Shown here piece by piece: positions 1-64,000 of a DNA stretch of 64,000 nucleotides (positions within the stretch are counted from its first letter, which is position 1; every line of letters begins with the position of its first letter). Source of the DNA: an uncultured Pelagibacteraceae bacterium (GTDB lineage: Bacteria > Pseudomonadota > Alphaproteobacteria > Pelagibacterales > Pelagibacteraceae); the NCBI GenBank assembly GCA_902592655.1, contig CACJFE010000001.1, forward strand, positions 1-64,000, written 5' to 3'. The position numbers were made by a program, and so were the translations under genes. The notes beneath the pieces were generated by a model. That model saw nothing but the letters and a program-made list of their open reading frames with translations, did not search any database and had not been told where the DNA came from.

Positions 1-656
1 TCGCTGTGAACAATAAATGCATGGACAACTCCGTTTTCTTTAAGTGCCTCGGCAAAAGGAATCATCCATTTTTTATCAAATACTCCTATTACTTGTCTTT
101 TTACTTGTGCTGGGCTACTTAAAGGTCCAATTAAGTTAAAGATAGTTTTCTTTCCCATTTTTTTTCTAGCAGGTCCCACATGCCTCATTGCCGAATGATA
201 ATTAGGTGCAAACATAAAAGCAAAATTAAATTTTTTTATACTTTCTTCTGCTTCATTAGGTTTTAAATTAATATTTATTTTTAAAGCTTCTAATACATCT
301 GCAGACCCGCAGTTTGAAGAAACAGCTTTATTGCCATGCTTAGCAACTTTCACACCCATACTTGCTAAAACTATTGCAGCTGCAGTAGAGATATTTAAAG
401 AGTTCTGTCCATCTCCTCCAGTACCACATGTATCTATAGTATTTTTGTCAGCTTCAACTTTTAATGCCTTTTTTCTCAGGACGAAAATTCCACCAGCTAA
501 CTCATCTTTTGTTTCACCTTTTTTTGAAAGTGAGTCTAAAATTTCAATAATAGAGTTTTCATCATATTTACCTTCCATAAGCTCATTAAATAGAATTTTA
601 CTTTCATCAAAGGAAAGATTCTTACCTTTTTTTAAACTTTCTATAAATTTAGACAT
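1..656 (-). CDS. trpD: Anthranilate phosphoribosyltransferase (partial, C-terminus beyond window start)
   Basis: Reverse translation from ATG at 656 gives MSKFIESLKKGKNLSFDESK...DTCGTGGDGQNSLNISTAAAIVLASMGVKVAKHGNKAVSS, the TrpD GTGGDG/SLNIST motif; directly follows trpG. Confidence 0.95.
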   Translation of the reverse strand, partial: MSKFIESLKKGKNLSFDESKILFNELMEGKYDENSIIEILDSLSKKGETKDELAGGIFVLRKKALKVEADKNTIDTCGTGGDGQNSLNISTAAAIVLASMGVKVAKHGNKAVSSNCGSADVLEALKININLKPNEAEESIKKFNFAFMFAPNYHSAMRHVGPARKKMGKKTIFNLIGPLSSPAQVKRQVIGVFDKKWMIPFAEALKENGVVHAFIVHS

Positions 657-1223
657 TTAATTGGTTATAAAGTTTTTTATTAATTTAATACCTACTTTTG
701 TACTTATACTTTCAGGATGAAACTGAAATCCATGAATATTATATTTTTTATGCATTAACCCCATAATTGTTCTATTTTTAGTTTCAGCCGTGATAATGAG
801 ATTATTTGGAAATTTTTTACGATCAACGACTAAACTATGATACCTGGTAGCTTCAAAGTTATTTTGTATATTCCTAAATAATCCTTTTTTATTATGCCTA
901 ATTTTGCTGGTTTTTCCATGCATTAAATTTTTTGCATTAATAATTTTACCGCCGAAAACCTGACCAATTATCTGATGACCTAAACAAACTCCAAGTATTG
1001 GAATTTTTTTATAAACTTCTTTTACTATTTTAAGACAATTACCGGCTTGATTAGGATTTCCAGGACCTGGCGAAATAACAATTTTATCATATTTTTTTCT
1101 TAAAATCGTTTTACCGTCTATTTTATCATTTCTTATAACTTCAACATTTTTTTTAATTTTTGAAATATAATGAAATAAATTATAAGTGAAGCTGTCGTAA
1201 TTATCTATTAATAAAATTTTCAT
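657..1223 (-). CDS. trpG: Anthranilate synthase component II (glutamine amidotransferase)
   Basis: LLIDNYDSFTYNL, GVCLGHQ, HGFQFHPES class I GATase motifs. Confidence 0.97.
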   Translation of the reverse strand: MKILLIDNYDSFTYNLFHYISKIKKNVEVIRNDKIDGKTILRKKYDKIVISPGPGNPNQAGNCLKIVKEVYKKIPILGVCLGHQIIGQVFGGKIINAKNLMHGKTSKIRHNKKGLFRNIQNNFEATRYHSLVVDRKKFPNNLIITAETKNRTIMGLMHKKYNIHGFQFHPESISTKVGIKLIKNFITN

Positions 1224-2681
1224 TTAATCTACTGCCCTCATTAAAGCTTTAGCTTTATTAACCGTTTCTGCGTATTCTTTTTCAGGCTTACTGTCTGCTA
1301 CGACTCCAGCTCCTGCTTGAACATAAAATTTATCATCTTTTATAAGCGCTGTTCTCAAAGCAATACAAGTGTCAAATTCATTGTTAGGAGTAAAATAGCC
1401 TATACCCCCCGCGTACAATTTTCTTTTATTTTTTTCAAGTTCGTCAATTATTTCCATTGCTCTTATTTTTGGTGCACCACTCACTGTTCCCGCTGGAAAA
1501 CCTGATAAAAGAGCTTCAAAAATTGATGTTTGATTATTAAATTTTCCAGTAACATTCGAGACAATGTGCATTACATGAGAATATTTTTCTACCTTAAATC
1601 TTTCAGTTACTTTAACAGAATTAATTTTACAAACTTTTCCAACATCATTTCTTCCGAGATCTAACAACATAAGGTGTTCAGCTAATTCTTTTTTATCTTT
1701 AAGTAAGTCAGCCACGTATTTTTTGTCCTGACTTTTTGACCTTCCTCTTGGTCTAGTCCCAGCAATTGGTCTTATGGTAATTTCATTATTTCTAAGCCTT
1801 ACCAGAATTTCTGGACTACTTCCCAGTATATTAAAATCTTCATAATTAAAGTAAAACATAAAAGGCGAAGGGTTTAACTTTCTTAGATGATTATAAATTT
1901 CAATTGGACTTTTATTTATTTTTCTCTCAAATCTTTGACTTAAAACTACTTGAAAAATATCACCTTTTTTTATGTAAGATTTTGCTTTTTTAACAAGCGA
2001 TTTAAATTTATTTTTTGAAGTATTAGATTTGATAACACTTTTGTTTACTTTAAATGTAAATTGATCAGGAAGTTTTATGTTACAAAAATTATCATATAGT
2101 TCAAATTTTTTAAGTATCGAAATATATGTTTCACTATAATCTTTAATCTTGGTGTCAGAATAAATATTTTCAATGTAGTATATTTTTTTCTTTAAATTAT
2201 CGTAAATAACTAAATTTTTTGGTCGAGAAAGTCTTACGTCAGGAATCTTTAAATCGTCCTTACATTTATTTGGAATTTTTTCAATATATCTTATTATGTC
2301 GTAAGAGAAGTAACCAACCAACATCGATGCCATAGAGGGCAATTCTTTTGGTATATCAATTTTAAATTCTCTAACTAATTTGTTTATATATTTCAAAGGG
2401 TTAGATTTAATTTTAGTTTTTTTTCCATTGTTGTTTAAAATAATCTCATTTGAGCGAATATCCCAAATTTTATCAGGATTGAGACCTATTATTGTATATC
2501 GCCCTCTAATAATACCTTTTTCAACAGACTCGAAAATAAAACTATTTTTTTCAGCAAGAAGAAATTTATAAAGATTTTCAACCTTATAGTAGTTTTTACA
2601 ACTAGAGGAGCTAAACAGAAGTTGATTTTTTTTTCTAGAGTGATGTTTCCTAAAATCTTTTAAACTTTTATTTATTCTCAT
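1224..2681 (-). CDS. trpE: Anthranilate synthase component I
   Basis: Chorismate-binding motifs [50 protein letters not shown]. Confidence 0.97.
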
Positions 2682-4135
2682 TAAAATGAATTCTTGACTC
2701 GCTCTATTGTCTTTTTATTTAGTTCAACATTATATTTTTGGTTGAGTTTATTATCATGAGATTGAAAAATTTTATTGATTAAATTTAACCGAGCTTTTGC
2801 TTCATATTGCTCATATTTATTACTTCCTTTTTTAAGATCTTTAAAATTAGTTGAAACACCTAACACAAGAAAGTTTTTAGTAAGAGTATTATTGGTTATT
2901 AGATCTATTTTACCATCATCTGTTAAAAAAATTCTTTTTATAATGCCTTCGGAAAAGATTTCATTTTGTTTCAAACTATCAATTTTATAATCTTTAATTT
3001 CTAATTTATTATCCAATGCAAATTTCTTGAATTTTTCTTTATCTAAAGCACCCATACTAATATCTTTTATAATTGATGTGTTATTTTCTATTTTGGTCTT
3101 AAAACTTAATTGAGCGTTTAAAGCTTCCTGAACTTCAGGGTCATTAATTGTTCTATTCTTTTTATCAACATCAAATATTTCAGCTATGTAATATTTATTA
3201 TCTAAATTTATAACTTCAGGTGAATTAATCGATTTTAAATTGTAAATTTTTTTAAACAAATTATCAGATAGATTTTTGATCTTATTTTTACTTTCATCTT
3301 CCTTTTTAGCATTAATTTTTTTTATTGATATAATTGATAAATTGGCATTTTCAGCTGCGTTATTAAAAGATTGTCCATCTAATATATTATTTTCAATAGT
3401 ATCTAATTGTTTAAAAAAAGCTTCGTTATATTCCTTATCACCGCTAATTTTTTCAGGTGAAATTTCTGCATAACGAACGCTTTTATACTCTGTGAAAAAA
3501 AAGTCTTTATTTTTTTCAAAAAGTTCTTTTTTATCTTCATCAGTAGGTTTATATTTAGAATGAAATTTTTCTAAATCGATATATCTAATCGTTTTTGACT
3601 GATTTTCTTTTCTGTATTCTTTATTAACTAAGATTTCTGGAACAACTATTCCACCAGATAAAGAGCTCAAGAATTGCCTTTTTTTTTCTTGTTTAGCGAT
3701 ATTTGTTTCAAAGGTTGGAGCTGTTATACCACTTGTTATTAAAAATTTCTCATACTCAGTTCTTGAAAATTTATCATCTTTGATAAACAGTTCATCATTT
3801 TTAATAATCTTTCTTAAAGAGTTATCATTTACAATTATCTTTAGCTTTTCAATTTCTAAATCCATAATTTTTTTTCCAATATATTCAGATAATATTTTTT
3901 CAATTAGATCTGTTTTGGGTAAATTTTTAATTTGTTTCTCAGTGAGATTTAATCTTTGGAGGTAATCAACAAATTCTTGGGTGCTAACTTTTTTAGAGTC
4001 TATTGATGCTATTACATTTTGATTTCCTCCTCTAAATACGTCACCCATCCCCCAAAACACAAATGGAAGAATTATTATCCCAACCAAGAGTTTTACAAAA
4101 AACGACTTAGAAAATTTTCCTATTGAAGTTATCAT
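2681..4135 (-). CDS. ppiD: Membrane-anchored peptidyl-prolyl isomerase / SurA N-terminal domain protein (PpiD-like)
   Basis: N-terminal TM anchor, FWGMGDVFRGG...VASIDSKKVSTQEF typical of PpiD/SurA_N; upstream of trpE as in other alphaproteobacteria. Confidence 0.85.
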   Translation of the reverse strand: MITSIGKFSKSFFVKLLVGIIILPFVFWGMGDVFRGGNQNVIASIDSKKVSTQEFVDYLQRLNLTEKQIKNLPKTDLIEKILSEYIGKKIMDLEIEKLKIIVNDNSLRKIIKNDELFIKDDKFSRTEYEKFLITSGITAPTFETNIAKQEKKRQFLSSLSGGIVVPEILVNKEYRKENQSKTIRYIDLEKFHSKYKPTDEDKKELFEKNKDFFFTEYKSVRYAEISPEKISGDKEYNEAFFKQLDTIENNILDGQSFNNAAENANLSIISIKKINAKKEDESKNKIKNLSDNLFKKIYNLKSINSPEVINLDNKYYIAEIFDVDKKNRTINDPEVQEALNAQLSFKTKIENNTSIIKDISMGALDKEKFKKFALDNKLEIKDYKIDSLKQNEIFSEGIIKRIFLTDDGKIDLITNNTLTKNFLVLGVSTNFKDLKKGSNKYEQYEAKARLNLINKIFQSHDNKLNQKYNVELNKKTIERVKNSF

Positions 4136-4200
4136 TATTATAATCTATTAAGTTTTTAAAATTATACACCTATAAATTAAATTTTATATTAAGGCAAATA

Positions 4201-4944
4201 ATGAGATATTTTATCGGAAATTGGAAAATGTTTGGTGTTCCAAAGTCTATAAATATACTTAATAAAATTAATTCTTTTCATTCAAAAGATAAAAATCGTC
4301 GAAAATATAGAGTAATTTTTACTCCCCCATACACCTTATTAGAGACTTATGCCAAATATTTTAGGAACAAAAGGATTTCTATTGGGTCTCAAAATTGCTA
4401 CCAAAAAGATCTATATTCCTCTAACACAGCTGCAGTCAGCCCCTTTATGATAAGAGCCGTTGGGGCTAAATATACATTAATAGGTCATTCCGATAACCGT
4501 AGCGAAGGTGATACAAACGATATGCTAAAAGATAAAGTTAAATTTGCTTTAAAGAATAATTTGAAAGTAGTTTTTTGTATAGGAGAAAATAAAAAAGATA
4601 AAAAAAATAATAGAACATTTAGTGTTTTAAAAAATCAAATTACAAAAGTTTTGGAAAAAAAATTTAATAGAAATAATATAATTGTTGCATACGAACCTGT
4701 ATGGTCTATTGGAACTGGAAAAATACCTACCAAAAAGGAGTTAGAAAAAACAACAATGCATATTAAAAAAGTTTTAAAACATTTATTCAAGACTAAAAGT
4801 CCTGCTGTTCTTTATGGCGGTTCGGTAGATGGAAGCAATGTTGAAATGTTTAAAGAAATTAGAGATATTGATGGTTTTTTAATTGGCGGAGCATCAAAAT
4901 CCTCTAAAAAATTTATTGATATAATAAAAAATTACTATAGATAA
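4201..4944 (+). CDS. tpiA: Triosephosphate isomerase (divergent)
   Basis: GNWKM, IGHSDNRS, AYEPVWSIGTGK, LYGGSV motifs; upstream of secG/pyrG. Confidence 0.93.
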   Translation: MRYFIGNWKMFGVPKSINILNKINSFHSKDKNRRKYRVIFTPPYTLLETYAKYFRNKRISIGSQNCYQKDLYSSNTAAVSPFMIRAVGAKYTLIGHSDNRSEGDTNDMLKDKVKFALKNNLKVVFCIGENKKDKKNNRTFSVLKNQITKVLEKKFNRNNIIVAYEPVWSIGTGKIPTKKELEKTTMHIKKVLKHLFKTKSPAVLYGGSVDGSNVEMFKEIRDIDGFLIGGASKSSKKFIDIIKNYYR

Positions 4945-4949
4945 GCATT

Positions 4950-5249
4950 ATGGAAGATCTATTAATATTAATCAATATTATCTTAGCTATAATACTGATT
5001 ATTGTCGTGCTTTTACAAAGGTCAGAGGGCGGGGCACTAGGCTTAGGTGTTTCACAAGATAATTTTACTTCAGCTAGAACAGTAGGGACATTCTTAACCA
5101 AATTCACCTCTATAATCGCCGCTTTATTTATAATTTGTAGTATTGCAATAGTAGCAATTTCAAGAGATGAATTTCGTGAAACACAATCGGTTTTAGAAAA
5201 AGAGGAAGAAGAAAATTCGAACCTTCCACAAATTCCTCAATCTAAGTAA
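4950..5249 (+). CDS. secG: Preprotein translocase subunit SecG
   Basis: Two TM segments, LLQRSEGGALGLG motif. Confidence 0.92.
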   Translation: MEDLLILINIILAIILIIVVLLQRSEGGALGLGVSQDNFTSARTVGTFLTKFTSIIAALFIICSIAIVAISRDEFRETQSVLEKEEEENSNLPQIPQSK

Positions 5250-5293
5250 TAAAGACTTTGTAATTATCAATTAATGGATTATAACATACTTCC

Positions 5294-6916
5294 ATGGCGC
5301 GATATATTTTTGTCACTGGCGGCGTGGTTTCATCTTTAGGCAAAGGATTATCTTCAGCTTCTTTAGCATACTTGTTACAATCAAGAGGTTACAAAGTTAG
5401 AATTAGAAAACTTGATCCATATTTGAATGTTGATCCAGGCACTATGAGTCCATTTCAACACGGCGAGGTTTTTGTAACTGATGATGGCGCTGAAACTGAT
5501 TTAGATTTAGGACACTATGAACGGTTCTCAGGTATTTCTGCAAAAAAATCAGACAATATTACAACAGGAAAAATTTATAGCGATGTTTTAAAGAGAGAGA
5601 GACAAGGCAAATATTTAGGAAAAACTGTTCAAGTAATTCCACATATAACTAATAGGATAAAGGAATTTATAAAAAATGACGTAGTAAAAGAGGATTTTGT
5701 AATTTGTGAAATTGGAGGCACGGTAGGAGATATAGAGAGTCTTCCATTTTTGGAGGCTATAAGACAATTTTCTAACGAGACAGGAAGAAAAAATACTTTG
5801 TTTATACATCTCACTTTGGTTCCATATATGAAAGCTTCTGATGAAATTAAAACTAAACCAACTCAACATTCTGTAAAAGAGCTTAGGAGTATAGGAATTC
5901 AACCAGACATAATTATTTGTAGATCGGAAAGGAGTATTCCAATAGATCAAAGAAAGAAAATATCTTTGTTTTGTAATGTGTCTATAGAGGATGTTATTGA
6001 AACCGTTGATGTTAAAACAATTTATGAGGCGCCAATCAGTTTTAATAAGGAGAAATTAGATGAAAGAGTATTAAAATACTTTAAAATAAAGTCTCAAAAA
6101 AAAGTAAACCTTACTCCATGGAAAAAAATTACTCGATTAGTTTTAGAAACAAAAAATAAAGTAAATATTGCTATTATTGGTAAGTATGTTGAACTAAAGG
6201 ATGCATATAAATCACTAGACGAGGCTTTAACTCATGGTGGGATAGCTAATAATTTAAAAGTTAATTTAATTAGAATTGAATCTGATTTTTTAAAACCAAA
6301 AGAAATAAACAAAAGATTAAAAGATGTTTCAGGAATTTTAATTCCAGGTGGATTTGGCAAAAGAGGAACTGAGGGAAAAATAGCAGCTATTAACTTTGCA
6401 AGAAAAAATAAAATTCCATTTTTAGGCATTTGTTTTGGTATGCAAATGGCAGTTATAGAATTTGCAAGAAATAGTTTAAATATAAAAAAAGCAACATCTA
6501 GTGAATTTGGACCATCAAAAGCCTCAGTTGTCGGGTTGATGAGTGAGTGGACAAAAGATGGCAAATTGATGAAGGGAACTGATAAAGACTTAGGTGGAAC
6601 AATGCGATTAGGCATTTATGAAGCAAGACTTAAAAAAGACACAAAAATAAGTAAGATTTATAACTCATTGAAAATACAAGAGAGGCACCGTCATAGATAT
6701 GAAGTTAACATTAACTTTAAAGAGAAATTCGAAAAGAGAGGAATGATTTTTTCAGGATTGTCACCAGACAATAAATTACCTGAGATTATAGAGTTAAATG
6801 ATCACCCATGGTTTATTGGAGTACAGTTTCACCCTGAATTTAAATCTAGACCTTTAGCACCGCATCCTTTATTCTCATCATTTATTAAAGCTGCAAAAAA
6901 TAATTCAAAAAAATGA
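5294..6916 (+). CDS. pyrG: CTP synthase
   Basis: [61 protein letters not shown]. Confidence 0.98.
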
Positions 6917-7734
6917 TTAATCATAAAGTCAAATGCTCAAATTTTGAAATAGCAAATAATAAGCCATTTACTTTAATTGCAGGACCGTGCCAGGTCGAAA
7001 ATGAGGAACACGCTTTAAAGATTTCAACAGAATTGAAAAAAATTACAAGTGAATTAAGTATTAATCTTATTTACAAAACATCATTTGATAAAGCTAATAG
7101 AACTAGCTTAAAAGGCAAAAGAGGTTTAGGATTAGACAAATCTCTTCCAATCTTCGACAAAATTAGAAAAGAGATTGGTGTTCCAGTATTAACAGACGTG
7201 CATACAGCAGAGCAATGTAGTATAGTTTCTAATCATGTTGATGTAATACAAATTCCAGCTTTCTTATGTAGGCAGACAGATCTTTTAATAGCTGCTGCTA
7301 AAACAGGGAAAATAATTAATGTTAAGAAAGGTCAATTTTTAGCTCCATGGGATATAGCTAACGTAATCAAAAAAATTGAAAGTTCAGGAAATAAAAATAT
7401 TTTAGTCACCGAGAGAGGAGCAAGTTTTGGTTATAATACACTTGTATCTGACATGAGAGCTTTACCCATAATGTCAAAATTTGGCTTCCCAATCGTATTT
7501 GATGCAACACACTCTGTACAACAACCGGGTGGGATGGGTGAGAAAAGTGGCGGTCAAAGAGAATTTGTTCCTTATCTTGCTCGTGCAGCAATTGCGGTAG
7601 GCATTGGTGCTATCTTTATCGAAACACATGAGGATCCAGATAATGCTCCTTCCGATGGTCCTAACATGGTGCCATTAAAAGAGCTAAAAAGTTTATTAAA
7701 AAAATTGTCAGATATTGATAAATTAGTAAAGTGA
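6913..7734 (+). CDS. kdsA: 3-deoxy-8-phosphooctulonate synthase
   Basis: [53 protein letters not shown]. Confidence 0.97.
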
Positions 7735-8984
7735 AAATTAAAAACGTAAAAGGCAGACAGGTCTTTGATAGCAGGGGAAATCCTACAGTTGAAGCTGAAG
7801 TTTTTTTAGATAATGGTGTATCTGCTTCTGCAATTTCTCCCTCAGGAGCATCCACGGGCTCTTTCGAAGCACATGAATTAAGAGATAAAGACAAAAATAA
7901 ATTTTTAGGTAAGAGTGTTAATTTAGCAATCAAAAATATAAATAATAAAATTTCTTCAAAATTGATAGGATTAAATTCTAACGATCAAAAAAAAATAGAT
8001 GAGGTATTATTAGATTTAGATGGTAGTGAAAATAAAACAAATCTAGGTGCTAATGCTACACTTGCAGTTTCATTAGCTAATTCAAAATGTGCAGCTTTAT
8101 CAAATAAAAAATCTTTATTTAAAAATTTAGGAAATAGTTTCTCTTTACCTATCCCGCTAATGAATATAATAAATGGAGGAGCTCATGGTGATAATGACTT
8201 AAATATTCAAGAATTTATGATTAGACCTGACTCATCTAAAAATTTTATGGATGCTATTGAAAAATGTTATTTAGTTATTCAAAATTTAAAGAAATTATTA
8301 AAGTCTAATAAGATGCTAACTAATGTAGGAGATGAAGGTGGATTTGCCCCATCTATAAATACCAATGAACAAGCTTTAGATTTAATCGTCGATGCAATCG
8401 AAAAATCTAATTTAAAACCAGGTAAAGATTTAGTTATTTGCTTAGATGTAGCAGCTAACGAATTGATTAATGATAAAGGTGAATATTCAATTCAATCTGA
8501 AAATTATACATCAGTCGAAGACAATATAAAATACTACAAAAAATTAATTTCTAGTTACCCAATAAAATCTATCGAGGATCCTTTTGCAGAAGAAGACTGG
8601 GAATCTTGGAAAAAAATAACAAATGAAATTGGCAATAAAGTACAAATTGTAGGAGACGATCTATTTGTAACTAATGCTAAAAGATTAAGTAAAGGCATTG
8701 AAGAAAAGTCAGCAAATTGCATTTTAGTTAAACCTAACCAAATAGGTACTTTGACCGAGACATTACAAGTTATCTCAATGGCAAAAGCTGCTAATTTTAA
8801 TACTATTATTTCTCATAGATCAGGAGATACCGAAGATACATTTATTGCTGATTTGGCCTCGGCGACAATGTCCTCTCAAATAAAAACAGGATCCCTGGCA
8901 AGGTCAGAAAGAGTAGCCAAATACAACAGGTTATTACGTATAGAAGAAGAACTTGGAAATCAGGCTAAAATGGCTAAAATCTAA
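7731..8984 (+). CDS. eno: Enolase (GTG start, 4-nt overlap with kdsA)
   Basis: GRQVFDSRGNPTVEAEV, GASTGSFEAHELRD, LVKPNQIGTLTET, SHRSGDTEDTFIADLA. Confidence 0.98.
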   Translation: MKIKNVKGRQVFDSRGNPTVEAEVFLDNGVSASAISPSGASTGSFEAHELRDKDKNKFLGKSVNLAIKNINNKISSKLIGLNSNDQKKIDEVLLDLDGSENKTNLGANATLAVSLANSKCAALSNKKSLFKNLGNSFSLPIPLMNIINGGAHGDNDLNIQEFMIRPDSSKNFMDAIEKCYLVIQNLKKLLKSNKMLTNVGDEGGFAPSINTNEQALDLIVDAIEKSNLKPGKDLVICLDVAANELINDKGEYSIQSENYTSVEDNIKYYKKLISSYPIKSIEDPFAEEDWESWKKITNEIGNKVQIVGDDLFVTNAKRLSKGIEEKSANCILVKPNQIGTLTETLQVISMAKAANFNTIISHRSGDTEDTFIADLASATMSSQIKTGSLARSERVAKYNRLLRIEEELGNQAKMAKI

Positions 8985-8987
8985 TTA

Positions 8988-9281
8988 ATGCGACTTATTG
9001 AGAATTTAAAGAAAAGAAAATTTATATTATTTAATATTTTCTTCACACTTTATATTGGAATTAATTTGATTGGTGGAGAAAGAGGATTATTATCTTATTT
9101 TGATAAAAAAAGAGTTTATGAGCAATTAGTTAACAGTGAAAAAATATTAACAAACAAAATAGAAGATTTAGAGCACAAAATATCATTAGTTAAAAATAAC
9201 GATTTAGATTATATAGATATGCTTTATAGAGAAAAATTTAGATACGGAGCAAAAGACGAAATTATAATTAAATTAAAATGA
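8988..9281 (+). CDS. ftsB: Septum formation initiator family protein (FtsB/DivIC)
   Basis: Short TM + coiled-coil protein directly downstream of eno, the usual position of ftsB. Confidence 0.75.
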
Positions 9282-10222
9282 GCCAAAAACCAAGACATCC
9301 AGAAAAAGTTAATAAACCTTTTAATCCAATCAAAAAAAAACCAGAGTGGATTAGATCAAAGATAGTAGATTCACAAATTTTTTTTCAAACTAAACAAGTT
9401 GTTAATCAAAATAATTTAGTTACAGTTTGTCAGGAAGCGAATTGTCCAAATATAACTGAATGCTGGAGTAAAAAACATGCCACATTTATGATAATGGGAG
9501 ATACATGCACAAGAGCATGTGCATTTTGCGATGTCAAAACTGGAAAACCTACAGAGCTAGATATTTTCGAACCAACTAAAATTGCTAAAGCTGTTAAAAA
9601 TTTAGATTTAAAACATGTGGTTATTACATCAGTAGATAGAGATGATCTAGTCGATGGTGGATCGGAACACTTCTACAAAGTTGTAAAAGCAACAAGAGAA
9701 AAAAATCCCAAAACATCAATCGAAGTCTTAACACCGGATTTTTTGAGGAAAGGTGATGCTTATAAAAAAGTTTTAGAAGCTGATCTTGACGTTTTTAATC
9801 ACAATATAGAAACAGTTCCTAGACTTTACACTACAGTTAGACCAGGGGCACGATATTTTGCTTCATTAGAGCTTTTAAAGAATGCAAAAAAATCTAATAA
9901 AAAAGTTTTTACAAAATCTGGAATAATGGTTGGTCTAGGTGAAAATAAAGATGAAGTAATTCAAGTTATGGATGACCTAAGATCTGCCGAGGTTGATTTT
10001 ATTACTATAGGCCAATACTTACAACCTTCTCCTAAACATCATCCACTGCACCGTTACTACCATCCCGATGAATTTAAAGAATTCGAGCAAATTGCAAAAA
10101 CAAAAGGATTTTTACTTGTTTCTTCATCACCTCTTACAAGATCTTCTTATCACGCAGATGAAGATTTTAGAAAATTACAAGACGCAAGAAACAAACAGCT
10201 TGAATGTCTTCTGCATCAATAA
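9278..10222 (+). CDS. lipA: Lipoyl synthase
   Basis: [39 protein letters not shown]; radical SAM CxxxCxxC. Confidence 0.98.
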
Positions 10223-10647
10223 AAAAGATTATTCCCTGTAAAAAAGAACAATTAGTAGAAATGGTTCTTGATATTGAAAAATATCCAGAATTTGTACCTT
10301 GGTGCATTGAAGGTAAAGTTTTTGATAGAAATGAAAGTGAAGATTTAATTACCTTTAATGGAGATTTAAAAGTAGGGAAGAGTATCTTAAATGAGACTTT
10401 CTCAAGTCACGTGTCTTATTACAAAGAAAAAGATACAATTATAGTAACTAATCTTGATGGACCACTAAAACATCTGAAAAATGAGTGGAAATTTAAGGAA
10501 GTAAACAATTCGACACAGTTGGAGTTTTTTATTGATTTTGAATTGAAAAATCCATTTTTGAATGGGATAATGAAAAAATCATTTGAGCTTGGTTTAAATA
10601 AAATTGCTAAAGCTTTTGAAGAAAGAGCGGTTAAATTATATAAATAA
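10204..10647 (+). CDS. COQ10/RatA-type START domain protein (ubiquinone-binding)
   Basis: [28 protein letters not shown] typical of Coq10/RatA family; downstream of lipA. Confidence 0.88.
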
Positions 10648-10958
10648 TGTTTACAATATCATCTTTATTAATTTTATTTATTTTAACTTTTAAATTCTTA
10701 TCTTCGTATATCAAAACAATTAGAACAGGTGATCCTAATGAAACTAATCTAACTTATTGGATGTTTTCTTACGATTTTAAGTCTAAAACTAAAGAATGGA
10801 TACCTGAAGATAAACAGCTATTACAAAGAAAACGAGCTAGAAACTTTTTAGTTTTTATTCTTTATTTAACTGCTTTTGGGATCTTTTTGTTGCTTAACAG
10901 TTTTACTGCTCATGTTTTAGATGTAATTGTAAACCCAGAGTTTAGCTATCCTGTTTAA
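10647..10958 (+). CDS. Small membrane protein of unknown function
   Basis: ORF with two predicted TM segments; abuts upstream ORF. Confidence 0.6.
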   Translation: MFTISSLLILFILTFKFLSSYIKTIRTGDPNETNLTYWMFSYDFKSKTKEWIPEDKQLLQRKRARNFLVFILYLTAFGIFLLLNSFTAHVLDVIVNPEFSYPV

Positions 10959-11421
10959 TCAATTGTACTAGTAGATTTAAAGTTTTTTTTACAGTTTGTT
11001 TTTGAATAAAAATTCTTCCATTATTTTTAAAATTACATTTATTAACAACAACTTTTTTTCCTAACCTTATACCAATATAAACCAAACCTACTGGCTTTTG
11101 TTTAGACCCACCTTTAGGACCAGCAATACCTGTTATCGAAACACAAACTTTTGATTTACTAATTTCACTTAAATTATTGACCATGGCCAAACAACATTGA
11201 ACACTTACAGCACCATATTTTTTTATTATTTTTTGAGGTACTTTTAATATACTTGTTTTAGCTTGATTAGAGTAAGTGACTAATCCCATAGTAAATACTT
11301 TTGATGATCCGCTTACAGAGGTAATAGCGCTAGACAGCATTCCTCCTGTGCAAGACTCCGCAACTGCAAGTTTCATCCTTTTTCTTTTAATTAATGTAAT
11401 AATCTTTTTATTTAAACTCAT
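10942..11421 (-). CDS. pncC: CinA C-terminal domain / nicotinamide-nucleotide amidohydrolase (PncC)
   Basis: KLAVAESCTGGMLSSAITSVSGSSKVF, SITGIAGPKGGSKQKPVGLVYIG. Confidence 0.93.
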   Translation of the reverse strand: MSLNKKIITLIKRKRMKLAVAESCTGGMLSSAITSVSGSSKVFTMGLVTYSNQAKTSILKVPQKIIKKYGAVSVQCCLAMVNNLSEISKSKVCVSITGIAGPKGGSKQKPVGLVYIGIRLGKKVVVNKCNFKNNGRIFIQKQTVKKTLNLLVQLIKQDS

Positions 11422-11924
11422 TAGAAAAATTTTGATTTGATTACCATAAAGATTATTAATGTAAGGACAACATATAGACCCGCAACAACATCGTCCATTA
11501 TTACCCCAAAACTATTTTTAAATTTTTTATCAAAAAAACTCACTGGAAAAGGTTTTTTGATATCAAAATACCTAAATAAAATAAAAATATATAAATAAAA
11601 TAAAATTGACTCTTGCGGGCCCTTCGTAGTTCCGTGTGCTATCTCGTAAAGATAAATTGGAATAGATTGGCCAATAAACTCATCTATAACAATTTCTTTT
11701 GGATCCTTGTTTTCATTATATCTTATATATTCAGATACTGCATAAAATGAATATATAAACACTAAAAATAAAATTAGTAATATAATAATGCTAGATAGAT
11801 TGACTATATGAAATAAGCTATATAAGAAAATAGTTGTAATTAGAGAAGTTATTGTGCCTGGAGCAAACCTAAAAGATCCAATGCCAAAAAATGTAACAAA
11901 TAGATAATTTATATTTTTAATCAT
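11421..11924 (-). CDS. pgpA: Phosphatidylglycerophosphatase A
   Basis: FGIGSFRFAPGTITSLI, DPKEIVIDEFIGQ, RYFDIKKPFP, GVIMDDVVAGLY. Confidence 0.92.
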   Translation of the reverse strand: MIKNINYLFVTFFGIGSFRFAPGTITSLITTIFLYSLFHIVNLSSIIILLILFLVFIYSFYAVSEYIRYNENKDPKEIVIDEFIGQSIPIYLYEIAHGTTKGPQESILFYLYIFILFRYFDIKKPFPVSFFDKKFKNSFGVIMDDVVAGLYVVLTLIIFMVIKSKFF

Positions 11925-13062
11925 ATTTTATTACCGAACATATAACTTCACATGCTATGGCTCTCTCTTTTCCAATAATTCCTAATTTTTCAGTTGTTTT
12001 TCCTTTTATATTAATTTTATTTTTAGAAATTTCGCAGAGCTTTGAAATATTATTAATCATTTTCTTTTTTAAATTATTAATTTTTGGTGTCTGAGTAATA
12101 ATATTTATATCAATATTATTTAAAAAATATCCTTTCAACTTAATCTGATCTATTACTTTTTTAAGTAAAATAGTTGATCTTATATTCTTAAATTTTATAC
12201 TTTTATCTGGGAACATCTGCCCAATATCACCCATTTTACAAGCTCCTAAAATTGCATCTGTAATAGAGTGCAGAACTGGATCACCATCAGAATGACCTAG
12301 TGTTCCTAATTTAGATTTAATCTTTAAACCAGCTAAAAAAAGCTTTCTATTAGGAACGAGTCTATGAACATCAAATCCTATACCAACACTTTGTTTAGAT
12401 TTATAAATATCTTTTAAATTTTTAAAATCTGATTGATCCGTTATTTTAAAGTTACTCTTCTCACCCTCAATAAATTTAACTTTATTTAGATCCATGTATA
12501 AAGAGATATCGTCGTCTTTATATTTGTCCGATTTAGTTCTATGTAAATGATAAATTTCTCTTAAATTGAAAGCTTGAGGTGTTTGAGTTAAAAATAAATT
12601 ATCTCTTTTTTTCCCTACTATGTATTCTTCTTTACTTGTATCTATTATTTGTTTTATTGCATCTTCAATTTTTATTTTAGGAATTACTGCTTTAACATGT
12701 TTCATAGATTTTAATATTGACCTTAAAAGTTTTGTTGAAAAATTGGGTCTTGCTGCATCATGTATCAAAACTTTAGATATACCTTTTTTACTATTTAAAT
12801 ACTTTAGGGCATTTAATGTAGACTGTTGTCTACATCTTCCACCGACAATTAATTTGACATTTTTAAGTTTAAGGAATTTGACACGTTTTAAGTCTTTTTT
12901 GTTATAAACGACAACAATTTTTTTAATTTGTTTAAATTTTTGTGCTTTAAAGTGGATAATTTCAATTAATGATTTGCCAGCAATTTTTTGATATGGTTTG
13001 CCAACTTTAGACCGAAATCTATGGCTATTACCACCTGCAAGAATTATTAAACAAAAACTCAT
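11917..13062 (-). CDS. ispDF: Bifunctional IspD/IspF (MEP cytidylyltransferase / MEcPP synthase)
   Basis: N-term LAGGNSHRF...IHDAARPNFS (IspD) fused to GIGFDVHRLVPNRKLFLAG..GHSDGDPVLHSITDAILGA (IspF). Confidence 0.96.
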   Translation of the reverse strand: MSFCLIILAGGNSHRFRSKVGKPYQKIAGKSLIEIIHFKAQKFKQIKKIVVVYNKKDLKRVKFLKLKNVKLIVGGRCRQQSTLNALKYLNSKKGISKVLIHDAARPNFSTKLLRSILKSMKHVKAVIPKIKIEDAIKQIIDTSKEEYIVGKKRDNLFLTQTPQAFNLREIYHLHRTKSDKYKDDDISLYMDLNKVKFIEGEKSNFKITDQSDFKNLKDIYKSKQSVGIGFDVHRLVPNRKLFLAGLKIKSKLGTLGHSDGDPVLHSITDAILGACKMGDIGQMFPDKSIKFKNIRSTILLKKVIDQIKLKGYFLNNIDINIITQTPKINNLKKKMINNISKLCEISKNKINIKGKTTEKLGIIGKERAIACEVICSVIKYD

Positions 13063-13110
13063 GATATAAACTTATATTATATTTATATAAATATTTAATG
13101 CTTATTATAA

Positions 13111-14892
13111 ATGTTTAAAATTATTAAAAATTTCAATTGGATTATTTTATCCTCATTTTTATGTATTTTTATGGGGATAGTAACATTTTTAACCTTTATT
13201 AATGAAGGCTTTATAAAATTAACAGATAAAAATCTTCAAACTTTACTGATAATTGATATTTTCCTACTTCTAATTTTTTTTTCATTAATATTTAAAAATT
13301 TCTACAGATTTTATTATACAGGAAAAAAGAATAAAAAAGGATCACAAACCAATTTAAAATACATCTCAGTCTTTTCATTATTTACAGTTATACCGTCTCT
13401 ACTAGTTGCAATATTTTCTCTATTTATCTTTAATTTTGGAATTCAAAATTATTTTGATAAACAAATTACTAGGGCAGTTAATAATTCATTTGATGTGGCT
13501 AAAAATTATTTAGAAGAAAGCAAAGAAAATGTTTTATCAGACGTGATTTTGATGAGTGTCGGTCTTAATCGAGCATCAAATCTATATTATTCAAATCCGA
13601 ATAACTTTGAAAACATCATTAGATCAGAAAAAATACTTAGAAGAATTGATGATGTGTATTTAATAGATAGTCTGGGAAATATACTTATTTCCGATGTATT
13701 AGATATGACAGAAGACTTTGTCATTCCATCTGACGAGAATTACGATGAAGCTTTAGAGGGTAAAGCAGTTTTTGTTTCGAATAACTTATCAAACAAAACT
13801 ACTGTGATGACTAAACTAACATCTCTTGTAGATACTTACTTATATATATCTAGAAATATTGATCCAGAAATTTTACGATATTTAAATGAAACAGAGGAAG
13901 CTGTGAGTTTTTATTACTCAGTAGAAAATAGTCAGACAGGAATAAAAGTCACTTTTGCAATTATTTACATTATTGTAGTAACACTATTATTATTTTTATC
14001 AACCTCGATAGCTATAACTTTCGCTTCACGCTTAACTAAACCGATAGTAAATTTAATTGGCGCTTCTGACTCAATAAGTAAAGGCACACTAGATGTAAAA
14101 GTTCCTGATCTAGAAACAGATGAAGAATTAAGACAATTAACTAAAAATTTTAATTCAATGATTGAGAGATTAAAGGAACAACAAGATAGATTATTAATTA
14201 ATGAAAGATATGAGGCTTGGGAAACTGTAGCACGTAAATTAGCTCATGAAATAAAGAACCCCTTAACTCCCATTCAACTTTCAATTGATAGTCTTAGAGA
14301 AAAATACAAAAATCAATTAAGTGCAAAAAGTCAGGAGTTTGAAAATTATCTACAAACAATAAACAGACAAATTAAAGATATTGAAAAATTAGTTAACGAG
14401 TTTTCTAATTTTGCAAGAATGCCTCTTCCAATATTAAAAAAAATTAATTTGATTAATTTGATAAAAAAAACTACAGAATTCATAAAACTAGGATCACACA
14501 ATATAATAAATCTAAAGTTTAAAGATGATGAAATATTTATTAATGGTGATGAAGATCAACTAAATAGAGTGTTTATCAATTTGATAAAGAACTCCGAGGA
14601 AGCTTGCAGTGAATTGTCAAAAAAAGACCCTAATTTCAAAGGTAATATTGACATAGAAATTCACAATAATAATGACTATATAGTTTGTAGGTTGACAGAT
14701 AATGGACCAGGTATTACAGACGCTAAAAAAGCAATGACACCTTACTTTACTACAAAAAAAGCAGGAACAGGATTAGGTTTGCCGATAGTTTCTAAAATAA
14801 TTAAAGAACACTCTGGCAAGATCTCAATTAAAAATAAGAATAATTCAAAAGGTATTCTAATAGATATTACACTACCTAAATTTAATGCTTAA
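13111..14892 (+). CDS. ntrY: Sensor histidine kinase NtrY
   Basis: TM region, HAMP, KLAHEIKNPLTPIQLS H-box, DNGPGI, GTGLGLPIV; followed by NtrX. Confidence 0.94.
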   Translation: MFKIIKNFNWIILSSFLCIFMGIVTFLTFINEGFIKLTDKNLQTLLIIDIFLLLIFFSLIFKNFYRFYYTGKKNKKGSQTNLKYISVFSLFTVIPSLLVAIFSLFIFNFGIQNYFDKQITRAVNNSFDVAKNYLEESKENVLSDVILMSVGLNRASNLYYSNPNNFENIIRSEKILRRIDDVYLIDSLGNILISDVLDMTEDFVIPSDENYDEALEGKAVFVSNNLSNKTTVMTKLTSLVDTYLYISRNIDPEILRYLNETEEAVSFYYSVENSQTGIKVTFAIIYIIVVTLLLFLSTSIAITFASRLTKPIVNLIGASDSISKGTLDVKVPDLETDEELRQLTKNFNSMIERLKEQQDRLLINERYEAWETVARKLAHEIKNPLTPIQLSIDSLREKYKNQLSAKSQEFENYLQTINRQIKDIEKLVNEFSNFARMPLPILKKINLINLIKKTTEFIKLGSHNIINLKFKDDEIFINGDEDQLNRVFINLIKNSEEACSELSKKDPNFKGNIDIEIHNNNDYIVCRLTDNGPGITDAKKAMTPYFTTKKAGTGLGLPIVSKIIKEHSGKISIKNKNNSKGILIDITLPKFNA

Positions 14893-16252
14893 AGAAATAT
14901 TAGTAATAGATGATAATCCAGATATTCGCTCGCTAGTTAGCAATATTCTTAAAGAACAAAATTTTGAAATCAGAACAGCTGCAAACTACGATCAAGCTGT
15001 GTTTGAAATAAGTAAAAAACTACCTGATCTTGCAATTATAGATATTAAATTAGATAAAGGTGATAAAGACGGAATTGATCTGTTAAAATTAGTTAATAAG
15101 AAAAATAAATTAATTCCTGTAATAATGATCTCTGGTCATGCTACGGTTCAAATAGCAGTAGAATCAATTAGATTAGGCGCTTATGAATTTATCGAAAAAC
15201 CATTTTCAAAAGAGAAGATTTTGAATTATGTTAGTAGAGCGCTAGAGTCCTTTAATTTAAAAGTAGAAAAAAATATTATTGAAAATAAACTATTTCATTC
15301 TTTCGAGTTAGTTGGAAAGAGTCCTTTAATGATAAAAGTTAAAAAGACTATCGAAAAACTATCATCATCAGATAGTAGAGTTTTAATCTCAGGCCCTACT
15401 GGAAGTGGTAAAGAATTAGTAGCAAGAAAAATACATAAAAATTCAAGCAGGTCAAAAGAGCCTTTTATAATTATCAATGCAGCTTTACTTAAAGAGAAGA
15501 CTTATGAAAAAGAGTTGTTCGGAGAAGAATTAGAGGATGGAAACATCTCATATGGAGCTTTAGAAAGAGCTAATAATGGAACTTTACTCATTGATGAAGT
15601 ATCAGAGATTCCATATGAAACCCAGGCTAATGTTCTTAGAGTTTTAATTGATCAAAAATTTAAAAGAGTAAATGGCTCAAAAGATATAAATGTTAATATT
15701 AGACTTATTTCTTCAACTTCAAAAAATTTAGGCGAGTTAGTTGCGATAAACAAATTTAGAGAGGATCTTTTTCATAGATTAAACGTAATGCCCATCGAGC
15801 TCAGCTCTTTAAGCTCAAGAACCGAGGATATACCTTTACTAATAGATTATTTCAAAAATAAACTTTCTGAAATAAATGGAGTCCATGTACCAAAAATAGA
15901 TATTAAAAATGACAATCTTTATACTTATAATTGGCCTGGTAATGTAAGAGAATTGAGAAATTTAGTTGAAAGAATAACAATATTGTCATCAAATGAGAGT
16001 AAAGAAAATATAAATAAATTAGTTAATGATATTTTAAACTCATCATCAAAAATTAGTAACGATAAAGATATTTTTGAAAAGTCTTTTGAAGCTCCTTTAA
16101 AAGAGGCTAGAGAAAATTTTGAAAAAGAATATCTTTCAAAACAACTAAAAAAACATCATGGGAACATATCTAAAACTGCTGACTTTATAGGCATGGAAAG
16201 ATCTGCCCTTCATAGAAAACTCAAGTCATTAGGAATTAAGGGTATAAATTAA
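14885..16252 (+). CDS. ntrX: Response regulator NtrX (AAA+ type, GAFTGA absent)
   Basis: Receiver domain EILVIDDNPDIR, Walker A GPTGSGKE, C-terminal Fis-type HTH; overlaps ntrY. Confidence 0.94.
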   Translation: MLKEILVIDDNPDIRSLVSNILKEQNFEIRTAANYDQAVFEISKKLPDLAIIDIKLDKGDKDGIDLLKLVNKKNKLIPVIMISGHATVQIAVESIRLGAYEFIEKPFSKEKILNYVSRALESFNLKVEKNIIENKLFHSFELVGKSPLMIKVKKTIEKLSSSDSRVLISGPTGSGKELVARKIHKNSSRSKEPFIIINAALLKEKTYEKELFGEELEDGNISYGALERANNGTLLIDEVSEIPYETQANVLRVLIDQKFKRVNGSKDINVNIRLISSTSKNLGELVAINKFREDLFHRLNVMPIELSSLSSRTEDIPLLIDYFKNKLSEINGVHVPKIDIKNDNLYTYNWPGNVRELRNLVERITILSSNESKENINKLVNDILNSSSKISNDKDIFEKSFEAPLKEARENFEKEYLSKQLKKHHGNISKTADFIGMERSALHRKLKSLGIKGIN

Positions 16253-16253
16253 A

Positions 16254-17627
16254 ATGAACATCTTAATATGTGGAGCCGGCAAAGTTGGCTTTTCAATCAG
16301 CAAGCAACTATCTGCTCAAGGTCACTCTGTTACAGTAATTGATCAATCTTCTGAAGATATTAAAAAAATAAACGATACCCAAGACGTTAAAGGTATAGTA
16401 GGAAGGGCAACTCTGCCAAACGTTTTAGAGAACGCAGGTGCAGAAAATACAGATATGATTATTGCTGTTACAAGAAATGACGAAACAAATATGATAGTTT
16501 GCCAGCTAGCCAGTTCCTTATTCAATGTTTCTAAGAAGATAGCTCGTATTAGAACTCAAGAGTTTTTAGAGGGGAAATGGGGAAAACTTTTTAATAAATC
16601 AAATATTCCTATAGACGTAATTATATCACCTGAAATAGAGGTAGCTAGATCTCTATATAGGAGACTAGAAGCCCCAGGTGCACTTGATAATGTGCCTTTT
16701 GGAAATGATAAAGTAAAAATGCTTGAAATCTCTATAGAAAAAAATTGTCCGATAAAAAATATCCCATTAAAAAAATTAACTGAAAAATTTCCAGATTTTA
16801 AAGCAAATATTGTTGGTGCTTTGAGAAATGAAAAATTTATATACTTAAAAAAAAATGATCAGATGTTGGAAAATGATAATGTGTATCTTGTTGTGAGTAG
16901 TGATCAACTAAATCCTATTCTTAAAGCTTTTGGACATGAAGAGAAAGTTTCAAAAAATGTTTTAATAATTGGAGGTGGAAACATTGGTTTAAATTTAGCT
17001 AAAATGCTAGAAAAAAACTTTGAAGATTTAAGAATTAAGATTATAGAAAAAGACAAAACAAGAGCTGAAGAGTTAGCAAATGAATTATCATCATCAATCG
17101 TAATTAATGGGGATGGTCTTGACGAAGAAATTTTAAAAGAAGCAAATCTTGAGGGTACAGAGACCGTTTTAGCGCTTACCAATGATGATGAAAATAATAT
17201 GATGGCTTGTGTATTAGCGGAGAAATCAGGACAAAAAAAAAGAACAATAGCTATAGTAAATAAATCTAATTATAATTTGTTACAAGACTCTTTAAATATT
17301 GATGATTTAGTTGACCCCAGAATGACAACTGTCTCTAGAATAATGGAGCATGTCCATAAAGGGACCATAGGAACCGTTTACTCTTTACTTGATGGTGAAT
17401 ACGAGTTTATTGAAGCTAAAATTTTAGAAAAATCTGAGTTACTAAATAAAAAAATAAGAGACTCTAATTTACCAGAAGATATTAGAATAGGAGCAATAGT
17501 TAGAAAGGGTAAAGTTATAATTCCAAGATCTAATTTCATATTTGAGAAAGATGATCTAGTAGTATTTCTTGCTAAAAGAGAACAATTAAAAGCCGTAGAA
17601 AATATTTTTAGTGTCGGTTCAATTTAA
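16254..17627 (+). CDS. trkA: Trk system potassium uptake protein TrkA
   Basis: Two Rossmann NAD domains (ICGAGKVGFSISKQL; IIGGGNIGLNLAKML) plus TrkA_C. Confidence 0.95.
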   Translation: MNILICGAGKVGFSISKQLSAQGHSVTVIDQSSEDIKKINDTQDVKGIVGRATLPNVLENAGAENTDMIIAVTRNDETNMIVCQLASSLFNVSKKIARIRTQEFLEGKWGKLFNKSNIPIDVIISPEIEVARSLYRRLEAPGALDNVPFGNDKVKMLEISIEKNCPIKNIPLKKLTEKFPDFKANIVGALRNEKFIYLKKNDQMLENDNVYLVVSSDQLNPILKAFGHEEKVSKNVLIIGGGNIGLNLAKMLEKNFEDLRIKIIEKDKTRAEELANELSSSIVINGDGLDEEILKEANLEGTETVLALTNDDENNMMACVLAEKSGQKKRTIAIVNKSNYNLLQDSLNIDDLVDPRMTTVSRIMEHVHKGTIGTVYSLLDGEYEFIEAKILEKSELLNKKIRDSNLPEDIRIGAIVRKGKVIIPRSNFIFEKDDLVVFLAKREQLKAVENIFSVGSI

Positions 17628-17633
17628 TATCAA

Positions 17634-19046
17634 ATGAATTTAAGAGGAATATGTTTTTACCTGGGATTATTTTTATTTCCTATCGTATTTTTATCTTTCA
17701 TTAATATATTATACGCTTCATATTTCGATTATTTTTTAAGCATAGAAGCTTATTTGATAACTTTAAGTATTTCTTTAATATCTGCTATAGGTCTTTACTT
17801 TTATGGAAGAAAAGCAATAAAAAAGATAGATTTTATTGAACAACTAATACTGATAATTTTAGTTTATTTTTTTGCAGGGTTTTTAATTTCGATTCCGTAT
17901 TATTTTAATAATTTCCAAATAAGTTTCGTTAATGCTTTTTTTGAGTCAATATCAGGTTTGACAGCAACAGGATTTACAATATTTGAAAACATTAAATATC
18001 TTGATCCAACATTAATTTTATGGAGATCCTCATCCCAATGGATCGGTGGTTTATACTTTTTGATTTTCTTAACTTTACTATTTTCTAATAAAACTTTTAA
18101 TTTTAAGATGACAAATTTAACTTTTCCAGGTGATAGTAATTTCAACTCTAGCGAAAATATTAAAAATCATTTATTAAAATTATTCATATTTTATACATCT
18201 TTAAGTTTCATATTTTTACTTTTATTGAGTATTGCTGATGTTAGGCTTTTTAATTCTGTAAATTTGGGCATGACTTTAATTTCAGGAGGTGGTTTTCTCC
18301 CGACTGATAATTTAAGTAATATAATTTCAACAAATTCACAAAAAACTGTTCTTATATTGATGTTTTTTTTGTCAATTACAAATTTTTATTTAATTTTTAA
18401 TTTTTTTAATAGAAGAGTTTTATTAAAGAGTCACAAAGAAGATATGTATTTATTTGCATTAATTATGATTTTAACTCTTTTAATTCTTTTTAATGACTTG
18501 GATATATTAAATCTGATAATATCCATTTTAAGCGCCTTGGCTAATTCCGGATTAACACTAATAACATCAGATAATAATTTAGGTTTATACTTTCTTTTTA
18601 TTACAATTGTGGGAGGGTCTTTAGTATCTAATTCCTCTGGTATTAAACTCGCAAGGCTTTACATTTTGTTAAAAATAGCTTCATCTGAAATAATTAAGTT
18701 GGTAAGCCCTAACAGTATTATTAATCGAACAATATTTAATTCTGACAGTAAGATTAATGATGACAATATAAAAATTTCATTTCTAATTTTTATTTCCTTT
18801 TTTTTAAGCTTGTTTATTTTATCAAGTCTTCTAGTAATTGATGATATCGGTTTTGAAAGATCATTTAAACTCTCTATACTTACATTAACAAATACTGTAA
18901 ATTCAGAAATGTTCAATTTACAGAATTTCTCTTTTTCAAAATTACTAACATCCTCTAAATTAGTCTTAATTACTTTTATGATAATTGGTAAAATTGAGTT
19001 AATATCAATTTTTTTAATTATCAAAAGAATATTTTTTAAGGATTAA
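17634..19046 (+). CDS. trkH: Trk potassium uptake protein TrkH
   Basis: Multi-TM; ESISGLTATGFTIFENI...LWRSSSQWIGGLYFLI selectivity-filter style motifs. Confidence 0.92.
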   Translation: MNLRGICFYLGLFLFPIVFLSFINILYASYFDYFLSIEAYLITLSISLISAIGLYFYGRKAIKKIDFIEQLILIILVYFFAGFLISIPYYFNNFQISFVNAFFESISGLTATGFTIFENIKYLDPTLILWRSSSQWIGGLYFLIFLTLLFSNKTFNFKMTNLTFPGDSNFNSSENIKNHLLKLFIFYTSLSFIFLLLLSIADVRLFNSVNLGMTLISGGGFLPTDNLSNIISTNSQKTVLILMFFLSITNFYLIFNFFNRRVLLKSHKEDMYLFALIMILTLLILFNDLDILNLIISILSALANSGLTLITSDNNLGLYFLFITIVGGSLVSNSSGIKLARLYILLKIASSEIIKLVSPNSIINRTIFNSDSKINDDNIKISFLIFISFFLSLFILSSLLVIDDIGFERSFKLSILTLTNTVNSEMFNLQNFSFSKLLTSSKLVLITFMIIGKIELISIFLIIKRIFFKD

Positions 19047-20093
19047 ATGTCAAAAATTGTAATTATTGGCGCTGGGGCGATGGGTACAGCTTTCTCTTTA
19101 CCTTGCCTAGATAATAATCATGATATCAATATTGTTGGAACTCACCTCGAAAATGATTTTATTGATAAAATTAAAAAAAACAAAAATTTACACCCAGGTT
19201 TAAATACTCAAATTCCGGAGCAAATAAAGATCTTTAAATTTGAAAAAATTGATGAAATCTTAAGTTCTAAAGTAGATTTAGTAGTATTAGGAATAAGTTC
19301 AAAAGGAATAGAATGGGTTGCAGATCAACTAAGCAGACTCTACACGGGGAAAAATCTGCCAAATTTACTAATGCTAACTAAAGGTCTTAGCGTTTACAAA
19401 AACAATTATGAATTATTAGTTGATAAATTGGAGAGGTTGCTTTTTGATAAGGGAATTTCAAACGTCAATATTTCAGCCGTAGGAGGACCTTGTTTAGCTG
19501 CTGGGTTAGCTAATAGAGTTCATAGCAGTGTAGTTATAGCAAATAAAAATTTAAGTATAGCAAAAAAAATAGCTGATATGTTAAATACTAGTTATTACCA
19601 TACATCTTTCTCTGATGATTTAAATGGTGTCGAAGTATCAGCCGCGATTAAAAATATTTTTTCTATGGCGGTAGGTGCAGCTAAAGGCTTGTGTAGTAAA
19701 AATATTTCTGATGAAGTTAGAGAAAAAAACTATTTAAATACAGCCTCTGCACTAATAAAACAATCAATTTTTGAAATGGAAATCTTTGTAGAACATCTCA
19801 AAGGAAAAAAAGAAACTGTAAAAGGACTAGCTGGTTTGGGAGATCTTTATGTAAGTTCAGGTGGAGGAAGAAATGCAAAAATGGGAGCTTATATTGGAGA
19901 GGGGTTAACATTTACAGAAGCAAAAAAAACAAAAATGGAAAAAGTTACTGTTGAAGGCGCCGATTTAGCGAAAGAGATCGCAAAAAAAGTTAATGAGGAT
20001 TTTGATGAAAAAAAATTACCTTTAATGCTAGGTATGATTAATGCTATTGTTGAAGATAAAAAACTTGAATTAAATTGGGAAGCATTTAGATGA
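19047..20093 (+). CDS. gpsA: NAD(P)-dependent glycerol-3-phosphate dehydrogenase (GpsA family)
   Basis: IIGAGAMGTAFS Rossmann, GPCLAAGLAN, AIKNIFSMAVGAAKGL, GLAGLGDLYVS. Confidence 0.88.
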   Translation: MSKIVIIGAGAMGTAFSLPCLDNNHDINIVGTHLENDFIDKIKKNKNLHPGLNTQIPEQIKIFKFEKIDEILSSKVDLVVLGISSKGIEWVADQLSRLYTGKNLPNLLMLTKGLSVYKNNYELLVDKLERLLFDKGISNVNISAVGGPCLAAGLANRVHSSVVIANKNLSIAKKIADMLNTSYYHTSFSDDLNGVEVSAAIKNIFSMAVGAAKGLCSKNISDEVREKNYLNTASALIKQSIFEMEIFVEHLKGKKETVKGLAGLGDLYVSSGGGRNAKMGAYIGEGLTFTEAKKTKMEKVTVEGADLAKEIAKKVNEDFDEKKLPLMLGMINAIVEDKKLELNWEAFR

Positions 20094-21571
20094 AAAAGTT
20101 TATAATTTCTGTTGATGCAGGAACAACATCTAATAGATCAATTTTATTTGATTTGAAAGGTAAGCCAATTTTTTCTTCACAAAAAGAATTTACACAGTAC
20201 TTTCCAAAAAGTGGATGGGTTGAGCATAATCCGGATGAAATTTGGAAAACAACAACTAAAACTTTAAAAGACGTAATACAAAAAGCTAGAAGCTTAAAAG
20301 GTAAAATTTTAAGCATTGGTATCACAAACCAAAGAGAGACCACTGTTCTATGGGATAAAAAAACTGGAAAACCTGTTTATAAAGCTATTGTTTGGCAAGA
20401 CAGAAGGACTGAAGAATTTTGCAAAAAACTAAGAAAACAAAATAAAGATACGATGATTTTTAATAAAACTGGCCTTTTGATAGACTCTTATTTTTCTGGA
20501 ACAAAAATTAAGTGGATTTTAGACAATGTCCCTGAAGCACGGCAGTTAATGAATAAGAAACAATTGTTATTTGGAACAATTGACAGCTTTTTAATTTGGA
20601 GACTTACAAAGGGAAAAGTTCATGCAACAGATGCAACAAACGCAAGTAGAACAATGATATATAATATTTCCTCAAATAAATGGGATGATGCAATATTGAG
20701 TCTTCTCAAAATTAAAAAACATATTCTACCAGAAGTGAAAGATTGTGCAGATGATTATGGTCAAACCCATCCCTCTGTAACTGGTAAACCAATTCCGATT
20801 AATGGAGTAGTAGGTGATCAACAATCAGCAACAATTGGCCAATGTTGTTTTGAACCTGGCTCTTTAAAAAGTACTTACGGAACTGGAGCTTTTGTATTAT
20901 TAAATACCGGTTCTAAAAAAATTTACTCAAAAAATAGACTATTAACAACAATTGCTTACAGAATTAATGGAAAGACAACATATGCAATGGAGGGGTCTAT
21001 CTTTATAGCTGGTGCTGGTGTGCAATGGTTAAGGGATAGAATGAAATTTTTTAAGAAAGCATCTGAAACAGAAAAAATAGTCAAATCACTTCAAAACAAC
21101 AATGATATTTATTTAGTTCCAGCATTCACTGGATTAGGAGCACCGTATTGGGACGCCAATGCCAGAGGAGTTTTAAGCGGCATTTCTAGAGATACAAGTC
21201 CTAAAGAAATAGTCAGAGCTACTATCGAGGCAGTAGCTTATCAAACTCACGATCTTTTTGAAGCTATGAAACATGATGGTTTGAGACCTAAAATTGTAAA
21301 AGTTGATGGCGGGATGGTAATGAATAATTGGTTTTCACAATTTTTATCTGACATAGTGAATGTAAAAGTATTAAGACCTAAGGTTCACGAAACTACTGCC
21401 TTAGGTGCAGCTTTTATGGCAGGACTTCAAATTGGTATTTATAAATCTTTAAAAGATATTTCAAAAAAATGGAATTTAGACAAAAGATTTTCTCCAAAAA
21501 TGAGAAACGTTTCAAGGTCAATTCTTATCAAAGGATGGGAAAAAGCTGTCAAGCGCGCATTAATAAATTAA
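20090..21571 (+). CDS. glpK: Glycerol kinase
   Basis: SVDAGTTSNRSILFD, GITNQRETTVLWDKKTGKPVYKAIVWQDRRT, GDQQSATIGQ, KSTYGTGAFVLLNTG. Confidence 0.97.
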   Translation: MKKFIISVDAGTTSNRSILFDLKGKPIFSSQKEFTQYFPKSGWVEHNPDEIWKTTTKTLKDVIQKARSLKGKILSIGITNQRETTVLWDKKTGKPVYKAIVWQDRRTEEFCKKLRKQNKDTMIFNKTGLLIDSYFSGTKIKWILDNVPEARQLMNKKQLLFGTIDSFLIWRLTKGKVHATDATNASRTMIYNISSNKWDDAILSLLKIKKHILPEVKDCADDYGQTHPSVTGKPIPINGVVGDQQSATIGQCCFEPGSLKSTYGTGAFVLLNTGSKKIYSKNRLLTTIAYRINGKTTYAMEGSIFIAGAGVQWLRDRMKFFKKASETEKIVKSLQNNNDIYLVPAFTGLGAPYWDANARGVLSGISRDTSPKEIVRATIEAVAYQTHDLFEAMKHDGLRPKIVKVDGGMVMNNWFSQFLSDIVNVKVLRPKVHETTALGAAFMAGLQIGIYKSLKDISKKWNLDKRFSPKMRNVSRSILIKGWEKAVKRALIN

Positions 21572-21676
21572 TTCACACCTAAGAGTTGTAATTTAAATTT
21601 TTTCTAAGCTGTACTTTTTAGTCTTATTTTGGTTCAATATAATAACTTAAAACAACAACAATGAGGGAAATAATCT

Positions 21677-23410
21677 ATGTTTAAAACATTAAAGAATATT
21701 TTAGCTGTTGCTGTTTCAATTTCTCTATTAACTATTTCAAATGTTGTAGCCGACGGACACGGAGCAGCAATTAAGAAATGGTCAAATGGTGAGTTTAGTC
21801 TTTCAACAATTTCTGCAAAAGAAAGAGAGAAAGAACTTAATTGGTTCCACAATGCTGCAAAGCCATTCAAAGGAATGGAAATAAATGTATTGTCAGAAAC
21901 TATTCCAACTCACGAATATGAGTCAAAAGTTTTAACAAAAGCTTTTGGAGAGATAACTGGAATTAAAGTTAATCACCAGTTACTTGGAGAAGGAGAAGTA
22001 GTACAAGCTGTTCAAACTCAAATGCAAACTGGAAGAAATTTGTATGATGCCTATATCAATGACTCAGATTTGATTGGTACACATTCAAGACTTCAGTTAG
22101 CAGTAAACTTAACTAAGTGGATGAAAGGTGAAGGTAAAGACGTTACTTTACCAACATTAGATATCGATGATTTCATTGGTAAATCATTTACTACAGGTCC
22201 AGATGGTGATTTATATCAATTACCTGATCAACAATTTGCTAACCTTTACTGGTTTAGAAAAGATTGGTTTGATAGACCCGAAATCAAAAAAGGTTTCAAA
22301 GCTAAATACGGATACGATTTAGGTGTGCCAGTTAACTGGTCTGCTTATGAAGACATCGCTGAATACTTTACTAAAGATGTGAAGAATATAGACGGTGTTA
22401 GAGTATACGGTCACATGGACTACGGTAAGAGAGCTCCAGACTTAGGATGGAGAATGACTGACGCGTGGTTATCAATGGCTGGTGCAGGTTCAGTTGGAAA
22501 GCCTAATGGTGTGCCAGTAGATGAGTGGGGAATAAGAATGGAAAAAGGTTCTTGTAACCCAGTTGGTGCTGACGTAGCGAGAGGTGGGGCTGCAAATGGT
22601 CCTGCTGCCGTATATGCAATCAGAAAATGGGACGAGTGGTTAAGAGCTTATGCACCTCCAGGTGCTGCAGCGATGGACTTCTATCAGTCTCTGCCAGCTT
22701 TATCATCAGGAAATGTTGCTCAGCAAATTTTCTGGTATACAGCGTTTACGGCATCAATGGTTGCTCCAAAGAGTTCTGGAAACAAAACAGTTGACGATAA
22801 TGGTAATCCTTTATGGAGAATGGGACCATCACCAAAAGGTCCTTACTGGGATGAAGGTATGAAGCTTGGTTATCAAGATGCTGGATCATGGACTTTATTT
22901 AAGTCTACTCCAGTTGACAGAAGAAAAGCTGCATGGTTATACGCTCAGTTTGTAGTATCAAAAACTGTAGATCTTAAGAAAAGTGATGTTGGTTTAACTA
23001 TCATTAGAGATAGTACAATTAATCACAAACACTTTACTAAGAGAGCTCCAAAACTTGGCGGACTTGTAGAATTCTACAGATCTAAAAACAGAGTATTGTG
23101 GTCACCAACAGGTATCAATGTTCCGGACTATCCGAAACTTGCACAAATCTGGTGGCAACAAATTGGAGATGTAAACTCAGGTGCGTTTACTCCACAACAA
23201 GCTATGGATCGTCTTGCAGAAGAGATGAATTTAGTTATGTCTCGTATGGAAGCTGCTGATAAAGCAAACAATACATACGGTGGATGTGGTCCAAGATTAG
23301 CTAAGCCGAAAGGCGCTGATTATTGGTTGAAACAACCAGGATCACCAAAAGCAAAACGTAACGAAAAACCTAAAGGTAAAACAGTTCCATTCTCTAAAGC
23401 TTGGAATTAA
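21677..23410 (+). CDS. glpV: ABC transporter substrate-binding protein, glycerol type (GlpV-like)
   Basis: Signal peptide, large SBP; context glpK upstream, two ATPases, two permeases and DUF2160-like protein downstream. Confidence 0.85.
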   Translation: MFKTLKNILAVAVSISLLTISNVVADGHGAAIKKWSNGEFSLSTISAKEREKELNWFHNAAKPFKGMEINVLSETIPTHEYESKVLTKAFGEITGIKVNHQLLGEGEVVQAVQTQMQTGRNLYDAYINDSDLIGTHSRLQLAVNLTKWMKGEGKDVTLPTLDIDDFIGKSFTTGPDGDLYQLPDQQFANLYWFRKDWFDRPEIKKGFKAKYGYDLGVPVNWSAYEDIAEYFTKDVKNIDGVRVYGHMDYGKRAPDLGWRMTDAWLSMAGAGSVGKPNGVPVDEWGIRMEKGSCNPVGADVARGGAANGPAAVYAIRKWDEWLRAYAPPGAAAMDFYQSLPALSSGNVAQQIFWYTAFTASMVAPKSSGNKTVDDNGNPLWRMGPSPKGPYWDEGMKLGYQDAGSWTLFKSTPVDRRKAAWLYAQFVVSKTVDLKKSDVGLTIIRDSTINHKHFTKRAPKLGGLVEFYRSKNRVLWSPTGINVPDYPKLAQIWWQQIGDVNSGAFTPQQAMDRLAEEMNLVMSRMEAADKANNTYGGCGPRLAKPKGADYWLKQPGSPKAKRNEKPKGKTVPFSKAWN

Positions 23411-23430
23411 TTTAGGTTAAATCTAAATTT

Positions 23431-23458
23431 AAAGGGGGCTTAACAGCCCCCTTTTTTT
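23431..23458 (+). terminator. Rho-independent terminator-like hairpin after glpV
   Basis: AAAGGGGGCT-TAAC-AGCCCCCTTT perfect stem followed by T-run. Confidence 0.85.
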
Positions 23459-23477
23459 AAAACGAAATTCAAAAATT

Positions 23478-24542
23478 ATGAGCTTAGAATTAAAAAACGT
23501 TGAAAAAAAAGTAGGATTAGACACTCATATTTACCGAACAAATTTAAAATTACAAAAAAATACGATTAACATTCTTTTAGGTTCTACTTTAGCTGGAAAG
23601 ACTACATTAATGCAGATTATGGCTGGCTTAGATAAACCAACATCAGGCGAGATTTGGTTTAACAATGAGAATGTAACAGGTATGAAAGTTCAAAAAAGAA
23701 ATGTCTCAATGGTTTACCAGCAATTTATTAATTACCCCAACTTCACAGTTTATGACAATATTGCATCTCCATTAAAGATTACCGGAGTAAGTTCAGACGA
23801 GACAAAACAGAGAGTTGGAAAAGTTGCAGAATTACTAAAACTCTCTGGAATGTTGAACAAAAAACCAAATGAACTTTCCGGAGGACAGCAACAAAGAACA
23901 GCTTTAGCAAGAGCTCTTGTAAAAGACTCAGATTTAATACTTTTAGATGAACCACTTGCTAACTTAGATTTTAAATTAAGAGAAGAATTAAGAGAGGAAT
24001 TACCGAAATTATTTGAGAATAGAGACTGTATAGTAGTTTACGCAACCACAGAACCTTCAGAAGCTTTACTCTTAGGTGGTAATACTGCAACTTTACAGGA
24101 AGGTAAGATCATTCAATATGGAAAAACTTTAGATACTTATAATAAACCTAACTCTTTAGTTTCAGCCCAGGTATTTAGCGATCCACCAATGAATATAGCT
24201 AAAATAAAAAAATCAGGAGATCAGTGTTCATTTTTACAAAATAACATTCAATGGAAGACTAAAATAAACATCAAAGACGGTGAATATAAAGTAGGGATTA
24301 GACCCCATAATATTACAACATATAAAGAGGGCAACAACACACTTGAGATAAAAGGTAAAGTTTTAATCTCTGAAATCAGTGGTTCTGAGAGCTTAATCCA
24401 CTTTACAAACGGAAATTTGAACTGGGTCTCTTTATCTAACGGAGTTTTTCAAAAAAACGTAGGCGATGAGATGAATTTATACATGAATACAGATGAGTTT
24501 GTTTATTTTGATCAAAATGAGAGGTTGGTATCCAATGGCTAA
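23478..24542 (+). CDS. glpS: Glycerol ABC transporter ATP-binding protein (GlpS-like)
   Basis: LLGSTLAGKTTLMQ Walker A, LSGGQQQR signature, LILLDEPLANLD Walker B; H-loop His replaced. Confidence 0.87.
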   Translation: MSLELKNVEKKVGLDTHIYRTNLKLQKNTINILLGSTLAGKTTLMQIMAGLDKPTSGEIWFNNENVTGMKVQKRNVSMVYQQFINYPNFTVYDNIASPLKITGVSSDETKQRVGKVAELLKLSGMLNKKPNELSGGQQQRTALARALVKDSDLILLDEPLANLDFKLREELREELPKLFENRDCIVVYATTEPSEALLLGGNTATLQEGKIIQYGKTLDTYNKPNSLVSAQVFSDPPMNIAKIKKSGDQCSFLQNNIQWKTKINIKDGEYKVGIRPHNITTYKEGNNTLEIKGKVLISEISGSESLIHFTNGNLNWVSLSNGVFQKNVGDEMNLYMNTDEFVYFDQNERLVSNG

Positions 24543-25599
24543 AGTTACATTAAAAGGTTTAAGCCATAGTTATTTAAAAACTCAATCTTCAGATGCTGAT
24601 TGGGCAATCAGAGGAGTAGATATTGATTGGAATGATGGGGGTGCTTATGCTTTATTAGGCCCGTCAGGTTGTGGAAAGACAACATTGTTGAATATTATTT
24701 CTGGATTAATTACCCCAACTAAAGGCGATATACTATTTGATGACAAAGTTGTTTCAGGCTTGAATCCTGTAGAGAGAAATATCGCACAGATTTTTCAATT
24801 CCCGGTTATTTATGACACGATGACAGTATATGATAATTTAGCGTTTCCTTTAAGAAATAGAAAAATTCCAGAGGAAGAAATTAAAGCAAAAGTTCATGAG
24901 ATAGCTGAAATGTTGGAGTTATCTTCAACATTAAACAATAGAGCTTCTGGTTTAACTGCAGATGGAAAACAAAAAATATCACTAGGACGCGGATTGGTAA
25001 GATCAGATGTAAATGCCATTATGTTTGATGAACCATTAACAGTAATCGACCCTCATTTAAAATGGATTCTAAGATCTAAACTTAAAGAACTTCATCAAAA
25101 GATTAATAGAACAATGATTTATGTAACACACGATCAAACAGAGGCTTTAACTTTTGCTGATCAAGTAGTTGTAATGCATGAAGGTCAAATTGTTCAAACA
25201 GGAACACCAGTAGATTTGTTTGAAAAACCAAAGCATACATTTGTTGGATATTTTATTGGCTCACCAGGTATGAATGTTTTACCTTGTCAAATTAAAGGAA
25301 ATGATGTCTTCGTTAATGGAAAAAAAATAGAAACTCACCAACAAATAAAAAAAAATAATTTTAGCAAGACAGAAGTTGGTGTGAGACCTGAATTCATATC
25401 TTTTAGTAACGAAGGAATTCCTGTTAAAGTTTTATCAGTAAGTAATACAGGAAGGCATAAAATTGTAGACACTGAAAGTGAAACTGGAAAAATTAAAATG
25501 ATTGCAAAATCTAATGAAGATATTCCGTCAGGATCTGCATTTTTAAAATTCAAAAAAGAATATACTTTTACATATGGAGACAATTGGATAATTGAATGA
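24535..25599 (+). CDS. glpT: Glycerol ABC transporter ATP-binding protein (GlpT-like)
   Basis: Walker A LLGPSGCGKTT, IMFDEPLTVIDP, YVTHDQTEAL; degenerate signature LTADGKQK. ATG at 24535 preferred over the track start at 24493. Confidence 0.87.
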   Translation: MAKVTLKGLSHSYLKTQSSDADWAIRGVDIDWNDGGAYALLGPSGCGKTTLLNIISGLITPTKGDILFDDKVVSGLNPVERNIAQIFQFPVIYDTMTVYDNLAFPLRNRKIPEEEIKAKVHEIAEMLELSSTLNNRASGLTADGKQKISLGRGLVRSDVNAIMFDEPLTVIDPHLKWILRSKLKELHQKINRTMIYVTHDQTEALTFADQVVVMHEGQIVQTGTPVDLFEKPKHTFVGYFIGSPGMNVLPCQIKGNDVFVNGKKIETHQQIKKNNFSKTEVGVRPEFISFSNEGIPVKVLSVSNTGRHKIVDTESETGKIKMIAKSNEDIPSGSAFLKFKKEYTFTYGDNWIIE

Positions 25600-26462
25600 A
25601 TAAAACAGTAAATCAAAAAGCATGGTTCTTTGTAATACCAGTATTTGTGCTGGTAGCTTTCAATGCCATTATTCCATTAATGACTGTAGTAAACTATGCT
25701 TTCCAAGAAACTTTTGGGAATAATGTTTTTATGTGGGAGGGTACAAGATGGTTTAAACAAATCATGTTGTCTGAAAGATTTCATGCATCACTTGGCAGAC
25801 AATTCTTATTTACTTTTATAATTTTATTTATTCAAATTCCATTAGGAATAGCGATAGCACTTACTATGCCTAAAGAGGGAATAGGTGTACCTGTTTGTTT
25901 AGTTTTAATGTCCATGCCACTTTTAATACCATGGAACGTTGTAGGAGCTATGTGGAATATTTTTGCATTACCGGATATTGGTTTCTTAGGTCATTCACTT
26001 AATGCTTTAGGATTTGATTATAACTTTACTCAACAAATTGGTGATGCTTGGTTCACAACTATACTAATGGATGTATGGCATTGGACGTCGTTAGTAGTTT
26101 TATTATCTTATGCAGGATTAAGATCTATTCAACCTGCCTACTATCAAGCAGCAGAAATTGATGGGGCTAGTCGTTGGGCAGTTTTTACAAAAATTGAATT
26201 ACCTAAAATGAAAAAAGTATTAACGATCGCAATACTTTTAAGATTTATGGACAGTTTCATGATTTATACAGAGCCATTTGTTTTAACTGGAGGCGGCCCA
26301 GGTAATGCTACTGCATTTTTATCTATAGACTTAGTTAAAATGGCATTAGGACAGTTTGACTTAGGACCAGCTGCAGCAATGTCGTTGATATATTTTTTTA
26401 TTGTACTTTTGGTTTGTTGGGTATTCTACACATTAATGATGAGAAATGAGGAAAAATCATGA
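25596..26462 (+). CDS. glpP: Glycerol ABC transporter permease (GlpP-like)
   Basis: MalF/UgpA-type permease with EAA motif YYQAAEIDGASRWAVFTKIELPKM. Confidence 0.88.
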   Translation: MNKTVNQKAWFFVIPVFVLVAFNAIIPLMTVVNYAFQETFGNNVFMWEGTRWFKQIMLSERFHASLGRQFLFTFIILFIQIPLGIAIALTMPKEGIGVPVCLVLMSMPLLIPWNVVGAMWNIFALPDIGFLGHSLNALGFDYNFTQQIGDAWFTTILMDVWHWTSLVVLLSYAGLRSIQPAYYQAAEIDGASRWAVFTKIELPKMKKVLTIAILLRFMDSFMIYTEPFVLTGGGPGNATAFLSIDLVKMALGQFDLGPAAAMSLIYFFIVLLVCWVFYTLMMRNEEKS

Positions 26463-27259
26463 GGAAAGCTAAGTGGGTGGTTCCTACAATTTATATTATT
26501 TTCTTGATGCTTCCAATTTATTGGTTACTTAACATGTCATTCAAAACGACTACCGAGATTATAAACACTTATACATTATGGCCTCAAGAATTTACACTAG
26601 ATAATTATAAGAAAATTTTTACCGACAGTACTTGGTATACTGGGTATCTTAATTCTATTTATTATGTAGTGATGAACACTGTGATTTCCGTGGCAGCCGC
26701 ACTGCCTGCAGCTTATGCTTTTTCTAGATATAAATTTTTAGGGGATAAACATTTATTCTTTTGGCTATTGACTAACAGAATGGCTCCACCTGCAGTATTT
26801 GCATTGCCATTTTTTCAATTTTATTCATCAGTAAATTTGTTTGATACGCATGTGGCTGTAGCTTTATCACATTGTTTGTTTAATATTCCTTTAGCAGTGT
26901 GGATTCTAGAAGGGTTTATGTCTTCTGTGCCAAAAGAATTAGATGAAACAGCTTATGTAGATGGTTATTCATTTTGGAGATTTTTCTTCAAGATATTTAT
27001 TCCAACAATTACCGCGGGTATAGGTATTACTATGTTTTTCTGTTTTATGTTTTCTTGGGTAGAATTATTATTAGCTAAAACACTTACTGCTGTGGCAGCG
27101 AAACCAATAGCTGCAACGATGACCCGAACAGCCAGTACCTCTGGTTACGAATTAGGTTTATTAGCAGCAGCAGGTAGTTTGACAATTGTACCTGGGGCAA
27201 TTGTGATTTACTTTGTAAGAAACTATATAGCCAAGGGGTTTGCACTAGGAAGAGTATGA
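26459..27259 (+). CDS. glpQ: Glycerol ABC transporter permease (GlpQ-like)
   Basis: MalG/UgpE-type permease; EAA motif ELDETAYVDGYSFWRFFFKIFIP. Confidence 0.88.
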   Translation: MRKAKWVVPTIYIIFLMLPIYWLLNMSFKTTTEIINTYTLWPQEFTLDNYKKIFTDSTWYTGYLNSIYYVVMNTVISVAAALPAAYAFSRYKFLGDKHLFFWLLTNRMAPPAVFALPFFQFYSSVNLFDTHVAVALSHCLFNIPLAVWILEGFMSSVPKELDETAYVDGYSFWRFFFKIFIPTITAGIGITMFFCFMFSWVELLLAKTLTAVAAKPIAATMTRTASTSGYELGLLAAAGSLTIVPGAIVIYFVRNYIAKGFALGRV

Positions 27260-27615
27260 TGATGATAAATATTTTACATGCCGCAACCTGGGGAGACATG
27301 GCTAAGAATAAAGAAAAAGGGTTCTTTGATTTTGAATTTATCACTTGGATGGCTTGGACTTGGCAAACCGCAGCTTTCTTTATCTTTATAGTTTTGTGTC
27401 TAACAGCAATGGTTATTTGGGAAAAAAAATCACCCGGAGGTAGCCCAAGAAAAGGTATTTTAGGTTTAGATACTACTAGAGGAGACAGATTATTTATATC
27501 ATTGTTAGGAAGTGCTTTTATACATTTATTTTGGCTGGCTCTAGTCGGCAGTATTTTGTGGCTAGCGACAATTTTATGTATTTTCTATGCTATTATTGTA
27601 TTTAGATATGTTTAA
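27256..27615 (+). CDS. glpU: DUF2160-like small membrane protein (GlpU-like)
   Basis: MAWTWQTAAFFIFIVLCLTAMVIWE..TTRGDRLFISLLGSAFIHLFWLALVG, characteristic glycerol-transporter-associated protein. Confidence 0.82.
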   Translation: MMMINILHAATWGDMAKNKEKGFFDFEFITWMAWTWQTAAFFIFIVLCLTAMVIWEKKSPGGSPRKGILGLDTTRGDRLFISLLGSAFIHLFWLALVGSILWLATILCIFYAIIVFRYV

Positions 27616-27632
27616 AATTTCTAATAATTTAA

Positions 27633-28916
27633 ATGTATAAAAAAATAGTTAGTTATTTATCTCTTGCTTCATTAATCACTCTTTTAAGTGCTCTTATTGT
27701 TTTTCTTGCAATTGACTTGAATATTTTAAATTCAAAAAAAAAATTGTATGAAACGTTTCCTAATTTTGAATTAAGAAAAATAATTTTTAAAAAAAACTCT
27801 GAAATAGAGCATTTTGAAAACGATTATAATATAAAATTTTTACCTTACACACAGTTTGAAAAAGTAAATTTTGTAAAAAAAAAAATTATATTTGAAAATG
27901 ATCTTATCTCTAAAAAAAAAAATTTAGATACATCAATAGCCTATAAAAGATATAATTCTTTTTATATTGATTTTTATAAAGATGATTTATTTTTAACTGA
28001 TCATATTGGAAATACTTATTATATAAAAAAAAAAGAATTGTTTTCTTCAACAAAAAATTTAAAAGCAAAAAACATTAAAGGAAATTTAAATGTAACTAGA
28101 GTTTTTGACTCGTTTATCTACAACGATAAGATTTTTGTTTCATTTACATCTCAGAAAGAAGAATGTAACGAAATTAATATTAGTTATGCAAAAATTAATC
28201 TTGAGAAATTAATTTTTGAAAATTTTTTTAGCTCAAATCATTGTAATAAGACAGGATCTCCTGGAAGAATTCAAATTTTTGAAAAACAGGGAATTAAAGG
28301 TCTATTAGTAAGCACTTCTGAAGGCAGACGAGATAAACCAGGTTTAACTACCCAGAAGAAAGAGTCATTATTCGGTAAAATTTTATTCATTCCGATAGAT
28401 GAACCTAACAATATTGAAATTTATTCTATGGGACATAGAGTTATACAAGGACTATCGGTTGATAATGGTATTATTATTTCTACAGAACATGGTCCACGCG
28501 GTGGTGATGAAATCAATAAAATTTTACCTAATAAAAATTATGGCTGGCCTATTGCCTCTCTTGGTGAGAGGTATGATTTTGATTATAAAAATGAAAATTT
28601 AAAGTACAAAAAAGACCATAAAGATAACAATTTTGAAGAGCCAATTTTCAGCTTCATTCCAAGTATAGGGATATCTGAAATTATAAAACTACCTAATTCA
28701 TTCTCAATATTTTATCAAGATCATTATGTTTTATCTTCATTAAATAGTGGAAGCATCTATTTCATAAGACTCAGTGAAGATAAAAGCAAAGTTATTACAT
28801 TAGAAAAAGTTTTTCTTAATAATAGGATTAGAGATATGAAGTTTTCAAAAGAAAATAATAGCATAATACTAGCTTTGGAGGAGAATGCAGAAATAGGTGT
28901 TTTAAGAAAAGAGTGA
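27633..28916 (+). CDS. Glucose/sorbosone dehydrogenase-like beta-propeller protein
   Basis: SEGRRDKPGLTTQKKESLFGKILFIPID, GHRVIQGLSVDNGIIISTEHGPRGGDEINKILPNKNYGWPIAS. Confidence 0.75.
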   Translation: MYKKIVSYLSLASLITLLSALIVFLAIDLNILNSKKKLYETFPNFELRKIIFKKNSEIEHFENDYNIKFLPYTQFEKVNFVKKKIIFENDLISKKKNLDTSIAYKRYNSFYIDFYKDDLFLTDHIGNTYYIKKKELFSSTKNLKAKNIKGNLNVTRVFDSFIYNDKIFVSFTSQKEECNEINISYAKINLEKLIFENFFSSNHCNKTGSPGRIQIFEKQGIKGLLVSTSEGRRDKPGLTTQKKESLFGKILFIPIDEPNNIEIYSMGHRVIQGLSVDNGIIISTEHGPRGGDEINKILPNKNYGWPIASLGERYDFDYKNENLKYKKDHKDNNFEEPIFSFIPSIGISEIIKLPNSFSIFYQDHYVLSSLNSGSIYFIRLSEDKSKVITLEKVFLNNRIRDMKFSKENNSIILALEENAEIGVLRKE

Positions 28917-28919
28917 GAA

Positions 28920-29618
28920 TTACCTAAAAAAAAATTTATATAAAAGAAAATAAACTAATTGTGCAATTATTTTAAGTCTCATTTTACTAAATCCTTTGTC
29001 ACGATTTTTAAAATTAATAAACATCTCTTTAATTATAATTTTGTTAGAAGTACTTAAAATAATATCAAGTAAAATTTTATATCCTAATAAAAAAAGTTTT
29101 TTCTTACTTTTTTTAAATATTATTTTTTTGATAATAAAAAAACCAGACATGGGATCTTTTAAATTCAAACTAAATAAGAAATTAGTAATTGAATTTAAAG
29201 ATTTTGAAACGTAAAATCTTAAGACTCCAAGATTTACCCTTTCATTGTTAATCATATTTCTTGACCCCACAAGTATATCGCAATTATTTTTTTGAAAGGC
29301 ATACATCATTTTTTTTAGGTCTGAAGGATGGTGTTGTAAATCACCGTCCATTACAATTAAATTTTCATATTTAGATTTTGAAAAACCATAGACAACAGAT
29401 TTTGATAAGTCTCTAGGTTTTTCTTTTCTTATCAAAAATTTAATTTTTTTATTTTTTAGCTTCTTAAAAACTTCAATTGATCCATCTCTAGAGTCATCAT
29501 CTACAAAAATAATCTCATACTTATTAATTTGATTATTGAGAACTTTAGTTAATGATGATAATAACTTTATTAAGTTTTTTTTTTCTTTATAAATCGGAAT
29601 TATTATTGAAAAATTCAT
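28920..29618 (-). CDS. Family 2 glycosyltransferase (polyprenol-phosphate mannosyltransferase-like)
   Basis: FSIIIPIYKEKKNLIKLL, FVDDDSRDGS, VMDGDLQHHPSDL. Confidence 0.9.
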   Translation of the reverse strand: MNFSIIIPIYKEKKNLIKLLSSLTKVLNNQINKYEIIFVDDDSRDGSIEVFKKLKNKKIKFLIRKEKPRDLSKSVVYGFSKSKYENLIVMDGDLQHHPSDLKKMMYAFQKNNCDILVGSRNMINNERVNLGVLRFYVSKSLNSITNFLFSLNLKDPMSGFFIIKKIIFKKSKKKLFLLGYKILLDIILSTSNKIIIKEMFINFKNRDKGFSKMRLKIIAQLVYFLLYKFFFR

Positions 29619-29665
29619 TTAATTTGTATTAAGTAATAATTATTTATATTATATCATATATTTTA

Positions 29666-31294
29666 ATGAAGAAACTAAAGTCGAAAAATAATTACATCTA
29701 TATATTACTATTTTTTATTTCAATAATTGGCGTTTATACTTATCAAGATTACGGCGTAGGTATTGAAGAGCATTTTCAAAGAAAATCAGGTTTTTATTGG
29801 TTAAATTTTTTATTGAGTTACACAGATTTTGAAACTTTAAAACATACAGCCTTCATAAAATTAGAAGAAATTAAATTATTTTCTCCCAGATTGTATCCAA
29901 TTGAGCAATTAGGATTTTATGGAGTATTATTTGACGTTCCTACAGCGTTTATTGAAACCTTTTTTAACATACAAAATCCAAATGATTATTTTTACTTTAG
30001 ACATATATTAATTTTTTTTATTTTTTTACTTAGTGGTTTTTGTTTTTATAAAATTATAGTATCTAGATTTAAAAATATTAACCTAGCTTTAATAGGCTTT
30101 ATTTTTTACGTATTTTCACCACGTATATACGGAAATATTTTTTTCGATAATAAAGATATTTTTTTCCTATCAATATTTACTATAAATGTTTTCTTTTTTT
30201 TAAAATATCTTAAAAAGAAAAATTATCTTAATCTAATTTTTTTTTCTTGTTTATGTGCTTTGTCAACTTCTTCAAGGATTATTGCCTTATTAATTCCAAT
30301 AGCATTTTTAATTATATTAGTCATTGAAATTGCAAACTCAAAAAATATCAAAATTCAGTTTTTTAGATTTTTAATTTTTTTTATAACTTTTTTTATAGTT
30401 CTAATAATTCATTGGCCTTATTTATGGACATTGAATTGGAATCAAATGTTAAATTTTTTTCAACCTTTTTTTTATGCCATGAATCCTTGGGTTTTTTTTA
30501 ACGGAGAATTTTATCAATCTAAGTATTTACCATATTCTTATATTCCCATTTGGATTATTATTACAACACCAATTTATATTTTGTTATTTTTTATTTTTGG
30601 TTTTTACAAACATACAAAAAGAGTCTTTACTAGATTTTTAAATATTAGGGAAAATTTGATAAATCAGCATGACATTTGGAGATCAAGTAATGAAAAATTT
30701 GATTTATTTTTATTAATAAATTTTTTATTAGTAGTATTATTATATATCTCAATTAATCCTGCACTTCTAAGTGGCTGGAGGCATTTTTATTATCTTAATT
30801 TTTTTATGATCTATTATTGTTGTTATTTTCTTTATATTATTCTTTTTAGTTCAAAAAAAAAATTAATTCTTTCAATTCTTGTCCCTCTTAGTCTATTTAC
30901 AACTTATGAAAATTATAAATATCATCCATTTCAAAGTGTATATTTTAATAATTTGATTACAAAAAAATATAAAAAAAGTTTTGAAATTGATACTCAATCT
31001 TTGTCAAGAGTTCATGCTATAAAAGAAATACTTAAAGAAGACGGTAAACTTAATATAGCGACCGCATCCTGGACTCCTTTAGAAAATGCCAGATCACTTA
31101 TACCAATTAGTGAATGGGATAGACTGATTTTTGTTGGAACAGAATATGATAAGGCTGATTTTATCTATTCTAATTTTTATTATGAAGTTAATATTAATTA
31201 TAATAAAAAATATGAAATTCCTGAAAATTTTTCTTTATATAAAACACTCGTGATTGATGGTACAAGAATATATTCAATATACAAAAAAATATAA
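29666..31294 (+). CDS. Integral membrane glycosyltransferase-like protein (GT39/ArnT-like)
   Basis: Many TM helices, FSPRIYGNIFFDNKDIFFLS, soluble C-terminal domain; adjacent to GT2. Confidence 0.7.
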   Translation: MKKLKSKNNYIYILLFFISIIGVYTYQDYGVGIEEHFQRKSGFYWLNFLLSYTDFETLKHTAFIKLEEIKLFSPRLYPIEQLGFYGVLFDVPTAFIETFFNIQNPNDYFYFRHILIFFIFLLSGFCFYKIIVSRFKNINLALIGFIFYVFSPRIYGNIFFDNKDIFFLSIFTINVFFFLKYLKKKNYLNLIFFSCLCALSTSSRIIALLIPIAFLIILVIEIANSKNIKIQFFRFLIFFITFFIVLIIHWPYLWTLNWNQMLNFFQPFFYAMNPWVFFNGEFYQSKYLPYSYIPIWIIITTPIYILLFFIFGFYKHTKRVFTRFLNIRENLINQHDIWRSSNEKFDLFLLINFLLVVLLYISINPALLSGWRHFYYLNFFMIYYCCYFLYIILFSSKKKLILSILVPLSLFTTYENYKYHPFQSVYFNNLITKKYKKSFEIDTQSLSRVHAIKEILKEDGKLNIATASWTPLENARSLIPISEWDRLIFVGTEYDKADFIYSNFYYEVNINYNKKYEIPENFSLYKTLVIDGTRIYSIYKKI

Positions 31295-31295
31295 G

Positions 31296-31559
31296 ATGAA
31301 ACTTTTTATCTACAAATCTTTATTAGCATGTTTTTTAGTCTTTATACTTTTCCATTTAACCGTTGGTTATACTGTAAGAAGTTATGAAATAAAAATATAT
31401 AATTACTTTTCTAAAGACAAGATAAATTATATAAAACATAAATTAAGATCTGAATTGAAAGATGGTTTAAATCAAGATCGAATTTTATCAAAAGATGACT
31501 CCATTCTTATAAATAATTTTTTGGAAAAAATTAGTAATGAATTAAAAGATGCAAAATAG
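31296..31559 (+). CDS. Hypothetical small membrane-anchored protein
   Basis: Start ATG 31296 directly after upstream stop (MKLFIYKSLLACFLVF...); signal/TM N-terminus. Confidence 0.6.
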   Translation: MKLFIYKSLLACFLVFILFHLTVGYTVRSYEIKIYNYFSKDKINYIKHKLRSELKDGLNQDRILSKDDSILINNFLEKISNELKDAK

Positions 31560-31564
31560 TTTGT

Positions 31565-32776
31565 ATGTTTTCTAAAAGAACACGTTTATACACAAGTTTT
31601 AATATCATTAATCTTTTTCAAATTCTTAAATCTTTTTTTTTCAAAAAAAAAAATTTTGAGTCACAAATTCAAAATTACCTAAAAGTTAAAAATTTAAAAC
31701 TTACTTCTTTAGGAAGAACAGCTTTATATGATATTATTAAGCTTATAATTAAAGATAAAAATAAAAAAAAGTTTTTTATTGCACCTTACACGATTCCAGC
31801 TGTAATACATGCCGTTAAATATGCTGGAGGAGAAATTAAATTTATTGATATAAATAAAGAAACTGGTTTGATTGACGAAGATAAATTGGAAAGCGAAATA
31901 GATGATAATTCTGCCGGTGTAATAATTACCCATTTATATTCTAACTCAGAAGATATTAAAAAGTTTATAACGAGATTTCAAAATAAGATAAATATTATCG
32001 AAGACGCAGCAATTAATTTTGGCTCAAAGATTAATGATAAATATTTAGGTACATTAGCGGATTACGGATTTTTTAGTTTTAATATTGTTAAGAATTTAAA
32101 TACTCTAAATGGGGGAGCAATTTATATTAAAAATAATGAAACTTATAATAAATATAAATTAGAAAGAAAGATAAAAAAATTTCCAATTAAAATAACTTTT
32201 AACCTTTTAATTACAGTTTTAATTTTAAAAATAATGTTTAATAATTTTTCTTATCAATTTTTTCATTTTATTTTAAAAATTATTTACGAGAAAAGAATTG
32301 ATTATATTTTAAAGAAAATTTATCCGATTCTCTACCACACTTATGAAAAAAATTTACCTGTTATCTATCAATATGATTTTAACTGGCTGATGAATGATGT
32401 GGGAATTTATAATTTAAAACAAATAGAAATTAATTACAGAGAAAGATTGGAAAAAGCAAAAATATATAATGATTTGATAGATGATAGAGTTGCATTTAAA
32501 ATGGAATGCTTCAAAAATGAAAATGCACTTTTAGAGTATACAATTATTTTAAAAAATGTGAGTAATAAAATTGCTCATTCAAAGTTGATGGAGAGAGGTT
32601 ATGATATAAGGCATACTTGGTATATTAACAACACGAAAGAAAAAAATAATTTAGATCCAACAAACTTTAAAGACACATATTTTATTGAAGAATATATTTT
32701 TTGTTTACCAGTTCATAAAAATATTAGCAGTGAAGACATAAAAAAAATTTCAGCTATAATAAATACTTTCATTTAA
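31565..32776 (+). CDS. DegT/DnrJ/EryC1/StrS-family aminotransferase-like protein
   Basis: LTSLGRTALYDII, IEDAAINFGSKI..GTLADYGFFSFNIVKNLNTLNGGAI with PLP lysine retained. Confidence 0.82.
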   Translation: MFSKRTRLYTSFNIINLFQILKSFFFKKKNFESQIQNYLKVKNLKLTSLGRTALYDIIKLIIKDKNKKKFFIAPYTIPAVIHAVKYAGGEIKFIDINKETGLIDEDKLESEIDDNSAGVIITHLYSNSEDIKKFITRFQNKINIIEDAAINFGSKINDKYLGTLADYGFFSFNIVKNLNTLNGGAIYIKNNETYNKYKLERKIKKFPIKITFNLLITVLILKIMFNNFSYQFFHFILKIIYEKRIDYILKKIYPILYHTYEKNLPVIYQYDFNWLMNDVGIYNLKQIEINYRERLEKAKIYNDLIDDRVAFKMECFKNENALLEYTIILKNVSNKIAHSKLMERGYDIRHTWYINNTKEKNNLDPTNFKDTYFIEEYIFCLPVHKNISSEDIKKISAIINTFI

Positions 32777-32779
32777 CAC

Positions 32780-33346
32780 ATGACTTACAAATTAGTTAAA
32801 ACTAATAATAATCTGAAAAACATATACGATATAGTATGTAAAAATATAACTGATAGTATATTTATATATCTTGGTTTAGATTTTTTTAAAAATCTGGTTT
32901 TGAACAAAATTATTCATATTTATTGTATTAAAGATAAAGAAAAAATTTCGGCGATATTAACTGTCATCAATTATAGAAATTACAAATCTATTAATAAAAT
33001 AATAGTAAAATATTTAATTTTTAATCCAATAAAAATCTTATTTAGCTTTTTTAAATTGCTTAAAGCTTCGAAAAAAGGTTCTAATCTAGGGATAAATAAC
33101 AGTTATTTACATTTATTGCATTTGGTAATTTTCAATCAAGATTTTAGGAAAATTACATTAAAAAAAAAGGACATAATTTTTGACAAATTTTTTAAAAAAA
33201 TTTTAAAAGAACACAAATCAAAAACTTTATTCTTGTGCTTTGACAATAAAAACAAAAAAGCCAAAAAATTTTATTCTAGAAATAACTTCAAAAAGTTTTA
33301 TAAGATAAGAAATATTCTTTATTTTAAAAAGGAATTTATTATCTAA
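32780..33346 (+). CDS. GNAT-like acyltransferase (putative)
   Basis: FLCFDNKNKKAKKFYSRNNFKKFYKI resembles GNAT C-terminal motif. Confidence 0.45.
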   Translation: MTYKLVKTNNNLKNIYDIVCKNITDSIFIYLGLDFFKNLVLNKIIHIYCIKDKEKISAILTVINYRNYKSINKIIVKYLIFNPIKILFSFFKLLKASKKGSNLGINNSYLHLLHLVIFNQDFRKITLKKKDIIFDKFFKKILKEHKSKTLFLCFDNKNKKAKKFYSRNNFKKFYKIRNILYFKKEFII

Positions 33347-34273
33347 ATGACTTATTTTCAAAATATTTTAATTGGATCTGGAATGAGCTCATTGGTTTTC
33401 TATATGAACTCAAAGAAAAAATTAAAAGTTATTTCTTCAAATAAAAGAAAAATTTTCAAAAGTAAAAATTTTTATGAAAATGATATGATTGGTGGAAATA
33501 GTAATATTTGGGGTGGTTATATTAATTTTAAAAGACATAAAAAATTTTTAAACGTTAAAGAATACAAAAAAATTTTTAATAAAAAATTATTTAAAACTAA
33601 AAAAATTTTTAATGATAAATCTTTGTTTTCAAACACTTATTCACTTGTGGACGAAAACGATCAAATTTTTAGAGTTAAACAAGATCATTTTAATAATAGT
33701 ATTTTAAATGAAAAAGTTGAAAGATTTATAATTAAAAAAAAATTTGTTGAACTTAAAACAAAAAAAAAATCAATATTTACTCAAAAATTAACTTTGTGTG
33801 TGGGAAATCTTAATCTAATTAAACTTTTATATAACTCACACTTTATAAAATCTAGGGATGTAATATCATTTGATGACGGTGGATGTAGTTATGTTTTAAA
33901 TTTTTTCATTAACTTTAAAAAGAACTATTATATTCCTATGCCTATTAGTAAAATTATTGAAAAAGTTCTTTTTAAAAAATCGAAAAAATACAAACTTTTG
34001 TCCTCGAGTTTTGTACTTCAAAAATTTTCTAAAAAAGTTAATAATTATAATTTTTTATGTAAAGATTTATTAAATGTTGACAAGTTTAAATTAAGATTTT
34101 TTTTGTCAAATCATGTTGTTAATTTAAAAATTAATAATGTTCCTTTAAGAAAATTTTTATATAACAAATCAAAAAATATTGATGTTTTCTGCAGTGGAGT
34201 TTTAAAAAAATATTTACCTGGACCCATCATTCAAGATCTGGTCCATGACATTACAAGAAAAAAAATTAAATAA
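33347..34273 (+). CDS. FAD-dependent oxidoreductase-like protein, short/divergent
   Basis: N-term ILIGSGMSSLVFYM dinucleotide fold, MIGGNSNIWGGYI motif; 308 aa. Confidence 0.45.
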   Translation: MTYFQNILIGSGMSSLVFYMNSKKKLKVISSNKRKIFKSKNFYENDMIGGNSNIWGGYINFKRHKKFLNVKEYKKIFNKKLFKTKKIFNDKSLFSNTYSLVDENDQIFRVKQDHFNNSILNEKVERFIIKKKFVELKTKKKSIFTQKLTLCVGNLNLIKLLYNSHFIKSRDVISFDDGGCSYVLNFFINFKKNYYIPMPISKIIEKVLFKKSKKYKLLSSSFVLQKFSKKVNNYNFLCKDLLNVDKFKLRFFLSNHVVNLKINNVPLRKFLYNKSKNIDVFCSGVLKKYLPGPIIQDLVHDITRKKIK

Positions 34274-34317
34274 TTATATTTGCTAATCTTGTAAAAATAG
34301 ACTATTAGGTATTTTAA

Positions 34318-35322
34318 ATGGTAAATATTGGTATAAATGGTTTTGGACGAATTGGCAGATTAATCTTAAGAGCACTTCTTGAAAATTACCAAGGAAAAAT
34401 CAAAGTGGTAGGAATAAACGATCTAGGATCAATCGAAGCAAATGCTCATTTAATTAAATTTGATAGCACTCATGGAACTTTAAATTTTGATGTGAACACT
34501 AGTGATGATGGATTTCAAATAGGAGATCAAAATATTAAAGTTTTTTCGGAAAAAGATCCTTCTAAATTACCATGGGGTAAAATTGGTGCTGACATAATTC
34601 TAGAATGCACTGGTTTTTTCCTCGACAAACCATCTGCTGCTAAACATATATCTGCTGGAGCTAAAAAAGTTATTATATCTGCACCAGCTAAAGAAGTAGA
34701 TTTTACAGTGGTCCAAGGAGTTAACAATAAGGAGTTAAAAAAAGAACATAATATTATTTCTAATGGATCTTGCACAACTAATTGCCTAGCTCCAGTTGCA
34801 ATGGTTTTAGAAAATAATTTTGGGATAAAGTATGGTTACATGACAACAATTCATAGTTATACCGGAGATCAAAAATTATTAGATACATTACATAAAGATT
34901 TAAGAAGAGCTCGATCTACTGAGGGATCGATGATACCCACATCTACAGGAGCAGCTAAAGCTATGAGTTTAGTTTTACCTAGCTTAAAAGGGAAATTAGA
35001 TGGAACCGCAATAAGAGTACCGACTCCAAATGTATCTTTAATCGATTTTACTCTTGTAACCGAAAAAGAGACAACTCCTGATACGATTAATCAAGCTATG
35101 GAGTCAGCTGCAAACAAGGAGTTAAAAGGTATTCTTGATATTAATAGTAAACCTTTAGTATCAAAAGATTTCAATCATAATCCTAATAGTTCGATTTTTG
35201 ATATTACTCAAACGCAGGTAATTAAGGGAAAATTTAGCAGAGTATTGTCTTGGTACGATAATGAATGGGGTTTTTCTAACAGGATGTGTGACACTGCAAT
35301 CCAAATTGCAACTTTTATTTAA
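34318..35322 (+). CDS. gap: Glyceraldehyde-3-phosphate dehydrogenase
   Basis: VNIGINGFGRIGRLILRA, SNGSCTTNCLAPVA, SWYDNEWGFSNRM. Confidence 0.98.
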   Translation: MVNIGINGFGRIGRLILRALLENYQGKIKVVGINDLGSIEANAHLIKFDSTHGTLNFDVNTSDDGFQIGDQNIKVFSEKDPSKLPWGKIGADIILECTGFFLDKPSAAKHISAGAKKVIISAPAKEVDFTVVQGVNNKELKKEHNIISNGSCTTNCLAPVAMVLENNFGIKYGYMTTIHSYTGDQKLLDTLHKDLRRARSTEGSMIPTSTGAAKAMSLVLPSLKGKLDGTAIRVPTPNVSLIDFTLVTEKETTPDTINQAMESAANKELKGILDINSKPLVSKDFNHNPNSSIFDITQTQVIKGKFSRVLSWYDNEWGFSNRMCDTAIQIATFI

Positions 35323-35346
35323 TTTAAATTAAATTAATATGTAATT

Positions 35347-36681
35347 ATGAATTCGTCTGTCAGATTAATCAATCATGCTTCAGCAAAAATTAGTTTAGAT
35401 AACATCTCTATTGTATCCGATCCTTGGTATGAAGGCTCTGTGTTTCATAAGGGTTGGAAACTAATTCATGAATTGCCAATTGAAGAAACTAAAAAATATC
35501 TTGAGAATACAAACTACATTTATATTTCACACGAACATCCAGATCATTTTAGTCCAAGCTTTTTTTTAAATAATGAATACAAAGAGATACTAAATCGCAA
35601 TAATACCAAAATTCTTTTTCAAAAAACTAAAGATAAGCGAGTTCTTAAATTCTTGGAGAAAAGAGGATATAGGGTAATTGAAGTGCCAAATAATGAATAT
35701 GTAACTTTAGAAAACGGTGTCAAAGTAAAGATTATAAAATTTGGATATATCGATTCAGCATTAATTATTGAAGGTTCAACTGATAAAATTTTAAATCTTA
35801 ATGATTGTCCACTAAATGATATTAATGAAATAAAAAGATTTAGAAAAGATCATGGTAAATTTGATTTACTCTTAACCCAATTTAGCTATGCAGCTTGGAA
35901 GGGCAATGAAGATAATATAGAATATAGGAAAAAAGCAGCTTCTGAAAAAATAGAAACCATGATTAATCAATATAATATACTAGAATGCAAAAAAATAATT
36001 CCATTTGCTAGCTTTATTTATTTTTCTAATAAATTAAATAAATTCATGAATGATCAAATAAATCAGCCCCATATTTTTCAAAATCAATTAATGTCAAAAA
36101 TCGACTCAATAATTCTTAAACCTGGTGAGATACAAGATATAAAACAATTAAAACAAAAAGATAGTTCATTGAATTTTTGGAAAGATCAGTATGCTAAAAT
36201 CGAATCTTTGCCAATGGATAACTTCGATAAATCTGTAAATTTTCAAGAGTTATTAGCTGAATATTCTAAATATAAGCAAAAAATACTAGATATAAATTCA
36301 AAATTAATGATTTATCTAGCATCTAAAATCAAATTTTTAAATTTCTTTCAGCCAATTAATATTTTTTTATTAGATCATAAAAAAAATTATGAGTTTTCAC
36401 TATTTAAAGGTTTTAAAGAAACAAAAAATAACAATTACGATATATCTATGCACAGTGAGTCTCTTTTTTTTATTTTTAAAAATGATTTTGGTTATGACAC
36501 TTTAACTGTTAACGGATGTTTCATTGCTCCTAAAAAAGGATTTATAAAATCTACAAGATCTTTTGCTATAGGTAGCTTAAACTCTATGGGCTTAAAAGTT
36601 AATTTTAATCTAATTTTTAATTTAAAACTAGTTTCATTCTTTTTTACCCTTTTAAGAAAAGTATCAAAAAAACTTAAATGA
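35347..36681 (+). CDS. MBL-fold metallo-hydrolase
   Basis: IYISHEHPDHFSPSF (HxHxDH), IVSDPWYEGSVFHKGW. Confidence 0.75.
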   Translation: MNSSVRLINHASAKISLDNISIVSDPWYEGSVFHKGWKLIHELPIEETKKYLENTNYIYISHEHPDHFSPSFFLNNEYKEILNRNNTKILFQKTKDKRVLKFLEKRGYRVIEVPNNEYVTLENGVKVKIIKFGYIDSALIIEGSTDKILNLNDCPLNDINEIKRFRKDHGKFDLLLTQFSYAAWKGNEDNIEYRKKAASEKIETMINQYNILECKKIIPFASFIYFSNKLNKFMNDQINQPHIFQNQLMSKIDSIILKPGEIQDIKQLKQKDSSLNFWKDQYAKIESLPMDNFDKSVNFQELLAEYSKYKQKILDINSKLMIYLASKIKFLNFFQPINIFLLDHKKNYEFSLFKGFKETKNNNYDISMHSESLFFIFKNDFGYDTLTVNGCFIAPKKGFIKSTRSFAIGSLNSMGLKVNFNLIFNLKLVSFFFTLLRKVSKKLK

Positions 36682-37850
36682 AAAAAATCTCTATAAAAAA
36701 AAAAATTTCTTTTTTTTTTATATTTTTCTTTTTGATAATAATAATTATTGAAATTTTTCTAAGACTAATCAGTATTGAATACCCTATATTTCAAAAGCAT
36801 GATCCAATTAGAGGATTTTCTTTATTACCAAACAGTAAGGGGATTTGGACAAGAGAGGGAAGAGGTGAGGTGAAAATTAACTCGATGGGATTAAGAGATT
36901 ATGAACATACAATCGATAAACCTTCAGATATACTTAGAATCGCAATTCTAGGAGATTCCTATGCAGAGGCTAGATCGGTAAATCTTGAAGAAACTTTTTG
37001 GTTTAAGCTTGGCAAGAATCTAAAAAATTGCAAATCTTTTCATAAAGGAAAAAAAATTGAAGTAATTAATTTTGGTGTTTCTGAATATGGAACCACTCAG
37101 CAATACTTGACACTAAAAAATCATGTATGGAAGTATAATCCAGATATCATACTTCTAGCTTTCTATAGTGGCAACGACATTTCTGATAATTTAAAAATTT
37201 TATCTACAAAAAAATATAGGCCTTACTTCGAATTTGAGGGTGATAAAATAAAAAGCATTGATAAAGACTATTTAAAATCAAAACCCTATGAAATTTTAAG
37301 TTCATATTACGGTCAATTATTCATAAAATTGAGCCAATATTCAAGAATAGCTCAATTATTTAGGGAATCCTATGTTCAAATGTATTTTGCAAGTAAAAGA
37401 AAATCCAACTTAAATTTAAACAAGAAAGCTAATAAGTCAGAGGCAAATCTTTATAATCCAAATGATGAGCCTTGGGCAAAAGCTTGGATAGTTACTGAGA
37501 AAATTATAAAATTAATTGATAAAGATGTAAGAGAAAAAAATAAAGATTTTATTCTTGTATCTCTTTCAAATCCTATTCAAGTTTATCCCTCAATAACTTA
37601 TTTAAAAGATTATAAAAAAAAAAATAATATAGATAATATATTTTACCCTGAAAATAGATTAGCTAAGTTTTCGAAAAAAAATAAAATTAAAGTTTTATCA
37701 ATCTCTCAAATAATGAGGAAAGAAGCCCTAGAAAAAAAAATATTTTTTCATGGTTTTTATAATACTAAATTAGGAACAGGCCATTGGAATGAAACTGGTC
37801 ACGATTTTGCGAGTAAATTAATTTCTAAGGGAATTTGTAAACTCTACTAA
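36678..37850 (+). CDS. SGNH/GDSL hydrolase-family protein with N-terminal TM
   Basis: IAILGDSYAEARSV block I, YSGNDISDN, GHWNETGHDFAS catalytic His block. Confidence 0.82.
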   Translation: MKKISIKKKISFFFIFFFLIIIIIEIFLRLISIEYPIFQKHDPIRGFSLLPNSKGIWTREGRGEVKINSMGLRDYEHTIDKPSDILRIAILGDSYAEARSVNLEETFWFKLGKNLKNCKSFHKGKKIEVINFGVSEYGTTQQYLTLKNHVWKYNPDIILLAFYSGNDISDNLKILSTKKYRPYFEFEGDKIKSIDKDYLKSKPYEILSSYYGQLFIKLSQYSRIAQLFRESYVQMYFASKRKSNLNLNKKANKSEANLYNPNDEPWAKAWIVTEKIIKLIDKDVREKNKDFILVSLSNPIQVYPSITYLKDYKKKNNIDNIFYPENRLAKFSKKNKIKVLSISQIMRKEALEKKIFFHGFYNTKLGTGHWNETGHDFASKLISKGICKLY

Positions 37851-38020
37851 TTTTTGCTTTTTTCAGCTTCCTCAATTATTTTTAAAGTACTTTTTGGTAT
37901 TTCTAAATTTTTGGAGCTCATATCCTTTTTTTTAACTTTTAAAATTTTCTTTTTATTGGGATTATTGATTTCATTTATAGCATTTAGAATTTCGTCAATT
38001 GAATAACTAGTTTCGTTCAT
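37847..38020 (-). CDS. 57-aa hypothetical protein, translationally coupled to pyk
   Basis: Own translation: MNETSYSIDEILNAINEINNPNKKKILKVKKKDMSSKNLEIPKSTLKIIEEAEKSKN; ATGA overlap with pyk stop; below the track length cut-off. Confidence 0.6.
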   Translation of the reverse strand: MNETSYSIDEILNAINEINNPNKKKILKVKKKDMSSKNLEIPKSTLKIIEEAEKSKN

Positions 38021-39429
38021 GAACCAACTTTGTATAATCTAACCATATTAGTCATACCAGCCTTACCAAAAGGTAAACCAGCCGTTATAACAACAAAATC
38101 ATTCTTTTTGATAAATTTAAGTTTCTTTATAATCTCTTTTGAAATAGACATCATGTCTCTCCATCCGTTTGCGTCTCTGCTATTTATAGAATGAACACCC
38201 CAAAGTAAAGACACTTGTCTACTTACATTTATGTTAGGTGAGATCGTTACTATTTTTGCTGCTGGACGCATAGCCGAAACTAGTTTTGCAGATCTACCAG
38301 AATTAGAAAAAACTATTATAGCTTTTACGTTTGGGTTGTAAGCCATATCTTTAACAGAGAGCAATATAGATTTGACTGGATCTTTATTTGCAACAACCGA
38401 ATTTTTAAAATCTTCTATATGTTCTCTTTTGTATTTTTCAGTTGATAAAATAGTTTGGGTCATTGTAGAAACAGCTTGAGCGGGAAATTTTCCAATTGCT
38501 GCTTCAGCAGACAACATTACAGTATCAGCACCTTGAAAGATTGCTGTTGCAATATCATTTATTTCAGCTCGAGTAGCGGTATTATTTTCAATCATGCTTT
38601 CTAACATCTGAGTAGCAACTATTACAGATTTGGAAAATTGAGAACATTTTTTAATTAGACTTAGTTGTACTTTTGGCACTTCACTATGGCCAATATCAAT
38701 AGCCAAATCCCCTCTGGCAATCATTATCGAATCTGTAGCTTGAATAATTCTTTTTATATTTTTTAGAGCATGTTTGTTTTCAATTTTAGAAATGATACCA
38801 ATGTCTTTTCTAATTAATTTCCTGGTTTCTAAAATTAATTTTTCATTTTGCAAATATGATAAAGCAATCCAGTTGCAACCGAGTTTAACAGCAGTTTTAA
38901 TATCTTTTTTATCTTTTTCAGTAAGTCTATTAAAAGTTATATCCAAATTAGGAACATGGAAGCTCTTATTGCTCTTAAGTTCACAATTTTGACTACGGCA
39001 TTTGGTAATTACCGAGTTGCCTTTTTTACTAATAACAGAAAATAAAAACTTACCATCATCAATTAAAATTTTATTACCTTTTTTTAACTTCTTTAAAATT
39101 TTAGGATAAGGAAAATTAACTCTTTGAGAGTTACCAGGTATTTTTTTACCATCAAATATAAATTTTTGGTTGTACTTAATCTTTTGACTTTCATTTTGAA
39201 CTTCACCTATTCTAAGTTTTACACCTTGAAGATCAGCTATCAGAGACAATTTCTTCCGATTTTTTTTCTCTACTTTTCTAATTTTTGAAATAATTTTATT
39301 AATACCTTTAGTGTTATGGCTAAAATTGATTCTAAAGGCATCGACACCAAGATCTACAAGCTTTTTTAACTTATTTTCACTGTAAATTGCAGGACCCAAA
39401 GTAGCTATAATTTTTGCTTTTTTTTCCAT
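38017..39429 (-). CDS. pyk: Pyruvate kinase
   Basis: KIIATLGPAIYSENKL, MIARGDLAIDIGHSEVPKVQ, VATQMLESMIENNTATRAEINDIATAIFQGADTVMLSAE. Confidence 0.97.
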   Translation of the reverse strand: MEKKAKIIATLGPAIYSENKLKKLVDLGVDAFRINFSHNTKGINKIISKIRKVEKKNRKKLSLIADLQGVKLRIGEVQNESQKIKYNQKFIFDGKKIPGNSQRVNFPYPKILKKLKKGNKILIDDGKFLFSVISKKGNSVITKCRSQNCELKSNKSFHVPNLDITFNRLTEKDKKDIKTAVKLGCNWIALSYLQNEKLILETRKLIRKDIGIISKIENKHALKNIKRIIQATDSIMIARGDLAIDIGHSEVPKVQLSLIKKCSQFSKSVIVATQMLESMIENNTATRAEINDIATAIFQGADTVMLSAEAAIGKFPAQAVSTMTQTILSTEKYKREHIEDFKNSVVANKDPVKSILLSVKDMAYNPNVKAIIVFSNSGRSAKLVSAMRPAAKIVTISPNINVSRQVSLLWGVHSINSRDANGWRDMMSISKEIIKKLKFIKKNDFVVITAGLPFGKAGMTNMVRLYKVGS

Positions 39430-39493
39430 TAAGAGATTTTTATGTTATAACACCACTTTTCTTAAAAAAGAATATCAAAGAAGATTAATTTTA

Positions 39494-40582
39494 ATGAGTA
39501 ATAAAAAAATAGGAATTTTAACTAGTGGAGGGGATTGCGGAGGCCTTAATGCTGCGATTAGATCAATTTTTTATAGAGCAAAAAATAAATACAAAATGGA
39601 TGTATATGGAATAAGAGATGGTACTGCAGGCCTAATCAAACGTCCAGTTGATGTTATGCAACTAACTCATAAAACTTTTGGAGGATACTTATTAAGACAA
39701 GGTGGAACTTTTTTAGGATCTACTAATAAAGGCAATCCTTTTAAAATTCCTACAAATAATGGCAAACACGTCGATAAATCAAAAGAAATTATAGAGGGAT
39801 ACCACTCAATGAAACTTGATGGTTTAATAATTATCGGTGGAGATGGTAGTATGCAAATTTTAAAAAAATTAGCCAAAGATGGTGATATGAAAATAGTTGC
39901 CATTCCAAAGACAATAGATAACGATGTAGGGGCAACAGAAAGCTCGATAGGCTTTCATACCGCTGTGGATGTTGCAACTCAAGCATTGGATAATTTGCAA
40001 TCCACAGCAGCTAGCCATAGAAGATCTATGATACTTGAGGTTATGGGCCGTGATGCAGGACACATCGCACTCAATGCGGGTATAGCAGGAGGTGCAGATA
40101 TTATTTTAATTCCTGAAATAAACTATTCAATAAATGGAATTATTAATAAACTTAATTCAATGAAAAAAAATGATATTCAACATTCATTAATTGTAGTCGC
40201 TGAGGCAGTTAAAAAAGAGGATGGTTCGAGAGTGGTTCACAAATATATGGACGGTGAACAAAGACTTGGCGGTATTGGAGATTACATAGCTCAGGAGTTA
40301 ATGAAGAAAACAGATGTTGAATGTAGAGTAACATCACTTGGTCACGTTCAAAGAGGAGCACCCCCAACAGCTAGTGACAGGATATTAGCTAGTGCTTTTG
40401 GAGTTTATGCTGTAGATTTATTAAACCAAAAAAAATTTGATCGAATGGTTGCATGGAGAGACAGGAAAGTGGTTGATGTACCTATTGATGAAGGTATCAA
40501 AACATATAAAAATGTTGAAAGAAAAGACTCTTTAGTAGAAACAGCCTTATCACTAGGAATTTATTTAGGAGACAATGTTTAA
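39494..40582 (+). CDS. pfk: 6-phosphofructokinase
   Basis: GILTSGGDCGGLNAAIR, IIGGDGSMQIL, IPKTIDNDVGATESSIGFHTAV, MEVMGRDAGHIAL. Confidence 0.95.
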   Translation: MSNKKIGILTSGGDCGGLNAAIRSIFYRAKNKYKMDVYGIRDGTAGLIKRPVDVMQLTHKTFGGYLLRQGGTFLGSTNKGNPFKIPTNNGKHVDKSKEIIEGYHSMKLDGLIIIGGDGSMQILKKLAKDGDMKIVAIPKTIDNDVGATESSIGFHTAVDVATQALDNLQSTAASHRRSMILEVMGRDAGHIALNAGIAGGADIILIPEINYSINGIINKLNSMKKNDIQHSLIVVAEAVKKEDGSRVVHKYMDGEQRLGGIGDYIAQELMKKTDVECRVTSLGHVQRGAPPTASDRILASAFGVYAVDLLNQKKFDRMVAWRDRKVVDVPIDEGIKTYKNVERKDSLVETALSLGIYLGDNV

Positions 40583-41358
40583 TGAAAGATAAAAAATTAA
40601 ATTTAGTTGCTAATAGACTTGTAAAAGCTTTTCTAAAAAACAAAATTATAAATCCTATTCCAATTAAATACACAAAAAAACTTTCGAATGCTCAAAAATT
40701 TAGAAAATTATGTGAAAGTAAAATAAAAAAACCCATCATAGGATTTAAAGCAGGGGGGACGGGTATACCTGTTATAAAAAAACTTAAAGAAAAAGAACCT
40801 TTTTATGCATCGGTATATAAGCATAACGTACTAAAAAATAATAAATCTGTAAAAACAAATAAATATACTTTAGGTATCGAACTTGAAGTTTGTTATCTGC
40901 TTAAAAAAAGTTTTTTTAATTTTAAAAAAAAAATATCAATCAACAATATGAAAAGATTTATAACTTATATTGCACCTTGTATTGAAGTGGTTGGTTACAG
41001 ACAAAAGAAAAAAGGTATAAAGAGTTTTGGAGATCTATGTTCTGATTTTGGTGCAAATATAAAATTTATCATAGGTCCAAAAAAGAAATTTAAAAATAAT
41101 AATGTCAGAAACTTAAAAACTAATATTTCTAATTCAAAGATAAAACAATCCGTAAATGGGAACACTAATACAGTTTATATAAATCCAATGAATTCTTTAT
41201 TGTTTGTTTTAAAAAAACTTCAAAAAGATAAAGTAAAACATGGTAAAGATTTTTACGTTTTTACTGGCTCATCAGTAGGAGTTGTTCCAATTCTAAGTAA
41301 AGGTATCTACAAAGGAAAAATTGAAAAATTAGGATCTGTAAAAACTAAAATTAATTAG
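40582..41358 (+). CDS. 2-keto-4-pentenoate hydratase / FAA-hydrolase-like protein
   Basis: GFKAGGTG, LGIELEVCYLL, APCIEVVGYRQ; overall MhpD-like. Confidence 0.6.
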   Translation: MKDKKLNLVANRLVKAFLKNKIINPIPIKYTKKLSNAQKFRKLCESKIKKPIIGFKAGGTGIPVIKKLKEKEPFYASVYKHNVLKNNKSVKTNKYTLGIELEVCYLLKKSFFNFKKKISINNMKRFITYIAPCIEVVGYRQKKKGIKSFGDLCSDFGANIKFIIGPKKKFKNNNVRNLKTNISNSKIKQSVNGNTNTVYINPMNSLLFVLKKLQKDKVKHGKDFYVFTGSSVGVVPILSKGIYKGKIEKLGSVKTKIN

Positions 41359-41566
41359 ACAATAAATAGCCACCAACTATCAAAATAACAATCCCTGAGA
41401 TAAATTTAATATTCTTTAGAAATGATTCTTTTTTCTCGCTTCGAAACTTTCTTTTAGAGAGAAAATAAATATTTGTTTCAGCTTTATTTCTGAACTTAGG
41501 TCTTAATGGCGATGGAATTGATTTGTTTTCAATATTCTTGAATTTTTTTGGATTGATTTGCAACAT
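41351..41566 (-). CDS. Hypothetical 71-aa protein with C-terminal TM
   Basis: ORF between convergent/divergent neighbours; C-term FISGIVILIVGGYLLSN. Confidence 0.5.
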   Translation of the reverse strand: MLQINPKKFKNIENKSIPSPLRPKFRNKAETNIYFLSKRKFRSEKKESFLKNIKFISGIVILIVGGYLLSN

Positions 41567-41634
41567 ACTTCTATTAACTCTATTTTACTAAAGTTATCAA
41601 CAGATTATACCATCTAAGAGTGCGTCAATTATGC

Positions 41635-41654
41635 AAATGATAATCATTCTCAAT
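41635..41654. promoter_or_regulatory. Fur-box-like operator 1
   Basis: AAATGATAATCATTCTCAAT; core TGATAAT-C-ATTCTCA, one mismatch to a 7-1-7 palindrome. Confidence 0.75.
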
Positions 41655-41661
41655 ATATTGT

Positions 41662-41681
41662 AAATGATAATCATTATCAAT
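41662..41681. promoter_or_regulatory. Fur-box-like operator 2
   Basis: AAATGATAATCATTATCAAT; core TGATAAT-C-ATTATCA perfect 7-1-7 palindrome, upstream of Fe(III) ABC transporter. Confidence 0.85.
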
Positions 41682-41695
41682 AGTCAGGAAAATAA

Positions 41696-42715
41696 ATGAA
41701 AAAAACACTTATAATAAGCTATCTATTTTTAGTTGCTTTTGCAGGAAGTCTACTTGCAAACGAAGTAAATATATTTAGCACAAGGCATTATGACTCTGAT
41801 GTACAACTTTATGAAAAGTTTACTGCTAAAACAGGAATAAAAGTAAACGTTGTATCAGGAAAGTCAGGTGCTTTAGAAAAAAGGATAATTGAAGAGGGTG
41901 CTGATAGTCAAGTAGATCTATACATTACAGCTGACGCTGGAAGACTAGGTGCTTTTGAAGCTAACCTTCAAGGAGGTCTTACTAGTGCAGCAATTAAATC
42001 TGCTGTTCCTAGTAATTTTAGAACATCAAAATGGACTGGTATAGCGAAGAGAGCCAGAATTGTATATTTTGCACCAGAAAGAGTAAGCGGTGCTGAGTTA
42101 TCTGGTTTAACTTATGAAAGTTTAGCTGATCCAAAATGGAAAGGCAGACTAGTAATTAGAGCCTCAAACAATATTTACAATCAATCACTTGTAGCTTCAT
42201 TAATTAAAAATAATGGAAAAGGTAAAATAGCTGATTGGTCAAAAGGTATGGTTTCAAATATGGCTAGATCACCCAAGGGAAATGATAGAGCCCAAATACT
42301 TGCTGTTGCAGCAGGAGAAGCTGATATAGCCGTAGCTAACACTTACTACTTGGCACTCATGCTTTCTGGAAAAAAAGGACCAGAACAGCAAGCGGCTGCT
42401 AAAAAAGTAAAACCTTTCTTTCCAAATCAAGATGGAAGAGGAACTCATATGAACATAAGTGGTGCAGGGCTCGTAAAAGGTGCGCCAAATAAAGCTAATG
42501 CAATAAAGTTAGTTGAGTTCTTATTAAGTAAGGAAGCTCAAAATCATATTGTAAATAATACTTTTGAGTATCCAATGATAAAAGGTGTATCTCCACATCC
42601 ACTTGTTGTAAATATGGGGTTAGATTTTAAACAAGATTTAAAAACAAAAGTTGTTAATTACGGAAAAAGACAAGCTGATGCACTAGAAGTTATGACAGCT
42701 GCAGGCTGGAAGTAG
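41696..42715 (+). CDS. fbpA: Fe(III) ABC transporter substrate-binding protein
   Basis: NEVNIFSTRHYDSDVQLYEKFTAKTGIKVNVV; FutA/FbpA-type SBP behind Fur boxes. Confidence 0.92.
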   Translation: MKKTLIISYLFLVAFAGSLLANEVNIFSTRHYDSDVQLYEKFTAKTGIKVNVVSGKSGALEKRIIEEGADSQVDLYITADAGRLGAFEANLQGGLTSAAIKSAVPSNFRTSKWTGIAKRARIVYFAPERVSGAELSGLTYESLADPKWKGRLVIRASNNIYNQSLVASLIKNNGKGKIADWSKGMVSNMARSPKGNDRAQILAVAAGEADIAVANTYYLALMLSGKKGPEQQAAAKKVKPFFPNQDGRGTHMNISGAGLVKGAPNKANAIKLVEFLLSKEAQNHIVNNTFEYPMIKGVSPHPLVVNMGLDFKQDLKTKVVNYGKRQADALEVMTAAGWK

Positions 42716-42741
42716 TAATTTTATAGGAGAGATCTATAAGT

Positions 42742-44358
42742 ATGACAAAGTATAATTTGTGGTTTTTTAGCTCATTGATTATAGCTATTATAGTATCTCT
42801 TCCTATATTAACTGTTTTTTTTAGTTTTTTTCAAGAAACAAGTAATTATTTTTCAATTTTGAAAAATACTTTTCTTTTTGATTATATTTTTAATTCTTTG
42901 ATAATATTAGTTTTTGTTCTTTTGATTACATTATTTTTAGGTGTAACAAGCGCATATTTTGTATCCTTTTATGATTTTCCTCTTTCAAATTTTTTTAGCT
43001 GGGCATTGATCCTCGCTTTTGCAGTTCCAGGTTATATTTATGCTTTTTCCATCATAGCTTTCTTTGAAAACTATGGAACAGCATTTTCAATATTTACATA
43101 TTTATTTGGTGATGGTGAATACAACAATTTGATTCCTAAAATAGATGGAATGATTGGTTCAATACTAGCTATTTCCTTTTCACTATTTCCATACGTATAC
43201 GTATTGGCAAGATCTTCATTTTTTTACCAATCAAGTAATTATATTGAGGTTGGAAAAAATTTAGGCCTCACCGAAACAGAAACATTTTTACAAATAATTT
43301 TACCATCTGCTAGACCAGCAATAATTGCAGGTTTATCATTGGTAGCTATGGAATGTTTATCAGACTTTGGAACGGTTTCTTTTTTTAGCGTTTCAACTTT
43401 AACTACAGGTATTTATAATTCTTGGTTATCATTCGATGATTTAAACACAGCTAATCAAATTTCTTTTATTTTATTAATTTTTATTTTAGTATTATTCTCA
43501 ATTGAAATTTATTCTAGAAAAGAAGCTAAATATCATCAACCAGGAAGAGGTTTCAAACCTATAAATAAGATCAAATTATCTGGAAAAAAATCTTTTGTAG
43601 CACTCTCTTTTTGCTCTTTAGTATTGTTTATAAGTTTTATATTTCCAGTATCTCAAATGATATACTGGACTATTAAATTTCCTAAGTATATTCAAGATTT
43701 AGATTTATTAAAACTTAACCTAAATACTCTTTTATTAGTTGGCTTAGCTAGCATTATATTAGTTTCTATCTCTCTATACATTAACTATGGCAGCCGAATT
43801 GCAAGAAGCAAAATTTTAAACTTCATTACAAGTTTTTCTATATCAGGTTACGCAATACCTGGGATTATTTTGGCAGTAGCATTTATCACTCTTTTCTCAA
43901 ATTTAAGTGATTTTGTATCAAATACTTTTGAAGTAGCTAGTTCCAAACATCTTTTTATTGGTTCAATTTTTGGATTAATTCTTGCTTACTTTATTAGATT
44001 TTTTTCTTTATCATTTAATGGAATAAAATCAAATTATGAAAAAATTAACAATTCTATTGATGAAAGCGCTTATTTATTAGGTTACTCAAAATTTAAAACT
44101 TTCTCTACAATTCATATTCCTCATTTAAAAACAAATATTATTTTGATTATAGTTTTAATTTCATTAGAGATAATTAAAGAATTGCCTATAACAATGATCT
44201 TAAGGCCTTTTAATTTTGAAACATTTGCAACTCAAGCTTATGTTTATGCATCTCAAGATTTATTAGAGGCAGCAGCATATCCTTCGCTATTATTAATATT
44301 CTGGTCAACAGTTTTTATAATTTTTTCATCAAAATATATACTTTCTAAAAAAAACTAA
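42742..44358 (+). CDS. fbpB: Fe(III) ABC transporter permease (fused double permease)
   Basis: ~540 aa FbpB/SfuB type, two EAA-like regions; operon context. Confidence 0.9.
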   Translation: MTKYNLWFFSSLIIAIIVSLPILTVFFSFFQETSNYFSILKNTFLFDYIFNSLIILVFVLLITLFLGVTSAYFVSFYDFPLSNFFSWALILAFAVPGYIYAFSIIAFFENYGTAFSIFTYLFGDGEYNNLIPKIDGMIGSILAISFSLFPYVYVLARSSFFYQSSNYIEVGKNLGLTETETFLQIILPSARPAIIAGLSLVAMECLSDFGTVSFFSVSTLTTGIYNSWLSFDDLNTANQISFILLIFILVLFSIEIYSRKEAKYHQPGRGFKPINKIKLSGKKSFVALSFCSLVLFISFIFPVSQMIYWTIKFPKYIQDLDLLKLNLNTLLLVGLASIILVSISLYINYGSRIARSKILNFITSFSISGYAIPGIILAVAFITLFSNLSDFVSNTFEVASSKHLFIGSIFGLILAYFIRFFSLSFNGIKSNYEKINNSIDESAYLLGYSKFKTFSTIHIPHLKTNIILIIVLISLEIIKELPITMILRPFNFETFATQAYVYASQDLLEAAAYPSLLLIFWSTVFIIFSSKYILSKKN

Positions 44359-44370
44359 TATAATTAATAA

Positions 44371-45441
44371 ATGTCAAATTATTTCCTAGAAATACAAAAA
44401 GGTAACTTTGTTGCCAGCGAGAAAAATAAAGTAAATAATTTTAATCTTAAAATTGAAAGTCAGGGTGAGATAATTTCTTTACTTGGTCCCTCTGGAATAG
44501 GAAAGACAACAATCCTAAGAACATTGGCTGGTCTTCAAAAATTAAATTCAGGCAAGATTTTTTTGAAAGGTAAGTTAATTTCTTCAAAAGATGTACATAT
44601 CGAACCTGAAAAAAGAAATATAGCTCTATCCTTTCAAGATAACTCTCTGTTTCCTAATTACACTGTTATTGAGAATATAAATTTTGGAAAAAAAAGAGTT
44701 AATGGCAACAGCTCACCCGTAGATGCAAAAGAAATTATTGGTATATTGCATATTGAACCAATATTAGAAAAATATCCACATCAAATTAGCGCTGGAGAAG
44801 CACAAAGAGTTTCTTTAGCAAGATCATTAATGTCAAAACCAGACTTATTACTTTTAGACGAACCTTTTTCAAATATAGATCAAAGTTTAAAAGAAGAAAT
44901 ACAAGTGTCAGTAAAAAAACTTTTGAAAAGAATTAAGTTAACAACAATAATTGTAACTCATGACTCTTATGAAGCCTTTTCAATGGCTGACAAATGTGGA
45001 ATTATTTTAGATCAAGAATTAAAACAATTTGATATCCCTTATAATGTACACCATGAACCAAATTCTATTAACGTAGCGAATTTTTTAAACAAGGGAATAT
45101 TTATAGATGTTAAGGTAGTAGATAGTGAATGCGCCGTTCACAGATTAGAACACGAAGAGTTGGGTGAAATAAGAGGCAAATTATCAAATAATTTTCCATC
45201 TGGCTCTAAAGTCAAACTTCTTTTACAACCCGAAGATTTAATCCATGATGACCAAAGTAAATTAAGATTAGAGGTGGTAGACAGAAAGTTTAGAGGAACT
45301 AATTTTATATACACTCTAAAAACAAAAAAAGGGGAGCATCTACCTGTATTTGTTCACTCTCATCATATTCACCAACACGAAAAATCTGAACAATTCGGAG
45401 TAAAATCTCCGATTTATATTGACCATTTAGTATGTTTTTAA
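44371..45441 (+). CDS. fbpC: Fe(III) ABC transporter ATP-binding protein
   Basis: LLGPSGIGKTTILRTLAGLQ, ISAGEAQRVSLARSL, LLLLDEPFSNID, VTHDSYEAF. Confidence 0.9.
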   Translation: MSNYFLEIQKGNFVASEKNKVNNFNLKIESQGEIISLLGPSGIGKTTILRTLAGLQKLNSGKIFLKGKLISSKDVHIEPEKRNIALSFQDNSLFPNYTVIENINFGKKRVNGNSSPVDAKEIIGILHIEPILEKYPHQISAGEAQRVSLARSLMSKPDLLLLDEPFSNIDQSLKEEIQVSVKKLLKRIKLTTIIVTHDSYEAFSMADKCGIILDQELKQFDIPYNVHHEPNSINVANFLNKGIFIDVKVVDSECAVHRLEHEELGEIRGKLSNNFPSGSKVKLLLQPEDLIHDDQSKLRLEVVDRKFRGTNFIYTLKTKKGEHLPVFVHSHHIHQHEKSEQFGVKSPIYIDHLVCF

Positions 45442-45460
45442 GTAAATATAATAATATTTG

Positions 45461-45537
45461 GCGCCCTTAGCTCAGCTGGATAGAGCATCGGTTTTCTAAA
45501 CCGAGGGTCGTAGGTTCGAATCCTTCAGGGCGCGCCA
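45461..45537 (+). tRNA. tRNA-Arg (anticodon TCT)
   Basis: GCGCCCT/AGGGCGC acceptor, TCGGT-TTTCTAA-ACCGA anticodon arm, GTTCGAATC T-loop, encoded CCA. Confidence 0.97.
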
Positions 45538-45551
45538 ATCTATTTTAAAAT

Positions 45552-46523
45552 ATGTTTAAAAATATTCTTATAACTGGAGGAGCAGGTTACATAGGATCTC
45601 ATATCGCAGAAATTTTAATAAAAGATAAAAAAAAAGTATTTTTATTAGACAATTTATCTACTGGACATAAGAAGCTTATAAACCATAAAACAAAATTTTT
45701 TCTCTCTGACATTAGAAAAATTAACAAAACAAGAGAAATTGTAAAAAAATATAAAATTGACAGCATTATTCATTTAGCAGCAGCTCTATCAGTAGGAGAA
45801 AGTCAAAAAAAACCAAAAAAATACGAAAGTATTAACGTTGAAGGTACAAAAAAAATTTTAGAAGCTATAAAAACATCTAAAGTTAGAAACTTTGTTTTTT
45901 CATCTACCTGCGCAGTATACCAAGACGGCTTGAGTAAAGTATCAGAAAGATCAAAACTAAAACCAAGTAGCGTTTATGGGAAAACAAAACTAAAGGGTGA
46001 AAAAATTATAAAAAATTTTTGTAAAAAAAATAAGATTAATTATGGGATACTAAGATATTTCAATGTTGCTGGCGCTAGTCAATCAGGAAAGATTGGTCAA
46101 GTAAATAAAGGAGATCAATTATTTAAGAACTTATCTGTAGAATTACAGAAAAAAAAACCAATTTTTAAAATTTATGGTGGCGATTATGATACCAAGGATG
46201 GCACTTGTATTAGAGATTATATTCATGTCGTTGATATAGCCAATATACATTTAAAAGTTTTGAAAAAAATTTGTAATAATAAATCTATAATTTTAAATTG
46301 TGGATATTCAAAAGGAGTTTCTGTTAATGAGGTAATAGAAAGTTTCAAAAAAAATACAAAAAAAAAAATTAAGGTTAAAACAATTAAAAAAAGAAAAGGT
46401 GATATGGCAAAAATAATCTCAGATACATCAAAGTTGAAAAGATTTATTAAATGGAAACCAAAATTTAATAATTTAGATATAATAGTAAAAAGCTGTATTA
46501 ATTGGGAAAATAAAAAAAATTAA
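45552..46523 (+). CDS. galE: UDP-glucose 4-epimerase
   Basis: NILITGGAGYIGSHIAEIL, YGKTKLKGE, LRYFNVAGAS, GTCIRDYIHVVDIA. Confidence 0.94.
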   Translation: MFKNILITGGAGYIGSHIAEILIKDKKKVFLLDNLSTGHKKLINHKTKFFLSDIRKINKTREIVKKYKIDSIIHLAAALSVGESQKKPKKYESINVEGTKKILEAIKTSKVRNFVFSSTCAVYQDGLSKVSERSKLKPSSVYGKTKLKGEKIIKNFCKKNKINYGILRYFNVAGASQSGKIGQVNKGDQLFKNLSVELQKKKPIFKIYGGDYDTKDGTCIRDYIHVVDIANIHLKVLKKICNNKSIILNCGYSKGVSVNEVIESFKKNTKKKIKVKTIKKRKGDMAKIISDTSKLKRFIKWKPKFNNLDIIVKSCINWENKKN

Positions 46524-47567
46524 ATGCCTGTAAGAGATTTTGAGGAGTCGTTTGAAAAATTTTGTAAAAAAAAAAAATTTGAAATTAACAAAAAACAGTT
46601 CGAAATATTAAAATCTCTACAAAAATTTTTCTTCCAAAAAAAGAAATTAATTAACATATTTTCTAAGAAAAGTTCTAAATCGTGTTATTATTTATACGGT
46701 AAAGTAGGAGTAGGAAAAACTCTTATATTGGACCATGTTTTTCAAGAATTAGATCTTAAAAAAAAAAGATCTCATTTTAATAAATTTATGATTGAATTTC
46801 ATAATTTTAGGCATAAAAAAAAAGGTATTAATCCAATTACAGCTTTTGTCAAAGATTTTAAAAAGAAATATAAACTCCTTTATTTAGATGAATTTCAAGT
46901 AACTAACATAGTAGATGCTATGATACTGAGCAAGTTATTCGAGGAAATCTTTGATGAAAATATAAAAGTTATACTATCCTCAAATACTAAACCAAATGAA
47001 CTTTACAAAGACGGTCTTCAAAGAGATCAATTTCTACCTTTTATTAAGTTGATAGAAAAAGAATCAATACAAAAGGAATTAAAATTAAATAATGATTACA
47101 GAAAAAACGTTGATACAAAAAAACAAAGAATTTTTTATCCATTAAACGAAAAAACCCTATTTAGTATTAACCAATTGTTTAGGAGATTAACTAGAGATAT
47201 GGATAAGTCTGAGAAAACTTTTATCACCAAAGGTAGAAAGTTTTATATTCATAACTTTTATAAAGGTATATCTAAATTTACGTTTGAAGATCTATGTGAT
47301 AAAAATTTAGGTTCAGAAGATTACTTTAATCTAGCAAATATTTGCCATCATATTTTTATCTACAATGTTCCATCGTTCACAGAACTCAATTCTAATCAAC
47401 AACTAAGATTTATAAATTTAATAGATGTGCTCTATGATAGAAAGATTAAATTAACTTTATCTTTAGAAACTAGACTTGAAAATTTAAGTTCATCTAAAAG
47501 ACATTTTGATTTTTTCAAAAGAACAATAAGTAGACTTCATGAAATGACGAAAGTAAAAAATTATTGA
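46524..47567 (+). CDS. zapE: AFG1/ZapE-family ATPase
   Basis: YLYGKVGVGKTLILD, LLYLDEFQVTNIVDAMIL, LSSNTKPNELYKDGLQRDQFLPFI. Confidence 0.93.
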   Translation: MPVRDFEESFEKFCKKKKFEINKKQFEILKSLQKFFFQKKKLINIFSKKSSKSCYYLYGKVGVGKTLILDHVFQELDLKKKRSHFNKFMIEFHNFRHKKKGINPITAFVKDFKKKYKLLYLDEFQVTNIVDAMILSKLFEEIFDENIKVILSSNTKPNELYKDGLQRDQFLPFIKLIEKESIQKELKLNNDYRKNVDTKKQRIFYPLNEKTLFSINQLFRRLTRDMDKSEKTFITKGRKFYIHNFYKGISKFTFEDLCDKNLGSEDYFNLANICHHIFIYNVPSFTELNSNQQLRFINLIDVLYDRKIKLTLSLETRLENLSSSKRHFDFFKRTISRLHEMTKVKNY

Positions 47568-47734
47568 AATTCGGTTGTAAATGATCATATTTAGTACTTT
47601 TCGAATTAGATAATCTACATATTGAGCCACATTAAATTGAAATTAAAAACAAAATAAATCATAGTGATTGTGTTTTGAATTCATAATTCAAAAATATTGT
47701 TAACAATAAAAAAACTAAAGAGGATTATAATAAT

Positions 47735-48781
47735 ATGATCAAATCAATCAAAACTTGGATTTTAGTTGGATTTGCGTCTTTGCTTTTAGTCGCTTGCGGC
47801 CAAGGCGGAGGAGGAGCTGGTTCAAAAAAATCTAAAACTTTAGAAAATACCAAGAAAGCTGGTTTTGTGAAATGTGGTGTTTCACAAGGTCTACCTGGTT
47901 TCTCTAATGCTGATGCATCAGGAAACTGGTCTGGTATTGACGTAGATGTATGTAGAGCTGTTGCTGCAGCTGTATTAGGTGATGCAGATAAAGTTAAATA
48001 CACTCCGTTAAGTGCTAAAGAAAGATTTACGGCATTAACATCAGGTGAAATCGATGTACTTGCACGTAACACTACTTGGACATTATCAAGAGATGCTGAC
48101 ATTGGTTTAACTTTTGTTGGTGTGAACTTTTATGATGGTCAAGGTTTCATGGTAAGAAAAAATTCTGGAATTAATTCTGTGAATGATTTCAAAAACGGTA
48201 TTTCTGCTTGTACAAACACAGGTACAACTACAGAGCTTAACATGAGAGACTTCTTTAATTCTAAAAACATAAGTTACGAACCAATTGCGTTTGAAAAAGC
48301 AGACGAAGTTGTTCAAGCTTATGATGCTGGAAGATGTGATACTTATACAACAGATAAATCTGGTTTAGCAGCACAAAGAACTAAAATGTCAAACCCAGAT
48401 GAGCACAAAGTATTACCTGAAACGATCTCAAAAGAACCATTAGGTCCTGTTGTAAGACAAGGGGATGCAGTATGGGAAGATATCGTAAGATGGTCTCTAA
48501 ATACTATGATCGAAGCAGAAGAGTATGGTGTTAATTCATCAAACGCTTCTAGCCTAAAAGACTCTGAGAACCCAGCTATTAAGAGATTAGTAGGTTCTGA
48601 AGGTGAATTAGGTGCAGCTTTCGGTTTAGATAATGACTGGAGCTTAAGAATTATCGAGCAAGTTGGTAACTACGGTGAAAGCTATAAAAAACACATAGCT
48701 GATACTGGAATTTTACCTAATAGAGGTCCAAATCAATTATGGACTAAAGGTGGAATTCTTTACGTACCACCAGCAAGATAA
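47735..48781 (+). CDS. aapJ: General L-amino acid ABC transporter substrate-binding protein (AapJ/BztA-like, lipobox present)
   Basis: GVSQGLPGFSNADASGNWSGIDVDVCRAVAAAVLGD, ARNTTWTLSRDADIGLTFVGVNFYDGQGFMV; N-term LLVAC. Confidence 0.93.
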   Translation: MIKSIKTWILVGFASLLLVACGQGGGGAGSKKSKTLENTKKAGFVKCGVSQGLPGFSNADASGNWSGIDVDVCRAVAAAVLGDADKVKYTPLSAKERFTALTSGEIDVLARNTTWTLSRDADIGLTFVGVNFYDGQGFMVRKNSGINSVNDFKNGISACTNTGTTTELNMRDFFNSKNISYEPIAFEKADEVVQAYDAGRCDTYTTDKSGLAAQRTKMSNPDEHKVLPETISKEPLGPVVRQGDAVWEDIVRWSLNTMIEAEEYGVNSSNASSLKDSENPAIKRLVGSEGELGAAFGLDNDWSLRIIEQVGNYGESYKKHIADTGILPNRGPNQLWTKGGILYVPPAR

Positions 48782-48795
48782 TTGCTGATAAAATT

Positions 48796-48828
48796 AAAAA
48801 GGGCTGGATTTATCTGGCCCTTTTTTTT
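48796..48828 (+). terminator. Rho-independent terminator-like hairpin after aapJ
   Basis: AAAAAGGGCTGGA-TTTA-TCTGGCCCTTTTTTTT (two G.U pairs) with T-run. Confidence 0.8.
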
Positions 48829-48840
48829 ACTCTCAAAATA

Positions 48841-50016
48841 ATGATTTTTAAAAAATTCAACATTGAAAACAAAAAAGCGAGAGATTTAATTCCTCAAGCT
48901 ATAACTATTTTAGCTTTACTCTCAGTAATTATTTATTTTGCTACTAATGCTCAAATTAACATGGGCAATAGAGGAATATCTTTTGGATTTGGTTTTTTAA
49001 ATCAAGAAGCATCATTTGATATTACATTTTCAATGATTGAATACGATGGTTCACACTCTTACGGGAGAGCATTTTTAGTAGGTTTACTAAATACAATTTT
49101 AGTCTCAGCAATTGGAATATTTTTTGCAACAATTATGGGAGTGGTAGTAGGTATATCCAGATTATCAGATAATTACTTAATTGCTAAAGTAGCAGAATGG
49201 TATGTAGAAATCTTTAGAAACATTCCTTTAATCTTGCAAATATTTTTCTGGTATTTTGCAGCTTTAAGAGCATTACCTTTACCTGAAAATGGTATAAGTT
49301 TCTATGATATTTCATTTTTAACAATTAAAGGTTGGTATGTTCCAAAATTTATATGGACAAATTTTAATATTTTCCTTTTATCCGTAATAGCAGCGTTTAT
49401 AGCAATTTATTTTATTAATTCTTATGCAACAAAACAAAGAGAACAATTTGGAAAACAAATACCGACGACTATTATTTCTTTGGCAACATTAATATTAATA
49501 CCATTAATCACATTTCTTTTTCTTGGAGTATCGCTTTCATTTGAATACCCCGTTTTAAAACAACTTTCCCCAACAGTCTTTACTTATGCAGGCGGTGTAA
49601 GCATTATACCAGAGCTAATAGCATTAGCTTTAGCTTTATCAATGTACACGGCAACATTCATTGCAGAAAATGTAAGAGCTGGAATCTTGGGCGTTGGTAA
49701 AGGTCAAAAAGAAGCTGCAGCAAGTATAGGATTAAATAAAAATCAAATTTTAAAACTTGTAGTGATGCCTCAAGCATTGAGAATAATTATTCCACCAACT
49801 ACAAATCAGTATTTAAATCTAACAAAAAATTCATCATTGGCGGCCGCTATTGCTTATCCAGATATTGTATTAGTTTTTGCGGGAACTGCTTTAATGCAAA
49901 CGGGTAGGGCTATTGAAATAATTTCAATAACTATGCTTACTTATTTAACTTTAAGTATTTCAATTTCAATATTCATGAATTGGTATAATAAAAAAATGGC
50001 AATAAAGGAAAAATAA
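48841..50016 (+). CDS. aapQ: General L-amino acid ABC transporter permease (AapQ-like)
   Basis: GRAFLVGLLNTILVSAIGIFFATIMG, EAAASIGLNKNQILKLVVMPQALRIIIPP. Confidence 0.92.
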   Translation: MIFKKFNIENKKARDLIPQAITILALLSVIIYFATNAQINMGNRGISFGFGFLNQEASFDITFSMIEYDGSHSYGRAFLVGLLNTILVSAIGIFFATIMGVVVGISRLSDNYLIAKVAEWYVEIFRNIPLILQIFFWYFAALRALPLPENGISFYDISFLTIKGWYVPKFIWTNFNIFLLSVIAAFIAIYFINSYATKQREQFGKQIPTTIISLATLILIPLITFLFLGVSLSFEYPVLKQLSPTVFTYAGGVSIIPELIALALALSMYTATFIAENVRAGILGVGKGQKEAAASIGLNKNQILKLVVMPQALRIIIPPTTNQYLNLTKNSSLAAAIAYPDIVLVFAGTALMQTGRAIEIISITMLTYLTLSISISIFMNWYNKKMAIKEK

Positions 50017-51269
50017 TGAATTTAATTGCAAAACCTTCAAAAGATAATATTAAAACTTATGTTCCTATAGGTTTACTTCTTGTTTCTTTAAGTTTTTTAG
50101 ATGTTTTTGTTAATGCCTTTTTTAACTTTAATCTAATGGGCTTTTTACCTTCTCAATTAAGCTATTTTTTACCATTGATATTAGGTTATATTGGATTTTA
50201 CCTTATCAGAATTGAATTTAGCGGTGTTCGTTCCTTGGATATTTTAAATAAAAACATAAATTCAAATAATTTTAATGCTTTATTAACACTTTTCACAATA
50301 TTTATTATTATAAAATCAATTCCTCCAATGCTGGATTGGTTTATTTTAGAGGCTAATTTTGTAGGTAATTCAAAAGATGATTGTACAGGTGATGGGGCTT
50401 GTTGGGTTTTCATAAAAGTTTGGTTCAATAGGTTTATGTATGGTCTTTATCCTGACGCAGAACAATGGAGAATAAATACAGCTTTTTTAATCTTATTTGC
50501 TGTTGTAGGAGTTTCATTTTTCGTATCCGAAAAACTTAAAAAATACTTTATTTTATTCTTAGTTTTTGTTTTTCCATTCTTAGGAATTAAACTTATTTCA
50601 GGTGGAAGTTTTGGACTTGAGTACGTTGAAAGTGCAGCTTGGGGAGGTCTTTCATTAACTTTCATTATTTCTGCTTTTGCAATACTTTTCTGTTTTCCGA
50701 TTGGAGTAATTTTAGCTTTAGGCAGAAGATCTTCTTTGCCAGCAATTAAATACATTTCTATTGGTTTTATAGAACTATGGAGAGGAGTCCCCCTTATCAC
50801 AGTTTTATTTATGTCAGCCGTAATGTTTCCAATGTTTCTGCCAGATGGAACTTTCATTGATAAATTAATTAGAGTTTTAATAGCGATTACATTGTTTGAA
50901 GCTGCTTATATGGCTGAAGTTGTTAGAGGAGGGCTTCAAGCATTACCTAAAGGTCAATATGAAGCTGCTAAGTCACTAGGAATGGGATATTGGAGAATGA
51001 ACGCTCTTATTATATTGCCTCAAGCGCTTAAATTAGTGATACCTGGAATAGCAAACACTCTTTTGGCACTTGTAAAAGATACTCCATTAATTTTCGTTGT
51101 AGGGTTGATGGAATTAGCAGGTATGATAGGTTTAGCAAAAACTAATCCTAAATGGCTTGGAATGGCAATGGAGGGCTATGTTTTTGCAGGTTTAGTTTTT
51201 TGGATAATATGTTATGCAATGAGTAGATACAGTCAAAATTTAGAGAAAAAGTTAAGTACAGAAAGATAA
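50016..51269 (+). CDS. aapM: General L-amino acid ABC transporter permease (AapM-like)
   Basis: [62 protein letters not shown]. Confidence 0.92.
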
Positions 51270-51271
51270 TA

Positions 51272-52003
51272 ATGACGAAAATAATTGAACTTAAAAATGT
51301 AAATAAATGGTTTGATAAGTTTCAAGTTCTAAAAGATATTGATCTTGAAGTAGCTCCACAAGAAAAAATTGTAATATGTGGACCGTCTGGATCAGGAAAG
51401 TCAACGTTAATTAGATGCATAAATAGATTAGAAGAACATCAAGAAGGAAATATTATTGTTGACGGTACAGAACTTGCTGAAAATACAAAAAATATTGAAA
51501 AAATAAGAGCCGAAGTTGGAATGGTATTTCAGCAGTTTAACTTATTCCCTCACTTATCTATACTAGACAATTGTTCATTAGCACCTATCTGGGTAAAAAA
51601 ACTTCCAAAAAAACAAGCTGAAGAAATTGCAATGAATAATTTAAAAAGGGTTCAAATTGATGATCAAGCTTTAAAATTTCCAGGACAACTTTCAGGCGGT
51701 CAACAGCAACGTGCAGCTATAGCAAGAGCTTTATGTATGGAACCAAAAATAATGTTGTTTGATGAACCAACCTCAGCACTTGATCCTGAAATGATTAAAG
51801 AGGTTTTAGATGTGATGGTCGATCTAGCAAAAGGCGGAATGACAATGATAGTTGTTACACACGAAATGGGTTTTGCAAAAGAAGTTGCAGATTGCATGAT
51901 TTTCATGGACGAAGGGAAGATAGTTGAAAAAGCTAAAACAAAAGAATTTTTTGAAAATCCTAAATCTGAAAGAACAAAGCTTTTTTTAAGTCAGATACTA
52001 TAA
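51272..52003 (+). CDS. aapP: General L-amino acid ABC transporter ATP-binding protein (AapP-like)
   Basis: [59 protein letters not shown]. Confidence 0.95.
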
Positions 52004-52993
52004 CCATTTTGGTATTGGTAAATTTTTACTCTTTAAAAATTCTTTATTAAAAATTTTACTAGCATATCTTTTCCCATTATCGCAAAGTATCGTTACGATA
52101 GTTTTTCCAGGCCCCATTTTTTTTGCTAGTTTAATAGCTCCAGCTATATTTATACCTGATGAACCTCCTAAAATAATTTTTTGATTTTCTATCAATTCAT
52201 ATACTATTTTTAAAGCCTCAGTATCATTTGTTTGGAAAGCTTCATCTATTAATGCTTTATCAAAATTTTTAGTAATTCTTGCTGTTCCAATACCTTCCGT
52301 TATTGAGTTGCCAGTGCTTTCAAGTTTATCACTTTTTATGTATGAATAGAGAGATGAACCTAATGGATCTGATAGAGCAATTTTAATATTTTTATTTTTG
52401 TTCTTAAGCCCAATAGATACACCAGCTATTGTACCTCCAGTACCTGCTGCACAAGTAAAACCATCAATAGTTCCAGCTGTTTGGTTCCATATCTCTTCAG
52501 CAGTGGTTTTGATATGGGCCTCTGTATTGATAGTGTTATCAAACTGATTAGCCCAATAAACTCCTTTTTTACTCTTTTTATTTAAATCATCTGCTATTTT
52601 TTTTGATTGTTTTATATAATTTTTTGGATTGGAATATGGAACAGCGTCAACCTCTATTAATTCTGCTCCAAGTTTTCTAAGAGTTTCTTTTTTCTCGATT
52701 GATTGTGTATTTGGTATCACTATTTTTAAATTAAGATCATATTCTTTGCATACAACCGCTAGACCTATACCAGTATTTCCGGCTGTACCCTCAACGATTG
52801 TGCCACCTTTATTTATAAGACCTCTTTTAATAGCATCTTCAACAATGAATAGAGCAGCTCTATCTTTTACCGACTCTCCTGGATTAAAATATTCGGCTTT
52901 TCCGTAAATATTACAACCAGTCAATTCTGATGCTTGTTTTAGTCTCACTAATGGTGTATTTCCGATTTTAGATATATTAGAATTACTTTCCAT
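51998..52993 (-). CDS. cysK: Cysteine synthase / PLP-dependent beta-synthase
   Basis: [20 protein letters not shown] (PLP Lys), [21 protein letters not shown]. Confidence 0.9.
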
Positions 52994-53005
52994 ATCATTA
53001 AATAT

Positions 53006-53689
53006 ATGAAAAAATTTTTATTTTCAATTACTTTAATATTTTTAATAATTAAAGAAATCCATGCACATGTTGATCATTATCAAAAATATAATTATTTAGA
53101 GTACGAATTATTTAGAAATAATAAATTAATAGGTTACCATATTTATAAATTTACAAGAAATAACGGCAGTTTGGTCATAGACAATGAGGTTAGTTTTAAA
53201 ATTACAAAGCTAGGGGTAGATCTCTATAAATATTATGCAAGAGGTATTGAGAGTTATAAAAATGGAGTCTTTTCGAGCTTCAACTCCGAAACAAAGCAAA
53301 ATAAAAAAGAAAAATATGTTAATATCGAAGTTGATCCAATTGATAAAAATTTAATTATTGATGGTTCATCTTTTAAAGGAAAAGTAGATAAAGATACGAT
53401 AATTGGAACCTGGTGGAATCACGAAATAGTTCAAAAGAAAGCGCAAATTAGTGCAGTATCTGGTAGGATTATTGAACAGAAAGTTGAATTTAAAGGAAAA
53501 GAAGAAGTAAAAATAGGGGATAAAGTTTATAAAACTTTACGATTTAATTTTAGTTCTTCTGATCCTAGTTTATCAAAAGATAAAAAACTAAATACAGATA
53601 TTTGGTACGAGGAAGATACATTTCTATGGGTTAAAGCAGCATTTGATAAAACTGGTTATTGGGAATATAGGCTTAAAAAAGTAAAATAA
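53006..53689 (+). CDS. Hypothetical secreted protein (DUF6134-like)
   Basis: Signal peptide; GTWWNHEIVQKKAQISAVSGRI, DIWYEEDTFLWVKAAF. Confidence 0.6.
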   Translation: MKKFLFSITLIFLIIKEIHAHVDHYQKYNYLEYELFRNNKLIGYHIYKFTRNNGSLVIDNEVSFKITKLGVDLYKYYARGIESYKNGVFSSFNSETKQNKKEKYVNIEVDPIDKNLIIDGSSFKGKVDKDTIIGTWWNHEIVQKKAQISAVSGRIIEQKVEFKGKEEVKIGDKVYKTLRFNFSSSDPSLSKDKKLNTDIWYEEDTFLWVKAAFDKTGYWEYRLKKVK

Positions 53690-53833
53690 TTATATTTTAA
53701 CACTTTATTTTTTCGCTTTAGTCAATACATAAAATAAGATTTTTAAGCGTTTCCGACCCCCTAAAAAAAATAATTATTAGTATTGCCAAAAAGTTCATTT
53801 TGAGGTTTTATAAACTAAAATTTAGGGAGTTCT

Positions 53834-54199
53834 ATGGAAGAAAATTTCAATATCCACTTAGGAAAAAAGCTTAGAATGAGAAGATTATCTTTAGGTTTAA
53901 CTCAAACAAAAGTTGCACAAGCAATTAACGTAACATTTCAACAAATCCAAAAATATGAAAAAGGCACTAATGGCGTAAGTTCTAATAGACTAATGCAATT
54001 ATCTCAATTTTTAAAAGTTCCAATTATTTATTTTTTTGAGGATTTTAAAGAATTCAAAGATGTTAATCTCGGTGAAAATACTAATGAGGATTTAAACTAT
54101 TCATTTTTAAGTCGAACTTTTTCATCGCTGTCGAGAACACAAAAAGATAAAATCTTGCAGATTTTAAGTAATGCTTCAAAATTTGAAAAGGTTGGATAA
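53834..54199 (+). CDS. XRE-family helix-turn-helix regulator
   Basis: LGKKLRMRRLSLGLTQTKVAQAINVTFQQIQKYEKGTNGVSSNRLMQLSQFL. Confidence 0.92.
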   Translation: MEENFNIHLGKKLRMRRLSLGLTQTKVAQAINVTFQQIQKYEKGTNGVSSNRLMQLSQFLKVPIIYFFEDFKEFKDVNLGENTNEDLNYSFLSRTFSSLSRTQKDKILQILSNASKFEKVG

Positions 54200-54200
54200 T

Positions 54201-54276
54201 TGGCTCCTCGGGCAGGACTCGAACCTGCGACCAATTGATTAACAGTCAACTGCTCTACCAACTGAGCTACCGAGGA
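54201..54276 (-). tRNA. tRNA-Asn (anticodon GTT)
   Basis: Reverse: TCCTCGGTAGCTCAGTTGGTAGAGCAGTTGACTGTTAATCAATTGGTCGCAGGTTCGAGTCCTGCCCGAGGAGCCA. Confidence 0.97.
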
Positions 54277-54431
54277 ATTAAGTGGAACATACTTTTTTTT
54301 ATTGTTAAATACAATAAATTTATAACACATCTGTTTTATGAAAAAACTAATAAATATTATAGTTTGCTACAATTTTATACTTAACTTAAAAACATTAAAA
54401 AACAGTTGTAAAAAAAAATTGAATAATTGAT

Positions 54432-56414
54432 TTGACTAAAATAAATCAAAAAATATTTACTTACATAGCTATTATTTTATCGATATCATTTTTAACATTA
54501 CCTGTTTTTATATATGGCATAAAAGATAATGAAGTTTATCAAGCAGGAACTTTTAGCAATCAAATCATAAACCAAAATTTCTATAATCCCTTTATTTTCT
54601 TTGTTGACCTTTTAGGGCCAGGTATAAATTTTCCAATAGGTAATTATCCTTACTACCACCCCATCTCAATTATTTTTGGTTCAAATTTAAGATATTTTTT
54701 TTTATTTTCAGGAATTTTTAATTTATTTATACAGATTTTTTATTTTAATAAAATTTTGAATTACTTTGAAATTAAAAAAAAAGAAAGTTTTTTTTCTTTT
54801 TTAATTCTATTTTCTATCGCTAATTTTAATAATTTTTGGAGTGACGATTGGATTAGTGTTTTCTATACTTATACATTTTATTTTCCAATCTTTTATTATC
54901 TTTTAAAACTATCAAGAAAAACTTCATTTGATAATTTTATTAAATTTAGTTTTGTAAGCAGTTTTTCCTTTATCAATTCACACCCAGGTGTATTCTATAA
55001 TATTGTTCTATTTGCTTTAATTTTTATAACTTTAAACAGCTTTAAAAAGATTTTTCAAAATAAGTATTTTTATTTATCGATTATTTTATTGTTATTAATT
55101 AGCTCTCATAATCTATATTATCTCTTATCGGAAGCAATTAAGTTTGATGGTATACCTAGGGCAGTTCAACAAAATTATTCTTTAAAATATTATTTTGCAT
55201 CATTAGGGTTACCCCTTAATTTCAGTTGGTGGTCAATCACCAGGTACCCATTCGTAGGGTTATTCTTTATTATTGCACTAATTTCATCGTATAAAATGAT
55301 TAGAAATAAGACATCGAAAAAGTTTTATTTTATAAATTATATTTTTATTTTTTTTACAATCTGGTCTTTAACTGAGTATGTGAAATTTATTCCGATAGTT
55401 TCTGGTATATGGCAGGCTAGAGACATAGTTAATATAACAAGTTTTATACTTTTCTTTATTTATTTACAGGAAATTAAAAGAGATAATATTAAAAATTTAA
55501 TTATATTTACAAATATTTTAATCATTTTAGTTTTTTACTTAGCGTGTTTTTACAAATTTATTCCCTATAATATTAATGATAAAAATATATTAATTAATAA
55601 TAACATATCAAAAAACTTTAAAGAAAATTTTAATGATGCAAGTAATAGTGAAATGTTTGAAAATAAAATATATTTTGGGCCTGATATAATAAATGAAATA
55701 GATATAAAAAAATCTTTCAGAAATGTTGGTATTTTTAATACTACCGATTTTACGAAATTAAATTTAAGTCCATTTCAATCTGACTTTAAAAATATTTCTT
55801 TAGATCAAATTCAAAAATCTCAATACAAAATGCGTGGATTGTTAAAACCAAAATATACTGAAATAAATAATGAGATATTCTTATCAACATTTAGAATAAA
55901 ATATTTACTACTCTCAGAAATTGATCTTTTGGAACTAAAAAATAAAGAAAATTTTAAAGTTATATTTAAAAAAAGAATTAAAGATAAAAATATTTTTTTC
56001 CTAAAAAGACTTAACTATAAAAGTCTCGTAATAATTCCAAAAAATAAATATGAAGATATCGACTGTGGCGATAAAGATTTAATCGATTGTATTCAAAAAT
56101 ATAAAGAGCGTTTTTATTTTACTGATAAAATCTCTATAACTAAAATTAATAATAAAAAATTTATGTATAATGGTAATATTAAAAAAAACTATATTTTAGT
56201 TACAAGTTTTTTACACGACAAAATATGGAAATCTTCTAATGGATCAATTCAAAATTTAGACGAGAGATTGATGCTTCTAAGTTATGATGGCTCTGCTATT
56301 ATTGAGTTTAACAATAAAGTTAGATATTGTTTATTGTTTTTATCTATTTTTTTTATAATTCTTACAATTTTGTATTTAATAGTTAAACGTTTATTTATAA
56401 AATTTTATAATTAA
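54432..56414 (+). CDS. Large multi-TM protein, YfhO-like (putative)
   Basis: Multiple TM helices, C-terminal soluble domain ending SSNGSIQNLDERLMLLSYDGSAIIEF + TM; TTG start uncertain. Confidence 0.5.
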   Translation: MTKINQKIFTYIAIILSISFLTLPVFIYGIKDNEVYQAGTFSNQIINQNFYNPFIFFVDLLGPGINFPIGNYPYYHPISIIFGSNLRYFFLFSGIFNLFIQIFYFNKILNYFEIKKKESFFSFLILFSIANFNNFWSDDWISVFYTYTFYFPIFYYLLKLSRKTSFDNFIKFSFVSSFSFINSHPGVFYNIVLFALIFITLNSFKKIFQNKYFYLSIILLLLISSHNLYYLLSEAIKFDGIPRAVQQNYSLKYYFASLGLPLNFSWWSITRYPFVGLFFIIALISSYKMIRNKTSKKFYFINYIFIFFTIWSLTEYVKFIPIVSGIWQARDIVNITSFILFFIYLQEIKRDNIKNLIIFTNILIILVFYLACFYKFIPYNINDKNILINNNISKNFKENFNDASNSEMFENKIYFGPDIINEIDIKKSFRNVGIFNTTDFTKLNLSPFQSDFKNISLDQIQKSQYKMRGLLKPKYTEINNEIFLSTFRIKYLLLSEIDLLELKNKENFKVIFKKRIKDKNIFFLKRLNYKSLVIIPKNKYEDIDCGDKDLIDCIQKYKERFYFTDKISITKINNKKFMYNGNIKKNYILVTSFLHDKIWKSSNGSIQNLDERLMLLSYDGSAIIEFNNKVRYCLLFLSIFFIILTILYLIVKRLFIKFYN

Positions 56415-56494
56415 GCTTTTATCTATAATATTTGTCATAAAAATATTAGATAAGTCTCTCAATCTACATAGATAATTTTAATAACTTATTTTCT

Positions 56495-56568
56495 TGGAGG
56501 CCACGCCCAGAATCGAACTGGGATAAAAGGATTTGCAATCCTCTGCGTAACCATTCCGCCACGTGGCC
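56495..56568 (-). tRNA. tRNA-Cys (anticodon GCA)
   Basis: Reverse: GGCCACGTGGCGGAATGGTTACGCAGAGGATTGCAAATCCTTTTATCCCAGTTCGATTCTGGGCGTGGCCTCCA. Confidence 0.96.
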
Positions 56569-56850
56569 GTTCATTTTGATAAAATCGTGATACTTATCAC
56601 GTTTTTAATCTATTTTTATAATTATCGAATAAATATAACTTATTTTTTGGTAAGTAAATTGTAATATTCTTATCTTTTATATTTTTAGAACTTTTTATTC
56701 TTATTTCTGTATTATTTGTGTGAGAATATTACAGTTGTAAGTCAGGTTTAGGAATGGGTGCTAAAAATTTTTCTTGGACTGCTGCCTTATACCTAGATTT
56801 TAAACTTAATAGTTATTAAAATCTGATATATATCTCTAAATATCAAAATA

Positions 56851-59499
56851 ATGGAATTTAAGAAATATAATCATAGCAAAGAAGAAAAAAAAATCTCAGA
56901 TTTTTGGATCAAAAAAGGCTTATTCAAACCAAAAAAAAGTAAATCAAATAAAAAATTTTCTATAGTAATTCCTCCACCTAATGTAACTGGTAGATTACAT
57001 ATGGGACATGCTCTCAACAATAGTCTCCAAGATGTTTTAGTTAGATTTAATAGAATGAAAGGCCTCGAAACTCTGTGGCAGCCAGGAACAGATCATGCTG
57101 GTATTGCAACACAAGCAATTGTTGAGAATAACCTTTTAAAAGAAGGAATTAAAAAAAACGATTTAGGGAGAGAAAAATTTATTAAAAAAATATGGGATTG
57201 GAAAGAAGAGTCTGGTGGAATAATTTTAGATCAACTTAAGAAATTAGGTTGTTCGTGTGATTGGTCAAGAACGAGATTCACAATGGACAAGGATCTTTCT
57301 AAAGCCGTAATTAAAGTTTTTGTTGATCTTTATAAAAACAAGCTAATTTACAAGGATAAAAAATTAGTTAACTGGGATACTAAGCTTCAAACTGCTATTT
57401 CTGACTTAGAAGTAAACCAAAAAGATGTTCAATCTCAATTGTATTACATTGATTATATGATAGAGAACTCAGATCAAAAAATCACTATCGCCACTACCAG
57501 ACCAGAAACAATGATGGGAGATACCGCAGTTGCTGTAAACCCAAAGGATAAAAGATATGTAAATTTAGTTGGAAAAAATGTTCTTATTCCGATTGTTAAT
57601 AGGACTGTCAAAATTATTTCTGACAATTATGCTGATCCGGAACAAGGTTCAGGAGCCGTAAAAATTACACCAGCACATGATTTCAATGACTATGAGGTAG
57701 GTAAAAGAAATAAATTAGAAATAATAAATATTTTTGAAGAAAATGGGAAAATAAACAAAAATGGGATTAAAGAGTTTCATGGTTTAGACAGATTTGAAGC
57801 AAGAAAACTTATAATTAAAAAATTAAAGGAGATAGGTTCTCTTGTAAAAATTGAAAATATTAAAAATAAAGTCCCATATGGAGATAGATCAAACACTATA
57901 ATTGAACCTTTCTTAACAGAGCAATGGTTTGTTGATGCGAAAAAATTATCCAAAAAACCAATTAATATTGTTAAAAAGGGCAAAACTACTTTTTTTCCAA
58001 GCAATTGGTCAAAAACATTTTTTCAATGGATGAATGATATTGAGCCTTGGTGTATATCTCGGCAGATCTGGTGGGGTCATAGAATACCTGCTTGGTATGA
58101 TGAAAATGGAAATATTTTCGTTGCTGAAAATGAAAAAGATGCAGTAAAGTTAGCAAAGAAAGAAAATAGAAATAAACAATTTAAGTTAAGACAGGAAACA
58201 GATGTTTTAGACACCTGGTTTTCGTCAGCTCTATGGCCTTTTGCAACTCTTGGATGGCCAAACAAAACTAAAGAACTTAATAAATTTTATCCAACTTCAG
58301 TTCTTGTTACTGGTTTTGATATAATTTTCTTCTGGGTAGCAAGGATGTTGATGATGGGAAATTATTTTAGAAAAAATACACCTTTTCATAAAGTATATGT
58401 TCATGCTTTAGTAAGAGATGAAAAGGGACAGAAAATGTCAAAGTCAAAAGGTAATGTAATTGATCCGTTAGATTTAATAAATGAATATGGAGCAGACAGT
58501 TTAAGGTTTACTTTAATTTCGATGGCCTCTCCAGGGCGAGATGTAAAATTATCAAAAGACAGAGTTACTGGAAATAGAAATTTTATAACAAAAATTTGGA
58601 GCGCGAATAATTTTTTAAAACTTAATAATTGTAAATTAGATAAAAAGATAAATTTAACCTCAATTAAGCTTCCAATAAACCATTGGATTTACAACGAATT
58701 TATAAAAACACAAGATTTAATTACAAAAAATATTGAAATATTTAGGTTCGATGAGGCTGCTAAGTATGCATATCAATTTGTTTGGCATTCTTATTGTGAT
58801 TGGTATTTAGAGTTCTTAAAACCTATTTTTAATTCAAAAAATAAAAGTGAAATTAAAGAAGCTAAGGCTTTCTCATCATTTATGATGGCAAATATTCTTA
58901 GAATTCTTCATCCCTTTATCCCTTTTTTCACTGAGAACTTGTGGTCTTTAAATGCTTATAAAAAGATTTTTAATAATTTTTTAATCTGTTCCAGTTGGCC
59001 AGATTTTAAGACTATTAATAAATTTAGCAAAAATCAAAATAACATAAATGATTTAATTGAACTAATTTCTAACATAAGATCTACTAAAGCAGAGTTAAAA
59101 ATTACACCAAAATTATATTGTGACATATTTTTTGATGATAAATCAGGGAGATTAAAGAAATTAGTAAATAAAAATATAAATTTGATAAAACAGGTTGGTA
59201 GAGTAAAAAGTGTCCTTACAAAAAAGATTAGAGATAAAAATTCAATAGACATCTTGGTTTTAAAGGAAAAACTTTCATTAAATTTTAATGAGGATATAAA
59301 TTTAGTATCTCAAAAAGAGAGAATTTTACAAAAAATTGAGACAATCAATAAACAAATAACTAATTTGAATAATAAGCTCAAAAAAAAGGCTTATGTGACA
59401 AATGCACCTAAAGAAATAGTACAAAATGATAAAAAATTAGTTAAAGAATTAACTATTGAAGATGGAAAATTAAGAAGTATTGTATCTAGTATTAATTAA
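56851..59499 (+). CDS. valS: Valyl-tRNA synthetase
   Basis: PPPNVTGRLHMGHALNN (HIGH), KMSKSKGN (KMSKS), ATTRPETMMGDTAVAVNP. Confidence 0.98.
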   Translation: MEFKKYNHSKEEKKISDFWIKKGLFKPKKSKSNKKFSIVIPPPNVTGRLHMGHALNNSLQDVLVRFNRMKGLETLWQPGTDHAGIATQAIVENNLLKEGIKKNDLGREKFIKKIWDWKEESGGIILDQLKKLGCSCDWSRTRFTMDKDLSKAVIKVFVDLYKNKLIYKDKKLVNWDTKLQTAISDLEVNQKDVQSQLYYIDYMIENSDQKITIATTRPETMMGDTAVAVNPKDKRYVNLVGKNVLIPIVNRTVKIISDNYADPEQGSGAVKITPAHDFNDYEVGKRNKLEIINIFEENGKINKNGIKEFHGLDRFEARKLIIKKLKEIGSLVKIENIKNKVPYGDRSNTIIEPFLTEQWFVDAKKLSKKPINIVKKGKTTFFPSNWSKTFFQWMNDIEPWCISRQIWWGHRIPAWYDENGNIFVAENEKDAVKLAKKENRNKQFKLRQETDVLDTWFSSALWPFATLGWPNKTKELNKFYPTSVLVTGFDIIFFWVARMLMMGNYFRKNTPFHKVYVHALVRDEKGQKMSKSKGNVIDPLDLINEYGADSLRFTLISMASPGRDVKLSKDRVTGNRNFITKIWSANNFLKLNNCKLDKKINLTSIKLPINHWIYNEFIKTQDLITKNIEIFRFDEAAKYAYQFVWHSYCDWYLEFLKPIFNSKNKSEIKEAKAFSSFMMANILRILHPFIPFFTENLWSLNAYKKIFNNFLICSSWPDFKTINKFSKNQNNINDLIELISNIRSTKAELKITPKLYCDIFFDDKSGRLKKLVNKNINLIKQVGRVKSVLTKKIRDKNSIDILVLKEKLSLNFNEDINLVSQKERILQKIETINKQITNLNNKLKKKAYVTNAPKEIVQNDKKLVKELTIEDGKLRSIVSSIN

Positions 59500-61218
59500 A
59501 TGTCTAAAATTGATAAAAAAAAACTACCCAGTCGTCATACATCTTTAGGCCCAGATAGAGCTCCACATAGATCTTTTTACTATGCAATGGGAGAAACCGA
59601 ACAGGATGTGGCGAAGCCATTTGTAGGAGTAGTATCCACTTGGAACGAAGCTGCGCCTTGCAATACAGCTTTAATGCGACAGGCACAGTCAGTTAAAAAA
59701 GGAGTAAAACAATCTGGTGGAACGCCAAGAGAATTTTGTACGATAACTGTAACAGATGGTATTGCCATGGGTCATGAAGGAATGAAATCATCGTTAATTT
59801 CCAGAGAGGTCATAGCTGACTCTGCAGAACTGACAGTAAGAGGACATTGTTATGATGCTCTAGTTGGTATTGCTGGATGTGATAAATCACTACCAGGCTT
59901 GATGATGTCAATGTTGAGATTAAATGTACCAAGTGTATTTATTTACGGTGGATCAATTTTGCCAGGAAAATTTAAAGGTAAAGATGTAACAGTTGTAGAT
60001 GTTTTTGAAGCAGTAGGCAAACATTCCTCAGGCAAAATGTCTTCTGAAGAATTAAGAGAATTAGAATTAGTAGCTTGTCCGAGTGCCGGAGCTTGCGGAG
60101 GTCAATTTACAGCTAACACAATGGCATGTGTATCAGAGGCGATAGGATTAGCTTTACCTTATTCAGCCGGGACACCAGCCCCATATGAGGAAAGAGATAA
60201 ATATGCTTACGAAAGTGGTCAAGCGGTTATGAATTTATTAGAGAGAAAAATAAAACCAAGAGAAATAGTTACTAAAAAATCTCTAGAAAACGCAGCAACG
60301 ATTGTAGCCGCAACCGGAGGCTCCACTAATGCAGCCCTTCATTTACCTGCACTAGCTAATGAGATAGGAGTAAATTTTGATTTAATGGACGTTGCAAAAA
60401 TATTTAAAAAAACTCCTTATCTTGCTGATTTAAAACCTGGAGGAAAATACGTTGCAAAAGACATGTGGGAAGCTGGCGGTGTTCCTATGTTATTAAAAAC
60501 TTTATTTGACGGAGGTTATATTCATGGTGAGTGTATGACAGTTACAGGTAAAACTATTAAAGAAAATTTAGCTAACATTAGGTTTAATACTAATCAAAAA
60601 GTTTTAAGAGAATATAATAATCCACTTTCTCCAGATGGGGGAGTTGTTGGATTAAAAGGTAATTTAGCTCCAGATGGAGCAATCGTAAAAATTGCAGGAT
60701 TAAAAAAATTACAATTTACAGGTAAAGCTAGATGTTTTGATAATGAAGAAGATGCAATGAAGGCAGTACAGACAAAAAAATATAAAGACGGTGATGTAAT
60801 AATAATCAGATACGAGGGTCCAAAAGGCGGACCAGGAATGAGAGAAATGCTTTCAACAACTGGAGCTATTTATGGACAAGGCAAAGGCGAAAAAGTTGCA
60901 CTCATAACAGATGGTAGGTTTTCAGGAGCTACTAGAGGTTTCTGTGTTGGTCACGTTGGCCCAGAAGCCGCAACGGGCGGTCCTATTGCACTTCTTAAAA
61001 ATGGAGATGTAATTGATATAGATGCAAAAAAAGGATCAATTAATGTAAGGCTTACTAGCGCACAATTAAAAGCTAGAAGAAAAAAATGGAAAGAAAAAAA
61101 ATCAAGTTTTGGATCGGGAACGATTTGGAAATATGCTCAAACAGTAGGACCTGCTTATCTCGGTGCTCCAACACATCCAGGTAAGAAAAAAGAAGTTAAA
61201 GAATATTCGAAAATTTAA
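59500..61218 (+). CDS. ilvD: Dihydroxy-acid dehydratase
   Basis: [54 protein letters not shown]. Confidence 0.98.
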
Positions 61219-62420
61219 TGAAAATACGTCCAGTAATTTTATGTGGCGGTTCTGGCACAAGACTCTGGTCTGATAAAAAACATCATCAACCAAAGCAGTT
61301 TATTGATTTTGGAAATTGGACGTTATTCGGAAAAACTCTAGAGAGAATAAAAAATTCTATTTTTGATTATCCAATAATAAGTACTAATAAAAAATATATA
61401 AGAGAAATTAAGAAGCATTTAAGATTTAAAGGTTTTAAAAAATATAAGATAATTCTTGAACCAGCAAAAAGAAATACTGCTCCTGCTATACTCAGTTCAG
61501 CATTAATAAAGGAAATACCTGAGAACCAACCCTTAATTTTTTTAACATCAGATCATTTAATTGAGAAAACTAATTTGCTTAATAAATCAATTAAAAAATA
61601 TAAAAAATACCTGACAGATAAAAATATCTTTATATTTGGCATTAAGCCGTCTTACCCCTCATCTGATTATGGTTATTTTTTATCAAATCGAGTTAAGAAT
61701 AAATATAAGGTTTCAAAATTTATCGAAAAACCAAATTTAGAAAAAGCCAAAAAAATCATTAAAAAAAATGCTTACTGGAATTCAGGAATGTTTTTTCTTA
61801 CAAAAAAATCAATAATTAATAACTTTAGGAAGTATCAAAACAAAAACTTCAATTATTGTTTGAATTCTGTAAATAAATCAAAATTTAAAAATAATATTTA
61901 TTACCTAAATAAAAATGACTTTTTAAAATGTAAAACAATTTCTTTTGATTACGCAATACTGGAAAAATCAAAAGATATAAATGCTATAAACTTAAATATA
62001 CCTTGGTCTGATCTAGGTAGCTGGAAAGAAATCTGCAAAATCTACGATAAATTAAAGGCTAAATATCAAAAAAAGAAAAATATTTTTTACAGACCTTGGG
62101 GCAGGTATACAAATTTGTATAATGGTAAAAATTTTTTAATTAAAGAACTTTATGTAAAACCTAAAGGAGTTTTAAGTCTTCAAAAGCACTTTTATCGTTC
62201 TGAACATTGGGTAGTAACTCAGGGAAATCCAAAAATAACTTTAAATAGAAAAAAATTTTTTTTAAAAACTAATGAAACAATTTTTATACCAATTAAATCT
62301 ATTCATAGAATAGAAAATCCATATAAAAAACCGGTAAAAATAATTGAAGCTCAATTAGGATCAATTTTAAAAGAGACCGATATAGTTAGATATCAAGATA
62401 TTTATGGTAGAGTTAAATAA
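61218..62420 (+). CDS. manC: Mannose-1-phosphate guanylyltransferase with C-terminal cupin (ManC/CpsB type), compact
   Basis: VILCGGSGTRLWSDKKHHQPKQF, LTSDHLI, FIEKP, RPWGRYTNLYNGKNFLIKELYVKPKGVLSLQKHFYRSEHWVV. Confidence 0.88.
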   Translation: MKIRPVILCGGSGTRLWSDKKHHQPKQFIDFGNWTLFGKTLERIKNSIFDYPIISTNKKYIREIKKHLRFKGFKKYKIILEPAKRNTAPAILSSALIKEIPENQPLIFLTSDHLIEKTNLLNKSIKKYKKYLTDKNIFIFGIKPSYPSSDYGYFLSNRVKNKYKVSKFIEKPNLEKAKKIIKKNAYWNSGMFFLTKKSIINNFRKYQNKNFNYCLNSVNKSKFKNNIYYLNKNDFLKCKTISFDYAILEKSKDINAINLNIPWSDLGSWKEICKIYDKLKAKYQKKKNIFYRPWGRYTNLYNGKNFLIKELYVKPKGVLSLQKHFYRSEHWVVTQGNPKITLNRKKFFLKTNETIFIPIKSIHRIENPYKKPVKIIEAQLGSILKETDIVRYQDIYGRVK

Positions 62421-63189
62421 TTTCAAGTTCGATTGGTGTGTGATCTGATGGTTTTTCTTTTGATCTTGGTTTTTTATTTATATTAATTGATTTGATATTT
62501 TCGACTAAACTGTTTGAGAGTAAAAAATGATCTATTCTCATACCATAATTTTTTTGCCAGGAACCTGCAAAGTAGTCCCAAAACGTATACTCTTGTTTTG
62601 TTTTATTTAGAAATCTATAAACATCTTTAAAACCTAAATTAATTAATTCTCTGTATTTTTTTCTTATTTCCAGTCTACCTAAGGCATCGTTTTCATATCT
62701 TCTAAAATCATGAACATCAATCTCTTCAGGAATAATGTTAAAATCTCCAGCGATTAGAATATTTGAGTTTTTCTGAATTTTTTTATTAACATTTGATATA
62801 AATTTTTTTAACCACTCTTTTTTATATTTATATTTTTCTGTATCTACAGGATTTCCATTTGGAACATAAATATTAATAAGCTCTATTCTTTTTTTTTTTA
62901 ATTTTAACTCAGCAGTAATAATTCTAGATTGTTTTAAATCATCTTTAATAAAGCTATTATTAATTTTCTCTAACTCTTGTTTAGAAATAATAGCTACACC
63001 ATTGTAACTTTTTTGACCAAAAACGTAAGAATTATATCCAATATTTTTAAAATCTTCATAAGGAAAACTAATATCTTGAGTCTTAATTTCTTGTAGTAAT
63101 AAAATATCAGGATTTGATTGTTTAATGTAATCAAGAATATTAGTAATTCTTGCTCTAACTGAATTCACATTCCATGAAACTATTTTCAT
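62413..63189 (-). CDS. xthA: Exodeoxyribonuclease III
   Basis: MKIVSWNVNSVRARI start at 63189 (internal to track ORF), LLQEIKTQD, IAGDFNIIPEEIDV, RIDHFLLS, SDHTPIEL. Confidence 0.94.
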   Translation of the reverse strand: MKIVSWNVNSVRARITNILDYIKQSNPDILLLQEIKTQDISFPYEDFKNIGYNSYVFGQKSYNGVAIISKQELEKINNSFIKDDLKQSRIITAELKLKKKRIELINIYVPNGNPVDTEKYKYKKEWLKKFISNVNKKIQKNSNILIAGDFNIIPEEIDVHDFRRYENDALGRLEIRKKYRELINLGFKDVYRFLNKTKQEYTFWDYFAGSWQKNYGMRIDHFLLSNSLVENIKSININKKPRSKEKPSDHTPIELEII

Positions 63190-63503
63190 CAAACTGAGAA
63201 AGATAGACCGCAGCCACATGAAGCCGAAGCTTTAGGGTTATTTATAGTAAAAGACTCACCAATCATCTCCTTTTTAAAATCTACAGTGGAACCAGCAATT
63301 ATTTCGAGGGATTGTTTATCTATGACAGCTTTATTAAATAGCACATCATCTTTTTCTATTTTATCATCAAAAGTAAAAATATATTTAAAACCAGAGCATC
63401 CACCACCTTCAACAGCAATTCTGAAATATTTTTTTCCATCTCTTTTGGTGATTTTGTCTATTTGGTTATTTGCGCTATCTGTAAATTCTAATTTTTTTTC
63501 CAT
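63189..63503 (-). CDS. erpA: Iron-sulfur cluster insertion protein (ErpA/IscA family)
   Basis: RIAVEGGGCSGFKYIFTFDD, INNPKASASCGCGLSF (three conserved Cys). Confidence 0.93.
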   Translation of the reverse strand: MEKKLEFTDSANNQIDKITKRDGKKYFRIAVEGGGCSGFKYIFTFDDKIEKDDVLFNKAVIDKQSLEIIAGSTVDFKKEMIGESFTINNPKASASCGCGLSFSV

Positions 63504-63513
63504 AATTATTTAG

Positions 63514-63528
63514 TATATAGTCTATATA
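63514..63528. promoter_or_regulatory. 15-bp palindrome in erpA/dgt divergent spacer
   Basis: TATATAG-T-CTATATA perfect 7-1-7 inverted repeat. Confidence 0.45.
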
Positions 63529-63534
63529 ATAAGC

Positions 63535-64000
63535 ATGCAAAAAAATTCAATCCGAACTTTGTCCAAATTAGCAGTTCCTCCTAAGTCTAAGGGTAGGTTT
63601 TTTAAAGAAAAAAAAACTAGTTTGAGATCAGACTTTCAAAGGGATAGAGATAGAATAATTCATTCGACTGCTTTTCGAAGGCTTAAACATAAGACTCAAG
63701 TTTTTGTTAATACAACAGGAGATCATTTCCGAACAAGAATTACTCACTCTTTAGAAGTTGCTCAAATAGCAAGAACCTTATGCAAATTTTTTAATTTAAA
63801 TGAGGATCTGTGTGAAACATTAAGTTTAGCACATGACCTGGGGCACACACCATTTGGACATGCTGGTGAAGATGCTCTTAATGAATGTATGAAAAAATTT
63901 GGAGGTTTTGATCACAACATACAGACTATTAGAATAGCTTTATTTCTTGAAAATAGATATTATGAATTTAAAGGTCTAAATTTAACTTTAGAAACCATTG
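63535..64000 (+). CDS. dgt: Deoxyguanosinetriphosphate triphosphohydrolase-like protein (partial)
   Basis: Own translation [57 protein letters not shown]...[17 protein letters not shown]...[18 protein letters not shown] (HD domain). Confidence 0.93.

Follow-up and report, generated by a model that had tools for sequence, protein, structure and literature searches.

GlpS and GlpT, the two MalK-type ATPases of a predicted glycerol importer in a SAR11 genome, most probably work as an obligate heterodimer with one hydrolytic ATP site and a second site that holds ATP, hydrolyzes it slowly if at all, and is kept in this state by selection. We assign this reading a probability of roughly 0.8. By sequence comparison, the altered residues of the second site are fixed among orthologues, the two genes are neighbors in every locus examined, each protein forms a clade of its own, and both share the MalK fold. 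Four elements of one and the same site, namely the A-loop, the H-loop, the signature, and the D-loop, are altered together.

The glycerol operon and its two ATPases

In the window, i.e., the whole stretch of 64,000 nucleotides that was analyzed, the operon runs on the forward strand in the order glpK, GlpV, GlpS, GlpT, GlpP, GlpQ, and DUF2160 protein. The glycerol kinase GlpK (20090–21571) scores 697–729 bits against NCBIfam GlpK, which is above the cut-off, and offers a pathway clue to the substrate. It is followed by the solute-binding protein GlpV (PF01547; 21677–23410), GlpS (23478–24542), GlpT (24535–25599), the UgpA-like permease GlpP (PF00528; 25596–26462), the MalG/UgpE-like permease GlpQ (PF00528; 26459–27259), and a GlpU-like small membrane protein (PF09928, E 5e-34; 27256–27615). 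The latter carries the DUF2160 domain and is a conserved neighbor of the importer in most of the glycerol operons read. A GpsA-like gene (by eye, an NAD-dependent glycerol-3-phosphate dehydrogenase) at 19047–20093 overlaps the start of glpK, and a glucose/sorbosone dehydrogenase-like protein (PF07995) is encoded at 27633–28916 on the same strand, directly 3' of the operon. Neither GlpR nor GlpD was seen in the inspected stretch around it. The window encodes two MalK-type ATPases, two permeases, a DUF2160 protein, and a binding protein of about 570 amino acids beside glycerol genes. GlpSTPQ(U)V of Rhizobium leguminosarum and others has the same gene set and neighborhood, and the transporter of the window is a member of this group. 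It differs from the group in no ATPase motif, and its operon lies beside glpK and the GpsA-like gene. The arrangement of the window recurs in loci L009, L011, L012, L014, and L015. The window's nearest relatives, judged by the glycerol importer locus, are Pelagibacteraceae (SAR11) single-cell genomes, with a GlpT identity of 97–98%; the identity of S and T to plasmid-borne orthologues from glycerol operons is about 46–59%. The importer occurs in 85 of the 338 good-quality proteobacterial genomes sampled and in 29 of 53 near-complete genomes from the family to which the window belongs. Glycerol is the predicted substrate, with the adjacency of glpK as the one clue.

GlpS and GlpT each have 354 amino acids. 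Their AlphaFold models (pLDDT 91 and 87, respectively) adopt the MalK fold over both the NBD and the C-terminal domain, with TM scores of 0.91 for GlpS against ATP-bound MalK (1q12) and about 0.8–0.88 for GlpT against MalK-type chains. The most likely start of GlpT is 24535, which agrees with its orthologues and gives an overlap of 8 bases with the end of GlpS. A start at 24493, proposed by the ORF lister, lies inside GlpS and was rejected, as the orthologues favor 24535. UgpC is the best NCBIfam match of both proteins; with 241 bits (GlpS) and 286 bits (GlpT) they do not reach the cut-off of 432 bits of the UgpC equivalog NF008653. In the profile search, the lowest GlpT scored 486 bits and the next family 309 bits. 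GlpST resembles UgpC and MalK of the CUT1 type I importers in the full-length fold including the C-terminal domain, the kind of permease, and the use of a binding protein. However, the latter transporters contain two copies of one subunit, and thus two identical sites with all motifs canonical, whereas GlpST consists of two different subunits with one of the two sites degenerate. Unlike in type IV exporters, the NBDs are not fused to a membrane domain, the permeases being encoded by separate PF00528 genes, and unlike in RbsA-type importers, the two NBDs are products of two genes and not parts of one polypeptide.

Two predicted composite ATP sites

In an ABC dimer, the D-loop spans the subunit interface. 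Each site pairs the A-loop, Walker A and B motifs, Q-loop, and H-loop of one subunit with the signature of its partner (PMC7756269). With this geometry, the site formed by the GlpT Walker motifs and the GlpS signature is fully canonical, whereas the site formed by the GlpS Walker motifs and the GlpT signature has every change. The intact site comprises the A-loop Tyr13 (24571–24573), Walker A GPSGCGKT (24658–24681), Walker B Asp165-Glu166 (25027–25032), and H-loop His199 (CAC, 25129–25131) of GlpT, together with the signature LSGGQQQR (23874–23897) of GlpS. At the degenerate site, the A-loop of GlpS has Val12 (23511–23513) in place of the aromatic W13 of MalK (KKVG versus KAWG), and residue 191 of its H-loop (VYATTEPSEAL) is Thr (ACA, 24048–24050) and not His, while the Walker B Asp157-Glu158 (23946–23951) is retained. 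The GlpT signature that faces these residues is LTADGKQK (24952–24975), with LTADG (residues 140–144, 24952–24966) in place of LSGGQ, and the D-loop on the same side is LTVIDP (25036–25053), where LSNLDA is canonical. The Gly-to-Asp exchange in this signature falls on the position of CFTR G551D.

A previous sequence-only reading of this DNA had described a canonical signature and a replaced H-loop His in GlpS, a canonical Walker A and H-loop but a ruined signature in GlpT, and, from these, one intact and one degenerate composite site. All these motifs can be read directly from the sequence as described, and on the MalK dimer every altered element maps to a single composite site and none to the other. 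That reading missed the loss of the A-loop aromatic residue in GlpS and the D-loop TVIDP for SNLDA in GlpT, which both map to the degenerate site as well. The Walker A of GlpS (GSTLAGKT, 23580–23603), which it had called atypical, is indeed unusual; the motif nevertheless fits GxxxxGK[ST], with Lys41 invariant and Thr42 all but invariant, and a broken Walker A in GlpS is thus ruled out.

Since GlpS keeps the Walker A Lys, the Q-loop Gln, and the Walker B Asp-Glu, the degenerate site is best understood as one that binds ATP but does not hydrolyze it efficiently. All human degenerate sites have an altered partner signature (PMC7756269). However, the catalytic Glu is present in every GlpS, unlike in most degenerate sites of exporters, so that some turnover may occur there, and this is the main caution. 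Both sites of a heterodimer might hydrolyze ATP if residue 191 (Thr or Ser), together with Glu158 and the LTAD pseudo-signature, made up an unconventional active site. The invariance of Glu158, Asp157, Lys41, and Gln81 in GlpS would agree with this, as would the conservation of Thr or Ser at position 191 itself and the finding that some ABC proteins can do without the H-loop His, the exporter Pdr5 being cited as an exception (PMC6222333). We nevertheless regard two active sites as unlikely, because the A-loop, H-loop, signature, and D-loop of one site are all altered, Asp takes the place of the second signature Gly, and mutation of the His alone lowers the ATPase activity to less than 2% in MalK (H192R) and HisP (PMC6222333).

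In the preferred heterodimer with a single hydrolytic site, hydrolysis would take place between Walker A and B, the Q-loop, and the H-loop of GlpT and the signature and D-loop of GlpS. The second site, built from Walker A and B of GlpS and the pseudo-signature and TVIDP D-loop of GlpT, would probably bind ATP, with slow or absent hydrolysis, and its altered motifs would be held by selection. As an obligate pair, GlpS and GlpT would power a glycerol ABC importer that consists of GlpSTPQ, GlpV, and GlpU and might spend one hydrolysis per transport cycle. The second site could then serve ATP economy or act as a regulatory latch. In MalFGK2, damage to one MalK severely impairs transport, according to the title of Davidson and Sharma (1997), cited in PMC4846820; single-site operation in GlpST would thus need compensating changes. 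Neither a structure nor biochemistry of GlpST was found in the open-access literature.

Conservation, phylogeny, and predicted pairing

GlpS and GlpT were collected from plasmids, named genomes, 399 Pseudomonadota genomes, and two further sets of 198 and 147 genomes, which represent the phylum of locus L089 (a Desulfobulbaceae genome) and the window's own family, respectively. A first set of 172 GlpS and 174 GlpT distinct sequences was aligned with E. coli MalK to locate the motifs, and clustering at 85% identity, which gave 118 GlpS and 114 GlpT clusters, left the pattern the same. The table of the first set has 173 GlpS rows; one of them is fully canonical and most likely is an extra S-type match in L042. 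The H-loop position of GlpS is Thr in 126, Ser in 45, Ala in 1, and His in none of the 172 sequences, and the clusters have Thr, Ser, Ala, or Pro throughout (His 0/118). Its flanks are conserved (T190 in 118/118 and E192 in 114/118 clusters). The A-loop residue is Val in 99 of 118 clusters, or Val or Ile in 158 of 173 sequences, and rarely aromatic. Walker A Lys41, Q-loop Gln81, and Walker B Asp157-Glu158 are each found in 118/118 clusters, the Walker A Thr in 117/118. The signature is LSGGQQQR in all first-set orthologues of GlpS, and its S, G, G, and Q are each conserved in 118/118 clusters. In GlpT, the H-loop His is present in 174/174 sequences and 114/114 clusters, and the A-loop Tyr and the Walker B Asp-Glu in 114/114 clusters. 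The GlpT signature of the first set follows L[TSAGD][AP]D-x-KQK apart from a few cases and never contains Gly-Gly. This pair is likewise absent from the clusters (0/114), where the second Gly is Asp (Asp143) in 110/114. The D-loop reads [AV]NLD in GlpS versus TVIDP in GlpT, where L, T, V, D, and P occur without exception (114/114 clusters) and Ile in 113/114. GlpST thus has the features of the degenerate-site class, in that one signature is altered while that of the partner is canonical, and that a facing catalytic residue (Glu and/or H-loop His) is altered, in this case the His, with the Glu kept.

Both losses co-occur in all 175 orthologue pairs examined, as well as in additional pairs from SAR11 and Desulfobacterota, and thus are not sporadic, as they would have to be to refute the sequence-only reading. 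Fixed in about 115 diverged pairs, the pattern goes beyond chance. Even the most divergent pair (L253/L254) has both, with YATPES in GlpS and LNAAD in GlpT, and keeps the A-loop Tyr. The substitutions are fixed in members of Rhizobium, the Roseobacter group, Azospirillum, Comamonas, Desulfobacterota, and Streptomyces. The pattern of degeneration was found in Pseudomonadota, Desulfobacterota, and Actinomycetota, the last represented in the sample by two loci only (L013, Streptomyces; L185, Nonomuraea), and it extends to a subfamily without glycerol genes. Most of the altered positions are invariant or almost so in GlpS and in GlpT, and thus are maintained and not decaying. Relaxed selection on a transporter that decays in a genome-reduced, AT-rich SAR11 lineage would be in line with the small genome that contains the window (0.95 Mb in contigs, 80% complete). 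However, identical substitutions are fixed across phyla, and the dN/dS of glpS and glpT within SAR11 is 0.03–0.14, with dN being lower for the ATPase domain than for the C-terminal one. These results refute such decay, to which we give practically no weight. Co-variation of GlpS residue 191 (Thr or Ser) with GlpT residue 142 (Ala or Pro) was also considered (127 T-A, 37 S-P, and 9 mixed pairs). It looks strong but reflects only three to four changes on the tree, with one of four independent pairs changing in the same direction, and was provisionally put down to shared ancestry.

In phylogenetic trees calculated from alignments stripped of the A-loop, signature, D-loop, and H-loop columns, GlpS and GlpT each form a single clade of MalK/UgpC-type ATPases (support 100/99 and 100/100, respectively), which include the two ATPases of the window. 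The two clades are sisters with moderate support (88/86 and 94/88 in two trees). In 175 of 175 loci, S and T are direct neighbors, and their order never changes. The subfamily that lacks glycerol genes (Streptomyces L013, Ponticoccus L186, SAR11 L287) clusters in both the S and the T tree, as expected if the two proteins travel as a pair. Its gene order is binding protein, permease, permease, S, T, and the degenerate site is shared. This importer was seen in the SAR11 loci L287–L290 and L292 (genomes G826, G887, G872, G835, and G910), in L013, and in L186; the neighbors are a HupE/UreJ-like gene and a TRAP transporter in L287 and an alcohol dehydrogenase in L013 and L186. Alternatively, GlpS and GlpT might not pair at all, one homodimer driving transport and the other being regulatory or serving another permease. 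MalK-type ATPases normally homodimerize, and some, such as MsmX, are shared among transporters (PMC7658222). However, neither homodimer would have an intact site, because GlpT2 lacks a signature and GlpS2 the His, and only the heterodimer can supply a complete one. The invariable adjacency and the matching subfamily split in both trees also speak against unpaired subunits, which we consider highly improbable. Both losses in GlpST appear to predate all sampled members.

Other tandem ATPases and the place of GlpST among ABC transporters

All 62 ATPases of the comparison set (MalK/UgpC, PotA, and similar) keep the H-loop His, and the Walker B Glu is lost in one, the second gene of locus L231. The comparison signatures are canonical or nearly so, except in the first gene of L231 (LSVNI) and, more mildly, in the long-branched L003 (ISAGE). 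L003 is another MalK/PotA-like ATPase of the window (44461–45093), with Ala in the A-loop and SFQDNSLFP as Q-loop. The tandem pair in L231 (3116–6157), also present on plasmids (L266–L269), shows complementary degeneration with the same composite-site logic as GlpST. Its first subunit has LSVNI for LSGGQ, while in the second the Walker B Glu is Asp and the signature, LSGGE, is near canonical. In contrast to GlpST, the gene order is opposite and the partner has a changed Glu instead of a lost His. The L231-type operon is of a sugar type, with a LacI regulator, a Gfo/Idh oxidoreductase, a sugar isomerase, and an epimerase. In more distant relatives (L270–L272), the first subunit has LSVNE and the second still has DEP. 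This intermediate, with the signature lost and the Glu present, suggests that the signature changed first in the L231-type lineage. Such an order is sensible because in ABCB1 loss of the catalytic Glu alone is inactivating, whereas added signature and Q-loop changes restore transport (PMC7544095). The order of losses is legible from this lineage only.

Tandem genes alone do not imply degeneration, since the pairs in L226–L230 and L233 have intact His and Glu in both subunits. In the signatures of L226, L227, L228–L230, and L233, Gln is replaced by Asp or Glu (LSGGD, LSGGE, LAGGD). We favor independent origins of the GlpST and L231-type degenerations, which the trees suggest but do not establish. 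AU tests did not reject a single clade of T with Ca (p 0.47) or of S with Cb (p 0.215). The signature loss might be common to both by descent, with the second losses hitting different residues. That a one-hydrolysis engine evolved more than once in MalK-class importers, through duplication, signature loss in one copy, and only then loss of a catalytic residue of the same site in the partner (the H-loop His in GlpS, the Walker B Glu in the L231-type pair), to yield an ATP latch and a cost of one ATP per substrate, is a tentative proposal that we hold to be rather less probable than its opposite.

One degenerate ATP site is textbook knowledge for exporters, and MalFGK2 with two identical sites is the textbook model of the best understood importer class. 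Like GlpST, the exporters TM287/288, TmrAB, TAP1/TAP2, and BmrCD have complementary losses in their NBDs, one of which retains the signature without its catalytic residues, the other the Walker side without a signature. GlpST, however, serves import, its ATPases are separate subunits, and they have a regulatory C-terminal domain. GlpS resembles TAP1 and GlpT resembles TAP2. The Walker B Glu, whose loss is usual in exporters, is kept in both GlpS and GlpT (PMC7756269; PMC7544095). The sequence-only reading had regarded such asymmetry as less discussed in importers. As far as the open-access literature goes, this is correct for MalK-type importers, but one degenerate ATP site has already been reported for the fused CUT2 (type II) importers RbsA and NupO (PMC11466899). 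There the NBDs are fused, the second Walker A has no Lys, and the site is thought to be unable to bind ATP, whereas GlpS keeps the phosphate-binding residues. A search of the open-access literature found no description of asymmetric sites in GlpST or any other MalK-type importer. The asymmetry of GlpST thus apparently is undescribed for this class, while degenerate sites as such are known from exporters and CUT2 importers.

Why half of the ATP sites are dead and yet conserved in many ABC transporters is a long-standing question, and most work on it has used exporters, which are difficult experimentally. GlpST would bring an exporter-like design into the class of MalFGK2, where direct tests can be made by measuring ATP per substrate, by one-site mutants, and by grafting the motifs into MalK. 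The L231-type lineage offers a natural intermediate, in which the order of losses is open to study.
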